NCBI GenBank assembly: GCA_030263535.1
Contig: SZPB01000008.1
Location: forward strand, 1-45,478
DNA from: Cytophagia bacterium CHB2
Lineage (GTDB): Bacteria > Zhuqueibacterota > Zhuqueibacteria > Zhuqueibacterales > Zhuqueibacteraceae
Reading direction: 5' to 3'
Length of the DNA stretch: 45,478 nucleotides
A model generated the notes under the pieces. The model ran no database searches and was not told where the DNA came from. It saw only the letters and a program-made list of their open reading frames with translations. Of this stretch, positions 1 to 45,478 are shown piece after piece. Both the position numbers and the translations under genes were made by a program. Position 1 is the first letter of the stretch. Each line of letters begins with the position of its first letter.

Positions 1-3000
1 GCGCTCGCCGGTTTGTGGTGGGGCGGAGGCAAGGGCATCATTCCGTTGCCGCCCAATCTCAACATGCCGGATGAGTTGCCGCCCGGCCCGGAGCGCCGCC
101 GTCTCTTCGAAGCCTATGGCCGTTTCGTGGCGAGCCTGGGCGGCATTTACTACACCGCGGAAGATGTCGGCACCAAAACAGCGGACATGGATGCGCTGCT
201 CAGCCAGAATCGTTTCACGACATGTATCTCTGAAAAACTCGGCGGCAGCGGCAATCCTTCACCCTTCACCGCGCAAGGCGTGTTGCGCGGCTTGCAGGCC
301 GCGTGGCATTTTCTCACCGGCTCGGATGATCTCAAAGGCGTGCGCGTGGCGGTGCAAGGCGCAGGCAACGTGGGCCGCCCCCTGATCGAGCTGCTCAATG
401 ATCTCGGCGCGCGCGTCTGGATTGCGGATGTGAACGAGCAGGCGATTCAAGCGCTCAAAGCCAAGCAGCCGCGCTTGCAGGTGGTGGGGCCGGATGAAAT
501 TTTCGATCTCGAGGCCGACATTCTCGCGCCGTGCGCGCGCGGGGGTGTGATCAATGCGCAAACGATTCCGCGCTTGAAAGTGAAACTGGTGTGCGGGGCA
601 GCCAACAATATTTTGCTGGAAGAACGTTACGATCCCGAGCGCCTGTGGCGGCGCGGCATCAGCTTCGTGCCGGATTATGTGTGCAACCGCATGGGCATTA
701 CCAATTGCTGCGACGAATGGCACGGCTATTTGCAGGACGATATTCGCGTGGCCGCCGAGCGCGTCTATCCCGATACGCTGCGCGTGCTGCGGCATGCGCA
801 CAATCTCTTTATTCCGCCGACGCAAGCCGCGAACGAGCTGGCAGACGTCGCGGCCAGCGAGCTGCACCCGATTCTCGGACACCGCGGCCGCCGCATCATC
901 GATCATTTGATTGCTTCGAATTGGGCCGATTCGACAAGCTCACGGCAAGCTGGTTCGACAAGCTCACCACAAGTGGGTTCGGCAGGCTCACCGCAAGCCG
1001 GTTCGACCGAGCTAGCTGAAGCCTCTCGGCAGATAATGCGAACGCTTTTCGATCCGCCCATCGACGAGCCGGTGCTTTGCGTCACTTGGGAAAAACAGAA
1101 TCGCTTTCGCGGCGAGGAGAAAGCCATTGCCGCTGCGCCGGTTTCAGCGATTTCGAGTCCCAATCTTTCCTCATTCATGTCGCCGCTGCTGCTAGATGTG
1201 CGTGCGCGTGCGCTTGAAATGTTGACGGAAAAACGGCCGCGGCGCGTGCTCGGCTCGGATCACGGCGGGCTGGCGTTACAGTTGGCAATCGAGCGGTCAC
1301 TGCCTTATGAGCGTGAAGAAGTTGGCCGCGCAGATTTCATCGCGAAATGCCGCGATTATTACAATCGCAACGACGCCGCTATTCGCGAACAATTGCAGCA
1401 GCTCGGCATTGGTTTCGATCCGCCGGCCTGGCTCGATCCCATGGCGGAATCCGGCAAGCGCAGCGGTGAACGATTGTTTTACCGCCTCAAAGATGCCGGT
1501 TTGCTGGTGCGTGAAAAGCGCTGGGCGTATCATTGCCCGCGCTGCGAAACGGTTTTGGTGTCCTCGGACGTCGGCCGCAGCAAACTGAAAATCGATCATC
1601 ATTACAGCATTCGTTTTCGCACGAAAGCGGGCGCAGTCGAGACGAAAACCCATTTTCCGGAATTGGTTTTGGGCGCAGTGGCGGTGGCGGTTAAAGCCTC
1701 CGGGACGTTTGGCAAATTTGCCGGGCAACAGGCGAAGCATCCGGTGAACGGCAATGACGTCCCAATCATCGCTGTTGATGAGCTTGCGGCAGACGCCGTC
1801 TTTTTGGTGCCGGCGCACAACCGCAGCGATGATCAAATCGCGCGTGACGCCGGCATTCGCGAACGCGTGGTCGTATTCGATGAAAAAGGCGCGGTGAGCA
1901 TCGCCGGTTATACCGAGCTATCGCTTGAGGAAGCGCGCCGCAAAGTGCTGGGGCATATTGGCGCAGACGCCACGCAAATTGCCGGACATGAAGCCATTGA
2001 TGCGCACCGCTGCCAGCGTTGCGAGGCCGTGGTCTATCAGCGTTATTCCGAGCAGTTCTTTGTCAACGTTGAAAATGGCGCCGGCCATTTGCGCCGCGCG
2101 ATTGAAACGGGCGCCGTGCAGTTTTCGCACACGCGCTGGCGCGAACGCGTGCTGGCGCATCTTGAGAATTTGGAACCGTGGTGCATCTCGCGGCAACAGT
2201 GGTGGGGCAATGTAATCCCCGGCCATCCGGGCGCGGTGTTTTCGACGTGGTTCTCACTGGCCGCGTGGGCGCTGCAAGGCGCGGGCTGGCCGGCGCAACC
2301 CGCGCCTGCTCCGATTGACGAAGTCTTTGTCGATCCGGAATTGCTGTTGCGCTGGATCGCGCCCTCGCAAATCGTCGCATTGTTGATCACCGGCCGCCCG
2401 GCGTTTCAGCATATCATTGTACATGGCCGTTTGCAAATCTCCGAGCGCGCTTTGCAAACGCGCGCCGAAGTCAGCCCGGAAGCGCATGATGAGGAACGCT
2501 TTCTGTTCCGCGCGGTGCGGCGGCCGATGCGGCACAGCCTCGGCAACGTGGTGCAACCGAGCACGCTGATTCGCCGCTTCGGCGCAGATGCGCTGCGCCT
2601 CGGTTATCTGCTCTGTGTCGAAAACGGCTTTCAAGAAGCCGCCACCGCTGCCGAAAGCAAACTCAAGCGCGGCCGCAAATCCGTGCATCTGTTGACGGCA
2701 AAATTAGCGGGATTATTCAGCATGTTGCGCGAGCCTTGGCACGTTGGCGAGGCGCGGCCGGCGGACAAATTCATCATTGCGCAGGCGACTGCGGCGGCGG
2801 GAGAAGCGCGGCGCGCCTATGAAGAACATCGTTACACCGATGCCGCGGTTATATTAATCGAGATGATCGAAGCGTTTGGCCGTTACGTTAACCTCATCTC
2901 GGCGCGGCGGCAGGCCGGGCATAATCTCGGCGCTGTGACCGCAGCAACCGCGGCCGTGATGACGCGCATGCAGTCGGCGTTCAGCCCCATTTGTCCGTTT

Positions 3001-3210
3001 GTATTTGAGAAGATCGGCAAATGGATAGTCGCACAATGCGCCAATGCCGGCACCGAACCACTGGTCGAGCCGTGGATGGATGAATTGCTGAAACAGGCGT
3101 CCGTTTTGCGCCAGCGCGAGAGTATCGATTTCATGCAAACGCCACTGGCAAAATTGCCCGAGCGCGAGCGCGCTGAAATCTTGCATTTGACCAAGAGTTT
3201 TTTGACATGA
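1..3210 (+). CDS. Leucine/glutamate-type amino-acid dehydrogenase fused to a degenerate valyl-tRNA synthetase (5' partial)
   Basis: The frame is open from base 1, so the real start lies before the window. The first ~300 codons are a Glu/Leu/Phe/Val dehydrogenase: GGGKG with the substrate-site Lys at 31-33, AEDVGT with the catalytic-type Asp at 163-165, and an NAD-binding GAGNVG at 358-375. The fold runs to about 906. A repeat-derived linker (928-1023) follows. From ~1036 the protein follows class I ValRS: GSDHGG at 1252, paired Cys motifs CPRC (1534) and CQRC (2011) likely to bind zinc, the WCISRQQWWG motif near 2178, SLGN at 2536 and a helical anticodon-binding region. Both synthetase signatures are lost: HxGH reads SPLL (1180-1191) and KMSKS reads PMRHS (2524-2538). 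The editing motif RPET reads FPEL (1654). The synthetase half therefore should not charge tRNA; an amino-acid-sensing or regulatory role for the dehydrogenase is inference. A one-off gene fusion is the alternative. Confidence 0.85.
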   Translation, partial: ALAGLWWGGGKGIIPLPPNLNMPDELPPGPERRRLFEAYGRFVASLGGIYYTAEDVGTKTADMDALLSQNRFTTCISEKLGGSGNPSPFTAQGVLRGLQAAWHFLTGSDDLKGVRVAVQGAGNVGRPLIELLNDLGARVWIADVNEQAIQALKAKQPRLQVVGPDEIFDLEADILAPCARGGVINAQTIPRLKVKLVCGAANNILLEERYDPERLWRRGISFVPDYVCNRMGITNCCDEWHGYLQDDIRVAAERVYPDTLRVLRHAHNLFIPPTQAANELADVAASELHPILGHRGRRIIDHLIASNWADSTSSRQAGSTSSPQVGSAGSPQAGSTELAEASRQIMRTLFDPPIDEPVLCVTWEKQNRFRGEEKAIAAAPVSAISSPNLSSFMSPLLLDVRARALEMLTEKRPRRVLGSDHGGLALQLAIERSLPYEREEVGRADFIAKCRDYYNRNDAAIREQLQQLGIGFDPPAWLDPMAESGKRSGERLFYRLKDAGLLVREKRWAYHCPRCETVLVSSDVGRSKLKIDHHYSIRFRTKAGAVETKTHFPELVLGAVAVAVKASGTFGKFAGQQAKHPVNGNDVPIIAVDELAADAVFLVPAHNRSDDQIARDAGIRERVVVFDEKGAVSIAGYTELSLEEARRKVLGHIGADATQIAGHEAIDAHRCQRCEAVVYQRYSEQFFVNVENGAGHLRRAIETGAVQFSHTRWRERVLAHLENLEPWCISRQQWWGNVIPGHPGAVFSTWFSLAAWALQGAGWPAQPAPAPIDEVFVDPELLLRWIAPSQIVALLITGRPAFQHIIVHGRLQISERALQTRAEVSPEAHDEERFLFRAVRRPMRHSLGNVVQPSTLIRRFGADALRLGYLLCVENGFQEAATAAESKLKRGRKSVHLLTAKLAGLFSMLREPWHVGEARPADKFIIAQATAAAGEARRAYEEHRYTDAAVILIEMIEAFGRYVNLISARRQAGHNLGAVTAATAAVMTRMQSAFSPICPFVFEKIGKWIVAQCANAGTEPLVEPWMDELLKQASVLRQRESIDFMQTPLAKLPERERAEILHLTKSFLT
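928..1023 (+). repeat. Four in-frame 24-bp tandem repeats forming the interdomain linker
   Basis: Four units of 24 bp (928-951, 952-975, 976-999, 1000-1023) share the core GGTTCGACAAGCTCACC; the fourth is the most diverged. Because the period is a multiple of three, each unit adds eight residues of the type GSTSSPQV. The core resembles a short repeat that recurs between genes in many uncultured bacterial genomes (from memory, not checked). Here it lies exactly between dehydrogenase and synthetase-like modules. Confidence 0.85.
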
Positions 3211-3494
3211 AAGGGCATCGCTGCAACGGTTTTGAAGTTTTGGCTTGTCTTTTCAGTTTTGGCTTTTAGATTGTGGAAGGTTCCTGGAACTTCTTCTCGC
3301 CTGATGATTTTCCCATAATCTTGTTTTTAGAGCATCATAGAAAATTTTAACGGCTCTTCATGCAGATTTTTAAACAGTTCTGCGCTGGCTGCCGGTTTGC
3401 GGTGATATTGGCTTTAAAAAGAATTAAATGACTTTGCTCGAACGTTGGAAAATGTCGCAGTCTGGGATGAATATATTAATACGGAGGGCGCGAT

Positions 3495-4142
3495 ATGACG
3501 GCATTGAATTCAGGGCTTTTGCGAATTGCTGCGGCGATCTTGTTCGCATGCACTTGCGGGTGTTATCAAACACAATACGTTTATCGTCAGGTAGAGCGTC
3601 AGGTTGTTGTGCCGCAAAAGCATACGCCTCAGCGGCTAACCTGCGACATGATCCGGTACTTTGGTATTAGCCGCGAAGAGCTTAGAGGACTAGAATTCCG
3701 CCTTGAGAACGCTTTAATTTTGCAAGAGGTTAGACATGACGGTGAAAGCACTGTAACCGGAACTCGAAAATTAGATTTGAAGCGGACGGTCGTTCAGGAT
3801 GAGATTGTTTTTCCGCACTTCATATGGGGGCAGCCAATTGACGTGCAGTATGATTGGTCACTCTGGTGCCGAGAGCCCACCTTTGCAATTTGGGTTCAGT
3901 TTGAAGCTCCGAAAAGCACCAATCCTTCACTAATAAAAAAGCTTACGCTGAAATTTACTCCCAACTTCTGTGGCGAATATGAAGTAGATAAAACCTTTTG
4001 GACAAACAAGGTCAGTTATCAGGGCAGGTGGTATCAAAGCTTGTTGTCAGGTGTCGATAATTTTTTGCTCGTTGATACCGATTTACTTGAAGAGATCATT
4101 CACCGGCGCAGAATAGTGGCCGGGATCAAATCCGGCCAGTAG
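3495..4142 (+). CDS. Putative lipoprotein of unknown function
   Basis: 215 codons with a good ribosome site (GGAGGG at 3483-3488, six bases before the ATG). The N-terminus is a short hydrophobic stretch ending in LFACTCGC, which fits a lipoprotein signal with a lipidated Cys near residue 18. The rest is soluble, rich in Trp and Tyr, and I do not recognise a family. Base composition is more AT-rich than the flanking core genes, and it sits with the nucleotidyltransferase gene in a stretch without housekeeping genes, so recent acquisition is possible. The preceding 284 bases (3211-3494) show no clear gene. Confidence 0.6.
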   Translation: MTALNSGLLRIAAAILFACTCGCYQTQYVYRQVERQVVVPQKHTPQRLTCDMIRYFGISREELRGLEFRLENALILQEVRHDGESTVTGTRKLDLKRTVVQDEIVFPHFIWGQPIDVQYDWSLWCREPTFAIWVQFEAPKSTNPSLIKKLTLKFTPNFCGEYEVDKTFWTNKVSYQGRWYQSLLSGVDNFLLVDTDLLEEIIHRRRIVAGIKSGQ

Positions 4143-4517
4143 CCGTCAGATGTCCGCGAAGCACTTTCTGTTTAAGTGTTGATTTTTCGATGACACCTCA
4201 AGATACGTCTCCGGAGCTTGTCTAATCACCAAAGAGGTTTTGTCAATTCTTATTACATTGTCTTTGAGCTTTTATTCAGCCCGCTTCATTATTCATGACG
4301 AAGTGGGCTTTTGTTTTGCGGTTCTTCAGTAAATTGCAGCCGTGTGTCACTCGTTTTATGGATAGATAAATGCCCTTGCTTCTCCACACGCATCCCGTTA
4401 TATTGGAAAAAATAAGCGAGCCCCTTTGAGCCCGGGTTGGTTTTTGAATACGAATTTTGCCATCCCGCATTTTAGTAATGCTCGACAAGTACTGCGTCCG
4501 GGTGTACTATCCTTATT
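4143..4517. other. Gene-free stretch
   Basis: Apart from the terminator at 4278-4318 nothing convincing is present. Short frames on both strands here lack ribosome sites and resemble no family. Confidence 0.5.
4278..4318 (+). terminator. Intrinsic terminator after the lipoprotein gene
   Basis: AGCCCGCTTC (4278-4287) pairs with GAAGTGGGCT (4300-4309), ten pairs including one G-U, with a 12-base loop. It is followed by TTTTGTTTT. Orientation fits the plus-strand lipoprotein gene that ends at 4142. Confidence 0.75.
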
Positions 4518-5168
4518 TTGAATGCCGAGAGCGCCAAAATGATCAATGCCGGTGTTTTGACATTTCGAGAGTTTGTCATGCGTGAATCGTTGCCGTTGGC
4601 CAGCCTTCACCAGGCGGTATTGGAGTTTTTGCACGACCGCAACGATGCCGTTTTATTTGGCGCGCAGGCCGTAAACGCCTATGTCAGTGAGCCGCGCATG
4701 TCGCAGGATATCGATCTGCTTTCGCCCCGCGCCGCTGAACTTGCCGAAGAGCTTCGAAATTATTTGAGCAAGTGCTTTCACATTGCCGTGTGGGTGAGAG
4801 AAATTGGTGAAGGGAGAGGATATCGCTTGTTTCAAGCGCGTAAATCCGGTGATCGTCATTTAGTCGATCTTAGGCCTGTTGCGAAATTGCCAGCGGCGAA
4901 ACGTATTGACAAAATATTGGTAATGGCGCCAGAGGAATTGATTGCCAGCAAGGTGATAGCTTACCATCAACGACGTGGAAATCCCAAGTCCGGAACGGAT
5001 TGGCGGGATTTGGCGATGCTTCTGTTAACTTTTCCGGATCTTAAACAAGACGACGGAGCGGTTGTTGATCGGCTCCTGGCCGCTGGCGTTGATCCTTCGG
5101 TTTTGCAAGTCTGGAAGGATTTGGCAGCGCAACAGATACAAGCGCCGGACGAGGACGATGAGTTTTAA
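4518..5168 (+). CDS. AbiEii-type nucleotidyltransferase-fold protein
   Basis: 216 codons from a TTG; ATG codons at 4539 and 4578 are alternative starts and no ribosome site decides. The segment VLFGAQAVNAYV followed by SQDIDLLS matches the nucleotidyltransferase fold of AbiEii/AbiGii toxins, with the paired Asp (DID) as the metal ligands. The usual GGxA glycine motif is altered to GAQA. A later EELIASKVIAYHQRRG segment fits the conserved Lys-containing helix of this family. There is no obvious antitoxin gene next to it, so it is either an orphan toxin-like protein or a housekeeping variant. It ends nine bases before rarA. Confidence 0.65.
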   Translation: MNAESAKMINAGVLTFREFVMRESLPLASLHQAVLEFLHDRNDAVLFGAQAVNAYVSEPRMSQDIDLLSPRAAELAEELRNYLSKCFHIAVWVREIGEGRGYRLFQARKSGDRHLVDLRPVAKLPAAKRIDKILVMAPEELIASKVIAYHQRRGNPKSGTDWRDLAMLLLTFPDLKQDDGAVVDRLLAAGVDPSVLQVWKDLAAQQIQAPDEDDEF

Positions 5169-5177
5169 TCACGTTTT

Positions 5178-6545
5178 ATGTCATTAATCATGAATCTCTT
5201 CGAACAAACCGCGCAGGAAAACGTGCAGCGCAGCACGCCGCTGGCAGAACGCATGCGGCCGCAGCGTATCGATGCTTTTGTCGGCCAGGATCATCTGCTG
5301 GCGCAAGGCAAGCCCTTGCGCGCCGCGTTTGAGAGCGGTGAATTCGGCTCGCTAATTCTCTGGGGGCCGCCGGGCAGCGGCAAAACCACTTTGGCAAAAT
5401 TGCTCGCCGGCGCAGCCCGGGCGGATTTCTTCATGCTCAGCGCGGTCGCCAGCGGTGTGAGCGAGGTGCGCGAAGTGCTGCAAAAAGCGATGAATAACCG
5501 CAAAGTCGGCAAGCAAACGGTATTGTTTATCGACGAAATTCACCGTTTTAATAAGGCGCAACAGGACGCGCTGCTGCAGCGCGTGGAAGACGGCACCATC
5601 ACGTTGATCGGCGCGACCACGGAAAATCCCTCGTTCGAAGTGATCTCGCCGTTGCTCTCGCGTTGCCAGGTTTATACTCTCAAAGCACTATCCGATGATG
5701 CGCTCCTGCAAATCATCGAGCAGGCGCTGGCGAACGATACGCAACTTAAAAATGCCAGGGCTGTAATCGACGAGAAAGCGCGACGCTTTCTGGTGCAGCT
5801 TTCCGCCGGCGATGCACGCGCCGCGCTCAACGGCCTGGAATTGGCCATCCGGCTCGCGAAACCAAATGCCTCGGGTCAGCGCGTTCTTGCGATTGATCAT
5901 ATTCGCGAGGCGGTGCAGAAGCGCGCGCTGAACTATGATCGCGCCGGCGAGCAGCATTATGACACGATTTCCGCGTTCATCAAAAGCGTGCGCGGCGGCG
6001 ATCCCAATGCCGCGCTGCACTATCTGGCGCGCATGCTGGAAGCGGGCGAAGATCCGAAATTCATTGCGCGGCGTTTGATCATTCTCGCGAGTGAAGACAT
6101 TGGCAACGCCGATCCCATGGGTTTGGTTGTCGCAACCTCGGCATTCACGGCGATAACTTACATCGGCCTGCCCGAAGGCGCATTGGTGCTGGCGCAAGCC
6201 ACAACCTATCTTGCCTCTGCGCCCAAAAGCAACGCTTCATATTTGGCGCTCAAAGCCGCGACGCAGGAGGTGAAGGAAAAGCCGTTGGCCCCGATTCCCC
6301 TGCACATTCGCAATGCCCCCACCGGTTTGCTGGCAGCCGAGGGCTACGGCTTGGGATACAAGTATCCGCACGATTTTCCCGGGCATTTCGTGGAACAGAA
6401 TTATTTGCCCGGCAATTTAACAGAGGCGCTGTATTACCGGCCCTCTCAAAACGGGGCAGAAGTCGAGATGAGCAAACGCTTGCAGCAGTGGTGGGAGAAA
6501 TACCGTAAAGAAAACCCTGAGTCAAAAGATAAAAATGAAAAGTGA
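5178..6545 (+). CDS. rarA: Replication-associated recombination protein A (AAA+ ATPase)
   Basis: 455 codons, full length for RarA/MgsA, the clamp-loader-like AAA+ ATPase that acts at stalled replication forks. Visible are RMRPQRIDAFVGQDHL near the N-terminus, Walker A GPPGSGKT, Walker B VLFIDEIHRF, the sensor-1 segment GATTENPSFE and the C-terminal tetramerisation/DNA-binding region with PIPLHIRNAPTGL. An ATG at 5190 (MNLFEQ) is an equally good start; no strong ribosome site separates the two. The 3' end overlaps lptD by 11 bases, suggesting co-expression. Confidence 0.93.
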   Translation: MSLIMNLFEQTAQENVQRSTPLAERMRPQRIDAFVGQDHLLAQGKPLRAAFESGEFGSLILWGPPGSGKTTLAKLLAGAARADFFMLSAVASGVSEVREVLQKAMNNRKVGKQTVLFIDEIHRFNKAQQDALLQRVEDGTITLIGATTENPSFEVISPLLSRCQVYTLKALSDDALLQIIEQALANDTQLKNARAVIDEKARRFLVQLSAGDARAALNGLELAIRLAKPNASGQRVLAIDHIREAVQKRALNYDRAGEQHYDTISAFIKSVRGGDPNAALHYLARMLEAGEDPKFIARRLIILASEDIGNADPMGLVVATSAFTAITYIGLPEGALVLAQATTYLASAPKSNASYLALKAATQEVKEKPLAPIPLHIRNAPTGLLAAEGYGLGYKYPHDFPGHFVEQNYLPGNLTEALYYRPSQNGAEVEMSKRLQQWWEKYRKENPESKDKNEK

Positions 6546-9282
6546 TGTGCCAGTTTACCGGTTGCCATGGCCGAGGCCTTTTTATAAAATTCTTGTTCGC
6601 CTCGCGTTTTCGCGTATCGTTCATTTGCTTGCGGCGGTTTTTACTTTGCCTTCGGCTCTGTATGCCCAGGAACCCACTATCAAGGAAATTCTGTGGTCCG
6701 ATAGCACGCATACGGCCTTGTTCAAACCGGATTCGATAACCACGGATTCCCTTGAGTCTTCCCCCATCACCGAAAAATCCGATCTTGATGCCCCAATCGA
6801 TTACACCGCTTCTGCCATTGAGATTCTTGTGCCGGGACGCGTGATTGTTTTGACCGGCAAGGCCGTGGTGAAATACAAAACCGCCACACTCACGGCCGGG
6901 CGCATTACGGTTGACATGGACAAGCGCACGCTGCTCGCCGAGCCGTTGCCGGATTCATTGCGCACGACGCCGCCGAAAACAACGGAAGCCGCAAACGGCA
7001 AAGCAGAAGGTGAAGACGATTTCCCTACGTTTTCGGATGGCGGCGACAAAATTGTGGGCGAGCAGATGGAGTATAATTTCTCCACCGAAAAAGGCCGGGT
7101 CTTGCGCGGGCGCACAGAGTTTGACGGCGGCCACTATTACGGCGCCCGCATCAAACGCGTCGATGATAAAACGCTGAACGTCGGCAGCGGCACCTACACC
7201 ACCTGCGCGCTCGATGAAAATCCACATTTTCATTTTTGGAGCCGCCAGATGAAAATCACGGTGCAGGATAAGGTCGTGGCCAAGCCGGTGGTGTTTTTTC
7301 TGGGCAAAATTCCGCTGGCGATTCTGCCGTTTGCCGTGTTTCCCACCAAAACCGGCCGTCATTCCGGATTGCTTATTCCCAAATACGGCCAAAGCGCGCT
7401 CGAAGGCCGTTTCCTGCGTGATCTTGGCTATTATTGGGCGGTGAATGATTATCTTGACGCGCGCGCCACCGTCGATTTCTATGATCGCTCGGGCTGGCTG
7501 CTGCGCGGCGATTTGGCTTATGTCAAGCGTTATGCTTATCGCGGCAGCATCGGCGGCTCAATCACGCGCAAAAATTTTGCACTCAGCGATACGGAAGAAC
7601 GCTCGTGGGATTTGCGTATGAATCACAACCAACCCATTGGGGAAAGTTCGTCGTTGAATGCCTCCGGCACCTTCACCAGCGGCGGGAGTTTCTATAACAA
7701 CACCACCTCTAACCGCGATCAACAGCTTCGCCAACGCTTGACCTCGCAGGCGACGTATTCGACGCGCCTGGGCAACAACAGCCTCTCGCTCAACCTTTCG
7801 GAAAGCAAGGATTTGCAGGACGGCTCGTTCACCCGCACGTTGCCGGCCATCAGCTTCAGCATGCCGCAACGCCCGCTATTTGCTCCGAAAAAAAAGAAGA
7901 AATCCGGCGGTGTGAGCACGATCAGCCTGGAAGAGATTCCGTGGTATCAAAACATTCAATTCAGTTATTCCGGCAATGCGAGTTATCAAGTCAGCCGCGG
8001 CCGGGAAGTGAACGGCGTGGCGGCGCCCAAGCAAACGCTGGGGCGCGCCAATCACGCGCTCAATCTTTCACAATACAGCCCAAAGTATTTCGGCTGGCTT
8101 TCGCTTTCACAATCCGTTGCGATGCGAGAGGATTGGTTTGATCGCCGTAAAGATTATTTTGCCATCGATACTAGCAAAACCGACCTTCCTGCCGGCGCTT
8201 CTTTGATTTCCTCGAGTCTCGCCTCGCGCGAAGACAAAGGTTTTTTTCAACGCTATACGTTCAACTACACCGCCTCTGCGAACACAAAACTCTACGGTAC
8301 TTTTTTCCCAAAAATTTGGTCGATTCAAGCCTTGCGCCACGAGCTGTCGCCCAGCATTTCGTTCTCTTATCAACCGGATTTTGCTGGCAGTTTTTGGAGG
8401 TACTATCAAGAAGTGACGCTGCTCGACAGCACAACCCGAAAGCTCGATCGTTATGGCGGCACGAGTCAAGGCACGGTGGCGAGCTTAAACTTCGGCCTCA
8501 ACAATCTTTTTCAAATGAAGACCGGCTCTGAAGAAAAACCGAAGAAGATCAATCTCTTCAACCTCGGATTATCGACGGGTTACAACTTCGCTGCCGAGCA
8601 GTTCAAGCAAAGCCCGTTGTTTTCCAATTTACAGGCCAGCCCGGCGCGCGGCGTGTCGGTGAGCTTGAACGCCTCACACAGTTTTTATGACGTCGATTCC
8701 ACCGGCACGGAGATTCATCGTTTGCTGTGGAAGAAAAATGGCATCTTCAGCGGAAATTATCTCCGACTCACCAGCGCCTCGTTGAGTGCGAGCATTCAAT
8801 TGCAAGGGAAAACCGGCGGCGCGCCGGAAGCGGCTCCGGTTTCCTCACAAAATGTTTTTGATGAGGACGAAACGCTGGCGCAACCGCCGTCGCCGTTTGG
8901 CCCCTTTTCTCCACAACAAGATTATGTTGATGCGTCAGTGCCGTGGAGCGCAAATTTTGGATTGAGCTACAGCTTGAGCCGCGCCAATCCGCTGCGGCCC
9001 ACGAAGTATGCGCAACTCAATCTCAGCAACGCGCGCGTGCAATTGACCAAAAATCTCAGCCTGGATTATTCCGCGCAATTCGACCTGGTGCAAAAGGCGG
9101 TTATCTATCAAAGCTACAGCGTGTATCGCGATTTGCATTGCTGGGAGATGCGCGTCACGTGGATTCCCTCGGGCACGCGCCAGAGTTTTTACATGAGCAT
9201 CAGTTTGAAATCGCCGTTGCAGGATATCAAACTCGAAAAGCGCGGTGGGCGGTCGAGTGTGTTTGGAGGGTCGTATTATTAA
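6535..9282 (+). CDS. lptD: LPS-assembly outer-membrane protein LptD
   Basis: 915 codons. A signal peptide with a hydrophobic run ends in ALYAQE near residue 45. It is followed by an OstA/LptA-like jellyroll segment (roughly residues 85-210, with EILVPGRVIVLTGKAVVKY and the GGDKIVGEQMEYNF stretch). The remainder is a long beta-barrel of alternating aromatic and polar residues, closing with HCWEMRVTWIPSG, a pattern typical of FCB-type LptD. LptD inserts lipopolysaccharide into the outer leaflet. Only two cysteines are evident (TTCALDE and LHCWEM), so the enterobacterial disulphide pattern is absent. Start overlaps the rarA stop. The inner-membrane partners LptF and LptG lie at 13138-15876. Confidence 0.9.
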   Translation: MKSDVPVYRLPWPRPFYKILVRLAFSRIVHLLAAVFTLPSALYAQEPTIKEILWSDSTHTALFKPDSITTDSLESSPITEKSDLDAPIDYTASAIEILVPGRVIVLTGKAVVKYKTATLTAGRITVDMDKRTLLAEPLPDSLRTTPPKTTEAANGKAEGEDDFPTFSDGGDKIVGEQMEYNFSTEKGRVLRGRTEFDGGHYYGARIKRVDDKTLNVGSGTYTTCALDENPHFHFWSRQMKITVQDKVVAKPVVFFLGKIPLAILPFAVFPTKTGRHSGLLIPKYGQSALEGRFLRDLGYYWAVNDYLDARATVDFYDRSGWLLRGDLAYVKRYAYRGSIGGSITRKNFALSDTEERSWDLRMNHNQPIGESSSLNASGTFTSGGSFYNNTTSNRDQQLRQRLTSQATYSTRLGNNSLSLNLSESKDLQDGSFTRTLPAISFSMPQRPLFAPKKKKKSGGVSTISLEEIPWYQNIQFSYSGNASYQVSRGREVNGVAAPKQTLGRANHALNLSQYSPKYFGWLSLSQSVAMREDWFDRRKDYFAIDTSKTDLPAGASLISSSLASREDKGFFQRYTFNYTASANTKLYGTFFPKIWSIQALRHELSPSISFSYQPDFAGSFWRYYQEVTLLDSTTRKLDRYGGTSQGTVASLNFGLNNLFQMKTGSEEKPKKINLFNLGLSTGYNFAAEQFKQSPLFSNLQASPARGVSVSLNASHSFYDVDSTGTEIHRLLWKKNGIFSGNYLRLTSASLSASIQLQGKTGGAPEAAPVSSQNVFDEDETLAQPPSPFGPFSPQQDYVDASVPWSANFGLSYSLSRANPLRPTKYAQLNLSNARVQLTKNLSLDYSAQFDLVQKAVIYQSYSVYRDLHCWEMRVTWIPSGTRQSFYMSISLKSPLQDIKLEKRGGRSSVFGGSYY

Positions 9283-9409
9283 GAATTTTCTGCCTTGCGT
9301 TTTTGAGCGAGGTAGTTTAATTTAAATACAATTACATCCGTCTCGATTTGAACTTACAGCGAAATAACAATAATCCCCTTTTTGCTGACTGAGTTGGGAG
9401 AGCATTAGC

Positions 9410-10333
9410 ATGTTCGAGAAGATTGAAATTACCTCAAATTTTACCGACAAAGCCCAAGTAATTATCCATCCCGGAAATTGTTTGAGTTTACTTAAACAAA
9501 TTCCCGACAATGCACTTCAATTAATTGTTACTTCTCCGCCGTATAACATTGGTAAAAAATACGAACGCAGGCTGAAACTAGATTTGTATATTAAACAACA
9601 AGAGCTAATTATCAAAGAGTGTGTGCGGGTTCTGTCGATGACGGGCAGCATCTGTTGGCAAGTTGGAAACTACGTTGAGAATAGTGCAATTATTCCGTTA
9701 GATACTATTCTTTTTCCAATATTCAGTAAACTTAACCTCAAATTGCGCAATCGTATTGTGTGGCACTTTGAACATGGGTTGCATTGTAAAAAAAGATTTT
9801 CTGGCCGCTACGAAACAATTATTTGGTTCACTAAATCAGATGAATACGTGTTTAATCTTGACGCAATTCGCGTTCCTCAAAAGTATCCAGGCAAAAAGCA
9901 CTTCAAGGGGCCCAAAGCCGGCCAGTACTCCGGCAACCCTCTTGGAAAAAATCCAGGAGATCTGTGGGCTATTCCCAATGTTAAAAGTAATCATGTTGAA
10001 AAGACTATACATCCTTGTCAATTCCCCGTCGAATTGATTGAGCGCCTGGTTCTATCTCTCACGAATAAAGGCGATTGGGTCTTTGACCCATTCATGGGGG
10101 TCGGCACAACGATTGTAGCCGCTATTCGTCATGAACGGAAAGGAGTTGGCGCTGAAGTTGTCCCTGACTACATCAAGATTGCTCATGACAGGGTTCAGCA
10201 GGAATCGCGAGGGATTTTGAAAACTAGGCCAATGAATCGACCAATTTATGATCCCGTGAAGGCAGGAAATAGTATGACGATTGTTCCCTGGACAAGAAAA
10301 CAGCACGCCTCACAGTTGTCTTTGATTGAATAA
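9410..10333 (+). CDS. DNA methyltransferase of a BstYI-like type II restriction-modification system
   Basis: 307 codons. Order of motifs is the beta class: catalytic TSPPYN at residues 41-46 first, AdoMet-binding DPFMGVGTT at 226-234 last, with KTIHPCQFPVELIERLVL between. The SPPY form of the catalytic motif is typical of N4-cytosine methyltransferases, and M.BglII-type enzymes that protect GATC-containing sites belong there. The gene is strikingly AT-rich against its neighbours, which points to horizontal transfer. It is followed after 20 bases by the endonuclease gene. The expected target, R-GATC-Y, is inferred from the endonuclease, not from this gene. An AGATCT site lies inside it at 9958-9963. 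Confidence 0.88.
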   Translation: MFEKIEITSNFTDKAQVIIHPGNCLSLLKQIPDNALQLIVTSPPYNIGKKYERRLKLDLYIKQQELIIKECVRVLSMTGSICWQVGNYVENSAIIPLDTILFPIFSKLNLKLRNRIVWHFEHGLHCKKRFSGRYETIIWFTKSDEYVFNLDAIRVPQKYPGKKHFKGPKAGQYSGNPLGKNPGDLWAIPNVKSNHVEKTIHPCQFPVELIERLVLSLTNKGDWVFDPFMGVGTTIVAAIRHERKGVGAEVVPDYIKIAHDRVQQESRGILKTRPMNRPIYDPVKAGNSMTIVPWTRKQHASQLSLIE

Positions 10334-10353
10334 CAAAGAAAGTTTGGCATCTC

Positions 10354-10964
10354 GTGAAGATTATTCAGACATATTCTCATCTTAACGGTCTTGAGTTCCT
10401 TTTAGTGCATAAACCAATTCTTTGGAAAGAAATAAAGGCGGTCATAAAAGCTATAGATGCCGAAGCCTGCAGAACAAAGGTTTCTAATGAAAAAGGTATG
10501 AAAGGCAAGCTTTTGTATAGTCCCATAGCCATGAATGCAAACTTCAAGGAACTTCTCAGAATTAAGAACTGGAAAGAAAGTCGGGTAAGTTACTGGGTAA
10601 CCAAGAGTGAAAAGCTCATTCGAAAGACATTGACCATGGCTTCAGATGAACAAAAAAGGAAATTGAAGCCGCGGGTGAAAAGCCTATTTACAGTTATAAT
10701 CAAACGGATTTCGTTAAAGATCGCGTTGCTATTGAAGTTCAGTTTGGCAAATACTCTTTTGTTGCTTACGATTTGTTTGTCAAGCATCTTGCTTTTTATG
10801 TTGGGGATCATATTGATGTCGGGGTCGAGATTTTGCCGATGAAGAGCCTGCAAAGTCAAATGAGTTCAGGTGTAGCGTATTTTGAAGGAGAATTCTACAA
10901 CGTTGTTCGTCAGGGGCGAGGTGTTCCCGCCGTGCCATTGGTGATTGTTGGCATCGAACCGTAA
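10354..10964 (+). pseudogene. BstYI/BglII-family restriction endonuclease, frameshifted in a poly-A run
   Basis: From the GTG at 10354 (purine-rich AAAGAAAG upstream) the protein begins MKIIQTYSHLNGLEFLLVHK, very close to BstYI as I remember it. After DEQK the frame breaks at six A (10652-10657). Reading one frame back restores EIEAAGEKPIYSYNQTDF, then DRVAIEVQFGKYSFVAYDLF and the C-terminus RQGRGVPAVPLV, ending at 10964. The D...ExQ residues in DRVAIEVQ match the BglII-type active site, so the catalytic core is intact but out of frame. A seventh A would repair it. Either the enzyme is inactivated while the methyltransferase stays, or it is an assembly error, or slippage makes some full-length protein. 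BstYI cuts R/GATCY. Confidence 0.88.
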
Positions 10965-11069
10965 CTGTTAGTCAGCAATTGCTGATCTGACGACAATCCC
11001 GTTGAACTCCCTGCCAAATTTCGGATATACACAATATTTAGTTGCTGTACATCTGTCCAGTAGCCGGAA

Positions 11070-11097
11070 TTGACAAATCCTAGCCGTCTGTAAAAAT
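11070..11097 (+). promoter_or_regulatory. Possible promoter of parAB
   Basis: A perfect TTGACA (11070-11075) is followed after 16 bases by AAAAAT (11092-11097), four of six matches to a -10 box. It sits 67 bases before parA. Promoter rules in this lineage may differ, so this is tentative. Confidence 0.25.
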
Positions 11098-11163
11098 TAG
11101 GCTTGCATTTCAGGCCACACTCGCCTAACTTTGTGCCATCTTTCGTGAGGAGATACGGCAATC

Positions 11164-11970
11164 ATGGCGAGGACAATTTCGATTTCGAACCAAAAAGGCG
11201 GCGTAGGCAAGACGACGACAGCCGTCAATTTGTCGGCGTGCATCGCAGTAGCGGAGAATCCCGTGTTGGTGGTGGACATCGATCCGCAGGCCAACACCAC
11301 CAGCGGCCTTGGAGTCGACCCGCGCAAAGTGCGCAACAGCATCTACGAAGTCCTTATCAACGATCTCGACATTAATCAAGCCATCATCAATACCGATCTC
11401 AAGTACCTCGATTTGTTGCCCTCCCACGTGCGCCTGGTCGGCGCGGAAGTTGAAATGGTCGGCGCGCTGTCGCGCGAGCAAATTCTCAAACGCGCGCTGT
11501 CGCGGCTGGAAAAAAACTACAAATTTATCTTCATCGATTGCCCGCCCTCACTTGGTCTTCTCACGTTGAATTCGTTGACCGCGGCTGATTCGGTTTTGAT
11601 TCCGATTCAGTGCGAGTACTATGCGCTCGAAGGCTTGAGTCAGTTGTTGAACACGATACGCCTGGTGCAAAAGCATCTTAATTCACGCCTCGAAATCGAA
11701 GGCGTGTTGCTCACGATGTACGACGGCCGCCTCAATCTCAGCCGGCAAGTTGCGGACGACGTGCGCAAATATTTCGGTGACAAAGTTTATAAAACTTCGA
11801 TTCTCAGAAACGTTCGCTTGAGTGAAGCGCCGAGCTACGGCAAGCCCATCATTCTCTATGATGCGGTGTGCAGCGGCGCGGAAAATTACATGAGTTTGGC
11901 AACCGAGATCTTAAAGAATGGCTACGAACCGGTTAGGAAGAGGGCTGCAAGCGCTCATTCCCGAGCTTAG
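11164..11970 (+). CDS. parA: Chromosome-partitioning ATPase ParA
   Basis: 268 codons. The deviant Walker A KGGVGKTT is at residues 11-18, followed by [15 protein letters not shown] (switch/A' motif) and [16 protein letters not shown] (Walker B region), the complete ParA/Soj set. ParA forms ATP-dependent gradients on the nucleoid that move ParB-parS complexes. The ribosome site GAGGAG lies at about 11148-11153. The last 53 bases overlap parB, which gives ParA a short basic tail beyond the usual end and suggests translational coupling. No canonical parS palindrome was found nearby. Confidence 0.95.
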
Positions 11971-12778
11971 CAACACCGACAGCGGCAAGTTAGATGCGGT
12001 TCGTGAGATCGAAATTGCCAAGATCTCGGCCAATCCCTTTCAACCCCGCCTGGAATTCGACTCTGCCCGCCTCGCGGAACTCAAACAATCCATTTCGCAA
12101 AACGGTTTGATCACGCCCATCACGGTGCGGCCGCACGGCTCCGGCTATCAATTGATTGCCGGCGAGCGCCGTTTGCGCGCGGTGCAAGAATTGGGTTACA
12201 AAGGCGTGCCGGCGTTCGTGCTGGACGTGAAAAACGATACGCAAATGCTCGAGCTGGCGATCGTAGAAAACGTGCAGCGCGAGGATTTGAACCCGATTGA
12301 GGAAGCTCTGGGTTATCAGAAATTAATCGAAGAATGCGATTTCACCCAGGAAGTGGTGGCGCAAAAAGTCGGCAAAGACCGCGTGACGATTGCAAACGCC
12401 CTGCGGCTGTTGAAACTCGCGGAGCCGATTCAAGAGAGCGTGAAGAAAGGCGAGTTATCTGCCGGCCATGCGCGCGCGATTTTGGCCGCGCCGGACAAGC
12501 AAAAGCAGCTTGCGCTGTGGAAGAAGACGATTAAGAATCAACTGAGCGTGCGGCAGGTGGAAAAACTCGCGCGCGCGGAAAATGGCGGCGCGGGTAAAGC
12601 TGCCAAGAAAAAAGCGCGCAACGTCACCGCAGATGTGCAGGAGGCGGAAGATATGTTGCGCCGCGCGTTGGGCACGCAAGTTCGCATTGAGAAGAAGGGC
12701 AAGGGCGGGACGATTGAAATCGAGTTTTATACCTCAGACGATCTTGAACGCATTCTCGAGTTGATTCAGAAGGGGTGA
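11918..12778 (+). CDS. parB: Chromosome-partitioning protein ParB
   Basis: 286 codons, normal length. N-terminal [12 protein letters not shown] is the ParA-stimulating segment. The CTPase/ParB box shows ISANPFQPR and [14 protein letters not shown], then [14 protein letters not shown]. The helix-turn-helix [20 protein letters not shown] binds parS, and a C-terminal dimerisation segment follows a Lys/Ala-rich linker. It starts inside the 3' end of parA. Assignment as chromosomal ParB (rather than plasmid) rests on the GRGLxALI start and the housekeeping neighbours. Confidence 0.95.
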
Positions 12779-13137
12779 AGCATCTTCTCAACCTCCATGT
12801 TCGTTGCACACATTCCCCCCAAAACAAAAACTCCAATAGAGAATAACGGCGATATCAGTCGCCGCGTGAGAAAACTGCACATTGACACAGATGAAACACG
12901 GATTTTACTACTCGGAGAGTGAAATACTTTAATTTTTCCTTAATCAAAACCCGCTAAAATAGGGAATTTTCTTCATTTCTCAATTAAGCTTTATCATGCT
13001 CCGAGTAGTAAATAGACAAAGCGTTTAGACTCCAATTTTTCTGCTCTGAAATTGATGAGCAGCCTGACGTCTATTCCCATTGCTTCCTTCTCTTCTTCGT
13101 CATACCCCGCGCCAAACCACATAGATCCATCGAAATT
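12779..13137. other. Gene-free stretch between parB and lptG
   Basis: Convergent intergenic region. It holds the inverted-repeat element at 12904-13012 and a CACAGATGAAACACGGATT stretch just before it (about 12888-12906). The string ACATTCCCCCCAAAA occurs near 12810 and again inside the lptG 3' end near 13165, perhaps a duplicated fragment. No gene or clear terminator is visible. Confidence 0.5.
12904..13012. repeat. 109-bp element bounded by a perfect 14-bp inverted repeat
   Basis: TTTACTACTCGGAG (12904-12917) is the exact reverse complement of CTCCGAGTAGTAAA (12999-13012). The enclosed 81 bases are AT-rich and non-coding. Size and ends fit a miniature inverted-repeat element. The left end abuts a sequence similar to a widespread CACAGATGAACACGGATT-type repeat (recalled, unchecked). 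Confidence 0.55.
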
Positions 13138-14253
13138 TCACGTGCGGGTGCGCGATAACACAAACATTCCCCCCAAAAAGAAAATCATATTTCCCAACCA
13201 CGCGCCAATGAGCGGCGGAAGTGAGCCGTTTTGGCCGAGTGATTGCCCGGTTTTGACCATGCCAAAATAGAGAAACGTAATAACCAGTGTGAGCGCCACG
13301 CCCACCGCGCCGCCGGAGCGCACACGCCCGGCAGCCAGCGGCGCGCCAAACAATACAATGATGAAGCTCGTGAAGGGAAAGGCAATTTTGAGATAAAGAT
13401 CGACGTACCAGCGCTGCGGATCACCGCCGTTGTCGGCGACTTCTGCAATAAACTTGTTCAGCTCACGATACGACATTTCTTCGGGGTCCTTTTGCACTTT
13501 GACCAGCACTTGCGGCGTGAAAGAAAGCTGCGGCAATTGCAGCGTGTCGAACGGTGTTGCGGTTTCGCTTTCACCGGTAAACGTGCGTTGATACCCGTTG
13601 ACCGCCTGCCAATACGTGCCGCGCCAATGCATCATTTTCGCATCGATGCGGTGCACGATGAAGACGCCCTCATAATCCTGAATGCTGATTTTGTTGGCGC
13701 TGCTGTCCGCGGCGTTATAATAGCCGATGAACACGCGCCGGCTGCGGCCGCCGTTTGCAGGCGCGCCGTTCTGCTGCTCGGGCAGGCGTTCCTGCAAATA
13801 AAGATTCGAGAGACGCGTGGGCAAATTGCGCGGCAGGCGATCGATATACTGGCTTTTCAACTCGGCTTTGCGTTGATTGGCCTCGGGCATCACGATTTCC
13901 GCAAAAGCCAGCATGAGCAGGCTCACGAACAGGGCCAACCCGAAAATGGGTGCGAGAATGCGATACATCGAAATGCCGGAGGACTTCATGGCGGTCAACT
14001 CGTTGTATTTGCCAAGCTGTCCAATGCTGAACATGGAGGCAAGCAGCATCGCGATGGGCAGCATCAACACGATGATGTAGGGAATGAAATAAAAATAGTA
14101 GCTCACGATAACCACGGCCGGCACCTGCCGGTCGATGTAATCCGATAAACGCTCGACCAAATCGATGATGATAAAAATGCTGATGACTGCCACCAGCGAG
14201 AACGCCAGAATGAACAGGAATTTTTGAATGAGGTAACGATCGAGCAAGCGCAT
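13138..14253 (-). CDS. lptG: LPS-export permease LptG
   Basis: 371 codons starting MRLLDRYLIQKFLF, the usual YjgP/YjgQ beginning. Membrane spans are near residues 10-32, 50-75 and 95-118, then a periplasmic beta-jellyroll domain (about 130-270, with VFIGYYNAADSSANKISIQ), then three spans at the C-terminus. EYNELTAMKSSGIS-type sequence (KYNELTAMKSSGIS) is the coupling helix that contacts the LptB ATPase. With LptF and LptB it extracts lipopolysaccharide from the inner membrane. It lies 84 bases downstream of lptF on the same strand. LptB is not in the window. Confidence 0.9.
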   Translation of the reverse strand: MRLLDRYLIQKFLFILAFSLVAVISIFIIIDLVERLSDYIDRQVPAVVIVSYYFYFIPYIIVLMLPIAMLLASMFSIGQLGKYNELTAMKSSGISMYRILAPIFGLALFVSLLMLAFAEIVMPEANQRKAELKSQYIDRLPRNLPTRLSNLYLQERLPEQQNGAPANGGRSRRVFIGYYNAADSSANKISIQDYEGVFIVHRIDAKMMHWRGTYWQAVNGYQRTFTGESETATPFDTLQLPQLSFTPQVLVKVQKDPEEMSYRELNKFIAEVADNGGDPQRWYVDLYLKIAFPFTSFIIVLFGAPLAAGRVRSGGAVGVALTLVITFLYFGMVKTGQSLGQNGSLPPLIGAWLGNMIFFLGGMFVLSRTRT

Positions 14254-14337
14254 ACGATGCCAAACAAGTGGTTATTGATATTTGCAAGCGTAAATGGAAA
14301 ATTACCGGGCGAAAACGTCAAGCACAGGTATTTTGTT

Positions 14338-15876
14338 TTATTGCGCAGTTGTATTCGATTCTGCCGGCAATGAGTCGCCGTTGCGCCAGTTTGAACTTGC
14401 TGCTGAAGTTGTGCGCCGTTTGAAGATTTGCGGCAGCCAGGATAAATCCGCGGTGGCGCGCACCGTTGCTGAACGCATGAGAAAAAAAATCCCGGCGATA
14501 CCGACGATGATATTGGCCGACCACATTGCCATGAACGGAGAAATGATTTGGCGTTTCGCCAAATCCTCACCGCTGATGAGCGAGGTCCAATAAATCAAAA
14601 AAAAGAGCAGACTGAAACCGCCGGCGGTTGCCATGCCGCCGCGCCGCGCCATGGCGCCGAGCGGCGCGCCGATCAACACGAACACGATGCAGGCCACCGG
14701 GATGGAGTATTTTTTTTGAATCTCGACGTCCAGGGATTCAATCCGGCGCCGGTCTTGTTGAATCGAAGCCAATTGGCGATTGACTTGCGCCTGCACATGG
14801 CGTTGCGTATTCAAAAGATCGACCAGGCGCGCCTTTGGCGTTTGTCCGCCGGAATTCTGTTGCAAATGATTTTGGCCTACGGACAAGTTGGCCCGTTCGC
14901 GCGCGGCTAGGGCGCTGCCCGGCAACGGTTGCATATCTTCCGGCGAGGCGGCCGCGGTCGTGGAATCTTCCGGCATATCGAGCCATTGGCGCAGCGGCTG
15001 CGGCAAACTGAGTGCAACAGCGGCGTTGATTTGCCTGTGGCTTTCGGCGATTTCATTGCGATTCTTTTGCACTTCGTCGCGCATGTATGCCGCGCTTTTT
15101 TCGCGATCGCCGCGATATTCCGACTCGCTGCGGCTCAGGAACATGTCATCGACCGGAATAGAAATTCTATGCCGCGGAAACGCAATGCGCCGAAATTCTT
15201 CGGACTTCTTGAGGTCGATTTCCTGCATTTCACCGTCAAAGAGCGTCAACACCAGCGCCCCGCTCGCCTGGCTCAACTCGATCAAGCCGCGCTTTGCCGA
15301 AATCGTTCGGCTCAACTCCGTGCTGGTATAGTCATTGATGAGCAGGTTGCGCGCTTTCGCCACGCCCGCGCTGTCTTCCAGCTCTTGCACGAGCAAGCCG
15401 TAATTGGGAATGTCATCATACCACACGCCGGGCTCGATGCTGATGGTCGGTCGCTTGCGCGCGATGTCGCTGCCGAGTAGTCGCGTACGGTGATTGAAAT
15501 CCGGCAGCACGTTGTTGTTGAACCAAATCATAAAAACCGTCAGGCCGGCGGCAGCGATGATTGCCGGACGGATGATGCGATAAATGCTCACGCCGCTGGC
15601 TTCCATTGCGGTAATTTCGTTGTCCGCTCCCAGCCGTCCAAAAGCCATGAGTGTGGCGGTGAGCACGGCCATGGGCACAGCCAGCGCAACGATCCACGCC
15701 AGGTTGAGCATGAAAAATTCAAGCACCACTGGCCACGGCAGGCCCTTGCTCAAGATGCGGCTCAATTCACGAAACAGCAGATTGAGCAGGAACAACAGCG
15801 TGATGATAAAAAACGCGAAGAAAAACGGGCCGACATGTTCGCGCAGAATGTAGCGCGCTAAAATGAATTTGGGCAT
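14338..15876 (-). CDS. lptF: LPS-export permease LptF
   Basis: I start at the ATG at 15876 because MPKFILARYILREHVGPF fits the family N-terminus. A GTG at 15930 would add 18 residues and overlap the upstream stop by four bases (GTGA), so it is a real alternative. N-terminal spans, the coupling motif ADNEITAMEASGVSIYR and a periplasmic domain with ISIEPGVWYDDIPNYG are present. The periplasmic part is longer than in LptG, with a predicted helical/coiled insert (about residues 255-400, rich in Arg, Gln and Asp) that makes the protein ~510 residues, versus roughly 360-400 in well-studied LptF. C-terminal spans include VACIVFVLIGAPLGAMARRGG. Confidence 0.88.
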   Translation of the reverse strand: MPKFILARYILREHVGPFFFAFFIITLLFLLNLLFRELSRILSKGLPWPVVLEFFMLNLAWIVALAVPMAVLTATLMAFGRLGADNEITAMEASGVSIYRIIRPAIIAAAGLTVFMIWFNNNVLPDFNHRTRLLGSDIARKRPTISIEPGVWYDDIPNYGLLVQELEDSAGVAKARNLLINDYTSTELSRTISAKRGLIELSQASGALVLTLFDGEMQEIDLKKSEEFRRIAFPRHRISIPVDDMFLSRSESEYRGDREKSAAYMRDEVQKNRNEIAESHRQINAAVALSLPQPLRQWLDMPEDSTTAAASPEDMQPLPGSALAARERANLSVGQNHLQQNSGGQTPKARLVDLLNTQRHVQAQVNRQLASIQQDRRRIESLDVEIQKKYSIPVACIVFVLIGAPLGAMARRGGMATAGGFSLLFFLIYWTSLISGEDLAKRQIISPFMAMWSANIIVGIAGIFFLMRSATVRATADLSWLPQIFKRRTTSAASSNWRNGDSLPAESNTTAQ

Positions 15877-15926
15877 GGCGCAATATAACCAACGCCGGAT
15901 AGCTTTGCTATAAAATTTTCCCGGAC

Positions 15927-17186
15927 TCACTTGCTCGAATGCATTTGCATTCGTGAAGCGTCTTTCAACAACTCTTTCACCGTTTCATAATAGTGCCGCA
16001 TCTGCGCCTGATAGCGCTCGCCGGTTCCCGGGCCGTGGAAACCAACGTGAATCGCATGCACCCGGCCGTCGCGGCCAACGAAAATCGTGGTGGGATATGC
16101 AAAGAAATCATCTAACTGATTTGAGAGGCGGACTTGCACGTTGGCTTTGGCGGTGCTGCCGCAGAAAATGATGGGGAAGGTGAGGCCGTAACGCTGCTGA
16201 AACATGCCGAGATTCTTTTGCGCGGCAGTGAAATCGCCTTTGATTTCAAAGGCCAGCGAAATCACTTCCAAACCGTCGCCGTGAAATTCTTCATAAAGCT
16301 GCTGCAAGAGCGGCGCGGCATCCATGCAATTGTGGCACCAACTGCCCATGATGTCGAGCAACAAAACCTTGCCCTGCAAGCGCGGATCGGCGCTGGTGAG
16401 CGAATCTCCGGCTAGCGTCACGCCGCTGAATTGAAACGGCGCTGCCGGATTTTTCATGCGCGTCTGGCGCGGGTTGTGAGCCGGCGCCGGCAGTTCGCGC
16501 AGCGGTTTTAGTTTGAAATGAGAGGGCTTTTCGGAGCGAACATAAAGCCTGCCGGCCCAATCTCCCTGTGTTTGTTCCAATTCGACCAGCAATGCCTGCC
16601 AGCCCGTGAAGCGATTGAGCTGCACGCGATTTTTATCTTGCACGCCTGCCAATAAACCGTAATCGCCGCTGGGATCGAGGATCGTGCCGAAGATCGAATC
16701 ATGTTTCACCCAGAAAGTTGCCGTGCTCGCGCTGTCAATGCCGTTGTCATATTCAAAATAAACGCGATAGGCGCCGACCGGCGGCACGCTGGGTTTTACT
16801 GCGCGCGCTGCTTCTTCCGGCGTTGCCGGACCGGCGACAAACGTGAACGAAGTGGTGTCCTCGCGAAAGCGCAAATACTGGCCGTGAAGCCAGCCGTTTT
16901 GCCATCGCGCCTGCATCAGCGCGCCGTATTCCGAAAAATTGAGCAGCAGCGAGTCGCCGCGCTGCGTGATTTCGGGAATGGGTGTGCGCTCATCTCCCAC
17001 GAGAAAATAGCCGGAAGGAGGCGTCGCGGTGAGATCAAGAAACATGTGAAACGGCAGTTGGCGATCGTCGGCGAGTGAAGCAGTTCCCCACCAAAATGAT
17101 GTTTTAGGAAATGTGTGTTGTTGACAGACTAGGCTTAAGATAGCAGCAAAGAGTATCTGGGCGAAGCGAAAGTTTTTGGCTTTCAT
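15927..17186 (-). CDS. Exported thioredoxin-like (TlpA-family) protein
   Basis: 419 codons. A hydrophobic signal segment covers residues 8-22. Residues ~30-245 form a beta-rich domain of unknown family. The C-terminal third is a TlpA/peroxiredoxin-like thioredoxin fold: LLLDIMGSWCHNCMDAAPLL with redox Cys284 and Cys287, and a cis-proline region FFAYPTTIFVGRDG. TlpA-type proteins reduce or exchange disulphides outside the cytoplasm. It is the first gene of a run with lptF and lptG, though whether it serves LPS transport is unknown. It diverges from the M14 peptidase gene across ~150 bases that should hold both promoters. Confidence 0.8.
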   Translation of the reverse strand: MKAKNFRFAQILFAAILSLVCQQHTFPKTSFWWGTASLADDRQLPFHMFLDLTATPPSGYFLVGDERTPIPEITQRGDSLLLNFSEYGALMQARWQNGWLHGQYLRFREDTTSFTFVAGPATPEEAARAVKPSVPPVGAYRVYFEYDNGIDSASTATFWVKHDSIFGTILDPSGDYGLLAGVQDKNRVQLNRFTGWQALLVELEQTQGDWAGRLYVRSEKPSHFKLKPLRELPAPAHNPRQTRMKNPAAPFQFSGVTLAGDSLTSADPRLQGKVLLLDIMGSWCHNCMDAAPLLQQLYEEFHGDGLEVISLAFEIKGDFTAAQKNLGMFQQRYGLTFPIIFCGSTAKANVQVRLSNQLDDFFAYPTTIFVGRDGRVHAIHVGFHGPGTGERYQAQMRHYYETVKELLKDASRMQMHSSK

Positions 17187-17337
17187 GTGGCTCCCAAAAT
17201 GGTTGACGAGATTTGATTTTTGATATAGGGATTCGTCAGTAAATAATCAACCCCAATTCCGTCTTGCCTTTGCCGGTGAAAATCAAGATATTTGCTCGCG
17301 ATTTCAAAGGGATCAACAAACGCGAGGCTGAGACGCA

Positions 17338-19929
17338 GTGTTTTTCAATAAAACATTACGAGGCATTTTTTATAACACGAGCGCGCTTGTTCTTTTGCTC
17401 TGGCTGCCGGCGTTCGCAGATTCGCCGCACGCGAACAACAACGTTCCCACACCCGAATCCTTCTTCGGTTTTCGCTTAGGCTCGGATAAGAAACTTGCGG
17501 ATTATCATCAGATCGTCGACTACTTCAAAGTGTTAGACGCCGCCTCCGGGCGTTTGCAGTTGCAAAATTTGGGTAAAACCACTGAAGGCAATGATTTGAT
17601 TGTAGCCCTCATCAGCTCGGCGGATAATCTCAAACAACTTGCCAAATGGCAAACGCTGCAAGGCGGGCTGGCCGATCCGCGCAGAATTCGAGAAACCGAG
17701 TTGCCGGCACTTCTGGCTGCGGCGCGCAGCGTGGTTTTGATCAATTGCAGCATTCACGCCACTGAAGTGGGCGCAACTCAAATGGCGCCTGAGTTGGCGT
17801 TTGATTTGATCACGAATGAATCGCCTGACGCGCAAGAGATTTTGCACAACGTGATCACGTTGTTAATGCCCTGCCACAATCCCGACGGCCAGTTGCTGGT
17901 GGTGGATTGGTACCGCAAAAATCTTGGCACCGCGTTCGAGCAGGCGGACATGCCGTGGCTGTATCACAAATATGTGGGCCACGACAACAATCGTGACTGG
18001 TTCATGTTTACTCAAAGGGAAACGCGACTCACGGTCGAAAAGCTGCACAATGTTTGGCATCCGCATATTACGATTGATATGCACCAGATGGGGCGCAAAG
18101 GCGCGCGCTTATTCGTGCCGCCTTATATTGATCCGGTCGAGCCGAATGTCGATCCCATCATCGTGTCGTTGCTGAACATGCTCGGCACCCACGTGCAAGG
18201 CGTGCTGACGGCGCAAGGTAAAACCGGCGTGGTCAGCAATGCGATTTTTGACGCCTGGACGCCGGCGCGTGCGTATCCGCATTATCACGGCGGTTTGCGT
18301 TTTCTCACGGAAGCAGCCAGCGCGCATCTTGCAACCCCGGTGATGGTTGCTCCGGAAACGCTGGGCAGCGGGCTGGGCTACGATGCGCGCAAAGTCTCAT
18401 GGAATTTTCCCGCACCCTGGCCGGGTGGATTATGGACGTTGCGCGATATCGTTGACTATGATTTTGCCGCGGCCAAAACGATTTTGCAGCATGCTGCGCG
18501 GCATCGGGAATTCTGGCTGCGCAGTCTGTTCGAGGTACAGCGCCGCACTTGCGATTCCAACCGCAAGCCGATTGCCTACGTGATTCCGGCGCAGCAGCGC
18601 GATCCGCAAGGTTTGCTCGATTTGCTCAACATTTTGCAAACCGGCATGGTGGAAATACATCGTGCAGAAAAAAAATTTCGCGTGCAGGGCGCGCCGTTTC
18701 TGGCAGGCGATTATGTCGTCCGGCTCGATCAACCTTATGGCAATTTTGCCAAAGCCTTGCTGGAAGCGCAGGAATACCCGCACGTGTTGGCGAGTGACGG
18801 CCGGTCGCGCACGCCTTACGACATGACGGCGCACACGTTGCCGCTTTATCTCGGCGTTGAGGTTTTTGCTGCAGAACAGTTGCCGGCAGATGATCTGCGC
18901 TTGCTTGAAAACGTGGAAATGAAATCCCGTTTGACGGGAAGCGCCAATTCGAATGTGGTTGCGCTCGATCGCCGCAACACAGCTTCCTTTCGTGCTGTGA
19001 ACGCCTTATTGCGCAAAGATATTCCGGTGTTCACCGCGCCCCAAGATTTTCTTGCCTCCGATGTAGTCTGGCCGGCTGGCACTTTTCTCGTTGAGGGCCG
19101 TGGGCATATTAAAACGATAAAAGAATTGCTGGGGAAAAATAATTTTGATGCGCGTGAACACGTCACCCCCATTTTTGTTGAATTTTGGAGTCTGCCGCCA
19201 GATCTGAAAGTCGAACGAATCTCCGTAAAGCAAGCCAAAATCGGACTTTACAAAAGCTGGATAGCCAACATGGATGAGGGCTGGACACGCTGGGTCTTGG
19301 AGGAGAACGGCTTCGCATACAAAAATCTCTGGAATGCCGACATTCGCGCGCAAGACTTGCGAAATTCATTCGAGGTCATTATCTTGCCCGACCAAACCGC
19401 GAGCAGTATCATGAACGGCCACAGCGCAGAAGAAATGCCGGCAGAGTATGCTGGCGGTTTGGGAGAAATCGGCCTGCGCAACCTGCGGCAGTTTGTCGAA
19501 AGTGGCGGCACGTTGATCGCCTTCAACGCCGCGTGCGAGCTTCTGCTGCAACATTTTTGGCTGCAAGCAACGGATGTTACAGCCGGCATCGAGCGCAGCA
19601 CATTCAATGCGCCCGGTTCGCTGCTGCGGGTGCTTGCCAATCCGAATCATCCACTGGCTTATGGCGCGCAACGCGAGGAAGTCATTTTTTTTACGAATAG
19701 TCCGGCGTTTCGCGTGCATGAGAGCGAATCGGTTTTGACTTATCCGCCGCGCAATCTTTTGCTTTCGGGATGGCTGCACGGTGAAGACTATTTGCGTGAG
19801 CGCGCCGCGCTGGTGGAAGCGCCGCTCGGCAAGGGCCGCGTGATTCTGTTTGGCTTTCGGCCGCAATTTCGTGCGCAAACACGCACAACGTACAAGTTTT
19901 TTTTCAATGCTTTGTTCGCAAGCGACTGA
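17338..19929 (+). CDS. Exported M14-family zinc carboxypeptidase with C-terminal extension
   Basis: 863 codons from a GTG. A signal peptide ends about residue 28 (LPAFADS). The peptidase domain shows zinc ligands His140 and Glu143 (IHATEVG) and His249 (DMHQMG), NPDG at 181-184, substrate-binding NR at 218-219 and catalytic Glu325 (RFLTEAAS), so all active-site residues are there. A second half (about 400-863) lacks those motifs; its segment SGGTLIAFNAACELLLQHF and the GKGRVILFGFRPQFR end resemble a glutamine-amidotransferase-like fold often appended to this family. It probably cleaves peptides in the periplasm or outside the cell. It is followed closely by the tetratricopeptide-like gene. Confidence 0.88.
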   Translation: MFFNKTLRGIFYNTSALVLLLWLPAFADSPHANNNVPTPESFFGFRLGSDKKLADYHQIVDYFKVLDAASGRLQLQNLGKTTEGNDLIVALISSADNLKQLAKWQTLQGGLADPRRIRETELPALLAAARSVVLINCSIHATEVGATQMAPELAFDLITNESPDAQEILHNVITLLMPCHNPDGQLLVVDWYRKNLGTAFEQADMPWLYHKYVGHDNNRDWFMFTQRETRLTVEKLHNVWHPHITIDMHQMGRKGARLFVPPYIDPVEPNVDPIIVSLLNMLGTHVQGVLTAQGKTGVVSNAIFDAWTPARAYPHYHGGLRFLTEAASAHLATPVMVAPETLGSGLGYDARKVSWNFPAPWPGGLWTLRDIVDYDFAAAKTILQHAARHREFWLRSLFEVQRRTCDSNRKPIAYVIPAQQRDPQGLLDLLNILQTGMVEIHRAEKKFRVQGAPFLAGDYVVRLDQPYGNFAKALLEAQEYPHVLASDGRSRTPYDMTAHTLPLYLGVEVFAAEQLPADDLRLLENVEMKSRLTGSANSNVVALDRRNTASFRAVNALLRKDIPVFTAPQDFLASDVVWPAGTFLVEGRGHIKTIKELLGKNNFDAREHVTPIFVEFWSLPPDLKVERISVKQAKIGLYKSWIANMDEGWTRWVLEENGFAYKNLWNADIRAQDLRNSFEVIILPDQTASSIMNGHSAEEMPAEYAGGLGEIGLRNLRQFVESGGTLIAFNAACELLLQHFWLQATDVTAGIERSTFNAPGSLLRVLANPNHPLAYGAQREEVIFFTNSPAFRVHESESVLTYPPRNLLLSGWLHGEDYLRERAALVEAPLGKGRVILFGFRPQFRAQTRTTYKFFFNALFASD

Positions 19930-20022
19930 AGCTTTTTGATTTTTCCAAAGGATTCAGCCGCAATTCCCTCCGGGGCTTCCGCTCCCGAATCAAGGAAAGT
20001 GAGTATTGTGCAGAGGATTCTC

Positions 20023-20826
20023 ATGGCAAAAGTCAAGACGCACCGGAATTACCTCTCCGGCGTTAAGGATTGGAAGGTGCGTAACATGATTCAGGGCTAT
20101 TTGCAGGCCTGTCATGCCTACCAGGAAATGCGGCAGGCCCGCGTCAGAAAACAGCGCGCCCCCTCGTTCGAGGTGTTGAAGGAGATCAGCGACACGCTTT
20201 ACCGTGTGAAAGAAGATCATCACCTGGTTTTTCGCCGGCCGGATGAAGCAAATTCCAAAAACAGCGGGCACAAACTGGTGCCGGGTTATGCTGACACGGC
20301 CTTCATCGACCATGTTGGCCTGCTCTTTCACAAAATCATGGTGGTGCGCGAGTTGCGCTACATTCTCGAACATTATGCGCACAACAAAGAAAACTGGGAA
20401 GCGCATTTTCAGGCTCTGCAAACGAACTTGCAGCTCATCGACGAGGTGTTCGAGAAAGGCCTTGCGCTGGTGTTAGAATTCATGCGCAGCCATTCCGACA
20501 ATACCTTGCTGCTGGCTTTCTTCATCGAGCACGACAAGAAAATTGCCAAATGCGTCAAGCTTGATGCCAAAAAAGTATTGCACGAGTTGATTACAAAAGT
20601 CGATTTGCCGCAGGCTTATTTCAAGGTTGCGCAATATTATTACGACAGCGGCTGGCCTGATCGCGCCCTCAAGGCGGTGCAACGATGTTTAGCGGAAGAC
20701 GCCCGGCACGCCGGAGCGCGGGAGTTGCTGCAGCGCGTGCGAGCGAACGCTCCGGCGCACAATGGCGCGGGCAGCATGAGCCACGATTCGCCGCCAGCCA
20801 TCGAAGCCACCACCGTTGCGTCATGA
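20023..20826 (+). CDS. Tetratricopeptide-like helical protein of unknown function
   Basis: I begin at the ATG at 20023 (MAKVKTHRNYL), preceded by an AGAGGA ribosome site; the frame is open from 19936 but the upstream codons look non-coding. About 267 residues, no signal peptide, almost entirely helical. LPQAYFKVAQYYYDSGWPDRALKAVQRCL near the C-terminus reads as one or two tetratricopeptide units, and the last ~25 residues are a disordered Ala/Ser/Pro tail. The basic N-terminus might contact nucleic acid, but this is only a charge impression. No family recognised. Confidence 0.6.
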   Translation: MAKVKTHRNYLSGVKDWKVRNMIQGYLQACHAYQEMRQARVRKQRAPSFEVLKEISDTLYRVKEDHHLVFRRPDEANSKNSGHKLVPGYADTAFIDHVGLLFHKIMVVRELRYILEHYAHNKENWEAHFQALQTNLQLIDEVFEKGLALVLEFMRSHSDNTLLLAFFIEHDKKIAKCVKLDAKKVLHELITKVDLPQAYFKVAQYYYDSGWPDRALKAVQRCLAEDARHAGARELLQRVRANAPAHNGAGSMSHDSPPAIEATTVAS

Positions 20827-21174
20827 TTGTTGCCGCAAATAAGCTCGCAGCAGGGCAAAAACAGGCAAAACGTGAGACGGGTGGCGCGGGCTTTGTTTAA
20901 GTCGAGCTTGTGAAGATCATGAGGGAAAAGGAGTCTTGGTTGAAGTTGGTTTATCCATCACGGACGCGCAGCCTTTGCCGGGTAGCAAGCGGAAGTATAG
21001 GGTTCAGAGGTGGGAGAATGTTCTCTGAAAAATGGATTTGGGGAGCACGAACGCGCGTTTTTTTCATCGGTCTCGCGGCGGAATAAATCAGATGCGCTGC
21101 CTGTCGCTTTTGAGCGCATCGCCTTTCGCCCTGCCAGACCCCAAACATTCATTTCATGTAGGAGAGGTTTTCTC
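20827..21174. other. Gene-free leader region of the secreted-protein gene
   Basis: AAGCTCG (20841-20847) and CGAGCTT (20903-20909) are complementary and could form a long hairpin. AACGCGCGTT followed by a T-run lies near 21050. The frame of the next gene is open back to 21010 but has no ribosome site there. Nothing else is convincing. Confidence 0.4.
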
Positions 21175-22848
21175 ATGAGTATTCGCTCTAAGGTTGGAGT
21201 CGCCGTAACGTCCGTTGTGCTCGCGTTGTGTTGTGCGGCGTTGCCCCTGGCTGCGCAACAAAAATCGTTGACCCGCCAATTCGACCCCATCGTGTTTGAC
21301 GCCGTCAATACGCCCCTTTTGTTAGGCTTGCAGATCGACTCGCTCACGGCCTATCGCTACAACGCCGCGGGCGATCAATGGATTGCGATTCCCTTTCAAA
21401 TCGACAAAGTCGACGCCAGCGGCAGCTTCTTCGGCAATGAAACCGGACCCATCGACGCCAATGATGAAGTCGTATTCATGCCCGGTGACGCCGGCGACCG
21501 CGCACCCGCCGACAAATGGTTGAATGATGCTGGCGCACGCCAGGCCTCGCGTTTCGAGCTTGAAGTCGAGGATCCGCTGACCCCCGGGCAAAAAGCGTGG
21601 GTTTATCTTTATCGCAACGTCACGAATCAGCCCACGGTGCCAGGCTATATGAGTTATGATCGCGGCGCTTCACAAAACGCCGGCACGGATACCGTCTTTG
21701 GCGCGAGCTACAAAGTCTCGCACGCCACGAATGGCTTGCCCAACTTCACCGCCGTCAAGCAGGGCAATGGCGCCTTTTCGCCGAATTTGATCGATCGTTT
21801 GAAAGTGCGTGTCAATGGCGTGGCTGCCGGCCTTTTGCCCTACAGCGTTAATGAACAAGCCAATCTGAAGTTTGAGAGTTTGCGCTTTGCAACAGGCCCG
21901 GTGCGGGGATATCGCTCTCTGACGGATACGCTTTCGGTTTTATTCTTGAATCAAACGTTTTCGTTTGAAATGCAGTATTTCCCCTATTCGTCCAGCATTA
22001 TTTTCAAGAACGCCCGCATCGACAGCGCGGATGCGACGCTGTACGGCATCAACTTTATCCGCCAGTCGCTCGATCTGAATGAAAACGCTGCCGGAATGAC
22101 GCGCAAATTTTTCAATGCGCAAAACGCCGGCGGCGTTACGATCGATGGTGTCGCCGATAACAGCATTGCCACCGGCGTTGTCGACAATCGCGTCAATTGG
22201 TTCATGGCGTCGCAACAAGCGCCCGGCAGCAATCCCATGGCCCTGCTCGTGCTGGTCACCGTGCCTCAAATCGGCAATGCGCGCAGTTTATATTACAAAG
22301 ATGACAGCGCCGTGGATGCCAATGATACCGGCGATCAAAAATCCTTCGGCGACTTTGGTTTGCAGGTCACGGGACAGCGCATTCAAGGCCAATTCAGTTT
22401 TGATTTCACGACCTTCCATTTGAGTGACATCACCAATGAAGCGGCCACCGGCGAGCAATTCAAAAATTGGCAGGAAACGCCGGTGACGGTTACGGCTCTC
22501 GAACAAAGTGTGCCGAGCGCCGTTGCCGGCCATGGCGGCGACACGCCGATGACGTTCGGATTGTATGACGCCTATCCCAATCCATTTGCGCCGCAACGCG
22601 AAGCGATTCGGTTGTCATTCAGCACCGGCGCAGCACGCGAGGGCGCGCAATTGTTGATTTATAATTTGATGGGCCAGGAAGTGATGCGTTTCACCGGCCT
22701 TGCGCAACTTCGCAGCAATGCCGGCCGCCAGCAAGTTTCCTGGGATGGCGTTGATCGTTTTGGCCGCGCCGTGCCTGCCGGCGTCTATTTTTACAAGCTG
22801 CAAGCCGGCAATCAAGTGGCAGTGAAGAAGTTTGTGCTGGTGCGCTAA
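21175..22848 (+). CDS. Secreted protein with FlgD-Ig/type IX-like C-terminal sorting domain
   Basis: Start at ATG 21175 after a GGAGAGG ribosome site; a signal peptide (VAVTSVVLALCCAALPLAAQ) follows at once. About 557 residues. The central part has no family I recognise. The last ~85 residues carry the hallmark AYPNPFAPQREAIRLSF, then LLIYNLMGQEVMRF, WDGVDRFGRAVPAGVYFY and a basic end VKKFVLVR. This FlgD-Ig/type A tail directs export through a type IX-like system, or anchors surface proteins, in FCB and related phyla. No type IX secretion genes are in the window. Adjacent strong repeat element and terminator end the transcription unit. Confidence 0.8.
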   Translation: MSIRSKVGVAVTSVVLALCCAALPLAAQQKSLTRQFDPIVFDAVNTPLLLGLQIDSLTAYRYNAAGDQWIAIPFQIDKVDASGSFFGNETGPIDANDEVVFMPGDAGDRAPADKWLNDAGARQASRFELEVEDPLTPGQKAWVYLYRNVTNQPTVPGYMSYDRGASQNAGTDTVFGASYKVSHATNGLPNFTAVKQGNGAFSPNLIDRLKVRVNGVAAGLLPYSVNEQANLKFESLRFATGPVRGYRSLTDTLSVLFLNQTFSFEMQYFPYSSSIIFKNARIDSADATLYGINFIRQSLDLNENAAGMTRKFFNAQNAGGVTIDGVADNSIATGVVDNRVNWFMASQQAPGSNPMALLVLVTVPQIGNARSLYYKDDSAVDANDTGDQKSFGDFGLQVTGQRIQGQFSFDFTTFHLSDITNEAATGEQFKNWQETPVTVTALEQSVPSAVAGHGGDTPMTFGLYDAYPNPFAPQREAIRLSFSTGAAREGAQLLIYNLMGQEVMRFTGLAQLRSNAGRQQVSWDGVDRFGRAVPAGVYFYKLQAGNQVAVKKFVLVR

Positions 22849-22865
22849 AACAAAGTTGATCTACC

Positions 22866-23057
22866 GGGGTGCAATTCCCAGAAGTTGGTGCAGTAAATAT
22901 GTCACCCTTCGGGATTTTCGGTTCGGAAAATCCCGAAGGGATGACATGATTATAGTCATTTGGCGTTTTTTCTTCATGAAACCACGAAGTGGTGATATAA
23001 TTTTGTGGCTCGATGAAGGGATATTTTGAAACACCTACTTTTGGGGAATTGCTCCCC
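22866..23057. repeat. 192-bp palindrome-rich, MITE-like intergenic element
   Basis: The ends are imperfect inverted repeats: GGGGTGCAATTCCC (22866-22879) and GGGGAATTGCTCCCC (23043-23057), with similarity continuing about 40 bases inward. Inside is a 15-pair perfect hairpin, CCCTTCGGGATTTTC (22905-22919) with GAAAATCCCGAAGGG (22926-22940). A related unit CCACGAAGTGGTGATATAA (22982-23000) and a weaker one near 23012-23027 follow. All look like copies, in both orientations, of one ATRTCACCCYTTCGGG-type module. No coding sequence. Confidence 0.7.
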
Positions 23058-23102
23058 CTCCGCACGATTTTGATTGCCGCCCGGGAAAATTTTCTCAAAA
23101 TT

Positions 23103-23140
23103 AAAACGCCCCTCGTTGGAACTTGAACGAGGGGCGTTTT
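23103..23140. terminator. Strong bidirectional intrinsic terminator
   Basis: AAAACGCCCCTCGTT (23103-23117) and AACGAGGGGCGTTTT (23126-23140) form a perfect 15-pair stem with an 8-base loop; the A-run and T-run flanks let it work in both directions. It lies between the convergent secreted-protein gene and ftsZ. Confidence 0.9.
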
Positions 23141-23181
23141 GCGTTTCAGTTAATACAAGCCGTGAGATGCTCAAACTGTAT

Positions 23182-25383
23182 CTACGGCGTTTCGCGATGG
23201 GCGGCAAACCGGCCCTTGAGATAGGCCATCACCTCATCGTCAGTTCTCGCCCGACGGCTTGCCGGTTGTGTGCCCTCCTCTGTTGCCGCCCCGGCAGGCT
23301 GCGGTTGAGATCCTGCCCTATTATTTATCGCCGTTCGCATGGAATTTTCTGCGGCCGGCAGCGCCGACTTGGATGTGCTCGCCGCGGGCGTCTCTCGCGG
23401 TTTCGCCTCGCGATATTCATTCGCGAGTTGTTGCAACTTGGTTTGATGCTGTTGCGCCACTTGCAGAGCCGGGGCATCGTTGTAGATCATGCCGTCGAGC
23501 ACGGCGGCGGCGCGTGTAAACACTTCGATGATTTCTGGCGTGACTTTGAAAATGCCCTGCAACACGCGTTCGGCAACCTCTTCCAGCGTGCCGGCATATT
23601 CGGCGATTTTATGAAACTCCAGCATCTGCGCCGAGCGATTGATGCCCTCCATTGACAGCTTGATATTCTGCCAGGTTTCCCCATCTTGCGGGTTTGCCAT
23701 CAGATAAACAACCGCTTCCTGCAACGTCTGCAAATTAACCAGATTTTTTTCTTTGAAGGATTTTTGCTTCGATAACAAACCTGCGATCGGCCGTGAGTTG
23801 AAAGCCACGGCGGGCGGCGGGCCGGCAGTCGCCGATTTTGGCTCAGACGGCGCGGGCGCTTTTGCCGGAGCTGGCGGAGTGAATTCAATTTTTGTTTCGC
23901 TTTTGGGTGGCTTTCCCAAAGAAGCCTTTGATTCTTGCGGCTGCACCGGTTTTGCCGCTGGCTTTGAAGGCTCCGGAAATCGTGGGGTGTTGGCTGGAGT
24001 CGGAGAAACGGTATTGCCAGTGGAATTTGTCTGTGCCGCTGGCGGACGAACTTCTTGTGGCATCGCCGGTTGAACCGGCGCTCGCCGGATATGATTAGTG
24101 TTCAACTCGTCTTCATCGAGTGGGGTCATATCCAGCGAAACGTGCAGCGGGCGGGAAGATTTGCCAAAGCTTGGCGCGGCTTTTTTGGCCGGCCGCGAAG
24201 GCGCAGGTTTCATTTTTTCCTGCGCCGGTTGCGTCAGCTTTGTTGCCGCCAAATATGTGTTCGCGTCGTGACTCGCGTTCTCCGATTTTCCGACGATGGC
24301 CGGCGCGGCGATTTTAGCTGCTGCTGCAGATTCTTTTTGCAATTGCAGCGTGCGATCAGCGCCGAGCATCAAATTTTTGCCTTCTTGGAAATTCGTTACG
24401 ATAACCATGGCGCGGACGGAATTTCCCATATCCGGATCGATGCGCGCGCCCCAAATAATCTTGGCGGTGGAATCAAGTTTTTCGGCCACGATTTTCATTA
24501 TCGTGCGCGTATCCTTCAGCGACATTTCCAAACCGCCGGTGATGTTGATCAACGCATTGCGCGCTCCGGTGATGTCGATATTGAGCAAGGGATTCTGCAG
24601 GGCCATTTCGATGGCGCGTTGCGCGCGGTCGGGGCCTTCGCTCTCGCCGAGGCCGATCATGGCCGTTCCGCCATTTTGCATAATCGCGCGGATATCGGCA
24701 AAATCAAGATTGACCATGCCCTTGGTCGTCACCAGGTCGATGATGCCTTTCACGGCATTCACCAAAACTTCATCGGCGACTTTGAAGGCCTGCCCGAGCG
24801 GCAAATCCGGCGCAATCTCATAGAGCTTGTCATTTTGAATGATAATGATGGTGTCGGCATTTGCGCGCAGCTTTTCCAGGCCAAGGCGCGCATTCTCCCA
24901 GCGCATCACGCCCTCTTCCCAAAACGGCAGGGTCACCACCGCAATAGTCAATGCGCCCATGCGTTTTGCGGCTTCTGCCACGATCGGGGCTGAGCCGGTG
25001 CCGGTGCCGCCGCCGAGACCACAGGTGACGAACACCATATCTGCGCCCTGCAACGCTTCTTCGATTTCCTTCCGATTCTCGCGCGCGGATTCTTCGCCAA
25101 TTTGCGGGTTGCTGCCGCCGCCGAGCCCCTTGGTCAGCACGCGGCCAATGAGAATCTTGTCATCAGCCTTCGCGCTCAACAAATCTTGTGCGTCCGTGTT
25201 GATCACGAGCGTGTCGACTCCCGTCACGCCGACTTCCATCAATCGTGTCACGGTGTTGTTGCCGCCGCCGCCGCAACCCACGACGCGAATGCGGGTTTGA
25301 TGCGATTGCAGCAGCGCTTCGATTTCTTGGTTTTTATTGACAGTCATAACGGAGAGGTTTTTGTCAGCAACCTGCAGTTTCAC
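23182..25383 (-). CDS. ftsZ: Cell-division GTPase FtsZ with long linker and HPt-like helical domain
   Basis: 733 codons from a GTG with GAGGG upstream; the ATG at 25347 is an alternative. The tubulin-like GTPase spans about residues 28-345: CGGGGNN, GGGTGTG at 124-130, and the T7 loop NLDFADIR at 225-232 with catalytic Asp227/Asp230. A Pro/Ala-rich linker covers ~346-540. Residues ~546-636 form an extra helical domain resembling CheA/Hpt phosphotransfer domains (MEGINRSAQMLEFHKIAEYA, TLEEVAERV, FKVTPEIIEVF), but the phospho-His position is Glu579. A second disordered stretch leads to DDEVMAYLKGRF (715-726), a plausible C-terminal peptide for FtsA/ZipA-type partners. Ordinary FtsZ is ~350-450 residues. 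No ftsA or mur genes adjoin it. Confidence 0.93.
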   Translation of the reverse strand: MKLQVADKNLSVMTVNKNQEIEALLQSHQTRIRVVGCGGGGNNTVTRLMEVGVTGVDTLVINTDAQDLLSAKADDKILIGRVLTKGLGGGSNPQIGEESARENRKEIEEALQGADMVFVTCGLGGGTGTGSAPIVAEAAKRMGALTIAVVTLPFWEEGVMRWENARLGLEKLRANADTIIIIQNDKLYEIAPDLPLGQAFKVADEVLVNAVKGIIDLVTTKGMVNLDFADIRAIMQNGGTAMIGLGESEGPDRAQRAIEMALQNPLLNIDITGARNALINITGGLEMSLKDTRTIMKIVAEKLDSTAKIIWGARIDPDMGNSVRAMVIVTNFQEGKNLMLGADRTLQLQKESAAAAKIAAPAIVGKSENASHDANTYLAATKLTQPAQEKMKPAPSRPAKKAAPSFGKSSRPLHVSLDMTPLDEDELNTNHIRRAPVQPAMPQEVRPPAAQTNSTGNTVSPTPANTPRFPEPSKPAAKPVQPQESKASLGKPPKSETKIEFTPPAPAKAPAPSEPKSATAGPPPAVAFNSRPIAGLLSKQKSFKEKNLVNLQTLQEAVVYLMANPQDGETWQNIKLSMEGINRSAQMLEFHKIAEYAGTLEEVAERVLQGIFKVTPEIIEVFTRAAAVLDGMIYNDAPALQVAQQHQTKLQQLANEYREAKPRETPAASTSKSALPAAENSMRTAINNRAGSQPQPAGAATEEGTQPASRRARTDDEVMAYLKGRFAAHRETP

Positions 25384-25556
25384 GGAATCCCTCGAATTGT
25401 CTTGTCTTCACAATAGAACCCTTGCTTTAATAATTGCATATACCTACTTTTCAAGTGGGTGCGGAAGTCGGCAGCCCGCGAACGGTGATGCGTGGAATGG
25501 AGTTTGTAATGGTATTTACGGCACATAGTCATCACCAACTATTTTGTGGAACTGCG

Positions 25557-26564
25557 ATGATCAGAATAGCTTACAGATTTTTGGGAATACTGTGGGTGAG
25601 TTTGTTGAGCAGTGCCGTTTTGGCGCAAGCTCCCCACATACAAGACCAAAAAGTGAAAATAGATTCACTGCTTCAAAGCTTGCTTGAAGTTCAAACCAAA
25701 CAGAAGGTTATGTCGAGGCAGGCTGATAGTTTGGCGCGTGCGATTGGCGCACTGAAGCAGCGCCAAACCTCGCCATTCGAGGCGCGCAACCTGGAGGCGG
25801 CGCTGGCACGTTCGCAACGGATTGCCGATTCGCTTCAGCTTGTGCAAGCTCGGGAGCAGAATCTGGATCGTTTGGTGCGGCAAAAAGCTGAGTTATTGCT
25901 CAAAAATTTGAACGATGAGATGTCGCGTCTCGCTGAATTAGGCAAGCAGGCAAAAAAATCAGGCGACACCGCAGAACGCGAGCGCGTGACGCGCGAAATT
26001 AAAACGTACCGGCAATGGCAATCGTTCTGCCAGCAAATTTTGGCGGAACCGCCCCCGGCGATTATTATTTACGAAGTTCGCGCTGAGCCGAACGACGATG
26101 AAGCGGCGCTCAAACGCAAAGCCGATTTTCTGCGTGATCAAGCCGATCGCCTGGCGCGCGAAGTCAAACGCCTCGATCAACGGCTTCAAGACGTTCGGGA
26201 AGAAGAGACGATGCGGCGGCGTGTGAATGAATTCGCCTCGGAAATTGCATTGCTGGAACCGCTGAATGAGGGCGTGCGCAGCAGCAATTCCCAAAGCACG
26301 GCGAGTTTCGGACCGGCGCAAACAGATAATCTCAGCGTCACCGAAGGTGTGACGCGCAGCGCAGAAGTTTTCTCGGCTGCATCGACGGGCGGCGCGATCG
26401 TTGCATTTAACCTGCCGGCAAAAATTTCCGATCTCTCCAGCCAGGACTTGCGCAAGTGGCAGGAACGCTTGCGGCTGCTGTTGGAACAGCGCCAGGCCCA
26501 GGTGGATAGCTTGAAGCGGCGCGCCGAGGCGTTCGAACAGCTCGGTCGTACCCGCTCGCATTGA
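25557..26564 (+). CDS. Exported coiled-coil protein
   Basis: Start chosen at ATG 25557, where a signal peptide begins (FLGILWVSLLSSAVLAQ); the frame is open from 25434 but those codons lie in the ftsZ divergent promoter region. About 335 residues, mostly long amphipathic helices rich in Gln, Arg, Glu and Leu (coiled coil at roughly residues 25-150 and 190-240, and again at the C-terminus LRKWQERLRLLLEQRQAQVDSL split by a disordered Ser/Thr region). No enzymatic motif. It precedes the outer-membrane barrel gene, so a periplasmic structural or tethering role is possible but inferred. It does not match a family I recognise. Confidence 0.7.
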   Translation: MIRIAYRFLGILWVSLLSSAVLAQAPHIQDQKVKIDSLLQSLLEVQTKQKVMSRQADSLARAIGALKQRQTSPFEARNLEAALARSQRIADSLQLVQAREQNLDRLVRQKAELLLKNLNDEMSRLAELGKQAKKSGDTAERERVTREIKTYRQWQSFCQQILAEPPPAIIIYEVRAEPNDDEAALKRKADFLRDQADRLAREVKRLDQRLQDVREEETMRRRVNEFASEIALLEPLNEGVRSSNSQSTASFGPAQTDNLSVTEGVTRSAEVFSAASTGGAIVAFNLPAKISDLSSQDLRKWQERLRLLLEQRQAQVDSLKRRAEAFEQLGRTRSH

Positions 26565-26613
26565 AAGAGTGATTCATCTCGCCAGCCATCTTGCCGACTA
26601 AAACTCTGTATGC

Positions 26614-26657
26614 TTCGGGCAGAACAATTGCAAAAAATTGTCTTGCCCGAATTTTTT
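26614..26657 (+). terminator. Intrinsic terminator after the coiled-coil gene
   Basis: TTCGGGCA (26614-26621) and ACAATT pair with AATTGT and TGCCCGAA (ending 26651), with a small internal mismatch and a short A-rich loop, followed by TTTTTTA. Confidence 0.85.
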
Positions 26658-26959
26658 ATTTCGGCATGGATAAACGCGGATTTCCGCTGCTCTCTTGGTA
26701 ATTGATCTGTTGGCACTTTCAAATGCTAGAAAGTCAAGTCGAACGAAGTTAATCAGGCGAAAGATTTTAGTATTTGTCCTCCCATTTTTTCTTTTTAAAA
26801 TAATCTGAAGAATTGCGTTTTTCCCAGGTTTAAAGTATTTTCTCTGCAAGCGTCTCTAAAATTCGTGGCGATCATGTAAATCAGCAGGCCTAAACCCGAT
26901 TTCCGCAAAGTGCCCGCAGCAAATGGCATGATGATCTCTGTGCGAAAATAAAAGATCCA
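26658..26959. other. Gene-free stretch before the barrel gene
   Basis: AT-rich, no credible gene on either strand. ATAAACGCGGATTTCC near 26669-26684 resembles the common AACACGGATT-type repeat. Confidence 0.4.
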
Positions 26960-28060
26960 ATGCACGATTTTCGTTATCAACTCCCGCGGTTTTTTTCCGC
27001 TTTCGCATTGCACATTCTTCGACCTGCACTCCCCGTCCTTCTGTTCCTTTCCCCTTCGACCTCGTTTGCGCAAAAACCCTGGCAGCTCGATTATCGCTTA
27101 CAAGCCGGTTTTGAAAACGACAGCAATATTTATGAATCCAGCGTCGCGCCGGTTTCCGCGCCGGTTGGCCGCCTCTTGTTGCAAAGCAAAGCCGAACGGG
27201 TGAGCAAAAATGTGCGGCTGCTGTTCGATTATTCCGGTGCGCTGCTCTTGTATCACGCGCACAATGACGAGCATAAATTGCTGAATGATCTTAAAGGCGG
27301 GATTACATTGCGCGCCAATGACTGGCTGCGTTTCTTCGTGCAGGGCGAAGTGACTCTCAAGAATTATTTGAATAATACCACAGATTATGGCGCCTCCGGC
27401 GGCATTCTGGGCGCCACCACCGCCCTGTCCGAGCGCGCCGCGCTTGAAGCTGGCGTGGAAAACGGGCAACTTGATTATGCCGCTTCAGATTCGCTGTTTG
27501 ACTATACCTTTTGGGGCGCGTTTCTATCTTTGCGCCACCGCCTCGCGCACAGCACTGTTCTGGAACTCACGGCGCAGCGGCGCCGGCTCGACTATCTACG
27601 TTTTGCGTATTTGCACGTCAACTCAACGCTGGTACAGCGCGCGCCTTATGCGCAACAGGAGAATTTCAGCGCCTTGCGCCTCACATTCACGATGAGCCGC
27701 AAATGGCTGCTGCGGGCCAGCGTCGAGGCGCAATTCAATCGCTCCAACAGTCTGGGGTATGATTATGATCGTCTCCGGCTGCAGGCGCTCGCGGCCTGGA
27801 GTCCGGCCAGGCGCTGGCTGATTCGCGCCGCGGCCATGGTGCAAACCAAAAGCTATGCAGAATCCACTCCGCCCATCGTGCCTCCGGAGTTCGATGCCGA
27901 GCGCGAACAAAGCAACAATCTGATTTTGGATGTCTCACGCGACCTTTCGAATGAACTCACGCTGCTCGCTCGCATCTCCTATCACGACAATGAATCCCCG
28001 ATTCGAAGCGTGTTTTACCGCAAAACCGTCTTTTTCACCGGGATGGAATTGCGCTTTTGA
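26960..28060 (+). CDS. Putative outer-membrane beta-barrel protein
   Basis: 366 codons. The N-terminal signal peptide has an extended basic n-region and ends SPSTSFAQK near residue 38. The mature part is a succession of short amphipathic strands with aromatic girdles (LDYRLQAGFENDSNIYES, LRFFVQGEVTLKNYL, ALRLTFTMSRKWLLRASV) and closes with MELRF, a terminal Phe being the usual recognition signal for the Bam machinery. No channel family is recognised; it could be a porin-like or surface-structure export barrel. It follows the coiled-coil gene but is separated by a terminator, so it probably has its own promoter. Confidence 0.75.
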   Translation: MHDFRYQLPRFFSAFALHILRPALPVLLFLSPSTSFAQKPWQLDYRLQAGFENDSNIYESSVAPVSAPVGRLLLQSKAERVSKNVRLLFDYSGALLLYHAHNDEHKLLNDLKGGITLRANDWLRFFVQGEVTLKNYLNNTTDYGASGGILGATTALSERAALEAGVENGQLDYAASDSLFDYTFWGAFLSLRHRLAHSTVLELTAQRRRLDYLRFAYLHVNSTLVQRAPYAQQENFSALRLTFTMSRKWLLRASVEAQFNRSNSLGYDYDRLRLQALAAWSPARRWLIRAAAMVQTKSYAESTPPIVPPEFDAEREQSNNLILDVSRDLSNELTLLARISYHDNESPIRSVFYRKTVFFTGMELRF

Positions 28061-28621
28061 GGCACATTGACTCTCAAATAAAAACGCCGCCCAACTCTGG
28101 ATTGACAACGAGGTGAGTAGAAAATCATTTGATTAATCCATCCTGTTTTTGCCCTCGCTATACGATTAGCTTTTCAAGATCAGAACAGATTTCTGAAAGT
28201 TTATGGCAGAACGATATGAAATAATTCTGTCGATAAATCATCTTGCCATTTTTTGGGGGCGATGTTCGATGACTTTGGCGCATTTCGGCAGAAAAGCTTT
28301 GTCACCGATGATCACCGAAGACGCCGAGTTTCGCCGAATATTTTTTGCTGTTTCGCAGAAGCTTTGATTTGCCGCTTGCTTGCAAATCGGGGCAGGCCAT
28401 AAGGCGCTCAAAGTTAGAATAAAATTCTGAAAGTGTTTCGTCCGCTGAAATGAAATCCCACCGAAAAGGCTTTATTCTTTCTGTCGCAGCTCTACTTCTG
28501 TAGGCGAAGTTTTCAAAGCTGCTCGAAGAGCTTCGATTTTCAGCTTGTCTGAAATTCGGTGTAAAAATTTATGAAGTCCCAATAAAACAAGATACCCGAG
28601 CCTGTGGTCGGAACCGCCTGC
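28061..28621. repeat. 561-bp gene-free region built of short palindromic modules
   Basis: Between convergent genes. Three copies of a 13-base module alternate in orientation: ATGGCAGAACGAT (28203-28215), ATAATTCTGTCGAT (28221-28234, reverse) and ATCATCTTGCCAT (28237-28249, reverse). GATTTGC and GCAAATC form a hairpin at about 28366-28388, and a second analogous hairpin TTTCAG-CTTGT-CTGAAA lies near 28537-28553, each preceded by a GAAGCTTTGATT- or GAGCTTCGATT-like string. No gene is visible. Confidence 0.6.
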
Positions 28622-29473
28622 CTATTTGATGTATCTTTTTACGCCGAGATAAGCAGCCACAAGGCCGAGCAGAATGCCAAACCCGGCAAGCGCAGGCATG
28701 AAGTAGGAGGGGAAGCGAATGATTTCAGGGTAGGACGAAAGCAAAAATTTTTGCAGTAGATAGAAAAAAGCCCATGCCAAAGCGCTGCCGGCAATGCCTT
28801 GAAACAGGCCTTGCAGCAGCAGCGGCGTAGTGACGAAAAAGCGGGTTGCACCAACAAGCTGCATCGTTTCAATGGTGCGGCGCTTGGCATACGCCACCAG
28901 CCGCACGTGATTGATCACCACGAAAAACGAGCCCAGACAAACCACCAGCCCGATGATGAGGCCCGCAAGCATCGCAAAATCGATGTAGCGTTCCACCTGT
29001 TGCACAAAATCGCGGCGGTAAACGACTTCATCAACGCCGTCGAGCGCGCGCAAGCGGCTGGCCAGTTGCTGCGCTGCGAGGCTGTGTTGATGCGATTTTT
29101 GCAGCGCAACTTGGAACGAAGGCGGCAGAGGATTCGACGCGAGCAGGTCGATGAACCCGTCGCCGAATTCCTTGCGGAAAATTTCCGTAGCTTCTTGCCG
29201 CGAAACATATTTGACCTTGGCCACGCCCGGAACTGCCTCGATTTGCCGGCGCAATTTTTGGATGCCGGACTCGTCGCGCGCATTATCAACAAAAATTTCC
29301 AATTCGATACGGCTGCGCAGAGAGCCGGCGATCTCGACGAAATTGTGCGTGGCCAGCGCAAACAATCCCATGAGAACGAGTGCGCCTGCCATCGTGAGGG
29401 CTGCGATGAGCGCTGCCAGTTTCGCGCGCGTTAATCCGTCAAATGCCTCTTTGAGGCAGTACCACCAGCTCAA
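28622..29473 (-). CDS. ftsX: Cell-division ABC-transporter permease FtsX
   Basis: 283 codons. One N-terminal span (LAALIAALTMAGALVLMGLFAL), a periplasmic domain of ~120 residues (IELEIFVDNARDE, VKYVSRQEATEIFRKEFG), and three C-terminal spans; this is the FtsX layout. With FtsE it transmits a signal across the membrane to activate cell-wall hydrolases at the division site. It overlaps ftsE by four bases. No hydrolase gene lies next to it. Confidence 0.92.
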   Translation of the reverse strand: MSWWYCLKEAFDGLTRAKLAALIAALTMAGALVLMGLFALATHNFVEIAGSLRSRIELEIFVDNARDESGIQKLRRQIEAVPGVAKVKYVSRQEATEIFRKEFGDGFIDLLASNPLPPSFQVALQKSHQHSLAAQQLASRLRALDGVDEVVYRRDFVQQVERYIDFAMLAGLIIGLVVCLGSFFVVINHVRLVAYAKRRTIETMQLVGATRFFVTTPLLLQGLFQGIAGSALAWAFFYLLQKFLLSSYPEIIRFPSYFMPALAGFGILLGLVAAYLGVKRYIK

Positions 29474-30126
29474 GATGTCGTCACTCCTCCCTCGATGCGC
29501 ACGACGCGCCGGTTCACGCCTTCCACGAGAGAATACGTATGCGTTGCCATCAAAATTGCGGTGCCGCGCGCATTGATTTTGTCCAACAGCTCCATGATGC
29601 CGGCGCTGGTCGCCGGATCGAGGTTGCCGGTCGGCTCATCCGCCAATATCATAAACGGGTTGTTGACCAATGCGCGCGCAATCGCCACGCGTTGCTGCTC
29701 GCCGCCGGACAACTCGTGCGGCATGCTGTAACGCTTGTGGCTCAACCCCACCTGGGCAAGCACACGCAGCACGCTGCGTTTGATGTCTTTTTGTTTGCTG
29801 CCCGTAACAATCAACACGAAGGCAACATTGTCATAAACGTTGCGATCTTCCAACAAACGGAAATCCTGAAAGACGATGCCAAGCTGCCGGCGTAACAATG
29901 GAATTTGTTTTGCCGTCACCGTCTTTGAATTGAAACGCCCGACCACCACCGTGCCCTCCGAGGGCTTCTCGGCCATATAAATCATCTTGAGCACGGTGCT
30001 TTTTCCGGCCCCGGTCGGGCCCACGAGAAAAACAAACTCGCCTTTGCGCACGATCAAATTCACGGACTGCAAGCCATCCCCGCCGGGATATTTGAGCGCA
30101 ACATTTGACAGCCGAACGAGATTCAT
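29470..30126 (-). CDS. ftsE: Cell-division ABC-transporter ATPase FtsE
   Basis: 218 codons, normal length. Walker A GPTGAGKST at 36-44, Q-loop FQDFRLL near 86-92, ABC signature LSGGEQQ at 139-145, Walker B LADEPTGNLD at 161-170 and the switch His in ATHTYSL. The spacing and DEPTGNLD form match FtsE and the related LolD/MacB group; pairing with FtsX decides the call. It overlaps the neighbours by four bases at each end, implying a single transcript with coupled translation. Confidence 0.94.
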   Translation of the reverse strand: MNLVRLSNVALKYPGGDGLQSVNLIVRKGEFVFLVGPTGAGKSTVLKMIYMAEKPSEGTVVVGRFNSKTVTAKQIPLLRRQLGIVFQDFRLLEDRNVYDNVAFVLIVTGSKQKDIKRSVLRVLAQVGLSHKRYSMPHELSGGEQQRVAIARALVNNPFMILADEPTGNLDPATSAGIMELLDKINARGTAILMATHTYSLVEGVNRRVVRIEGGVTTS

Positions 30127-30959
30127 AATGAAGAATTGCTTTGATCAATATCCGCATTTCGCTTCAGCACGAAATGCACACGCTCCGCCCGCTCCTGCCC
30201 GGGACGACGCGACATCCCGCTAAAACGGCCGACTTCCTGCCAGAGGCCGCTAGCCATAAATTGCTCACCCATTTCGCGAATCGAATAAACGCGCTGAACA
30301 TGCCGCTCGCAATATTCCTGCTCACGATTCGTTTCATCAATAATCTTAAAATCATTGAATTGCAATTTTTTGTAGGCTTTGTAATAAGCATGGCGCGTGT
30401 AGGAAAAGTCTGAGGTGGCATCACGCTCGATATAATTGCGGAAATTTCTGCTGCAATTGTGTTGCGTACAAATATCAAAAATGAACAAGCCGCCGCCGCG
30501 CACGAGCTGCGCCACACTTTTAAACACCCGCTGCAAATCTTCCGGCGTCAAGCAGTAATTGATGCTGTCGTACAGACAAATCGCGGCATCGACTTGAGCG
30601 ACTGCGGCAACCTCACGCATGTCTCCACACCACAAGTTGGCATGCCGGCCCTCGCGCATGAGCCGCTGCCGGGCCACGCGCAACATGGCCGCCGAGCGAT
30701 CACTGCCGAAAACTGTGAATCCCGCTTTTGCAAGCTCAACAAGCATTTGACCCGTGCCGCACGCCAACTCCAAAACCCGCGTGACTCTGGCCCGCGCGGC
30801 GGTTGCGCGAGTTTGCCGATCATCTGCCAGCGGGAACAGCGACATGACATAGCTTGCCCAGCGCTCATAATTCACGTGGCGCATGAGATGATCGTAAAAC
30901 TCCGCCACCAGGCTATACGGCGCGATCTCCGTCGTTCTTTGTGATGATGTCCACCGCAA
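30123..30959 (-). CDS. Class I SAM-dependent methyltransferase
   Basis: 278 codons. Starts with YSLVAEFYDHLMRHVNYERWA, typical of small-molecule methyltransferases. AdoMet-binding motif I is VLELACGTGQMLVELA, followed by the acidic VFGSDRSAAML, a DAAICLYDSINYCL motif and GGGLFIFDICTQ. The substrate is not visible; it is not one of the RNA or DNA enzyme types. Its start lies within the 3' end of pdxA (47-base overlap) and its end overlaps ftsE by four bases, so it belongs to the ftsEX operon. A role in division or envelope cannot be read from sequence. Confidence 0.85.
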   Translation of the reverse strand: MRWTSSQRTTEIAPYSLVAEFYDHLMRHVNYERWASYVMSLFPLADDRQTRATAARARVTRVLELACGTGQMLVELAKAGFTVFGSDRSAAMLRVARQRLMREGRHANLWCGDMREVAAVAQVDAAICLYDSINYCLTPEDLQRVFKSVAQLVRGGGLFIFDICTQHNCSRNFRNYIERDATSDFSYTRHAYYKAYKKLQFNDFKIIDETNREQEYCERHVQRVYSIREMGEQFMASGLWQEVGRFSGMSRRPGQERAERVHFVLKRNADIDQSNSSL

Positions 30960-31989
30960 GCTGTATTGCCTCGATCATACTCGTGGGATTCGCAATGCCT
31001 TTGCCGGCGATGTCGAAAGCCGTGCCATGATCCGGCGAAGTACGCACGATCGGCAGCCCGGCCGTGTAATTCACTGCCCGGCCAAAGCCAGCCATCTTGA
31101 GAGGAATCAGGCCTTGATCGTGATACATCGTTAGAAAGGCATCAAACGATAATTTTTCATCGCCGGCGCGATTTGCATATCTTCCAAAAAGCGCATCTGC
31201 CGAAAACGGGCCGCTTGCAGCAATGCCCTCGCGTTGAGCCTGCGCCAACGCCGGTTTAATGATTTCTTCTTCTTCCTTGCCCAACATACCGGACTCACCG
31301 GCATGCGGATTCAAGCCGGTGACAGCAATTTTAGGCGCGAGAATGTTAAAACGACTGCGCAATTCACGGTGCAGCACACGCAGTTTATCGATAATCTTTT
31401 CCTGCGTGATTGCCGCCGCAACGTTGCGCAATGGCAAATGCGTCGTGACCAGCGCAACGCGAAAGCTGCCAGCGATCAACATCATGGCAAAGTGTTTTAC
31501 GCCCTGGCGCTCCGCGATAAATTCGGTTTGGCCGGGATAGTTGTAACCCGCCGCCGCCAGCGCGACCTTCGCTATTGGCCCGGTGACGATGGCATCGATC
31601 AATCCAATTTTTGCCCAAGCCGTGGCATGAAGCAGCGCCTGTGCGGCAACGCTTCCGGAGGCGACTGTCCATTTTCCAATTTCAATTGCCGCATCGCCAC
31701 AATCGGTTTGCATCAGGGCAACTTGTTCATCAGCCGGCCACTCTGCGAAATTTCGAATGATAGAAAAGTTTTGTTCGATTCTTAACTTCTTTTGCCAGAA
31801 CTGAACGGCCGCTACCGGCGCGACAATGGCAACGCGAACGGTTGCTGAAGGCAACCATTGCGTCAAAGCTTTGAGAACAACCTCGGGTCCAATGCCGTTG
31901 ATGTCGCCGAGAGTGAGGGCGAGGGTTTTGAAGTTTAGATTGTTTCTGTTCAATGCGGATTCCTGCTGTCCATCGAATCTTGCCGCCAA
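30913..31989 (-). CDS. pdxA: 4-hydroxythreonine-4-phosphate dehydrogenase
   Basis: 358 codons, slightly longer than usual (~330) because of an N-terminal extension before LALTLGDINGIGPEVVLKAL. The three metal-binding His contexts are present: VTTHLPLRNV, GLNPHAGESGMLGKEE and MYHDQGLIPLKM. It oxidises 4-phosphohydroxy-L-threonine in the DXP-dependent route to pyridoxal phosphate. No pdxJ is in the window. Head of the operon with the methyltransferase and ftsEX. Confidence 0.95.
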   Translation of the reverse strand: MAARFDGQQESALNRNNLNFKTLALTLGDINGIGPEVVLKALTQWLPSATVRVAIVAPVAAVQFWQKKLRIEQNFSIIRNFAEWPADEQVALMQTDCGDAAIEIGKWTVASGSVAAQALLHATAWAKIGLIDAIVTGPIAKVALAAAGYNYPGQTEFIAERQGVKHFAMMLIAGSFRVALVTTHLPLRNVAAAITQEKIIDKLRVLHRELRSRFNILAPKIAVTGLNPHAGESGMLGKEEEEIIKPALAQAQREGIAASGPFSADALFGRYANRAGDEKLSFDAFLTMYHDQGLIPLKMAGFGRAVNYTAGLPIVRTSPDHGTAFDIAGKGIANPTSMIEAIQLAVDIITKNDGDRAV

Positions 31990-32055
31990 ACTTCACAGGA
32001 TTCCAACTGAATGACAACGAAGAGAAATATTGTCTCCTGAGCAACGCAGCAAAAC

Positions 32056-33330
32056 TCACGTCTTTCTCTTCTTCTTCTTCGCCGCCGGGAATAAAATATT
32101 ATTCAGAATCAAACGATACCCGGGCGAATTCTTGTGCAAGGATAACTGCGTCGGCGGATCATAGACCATGTGCTGATAATCCTCCGGATCATGGCCGCCA
32201 TAAAACGTAAACGTGCCGCGGCCAACATTGCCGTGAATGTACTTGACCTGTGGCGTGCCCGGCACATCCGCCAAAACAGTCACAGATTTCTTAATCAGCT
32301 CGCGCTTGAAGCCGGTGGTTTGCCCCATGAAACCCTTCACCACTGAGACGTGATTTTGCGTGAGCATGGCCGGCACCGGGTCATATTTGGCGGAGAACTC
32401 GAACAGCGTAAAAAAATCCGCTTCCGCGCTGCGCATGCCGGGATTGTAACTCGGCGGATAGTCGATATCCGAAAACTCGTAAACCATCGGGTTCATTTCC
32501 AGCGTGAAATTCGTAAATGCCAGGGTTTCATTGTAATCCAGCTCCTGCTTACAGTTGGGTGAGGGCGGATCGTAATCGAAAATCGCCGCACAAATGTCGG
32601 TGTTTCTCGCCGCCAGGCCGAGATCAATGGTGTCGGTGGCGGAACACATGGCAAACAAAAATCCGCCGCGCGCGGCATACTCCTTGATTGTGCGCGCAAC
32701 TGCTTTCTTCAACTCCGACACCTTGTTAAAACCAAGCTTCTTTGCCATGGCTTCATTCTTGATCACTTCTTCCTGATACCAGGCTGCGGAATGATAGCTT
32801 GCATAAAACCGCCCGTACTGCCCGGAAAAATCTTCATGATGCAAATGCAGCCAATCATACTCGTCAAGTTTGCCGGTCAACACTTCTTCATCCCACAACG
32901 TGGTATAGGGAATCTCGGCATACTCCAACGCCAGCGTCACGGCATCGTCCCAAACTTGTTTGTTCTGCGGTGTATAAATGGCGATAGCCGGCGCTTTTTC
33001 CAGCAGCACGACTTCCATGTTTGCGCCTTCAATCTCGGCATAAATTTGCGCCGCTTGCCCGCCGCCGAGATTTTGAAACGCCACGCCCCGCACCCGGCAT
33101 TCGCGCTCAATTTCAGCGTACTGATCCAGCATAAATGAGCCGCCGCGATAATTGAGCAGCCATTCTACGTTGATGCCACGATCCAATGCCCAATACGCAA
33201 CGCCATAAGCTTTGAGATGATCGGTTTGCTGCAAATCCATGTAGATCAGCGTTTTTTGTGAGAACGCTGGCGGCGCCAAAATGTAAAAGCTAACAAAAGC
33301 GGCCCGGATAAAACTGCTGAAACGAGGCAT
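32056..33330 (-). CDS. Exported 'asparagine synthetase B-like' family protein
   Basis: Start at ATG 33330, with AGAGAGA upstream and a signal peptide (FIRAAFVSFYILAPPAFSQ) just after it; the frame is open to 33357. About 425 residues. LIYMDLQQTDHLKAYGVAYWAL and WLLNYRGGSFMLDQYAEIE match a family that databases often label asparagine synthetase B, though it has neither the N-terminal Cys glutaminase nor the synthetase domain. The fold looks like a class I glutamine-amidotransferase type (AARGGFLFAMCSATDTIDLG), and TFTFYGGHDPEDYQH resembles a structural motif. The substrate is unknown and the label should not be read as an activity. A Lys/Arg-rich tail ends the protein. Confidence 0.7.
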   Translation of the reverse strand: MPRFSSFIRAAFVSFYILAPPAFSQKTLIYMDLQQTDHLKAYGVAYWALDRGINVEWLLNYRGGSFMLDQYAEIERECRVRGVAFQNLGGGQAAQIYAEIEGANMEVVLLEKAPAIAIYTPQNKQVWDDAVTLALEYAEIPYTTLWDEEVLTGKLDEYDWLHLHHEDFSGQYGRFYASYHSAAWYQEEVIKNEAMAKKLGFNKVSELKKAVARTIKEYAARGGFLFAMCSATDTIDLGLAARNTDICAAIFDYDPPSPNCKQELDYNETLAFTNFTLEMNPMVYEFSDIDYPPSYNPGMRSAEADFFTLFEFSAKYDPVPAMLTQNHVSVVKGFMGQTTGFKRELIKKSVTVLADVPGTPQVKYIHGNVGRGTFTFYGGHDPEDYQHMVYDPPTQLSLHKNSPGYRLILNNILFPAAKKKKRKT

Positions 33331-33479
33331 TTTGTTTATCTCTCTTGATAAAGTCAATCACGCATTCGAGACGAATGTTGGGCGCTGCGACGCCCCAGGG
33401 CTTATATACCGGTTTACCACGCTTGCATTTTGGGATAAAAATCAAGACATTGTTCCGTCCCAAAGTAAGGAGAACGGTT

Positions 33480-33752
33480 ATGAGTGAAACCATTCGAGGC
33501 ATTTATCGCAACGGTGTCATCGAGCCTGTCGAACCGCTGCGCCTCGCAGAGGGGACGGAAGTCTACGTCACCGTGCCGCGGCCGAACCGGCGCGAGGAAA
33601 TACTCGCCCTGTATAAAAAACTGGAAGAGCAGGGCTTGGAATTAGAATACAATCCCGACAACCTTGGCAAGCCTTTTCCGGAAGTAAAGACGGTGACAAT
33701 ACAAGGAAAGCCGCTTTCCGAGACGATCATCGAAGATCGAGGCCCGAGGTGA
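33480..33752 (+). CDS. Antitoxin of the AF2212/DUF104 type
   Basis: Start at ATG 33480 after AAGGAG (33467-33472); upstream codons in the same frame look non-coding. 90 residues beginning ETIRGIYRNGVIEPVEPLRLAEGTEVYVTVP, the DUF104-type small beta-barrel antitoxin, with a charged helical C-terminus suited to toxin binding. It overlaps the PIN toxin by four bases. Confidence 0.85.
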   Translation: MSETIRGIYRNGVIEPVEPLRLAEGTEVYVTVPRPNRREEILALYKKLEEQGLELEYNPDNLGKPFPEVKTVTIQGKPLSETIIEDRGPR

Positions 33753-34210
33753 TTTATTATTGTGACAGCAGCGCACTCGTCAAAATCTATGTCGAGGAAA
33801 CCGGTACGGCATACATGAAAAATCTTCGCCAGCAGACGGACGCTGGTGATGCCATGATCACCAAGATTGCTGGACCCGAGGTTTTGTCCGCCCTGTATCG
33901 ACGTCTTCGCATCGGTGATCTAACCCCAGAAAAGGTTTTTGTAGCGCGCCAAAATTTCCAAGGAGATTTTTCTGGATTTTTTTCGCGCCTCGCGGTCTCA
34001 GATGCGATTATTGATTTTGCCATGCAACTGATCGACAAATACCCTTTGCGAGGATACGATTCAGTGCAACTGGCTACGGCACTGCAACTGCAAAGCTCAC
34101 TGCGCGCTTCCAATGGTAGAAACGTCACCTTCCTGGGCTCCGATAAAGTATTGAATAGCGCCGCAGCCAACGAAGGCCTCGCCGTCATCAATCCTGATGA
34201 ACAAGAGTAA
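33749..34210 (+). CDS. PIN-domain toxin, VapC family
   Basis: 153 codons from a GTG embedded in the antitoxin stop (GTGA). Acidic metal ligands of the PIN RNase fold are present: Asp6 (YYCDSSALVK), Glu44 (GPEVLSALYRR), Asp104 (RGYDSVQLATA) and SD at 131-132. VapC toxins cut tRNA or rRNA under stress. This pair is inserted between two minus-strand genes, facing the end of the TPR gene. Confidence 0.88.
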   Translation: MIYYCDSSALVKIYVEETGTAYMKNLRQQTDAGDAMITKIAGPEVLSALYRRLRIGDLTPEKVFVARQNFQGDFSGFFSRLAVSDAIIDFAMQLIDKYPLRGYDSVQLATALQLQSSLRASNGRNVTFLGSDKVLNSAAANEGLAVINPDEQE

Positions 34211-34219
34211 ATTGCTCTG

Positions 34220-36136
34220 CTACATCGGCCTCACCTTCTCCGACAAGCTCCGCACCCGCCGCCGCGCTTCTTCCAGATAAAGACTGTTGGGATATGTCTC
34301 CAACAGCTTCTCAAATAACTTTTGCGCCTGCGGATAATCCTGCATTTTGTCTGCGTGAATTTCAGCCAGCCGGAACAGCGCGCGATCACCGACAATGCTT
34401 TCACCATGCTTTTCGGTTACGGCTTGCAGCGTCGCTACGGCGCTGGGGTATTGCCCCTCTTCGGCGTAGAGTGAGCCGAGATGATACATCGCCTGCGGCA
34501 GAATTCCCGCGTTGGGATATTTTTCAATGAGATCATTCAACGTATCGATTGCCGCGCGGCGATTCTGCTTGAGGTTGAGAAATTCGGCATGCGCATAACT
34601 CCGCAAAGCGCCGGCGCTGTCCGCAAAATTGGCTTCAATCAGCAGCAGCATTTCCAGCGCATCATTCACCATGCTCTCTTCCGGATTGCCCTTGGCGGGC
34701 TGCGCCACAATACCCTCCAGCATGTTCTTCGCATTGCGAAAACGACCTTGATAAAACTCCAGGCGCGTGAGCGCAAATTTCACTTTGTCACCAACGCCCG
34801 GCCGATTGCCGCCCAAGCGCCGCGCCGTTTCATACCAATTCACCGCTTGCGCCACCTCGCCCAACGCGAGATGGCAATCACCGAGGCGAAAGACAGCGTC
34901 GAGACGTTCCTTGCTGTTGGGTTCAGTAGCGGTGTCATAAATTTTTTTGTAAACCGCAATGGCAGCAGCCATGTCTTTCAGATGCGTGAATTGAATGTCG
35001 CCCTGTTCGAGCATGGCGCGAAGGACCCAAGGATTGCGCACATTCGTCCCGGCTTTGGAAATAAGATTCTCCAGCGCTTCCAGCGCCAGGCGGTGCTTGC
35101 CTTGTTGCTGATAGCACTCCGCCAGTCCCATCATCGCCGGATTGGCATACGGGGATTTCGAGCTATTGGTGAGTATCAGTTGATACGCTTGCTCGGCATA
35201 ATCCCACGCGCCGGCAGCACGCACCTGCTCGGCAAAGTTGAAAATTTCAGCGCCGGTATTGTTGGCGCCGGCCAGCTTGTCGAGAGTTTGATATTCAGCC
35301 AGCGCACGCGCGTATTCTTTATTTTCGAGCAGAATCACGGCCAAGAGGCGCCGCATGTCAGTGGTATTGGAGGTTTGGCTGAGATGCCGGCTCACTGCTT
35401 TTTCGATTTGCTGCGCCGCCTCTTCGGAGCCTCTTGCCAGCTCGACCAAGCGGCGCTGCACGAACGGCAGTTGCCGCGTTTCAGCAGCAAGATAGCGCAA
35501 ATATTCATCCGCCGCAGCTTCATACTCCAAACGCGAGGCGTAAAGATCGGCAAGCTCGAGCGCGAACAAATTTTCCTGGCCGAAACGCTTGCGGCCGTCT
35601 TGATACACGCGCAACGCCTCGTCGAAGGCGCGGCTGTCTTTCATGCTCGCGGCCACACTGGCGTACGTTCCAGGGGCGGGATATTGCTTGAGCAGGTCGT
35701 TCCAATGTTTGATGGCGCCGGCTTGATCATTCTGATTGTAATAAACCACGCCGATGTCGATGCGGCTGCTGAGATCGTCCACCACCGTCAGGCGTCGCTG
35801 AATGGCGGCGAGCAAATCATCATAGCGCCGCACTTGCATCAGGCAACGTTTGAGGCCTTGATAGTAAATGCCGTTGCGCGGATCGGACTCGAACAGCGAT
35901 TTGTAAATCTCTGCAGCACGGTCGAAATACCCAACCCGTTCAAACGTTTGCGCCTGATTCAAGCGTGCGGAGTTGAGCTGGGGATTTTGGGCAGCAAGAT
36001 TGAATGTTAACAACAAACAAGACAACAGCAAAAATCTCACGCAGTGACGCGGAGACGCAAAGACAACGTAGAGAAATTCTTTACGAAGCCTTTGCCGCTT
36101 TGCGGCGTTGCGGGCATTTTTTTTAATCATTAGCAT
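34220..36136 (-). CDS. Exported tetratricopeptide-repeat protein
   Basis: 638 codons from the ATG; a GTG at 36040 may be the true start because a signal peptide begins there (VRFLLLSCLLLTFNLAAQ) and codons upstream come from a repeat-like sequence. Neither start has a clear ribosome site. The body is a run of TPR units with the usual W/L/G/Y/A/P pattern (for example FDRAAEIYKSLFESDPRNGIYYQGL and YPQAQKLFEKLLETYPNSLYLEEA in part), probably a scaffold. It faces periplasm if exported. A 509-codon frame on the opposite strand is a shadow. Confidence 0.85.
   Translation of the reverse strand: MLMIKKNARNAAKRQRLRKEFLYVVFASPRHCVRFLLLSCLLLTFNLAAQNPQLNSARLNQAQTFERVGYFDRAAEIYKSLFESDPRNGIYYQGLKRCLMQVRRYDDLLAAIQRRLTVVDDLSSRIDIGVVYYNQNDQAGAIKHWNDLLKQYPAPGTYASVAASMKDSRAFDEALRVYQDGRKRFGQENLFALELADLYASRLEYEAAADEYLRYLAAETRQLPFVQRRLVELARGSEEAAQQIEKAVSRHLSQTSNTTDMRRLLAVILLENKEYARALAEYQTLDKLAGANNTGAEIFNFAEQVRAAGAWDYAEQAYQLILTNSSKSPYANPAMMGLAECYQQQGKHRLALEALENLISKAGTNVRNPWVLRAMLEQGDIQFTHLKDMAAAIAVYKKIYDTATEPNSKERLDAVFRLGDCHLALGEVAQAVNWYETARRLGGNRPGVGDKVKFALTRLEFYQGRFRNAKNMLEGIVAQPAKGNPEESMVNDALEMLLLIEANFADSAGALRSYAHAEFLNLKQNRRAAIDTLNDLIEKYPNAGILPQAMYHLGSLYAEEGQYPSAVATLQAVTEKHGESIVGDRALFRLAEIHADKMQDYPQAQKLFEKLLETYPNSLYLEEARRRVRSLSEKVRPM
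36035..36135 (-). repeat. Repeat-like sequence at the TPR gene start
   Basis: In minus orientation it reads GTCTTTGCGTCTCCGCGTCA then CTGCGTGAG, closely like a widely recurring intergenic repeat, with GCCGC-AAA-GCGGC hairpin upstream. It supplies either the leader or the first ~32 codons of the TPR gene. Confidence 0.5.
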
Positions 36137-36180
36137 TTGGCCAGCGCTACATGTTTTAACAAAAATCTAAGGTTTTGAAG

Positions 36181-36396
36181 CTACGCCGCCTTGCTCACCA
36201 ACGTCATCGCGAGCGGCTTTTGCCCGCGCAAAGCGCTGAGTTTCAAGATGGAAAATCCTATGATGTTCCCGATACCATCCACCTTTTCCATAACTGCATC
36301 ATTGGACGTTTCCCGAAAGTACCCCTCTTTTTCCTCAAAGAGAACTTCGAGGTAATCCCCTTCTTCATCGTACCAGACTCTTAATTCTTTGGCCAT
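36181..36396 (-). CDS. DUF2283-family small protein
   Basis: 71 codons. WYDEEGDYLEVLFEEKEGY and later DGIGNIIGFSILKLSAL follow the DUF2283 pattern (short acidic beta protein). These genes commonly sit beside toxin-like nuclease genes, as here: it overlaps the preceding gene by 16 bases. An antitoxin role is inferred. Confidence 0.75.
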   Translation of the reverse strand: MAKELRVWYDEEGDYLEVLFEEKEGYFRETSNDAVMEKVDGIGNIIGFSILKLSALRGQKPLAMTLVSKAA

Positions 36397-36695
36397 AGAA
36401 TCTCACCTTTCTTGATCGTGTCAGTGAAATAAGCAGTTATAATGAACGTATCTTCTGCTGGTGCTTTCACGACAATGCACAGATACTTTCGAGTGACGGG
36501 TGTTGAGTCGTAATGCCGATAGAACAATTCGACTTGAGAATCTGTTTTTGATCGCACAATCTTTTCGGGAGCAGACAAAGTTTCTCGAAGCTTATCAAGC
36601 TGGGCGCGCATTTCTGGATGGTCGATAATGAAATGTTCCTCACGTTCTTGAGTCAGCCGAACATCTCGATTGTAAATGTCTTTTAAAATGCGCAT
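36381..36695 (-). CDS. BECR/PBECR-type nuclease-fold toxin candidate
   Basis: 104 codons. The pattern is MRILKDIYNRDVRLTQERE, HFIIDHPEM, then VELFYRHYDSTPVTRKYLCIVV and ITAYFTDTIKKGEILW. I match it by memory to the PBECR2-like (barnase-EndoU-ColicinE5/D-RelE) family, with HPEM His and the terminal Tyr/Thr/Lys stretch as plausible catalytic residues. Coupled to the DUF2283 gene. A toxin-antitoxin pair is likely, not proven. Confidence 0.65.
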   Translation of the reverse strand: MRILKDIYNRDVRLTQEREEHFIIDHPEMRAQLDKLRETLSAPEKIVRSKTDSQVELFYRHYDSTPVTRKYLCIVVKAPAEDTFIITAYFTDTIKKGEILWPKN

Positions 36696-36742
36696 ATAGC
36701 TAACGCATTTATTGAGCTAAAATTGAATGTTGTTGTATAATC

Positions 36743-36979
36743 TCAAACAGATGCAGACTCAACTTCCCGGGCATGCAAAATCTCAGACGACAATCGTGGG
36801 CGGATCTCATCTGCGGTCACCGTGAGCAGCGCAACGGTTTTGCCTTCTGCCGTGAGAAATTCCACTTCAAAGGCGGCATTATCTTTGTAGCAGTTGACGA
36901 CGGTTCCAATATCGCCTCCCGTTAAGGGATAGCCTGCGATGTCGTGATTGAGAACGACCAAGTCCAATTCTTTAATCAT
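36743..36979 (-). CDS. DUF4926-family small protein
   Basis: 78 codons. ELDLVVLNHDIAGYPLTGGDIGTVV and AFEVEFLTAEGKTVALLTV match DUF4926, small beta-rich proteins usually paired with a toxin-like partner. No such partner (for example a DUF6883 gene) is adjacent; the upstream 77 bases to the DUF4175 gene are empty. Possibly a remnant antitoxin. Confidence 0.75.
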   Translation of the reverse strand: MIKELDLVVLNHDIAGYPLTGGDIGTVVNCYKDNAAFEVEFLTAEGKTVALLTVTADEIRPRLSSEILHAREVESASV

Positions 36980-37056
36980 GTCGTACTTGATGAGGTATCC
37001 ATAAAATTACTCTCAATACAGCGGAAAGCCCGGGATAAGATTGATAACCATTCATC

Positions 37057-40000
37057 TCAATTCTTCCCCTCCTCCTGCTCCCTCGCCAACGCCTCAAAAT
37101 ACTTCTGAATCAGTTCGCGGTAATCGCGCGAATACTTCTCGCGCAGGGCGTTCATCAAATCTTCCTGAATTTTCGTTTTGCGCTCGCCGAGATCGCCCGG
37201 CAAGGCGCCGGGATCGAGGCTGCGATAGGTTTTCGAGCGTTCAGCCTGCCGTTCCTTGCTGTGATCGCGCTCGCGCATCGAGCGTTGCGCGTCCAGCATG
37301 CGCGAGAGAATTTGCTGCTGCCGCTCGAGCGTCTGGCGATCGACGCGCTGCTGCTGCAAATCCTTCACAACGTCTTCCATATCTTTCGCGGTTTGATCGA
37401 GCCGGCCTAAAATCTCGCCCTTGTTGCCGAATTCCTGCATCAATTGTTCGAGACTTTTCTGCACCGCCGCCTGCTGCGCCGCCATGCGCGCCATCGCTGC
37501 CTGGCGTTGCATTTGGCTCATGCCCTGTTCGCCGAGTCCTTGCGTTTCCTGATTGATGCCCTGCTGCTGCCCCGAAAGCCCGAGCATGCGCTGCATGAAC
37601 TGCTCCATACTCATGCCCATGCCCTGCTGCCCGCCCATCTGCTGCATCGCGTCGCGCAAACCGGCGACGGCCTGATCCAATCCCTGCATGGCCTGACGCT
37701 GCGCATTGCCGGCTTGCCGGCCATTGCGCTGCTCGAGTTGACGCAGCGCTTCCTGCATTTGATTCATCGCCTGACCAACAGAACGCGCCACCTCGGGCGT
37801 GATCGCAAAACTTTTCTGTGAGGTTTCATACAATTGCTCGGCCACTCGGCTGAGTCCCGACAACAACTCCTGCTGTTGATCTGCGCTGTTGTTGAACTGG
37901 CCGGATTCGCCAGAATTATTTTGCATTTGGCCTGACTGGCTGCCAAGCTGTTCCTGCCGTTTCGAAAGTTGCAGCAAATCATTCGAGCTGCGCTGCAAGG
38001 CCTGCGTAATGTAACGCTGCTGGCTCTCGCGCATTTCTTTTTGCGCGCCGGCAAGCGATTGCTGCATGCGCTGCAACGTTTGCGCATTGCGACGGCCGCG
38101 TTCCTGCGCCTGCGACATTTGTCCCTGCTGCAAATTCTCCGACATCTGCTGCATTTCGCCGGCAAGATCGTTGGCCTGCATCGTCTGCGCCGCTTCATCG
38201 ACTTTCTGCGCCGGCGATTGCTGCTGCAACTCGTTCATCAAATTTGACAAGTCTTGCAGCGACTGCTCCAGCGATTCACTGTCTTGTTGCAACCCCTTTT
38301 CTTGCTGCGCCAGATCGTTGCGTTCGTTCGCGTCCGGATTTTTCCCGGCTTGTTCGGTGATCTCTTCCTGCCGTTCGAGCAAATCCGCGGTTTTCTTGAG
38401 CGCTTCATCGAGCTTTTGCTCGGTCTGCACCTGCTTGAGCAAATTCATCGTGCGCTCGATGCCCTTCAAAAACTCTTCTTGCGAGAATTGAAAATTCTTC
38501 ATTGCTTCAGCGAGTTTTTCGGGATCAAGATTCTCCATGGATTTGCGCATTTCTTCCAGCGCCTTTTGCAGCTCCGGCGAATTCAACTCCTGCAACAACT
38601 TTTGCAGTTCGAGATACTTGTCGAGCGTCTCGAGGCTGAGCATGTCGTTGCGCTCCATGGTGTCGATCATTTCCTGCAACCGTTCCTGCATTTGCTGCAC
38701 GCTTTCGCGCATCTGCTCGGTGGCGCCCGCGGTTTCGTTGAGTTTTTGCCGTTGCTCCCAATCGGGATTCGGGTCTTTCTTTAACTGCTGCGCCAATTCG
38801 TCGATCTTTTCTTTCGTTTGTTTGGCTTGTTGATACAACTGCTGCAAATCCTGCGAAGTCTCGTCCTGGGCGCTCGCGACTTCTTCATAAATTTCATAAA
38901 GCGAGGGAAAGCGAACCTGGTAGGTTTGGCTTTGCGCGGATTTCGGGCCGGAAATCACGTCATTGTCACGCACTTCAGCGTAGTAGCGCACAACATCATC
39001 CGGCTGCATGTCGAGTTGAGTAAAATCCCAAATCGTTTGCAGCGTGAGCCTGGGTTGATGGCGATCGTTGAACGGCAGCGGCCAACGCCCTTTTTGCAGC
39101 TCGCCGCCCAGGCTCGACAGATGCTCGTACACAATTTCCGCCGAAGAAAAACCGTAATCATCCTCGGCAAGCACGGAAAGCGGCACACTCATGCTTTCGT
39201 CGAGATCGACATCCTGGCCGGGAAACGTAATGGTTACTCTCGGTGATTGATCGGTTTCCAGTTCGATGCGATATTGAATCGGATCGAAATTGCGCAGGCC
39301 TTTAGCGTCCTCCAGTGAAATGGCGTAGGTTCCGGCTTTTTCGATTTTGAATTCGCCCGTGGCGGTTTCTTCATTCACTTGCAATGGCGCAGCCGCGTCC
39401 CAACTGAATTGCAGCGCCGCGGCGCGCAATTCTTTGTTGGCAGTGAGCCGCAGCGAGACTTTCGAACCGGGCAATGCAACGATATCGCCGAGATTTTCTG
39501 GGAGTACCTGCGGTTCACGCCGGGTGTAGTTTGGATAATTGACGGTGATTTGCAGCGAACGAATCAGCGGCGGCTCAACCACCGTGACATTGTACCAACG
39601 GCTGGTTTCCTTGCCGAGTTGCACGCGGTAGCGCAAACTCTCACGCACACGTTCAATGTTGTGCGTGAATTCCAAATTGCCGGAGCTTTTCATGGCAATT
39701 TGATTTGCAGCTTTCGCGCCCTCGGACTGCCACTCAAGTTGCGCCTGCTCAGTCGTCAGGCGATTGACCCGGGTGTTAATGAGCAAATCCTCGCCTTTGA
39801 CGATTTCGACATCGCCAGGCTTGACGGAAAATTGTGTTGCGGTTTCGAGAATTTGGCGATGCGGATTGAGCACGACGGCCGCGCCTTCCGACATAAATTT
39901 CGGCGCAAAGCCCCAGGCAAGTAAGCAAGTCGCAAGCGCAGCAAGTCCGGTCAAGGCGCGTTTTCGCGGCGTCTTGCGATCGATAATCTCCCCGAAATCA

Positions 40001-40443
40001 AGGCCGCGGACTTGCTGATAAGCCTGCTCTAGTGCTGACGCCGCCAGCGCTTTGCGAACGTCGCTAACATTATTTTGTGTAGATTCACTATATACTTGCA
40101 AAGCGTTGGCAAAGCGATCATGCACCTCATCTCGCAAATTGCCGACACGCAATGCGAGATCGATGTTCTGCGCATCACGCGGCTGTGAAAGCGAACGCAT
40201 AATCGGCTGCGCGACGAATCGCCAAACGGCATAGCCAAGGGCAGCAAGACACGCCAACGCCAGCGCCCAACGAAACGTTTCGCTGGCAGCGACGCCATGC
40301 GCCAGCACCGGTGCGGCAAGCGCGATTCCCGCAAGCGCGAGGAGAAACAAACCAACCCGGGCGAGCCATAGCTGCCGGTTTTCATTCCGTCGCAACTCGC
40401 GCAGGCGGCGCATGAGGTCGAGATAGGTTTCGTGGAGGGACAT
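37057..40443 (-). CDS. DUF4175-family large membrane-anchored coiled-coil protein
   Basis: 1128 codons. Predicted spans at residues ~28-46, 58-77 and 162-180. A beta-rich periplasmic region follows (residues ~190-510, SLRLTANKELRAAALQFSW, ITFPGQDVDLDESMSV). The C-terminal half, about 520-1100, is extremely Gln/Glu/Met-rich coiled coil (for example SLEQSLQDLSNLMNELQQQ), ending in a basic/acidic helix. This matches DUF4175, found in FCB genomes next to DUF4159 and MoxR/vWA-type genes and of unknown function. DUF4159 follows at 42437. The coiled coil could span the periplasm; unproven. Confidence 0.85.
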   Translation of the reverse strand: MSLHETYLDLMRRLRELRRNENRQLWLARVGLFLLALAGIALAAPVLAHGVAASETFRWALALACLAALGYAVWRFVAQPIMRSLSQPRDAQNIDLALRVGNLRDEVHDRFANALQVYSESTQNNVSDVRKALAASALEQAYQQVRGLDFGEIIDRKTPRKRALTGLAALATCLLAWGFAPKFMSEGAAVVLNPHRQILETATQFSVKPGDVEIVKGEDLLINTRVNRLTTEQAQLEWQSEGAKAANQIAMKSSGNLEFTHNIERVRESLRYRVQLGKETSRWYNVTVVEPPLIRSLQITVNYPNYTRREPQVLPENLGDIVALPGSKVSLRLTANKELRAAALQFSWDAAAPLQVNEETATGEFKIEKAGTYAISLEDAKGLRNFDPIQYRIELETDQSPRVTITFPGQDVDLDESMSVPLSVLAEDDYGFSSAEIVYEHLSSLGGELQKGRWPLPFNDRHQPRLTLQTIWDFTQLDMQPDDVVRYYAEVRDNDVISGPKSAQSQTYQVRFPSLYEIYEEVASAQDETSQDLQQLYQQAKQTKEKIDELAQQLKKDPNPDWEQRQKLNETAGATEQMRESVQQMQERLQEMIDTMERNDMLSLETLDKYLELQKLLQELNSPELQKALEEMRKSMENLDPEKLAEAMKNFQFSQEEFLKGIERTMNLLKQVQTEQKLDEALKKTADLLERQEEITEQAGKNPDANERNDLAQQEKGLQQDSESLEQSLQDLSNLMNELQQQSPAQKVDEAAQTMQANDLAGEMQQMSENLQQGQMSQAQERGRRNAQTLQRMQQSLAGAQKEMRESQQRYITQALQRSSNDLLQLSKRQEQLGSQSGQMQNNSGESGQFNNSADQQQELLSGLSRVAEQLYETSQKSFAITPEVARSVGQAMNQMQEALRQLEQRNGRQAGNAQRQAMQGLDQAVAGLRDAMQQMGGQQGMGMSMEQFMQRMLGLSGQQQGINQETQGLGEQGMSQMQRQAAMARMAAQQAAVQKSLEQLMQEFGNKGEILGRLDQTAKDMEDVVKDLQQQRVDRQTLERQQQILSRMLDAQRSMRERDHSKERQAERSKTYRSLDPGALPGDLGERKTKIQEDLMNALREKYSRDYRELIQKYFEALAREQEEGKN

Positions 40444-40701
40444 TGTGGGTTTATTGCGTGCTAAAGATATTTTTTGTTCCGAAAGTTTCAGCGCATGCGC
40501 GTGATTCGAAGCGGTTTTATTGGTCGATTGGCAAAGCGATTCGGGCGTGATTTGCTGAAGTCAAAAGCGTATTCTGGACGCATGTCATCTGACATGATCT
40601 CGCGAGACTTAGAAGCTTGTCTTTTCTTCATAACGCTTACGCTCTTTGGCTTCGTCAGAAGGCTTGTTCATATTTGTTTGTTATTATGATACAATGCTCA
40701 T

Positions 40702-41106
40702 CTAATTTTTCATGAGAACGTTGAAGCCCGCCTGCCTGAAATGATCGTCAAAAGTCAACGCATTTCTGACTTCGTATTCACGCATCACGATAAATGAAAT
40801 GCAATCCACCATACCCCAATCCTTATCAGTATATTTTTTATAAAGCTCAAAAGCTTTGTCGAAGAAGTCAAGACTTAGCTCAACAATCAAAACTTCTTTG
40901 GACGTACGAAAAGATTCGATGATTTCGATTGCTTCTTTTTTGTAATCTCTAGCTAAAGCATTGCCGATTTCGAGCAAAACAACGTCGGTGATAATGAGCG
41001 GTTCTGTCTCGTACATTTCAGAGAGATTTTGGGCTTTGGCATGATATTGATCATTCGAATTGACCAGGGCAACGACAAATGCTGTATCGACAAAAGTTCG
41101 GGTCAT
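40702..41106 (-). CDS. PIN-domain toxin, second VapC-like
   Basis: 134 codons. PIN acidic residues: Asp7 (TFVDTAFVVAL), Glu46 (LLEIGNALA), Asp96/Asp101 (DKDWGMVDCISF) and FDDHF at 119-123. It overlaps its antitoxin by four bases and is more AT-rich than the flanking core genes, which indicates transfer. The ~258 bases to the DUF4175 gene (40444-40701) hold no convincing gene. Confidence 0.9.
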   Translation of the reverse strand: MTRTFVDTAFVVALVNSNDQYHAKAQNLSEMYETEPLIITDVVLLEIGNALARDYKKEAIEIIESFRTSKEVLIVELSLDFFDKAFELYKKYTDKDWGMVDCISFIVMREYEVRNALTFDDHFRQAGFNVLMKN

Positions 41107-41324
41107 TGCTGCGAGCCTCCCGAGGCATACAAATCAACCTTTTGAGAAAAGTCGCTGGAAGCAGAAATTTTAATGCCGCGCAATTTTGCCATTAGGCTTT
41201 GTTCCGGCTCGCCATTATCATCTCTTTTTTGGGCTTCAAAAGCCTTGATGAGGCGATATAATTCATCCAGAAGGGGTTCTGGGATTTTCGCAATTTCGCT
41301 AATAATGGCTTCTCGAGTAATCAT
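41103..41324 (-). CDS. Antitoxin of the second PIN pair
   Basis: 73 codons from ATG, preceded by GGAGGAA-like sequence on the minus strand. Helical ITREAIISEIAKIPEPLLDELYRLI and a disordered, charged C-terminus, as in DUF2281/VapB-like antitoxins. Overlaps the PIN gene by four bases, the standard coupling. Confidence 0.8.
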   Translation of the reverse strand: MITREAIISEIAKIPEPLLDELYRLIKAFEAQKRDDNGEPEQSLMAKLRGIKISASSDFSQKVDLYASGGSQQ

Positions 41325-41343
41325 GGTCGTTCCTCCACTAGAT

Positions 41344-41409
41344 TTATTTCATCAACGCATACACCACGATATTCGTCCCCATCCGCAGCGGTTGCTCGCG
41401 CACCTCGGG
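41344..41409 (-). pseudogene. 3' fragment of a second DUF4159 gene
   Basis: Minus-strand codons read PEVREQPLRMGTNIVVYALM plus Lys and a stop, 20 of the last 22 or so residues identical to the intact DUF4159 protein at 42437. DNA identity to 42437-42500 is obvious by eye. Nothing upstream matches. It is the stump of a lost duplicate or the scar of the island next to it. Confidence 0.85.
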
Positions 41410-41482
41410 AAGATCTTCTGAAATTCCATGAATTGATAACCGTAACGCGTGAAGCAGTTCTCAAGACTCAGTCGTTAGAGGC

Positions 41483-41812
41483 TTATCTACCTTTTGTTTG
41501 ACAGGTTCGCACCACTTTGCACCCGGCAAGACTCTGTTGCAACTCTTCACGCACAAGCTCTTTCACACCTTTCGCAGACAACCATTCCCGCAAAGCTTGA
41601 TCGATCAACTTCTCGCAGCCTTGTGCTTGCGGAGTAAGCTGTTGAAACTGCACGAGTACGTCATCGTCAATGCGAATGGTAAGCCGTGAAACTGCCGCAT
41701 TGAAACGTTGCTGGCGCGCCTTCGTCCCTCGATGAATCTTGGCGGGATCTGGAGGCGATTTTCGCGTATAAGCTTGATAATCAAAGCCCCTGTCTCTTCT
41801 CTGAGAAAGCAT
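41483..41812 (-). CDS. BrnA/ribbon-helix-helix antitoxin-like protein
   Basis: 109 codons. The segment RLTIRIDDDVLVQFQQLTPQ then LIDQALREWLSA is the RHH DNA-binding pattern of BrnA/CopG proteins. It has a longer N-terminus and a C-terminal extension beyond BrnA. No BrnT toxin is beside it; the neighbours are a nucleotidyltransferase and a remnant gene. Orphan antitoxin or regulator. Confidence 0.65.
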   Translation of the reverse strand: MLSQRRDRGFDYQAYTRKSPPDPAKIHRGTKARQQRFNAAVSRLTIRIDDDVLVQFQQLTPQAQGCEKLIDQALREWLSAKGVKELVREELQQSLAGCKVVRTCQTKGR

Positions 41813-41824
41813 ACCAGGAGTTGA

Positions 41825-42262
41825 TTATTTCAACTTCTCTAAATCAGCCAAATCTTGTAAGCGTCCGACCGTCTTCTTGTTCTCCTTCAAGTTCTTCAAA
41901 TCAATAAAAGTAACTTCAACCCCGTCGATAGTCGTCAGAACTTTTTTTGCGTAACAGTTCTCGAAATCCACGCCGGCAAGTGCAGTCAAAATATCGATGC
42001 GATTGGGCGGATGGCCGAGTTGAATGACTTGATCCGGGTCGAGAAAATCCTTGGCCTGCAAGCCAAGAGAAGCAAAGCCAAATTGCGCCAGCGCGGCAAC
42101 CATGCGCTCGGCGTTTTCCTGGCTCAAATCGATCCAAACGTCCAGGTCTTTGGTGTAACGCGGATGGCCGTGAAACGCAACCGCGTATCCGCCAATGACG
42201 AGATAACGCACGTGATTATCGTTTAACGATTGTATAAACTCTTTGAAGTCTTGGCTCAGCAC
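41825..42262 (-). CDS. Nucleotidyltransferase-fold protein, toxin-like
   Basis: Start at GTG 42262, five bases after GGAG; the frame is open to 42346 but those codons overlap the partner gene. 145 residues. VRYLVIGGYAVAFHGHPRYTKDLDVWID holds the GG motif and paired Asp ligands of AbiEii/MNT-type nucleotidyltransferases (the DLDVW stretch), then RIDILTALAGVDF with the third acidic residue. Its start overlaps by 47 bases the small gene upstream. The pair is a likely toxin-antitoxin or nucleotide-transfer module. Confidence 0.82.
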   Translation of the reverse strand: MLSQDFKEFIQSLNDNHVRYLVIGGYAVAFHGHPRYTKDLDVWIDLSQENAERMVAALAQFGFASLGLQAKDFLDPDQVIQLGHPPNRIDILTALAGVDFENCYAKKVLTTIDGVEVTFIDLKNLKENKKTVGRLQDLADLEKLK

Positions 42263-42410
42263 CGTATCTCCAGCCGTGATATTCCCGCCGGATCTGCTCC
42301 AGCGCCGCAATACGCGCTTCGTGCGATTGCGTCTGCCAATAAGCATAATCAGACGGTTGTTCTGTGATGCTCACTTTGGCAACGACTTTTTTGATTTTGG
42401 TTGAGGGCAT
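42216..42410 (-). CDS. Small partner protein of the nucleotidyltransferase
   Basis: 64 codons. DYAYWQTQSHEARIAALEQI and RREYHGWRYGAEPRLQRVY match a small protein I remember as regularly preceding nucleotidyltransferase genes of this kind. The overlap with the downstream gene and the shared strand support pairing. Function inferred as antitoxin or accessory. Confidence 0.7.
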   Translation of the reverse strand: MPSTKIKKVVAKVSITEQPSDYAYWQTQSHEARIAALEQIRREYHGWRYGAEPRLQRVYTIVKR

Positions 42411-42436
42411 AAAGTATTGACCGTACCTCCGATTTT

Positions 42437-43234
42437 TTAATTCATCAACGCATACACCACAATATTCGTGCCCATCCGCAGCGCTTGCTCGCGCACTTCA
42501 GGTGGATCGCCGTGTACTTCCGGGTCGGCCCAGCCGTCGGAGATGTTGGTGTTCCAGGTGTAATAGACGATCAAGCGCCCCTCATGGAACAAGCCAAAGG
42601 CCTTGGGCGGGCCGCCGTCGTGTTCATGCGTTTTGGGCACGCCGCCGGTGAACTCGAAATGGCTGTGATAAATCGGATGGCTGAATGGCAGCTCGACCCA
42701 TTTTTTGTCTGGAAAGACTTTAGCCATTTCTTCGCGGAAGAATTTGTCCATGCCGTAATCGTCGTCGGCATAGAGAAAACCGCCGCCGGTGAGATAACGC
42801 CGCAATTGCTGCGCCTCCTCCGGTGAGAACTGCATGCGGCCGTGTCCGGTCATAAAAATGATGGGATAGGCGAACAACTCGTGATCCGTCAACGCCACCT
42901 GGCGCTCATCCTGATCAAGATGCATAGTCGTGTTTTGCCGCATGAACTTCAGCAAATTGGGTATGCAGGAGGGATCATTATACCAATCGCCTCCGCCGCG
43001 ATATTTGACGCGGGCGATGGTAAAAGCGCTTTGCGGCTGTGTTTGAGCCTCTAGAATGGAACACGGGAAAAAAAGATTTGCCCACAGAAGCAGAAATCCC
43101 AGCGAAGCGAAACGCTGAAAACTTTTCTTCTCTGCCAGTTTTTTGAGGGCGGGCGGGCTTTTCCAAGCTCTTTTGCTCGCCGCCTCACCTCGCCAGGAGC
43201 CGGGACGGTTGATCCTGCCTTTTGCCATTTGCAT
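42437..43234 (-). CDS. DUF4159-domain exported protein
   Basis: Start at ATG 43234, a few bases after the surA stop (43242), although the frame stays open to 43417. An extended basic N-terminus precedes a hydrophobic segment (FASLGFLLLWANLFFPCS), so export or membrane anchoring is likely. The domain reads ARVKYRGGGDWYNDP, FMTGHGRMQFSPEEAQQL, GGFLYADDDYGMDKFF and ends GTNIVVYALMN: DUF4159, a glutamine-amidotransferase-like fold of unknown role that travels with DUF4175. Confidence 0.85.
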   Translation of the reverse strand: MQMAKGRINRPGSWRGEAASKRAWKSPPALKKLAEKKSFQRFASLGFLLLWANLFFPCSILEAQTQPQSAFTIARVKYRGGGDWYNDPSCIPNLLKFMRQNTTMHLDQDERQVALTDHELFAYPIIFMTGHGRMQFSPEEAQQLRRYLTGGGFLYADDDYGMDKFFREEMAKVFPDKKWVELPFSHPIYHSHFEFTGGVPKTHEHDGGPPKAFGLFHEGRLIVYYTWNTNISDGWADPEVHGDPPEVREQALRMGTNIVVYALMN

Positions 43235-43241
43235 GCTTGCC

Positions 43242-44663
43242 TCAGCTCTGATCGGCGATCTTGATATACAAATCCTTTTTGAGCGCATCGACCCACTTGC
43301 GAAATTCCTGCTCCGCTTTGAAATTAAGCGCCATATCTTCAATCTGATCCCAATCTTCTTTAAGATTGAAGTCGCGCGGCTCGCGGCGTTCGTCAAGGCG
43401 GACGATGTGATAGCCAAATTGGGTTTTAATGGGTTGTGAAATCTCGCCGGGCTTCAACGACTTTGCTACATCCATAAATTCCGGCACTTGCAGTTGATCA
43501 ATCTCGAACCAGCCGAGATCGCCGCCTTTCTCGTTGGTGGTCAAGTCATTGGAATATTGCTTGGCAGCGTCTTCAAATTTGATTTTGCCGGAAACGATTT
43601 CTTCGCGCAGGCTCTTGAGCTTTTCGGCGGTACGGTTTTCGTCGCCCGCGCTCATCGCGACGCGAATAAGAATGTGCCGTACATTGATTTTTTCGCCGCG
43701 GCGATCGATCATTTGAATGATATGAATACCGAATTGCGATTGCACCAGCCCGGAGATTTCACCCGGCTGCAGGGCAAATGCCGCTTCCTCAAACTCTCGT
43801 ACAAAATCACCGCGTTGAATAAAGCCCAACTCGCCGCCGCGCTTTTGCGAGCCCGGATCTTCGGAATATTTGCCGGCCAGCTCTGCAAAATTTTCGCCGG
43901 CGCGAATGCGCGTGAGTAACTCTTCCGCTTTGGCGCGTGCGGCCTTGGTGGCTTCATCGCCCGCCTGGATGTTCAACAAAACATGGCTCAACCTTACGGA
44001 TTCTTTGATGCCGGGCAGGCTGTCTTTCATGGCATGATAGAACTGTTCAACCTCCCGGCGCGAAATTCTGACCTCGCGAAACTTCTTTTGCTGCAGCGTG
44101 CGCACCAGCATGCCCTCGGAAATGTCGCGGCGCAGCGTGCGTCGAATCTTGCGCATGGGCTGGCCAAAATATTCTTCCACTTTTTCTTCCGAACCAAGCT
44201 GCTGCGTCATGGCTTTAATGCGATCGTCCAGCACTTGATCGACCTGGCGCTCATCCACCACCACGCTGTCCTCCGCCGCTTTGACCAGCATGGCTTTTTG
44301 ATCAACCAGACTCTCGAGCGCATTCGTCCGCAGCGCGTCGAATTTGGCGGCGTCGCGCCGCGGGTCGATGCCCATCTGAATCGCGAGTTGATAAGCATAT
44401 TGACTCAACTCGGATTGCAAGATGATCTTATCGTCTACCGTGGCCACGATTCGATCGAGAACTTCCTGGGCGCTCGCTTTTTGCGCAACCGGGACTAGAG
44501 TCAAGAGCAAACAAACAAACATGAAATGGCGCGGCGCCGAAGAAAAAAGAGTGTGGACGATTTGCCGCGCTTTCCTGGCGACCGGGTGTCTTTGCTTTAT
44601 TTTTTGAACTCCCAAAATATCAGCTTGCTCCAGAATAACATTCCCAGACAACTTGCTAAACAT
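43242..44663 (-). CDS. SurA-like periplasmic peptidyl-prolyl isomerase
   Basis: 473 codons with GGAGG four bases before the ATG. An extended n-region leads to a signal segment MFVCLLLTLVPVAQKASAQ (residues 48-66). SurA_N chaperone region follows (VLDRIVATVDDKIILQSELSQ). Two PpiC/parvulin domains are visible: VRLSHVLLNIQAG (about 225-320, KYSEDPGSQKRGGELGF) and INVRHILIRVAMS (about 335-440, KQYSNDLTTNEKGGDLGWF). SurA helps outer-membrane proteins such as LptD fold. It sits 11 bases after the next PpiC gene. Confidence 0.92.
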   Translation of the reverse strand: MFSKLSGNVILEQADILGVQKIKQRHPVARKARQIVHTLFSSAPRHFMFVCLLLTLVPVAQKASAQEVLDRIVATVDDKIILQSELSQYAYQLAIQMGIDPRRDAAKFDALRTNALESLVDQKAMLVKAAEDSVVVDERQVDQVLDDRIKAMTQQLGSEEKVEEYFGQPMRKIRRTLRRDISEGMLVRTLQQKKFREVRISRREVEQFYHAMKDSLPGIKESVRLSHVLLNIQAGDEATKAARAKAEELLTRIRAGENFAELAGKYSEDPGSQKRGGELGFIQRGDFVREFEEAAFALQPGEISGLVQSQFGIHIIQMIDRRGEKINVRHILIRVAMSAGDENRTAEKLKSLREEIVSGKIKFEDAAKQYSNDLTTNEKGGDLGWFEIDQLQVPEFMDVAKSLKPGEISQPIKTQFGYHIVRLDERREPRDFNLKEDWDQIEDMALNFKAEQEFRKWVDALKKDLYIKIADQS

Positions 44664-44674
44664 AATGCCTCCGT

Positions 44675-45478
44675 TTATTTCGCCGGACTGCCGGTCACAA
44701 TCGAGTCCGCAACGAAATTTTCGAGTAGGTGAAAGTTTTTTTCGATTTTGATATTGGCGGCCAATTCTGCCAGCAGGCTGCGATAGCGTTCTTCCTGCTT
44801 TTGCGCTTTGAGCTTGGCTGCGATCTCGTCGCGCACGAGGCGAAGCGGGCGAATGCTTTCGGGCCGAAAACGTTCAACAACGAAAAACAAATGATAATCG
44901 TCTTCAAACGCGATGGGTGAGCTGATTGCGCCCGGCCGCAGCCGGAGAATCTCTTTCGCGGCTTCAGGCACTTCCGATTCCGGATAATAAATTTCCCAGG
45001 GGATCGTTTCGCCTTGCGCTTGTGCGCGTTCCTGGGCCAGGCGGCTGAACGCGGAATTGCCAGCAAGCGCGCGCCGCAGCGAGTCTGCTGATTGCAGATT
45101 TGAGGTGACAAGGTGCCACACGAGAATTTCGGCTTCCGCGCGCTTGTAACTCTCGTTGTTATCATTATAAAATTTTTGAATCTCGCCGTCGCTCACCTGC
45201 CAATCACGGCTGTTCAACTCCTTCTCCACCAGAGCGTCGCCCAACAGCTCGACTTCCACGCGCTTCAACCGCCATTGCAATTCAGCTTGCTTATCAAGCC
45301 CGCGGCGCTTGGCTTCTTGATACAATAATTGATGGTTTGCCCAGCGCATGGCATGGCTTTGCAATTGTTCGCCGCTGAGGTTGCGACGCACCGAGGGCGG
45401 AATCTCAGAGACGAGTTGCTGCAAGGTCAACGCCTCATCTCCGACGCGCACAATGACATCATCGCCGGCAACGGAAGA
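44675..45478 (-). CDS. PpiC/SurA-like peptidyl-prolyl isomerase (5' partial)
   Basis: The frame stays open to the window end, so the start is outside; the GTG at 45451 is only the first internal candidate. Visible are QLVSEIPPSVRRNLSGEQLQ, a SurA_N-like helical region, and a parvulin domain EAEILVWHLVTSNLQSADSLR then FFVVERFRPESIRPLRLV. The domain is divergent (no GGDLGWF motif), so it may be a chaperone without isomerase activity. Same strand and 11-base gap to the SurA-like gene imply an operon. Confidence 0.8.
   Translation of the reverse strand, partial: SSVAGDDVIVRVGDEALTLQQLVSEIPPSVRRNLSGEQLQSHAMRWANHQLLYQEAKRRGLDKQAELQWRLKRVEVELLGDALVEKELNSRDWQVSDGEIQKFYNDNNESYKRAEAEILVWHLVTSNLQSADSLRRALAGNSAFSRLAQERAQAQGETIPWEIYYPESEVPEAAKEILRLRPGAISSPIAFEDDYHLFFVVERFRPESIRPLRLVRDEIAAKLKAQKQEERYRSLLAELAANIKIEKNFHLLENFVADSIVTGSPAK

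Follow-up and report, generated by a model that had tools for sequence, protein, structure and literature searches.

We describe a gene fusion, whose existence as a preserved pseudo-synthetase fusion we regard as nearly certain, between a Leu/Glu-type amino-acid dehydrogenase and a relative of valyl-tRNA synthetase (ValRS) that, judging from its motifs, is no longer able to charge tRNA. The gene lies in the window, i.e., the whole 45,478-nt stretch that was analyzed, which runs from base 1 of contig C8 in a 6.98-Mb assembly (G000). As the initial annotation had claimed, positions 1-3210 of the forward strand form a single uninterrupted frame (1069 codons), which enters from the contig edge and is hence truncated at its 5' end. 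Two Pfam domains were identified along this frame: ELFV_dehydrogenase (PF00208; 1.4e-14), then tRNA-synt_1 (PF00133; 7.5e-33). The gene is organized as follows:

1..930, forward strand: Leu/Glu-type amino-acid dehydrogenase domain, truncated at its 5' end (Pfam PF00208; matches to leucine dehydrogenase, LeuDH; K80, A113, D115, GxGNVG)
931..1047, forward strand: interdomain linker, variable, rich in Ser/Ala/Gly, longer than in G001 and G002 (alignment)
1048..3207, forward strand: ValRS-like module with catalytic fold, editing-like insertion and shortened anticodon part, without C-terminal coiled coil (PF00133; 1gax_A; AlphaFold2)
3208..3210, forward strand: stop codon of the fusion gene

The N-terminus that is absent from the window (~108 amino acids, 82% to G001) was found at the end of another contig of the same assembly (C508). 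Homologues with both domains were recovered in two additional species of this genus (assemblies G001 and G002), each with the whole fusion in one frame (1178 and 1185 codons, respectively). In a second metagenome-assembled genome (MAG) of the window's species (G081), the fusion is in pieces, with its N-terminal and C-terminal parts on two contigs; contig QEVD01000765.1 of this MAG shares a stretch of 696 bases with the window at 98% identity. The fusion is therefore present in four assemblies in total, representing three related uncultured species of one genus. Since the contig edge cuts the gene at the start of the window, an assembly or annotation artefact, i.e., two genes whose separating stop codon was lost, had to be considered. 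This is scarcely credible: the same joined frame lies on a 340-kb contig in G001 and on a 67-kb contig in G002, and a stop lost in the window's assembly alone is ruled out by these two species and by the pieces in G081. No linker start codon common to all three species was found, which also argues against the module being translated separately. Within the linker (931-1047), the window's species carries imperfect repeats (AGSTSSPQ/VGSAGSPQ/AGSTEL) that are absent from the other two species.

Among 82 genomes of the phylum, dehydrogenase homologues were found across the set but long joined dehydrogenase-module frames were restricted to this genus; the nearest dehydrogenase homologues outside the genus are stand-alone genes, mostly of 433-490 codons. 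The C-termini of these stand-alone dehydrogenases align with the start of the fusion's linker (HPIFGHRGQQII.SLV..RW), which indicates an end-to-end fusion, and the module opens where ValRS itself naturally begins (Y7 in T. thermophilus). A module search of 60 relatives and the second MAG revealed no stand-alone pseudo-ValRS or fusion elsewhere in the phylum. A scan of genome contigs for exact 8-residue patterns, which reached other phyla at low sensitivity, matched the second MAG only. In a plasmid collection, among the matches listed, the module hit ordinary ValRS only and the dehydrogenase hit ordinary dehydrogenases only. Finally, no description of a ValRS-dehydrogenase fusion was found in the literature searched, in agreement with the initial annotation, which knew of none. 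Downstream of the fusion, the window encodes an AbiEii-type nucleotidyltransferase-like protein (4518-5168; Pfam PF08843, 1.9e-10); the frames beside it, 5178-6545 and 6535-9282, encode a MgsA/RarA-type AAA ATPase and an LptD-like protein, respectively.

The dehydrogenase half is apparently intact. The G001 orthologue matches solved LeuDH structures (6acf, 1leh; matches to 1.6e-78), and the identity of the fusion's dehydrogenase to 6acf is 42% over 335 columns. It resembles LeuDH and the Glu-Leu-Phe-Val dehydrogenases (PF00208/PF02812) in overall sequence, in the catalytic residues K68, K80 and D115 (all present in G001 and G002; the window has K80 and D115, K68 being cut off) and in the NAD-binding GxGNVG, which reads VQGAGNVG in all three species. 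It differs from LeuDH by its C-terminal fusion, by an N-terminal extension common to the stand-alone homologues of the phylum and by its pocket, where L40, A113, V291 and V294 are replaced by or kept as Q, A, I and C (L40Q, V291I, V294C). The stand-alone homologues have the same I and C but Ala or Ser at position 40. Because this pocket differs from that of LeuDH and does not indicate branched-chain specificity, the "branched-chain" label that the enzyme had initially been given is unproven. A long-form Leu-type dehydrogenase subfamily (L103-L112) with an N-terminal extension occurs in several families of the phylum, and in it NRMGIV(N/H/T)C replaces the NAGGVINV of LeuDH.

The second half of the gene is a ValRS-like module of ~720 residues with ~25% identity to working ValRS. 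Its sequence matches T. thermophilus ValRS (1gax_A) with an E-value of 1.6e-38, and its best matches among the curated NCBIfam models are those of ValRS, whose cut-offs it fails (235 bits against 704 for NF004349; 194 against 612 for TIGR00422). We located the following motifs in the module:

1144..1197, forward strand: position of the HIGH signature, lost by deletion and substitutions, alike in three species (alignment)
1252..1269, forward strand: GSDHGG core, with the equivalents of Asp81/His82 in T. thermophilus ValRS (alignment)
1534..1545, forward strand: CPRC, first cysteine pair of the zinc site that is retained
1654..1665, forward strand: FPEL, replacing the editing motif RPET
1801..1830, forward strand: second stretch of the editing site, with the changes K270F, T272V and D276N and an unchanged D279
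2011..2022, forward strand: CQRC, second cysteine pair of that zinc site
2179..2208, forward strand: WCISRQQWWG, conserved core motif of the catalytic domain, kept
2248..2355, forward strand: equivalents of Trp456 (2248-2250) and Trp495 (2353-2355), kept; Ile491 is Leu
2524..2538, forward strand: PMRHS, replacing KMSKS
2581..2598, forward strand: GADALR motif, kept

The loss of activation and editing residues that had been proposed from the window alone was observed in all three species. The HIGH signature is deleted or substituted in each of them, KMSKS reads PMRHS or PMRRS, and at the editing site the Thr of RPET is Leu (FPEL), K270 is F, T272 is V and D276 is N or H, leaving D279 alone. The initial annotation had aligned the HIGH signature with SPLL. 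This tetrapeptide was found at 1180-1191, just as FPEL and PMRHS were found where they had been placed, and HIGH is absent either way; however, SPLL is one of two alignments, and a deletion through HIGH describes the sequence better. In the best alignment, six residues are deleted through V45-H50 (T. thermophilus numbering) and Leu-(Ser/Ala)-Ser stands opposite Met51-Gly52-His53; the spacing from SPN to GSDHGG is ~5 residues less than in real ValRS.

Much of the synthetase is kept nonetheless. The module retains in all three species 77 of the 173 near-invariant ValRS columns, including GxDH, WCISRQ..WWG, TWFS and residues of the GADALR region, and all four cysteines of one zinc site; retention of zinc cysteines and of the GSDHGG core had been correctly noted from the window. 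Relative to the ValRS enzyme (NF004349/TIGR00422; 1gax), it shares the fold, the domain order, the CP1 editing-like insertion, one zinc site, GxDHxG, WCISRQ..WWG and GADALR, but lacks HIGH, KMSKS and the editing Thr/Lys/Asp, has deletions that remove the second zinc site and the coiled coil at the C-terminus, and is fused to a dehydrogenase. Large deletions were observed on its tRNA-binding side, and its anticodon part, with 7 of 28 near-invariant columns kept, falls below the Pfam cut-off. The residues of T. thermophilus ValRS that we take to form the Val pocket include P41, P42, D81, W456, I491 and W495; in the module, the equivalents of D81, W456 and W495 are kept, whereas P41 is replaced by Ser or Ala, P42 by Ser and I491 by Leu.

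A structure prediction agreed with this assignment. An AlphaFold2 model of the module, built from the query and 12 distant homologues, has a mean pLDDT of 66, with about 90 in the editing-like domain and low confidence around the HIGH region. Its nearest solved structure is T. thermophilus ValRS (1gax_A) by both methods (E-value of 2.7e-29; Z of 26.2 with 607 aligned residues and an rmsd of 3.8). The module is of the class I ValRS fold, and not of the class II HisRS fold. Modeling the dehydrogenase half with AlphaFold2 from its single sequence gave a poor result (pLDDT of 42), which was left out.

We then measured selection as pairwise Nei-Gojobori dN/dS among the three species, a number that allows constraint to be judged for whole segments. 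The dehydrogenase has dN/dS values of 0.05-0.07 and the module 0.13-0.17, compared with 0.09-0.14 in the separate valS, so that the "dead" half is under purifying selection. Within the module, evolution is fastest in the anticodon part, where dN/dS is 0.19-0.26 and the two most distant species share 54-56% identity. Under neutrality, about 22 stops were expected in the module at the smallest pairwise dS of 0.64 (minimum of 10 in 500 runs) and none was observed; neither stops nor frameshifts interrupt it at pairwise dS of 0.6-1.3. The low dN/dS and the lack of stops indicate that the module is maintained. The ~25% identity to working ValRS and the loss of the catalytic motifs might be expected of a decaying relic riding on the frame of an essential dehydrogenase. 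We consider this very improbable, because the module is under purifying selection close to that of real valS, is free of stops and frameshifts and has its core motifs in all species. Since evolution preserves a half that has lost its original activity, the module probably has a new function, and this function is likely regulatory.

A separate and complete valS, whose presence would be expected if the module does not charge tRNA, was found with both HLGH and KMSKT: 911 codons in G001 (L039:5314-8049) and 936 codons in G002 (L040:10056-12866). The window's species also has a complete valS of this type, with 907 codons in G081 (L128:3688-6411); the copy in G000 (L041:1-2403) is 5'-truncated. In G001, the ATG that opens valS lies 9 bases past the stop of the fusion, which suggests that the fusion is co-expressed with valine charging; in G002, the valS frame lies about 430 bases downstream of the fusion. 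In the window's species, fusion and valS are on separate contigs and their neighbors differ.

The valS of this genus has no zinc cysteines, unlike the other valS genes examined in the phylum. Moreover, the valS-recG neighborhood of related genera is present in this genus (L159, L161) with valS absent from it. The empty recG neighborhood and the different type of valS suggest that valS was exchanged, and this essential synthetase gene has likely been replaced in this genus. The origin of the module was examined with phylogenetic trees, in which it sits on an extremely long branch and no grouping was rejected at P < 0.05 (AU test; P = 0.063 with the family's valS, 0.41 with all native valS of the phylum and 0.21 with the genus's present valS). 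The valS-free recG neighborhood and the different type of valS had suggested that the module might be the family's displaced native valS; this origin is unsupported, as the module has only 1 of the 49 residues that mark the valS of the family. Its origin as a recent tandem copy of the neighboring valS is likewise unsupported (mean identity of 24%; 17 of 183 signatures). Separately, ValRS-like proteins of ~505 residues are encoded on IMG/VR contigs of 277-543 kb (L146:3021-4541, L147:2997-4505 and L149:3012-4574); in two of these viral proteins the HMGH-KMSK distance is about 275 residues and the editing domain is seemingly lacking.

Several new functions can be envisioned for the module. We favor, at a little short of an even chance and by analogy, a ligand-binding accessory domain exerting allosteric control over the dehydrogenase with a logic like that of HisZ. 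One polypeptide joins, end to end, a long-form Leu-type dehydrogenase and a ValRS relative that has given up amino-acid activation and editing but kept its fold; this relative would serve the dehydrogenase as an accessory domain without catalysis of its own. What is left of the synthetase pocket may bind a small ligand, namely an amino acid such as Val or another aliphatic one, and this binding would control the dehydrogenase allosterically, as HisZ does for HisG. Binding of a small ligand is favored because the module has kept the core residues of the amino-acid site and the zinc-braced fold but not the features for ATP, editing and tRNA; an allosteric role is favored because HisZ plays this role for HisG. 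The amino-acid-sensing step itself is plausible, if tentative. The Val/Leu/Ile sensor suggested by the initial annotation is not established: the equivalents of D81, W456 and W495 are kept but P41 and P42 are lost. Further points against ligand sensing are the Leu at I491, the low confidence of the model around the HIGH region, a dehydrogenase pocket unlike that of canonical LeuDH, the small number of species with the fusion (three) and the separate contigs of valS and fusion in the window's species.

The main rival is a structural or docking domain that determines how the dehydrogenase oligomerizes or anchors it to a partner, e.g., the neighboring ValRS, without any small ligand. Such a role, which we consider rather unlikely, is consistent with a fold and a zinc site kept while catalytic residues were lost, with the large deletions on the tRNA-binding side and with the adjacency of fusion and valS in G001 and G002. 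However, the equivalents of D81, W456 and W495 are invariant, which goes beyond the needs of a pure scaffold, although they are possibly kept for folding.

Dead synthetase domains can also sense tRNA. The pseudo-HisRS domain of GCN2, a class II domain of a eukaryotic kinase, is fused to its effector enzyme and binds uncharged tRNA. By the same arrangement of dead synthetase and effector, the module could sense tRNA, e.g., uncharged tRNA-Val, and signal to the dehydrogenase; it derives from a tRNA-binding enzyme, its net charge is positive (+3 to +9), unlike that of working ValRS (-5 to -33), and valS is adjacent in two species. This reading is unlikely because, in contrast to GCN2, the regions for tRNA binding have eroded: constraint is lowest in the anticodon part, and the coiled coil is missing. 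These two features argue against ordinary binding of tRNA(Val), and the tRNA-binding regulator proposed initially is not established.

It is also very unlikely that the module has gained another chemistry independent of HIGH and KMSKS, such as acyl transfer or hydrolysis. There are relatives of synthetases that now serve other reactions (PMC9437257), and a conserved stretch, SPLLLDVRARA, is new to the module, but neither Pfam nor NCBIfam detected a catalytic motif of another family in it.

The closest parallel to the favored reading, in which the module is a ligand-binding regulator of the dehydrogenase, is HisZ, a synthetase relative without adenylation activity that mediates allosteric inhibition by an amino acid (PMC9437257). 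Both are non-adenylating synthetase relatives attached to an enzyme of amino-acid metabolism, a property predicted here from the lost motifs. HisZ is a class II protein and a separate subunit with a shown allosteric function, whereas the fusion module is of class I, covalently attached and regulatory by prediction only. LysX is another bacterial covalent fusion of synthetase and enzyme, in which the catalytic synthetase part supplies lysine for transfer to phosphatidylglycerol (PMC9437257); it differs from our fusion, whose synthetase part has no catalytic motifs.

It is possible, and we propose it with caution, that a class I synthetase was turned here into a covalent, non-charging amino-acid sensor of a valS-adjacent dehydrogenase, i.e., the class I counterpart of HisZ. 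To our knowledge, synthetase relatives that lost charging and became regulators are known mainly from class II (HisZ and the HisRS-like domain of GCN2). No case involving ValRS is mentioned in the main text of a review on duplicated synthetases (PMC9437257). If true, this fusion would offer a ready-made test of the reuse of a class I synthetase pocket as a metabolic sensor.
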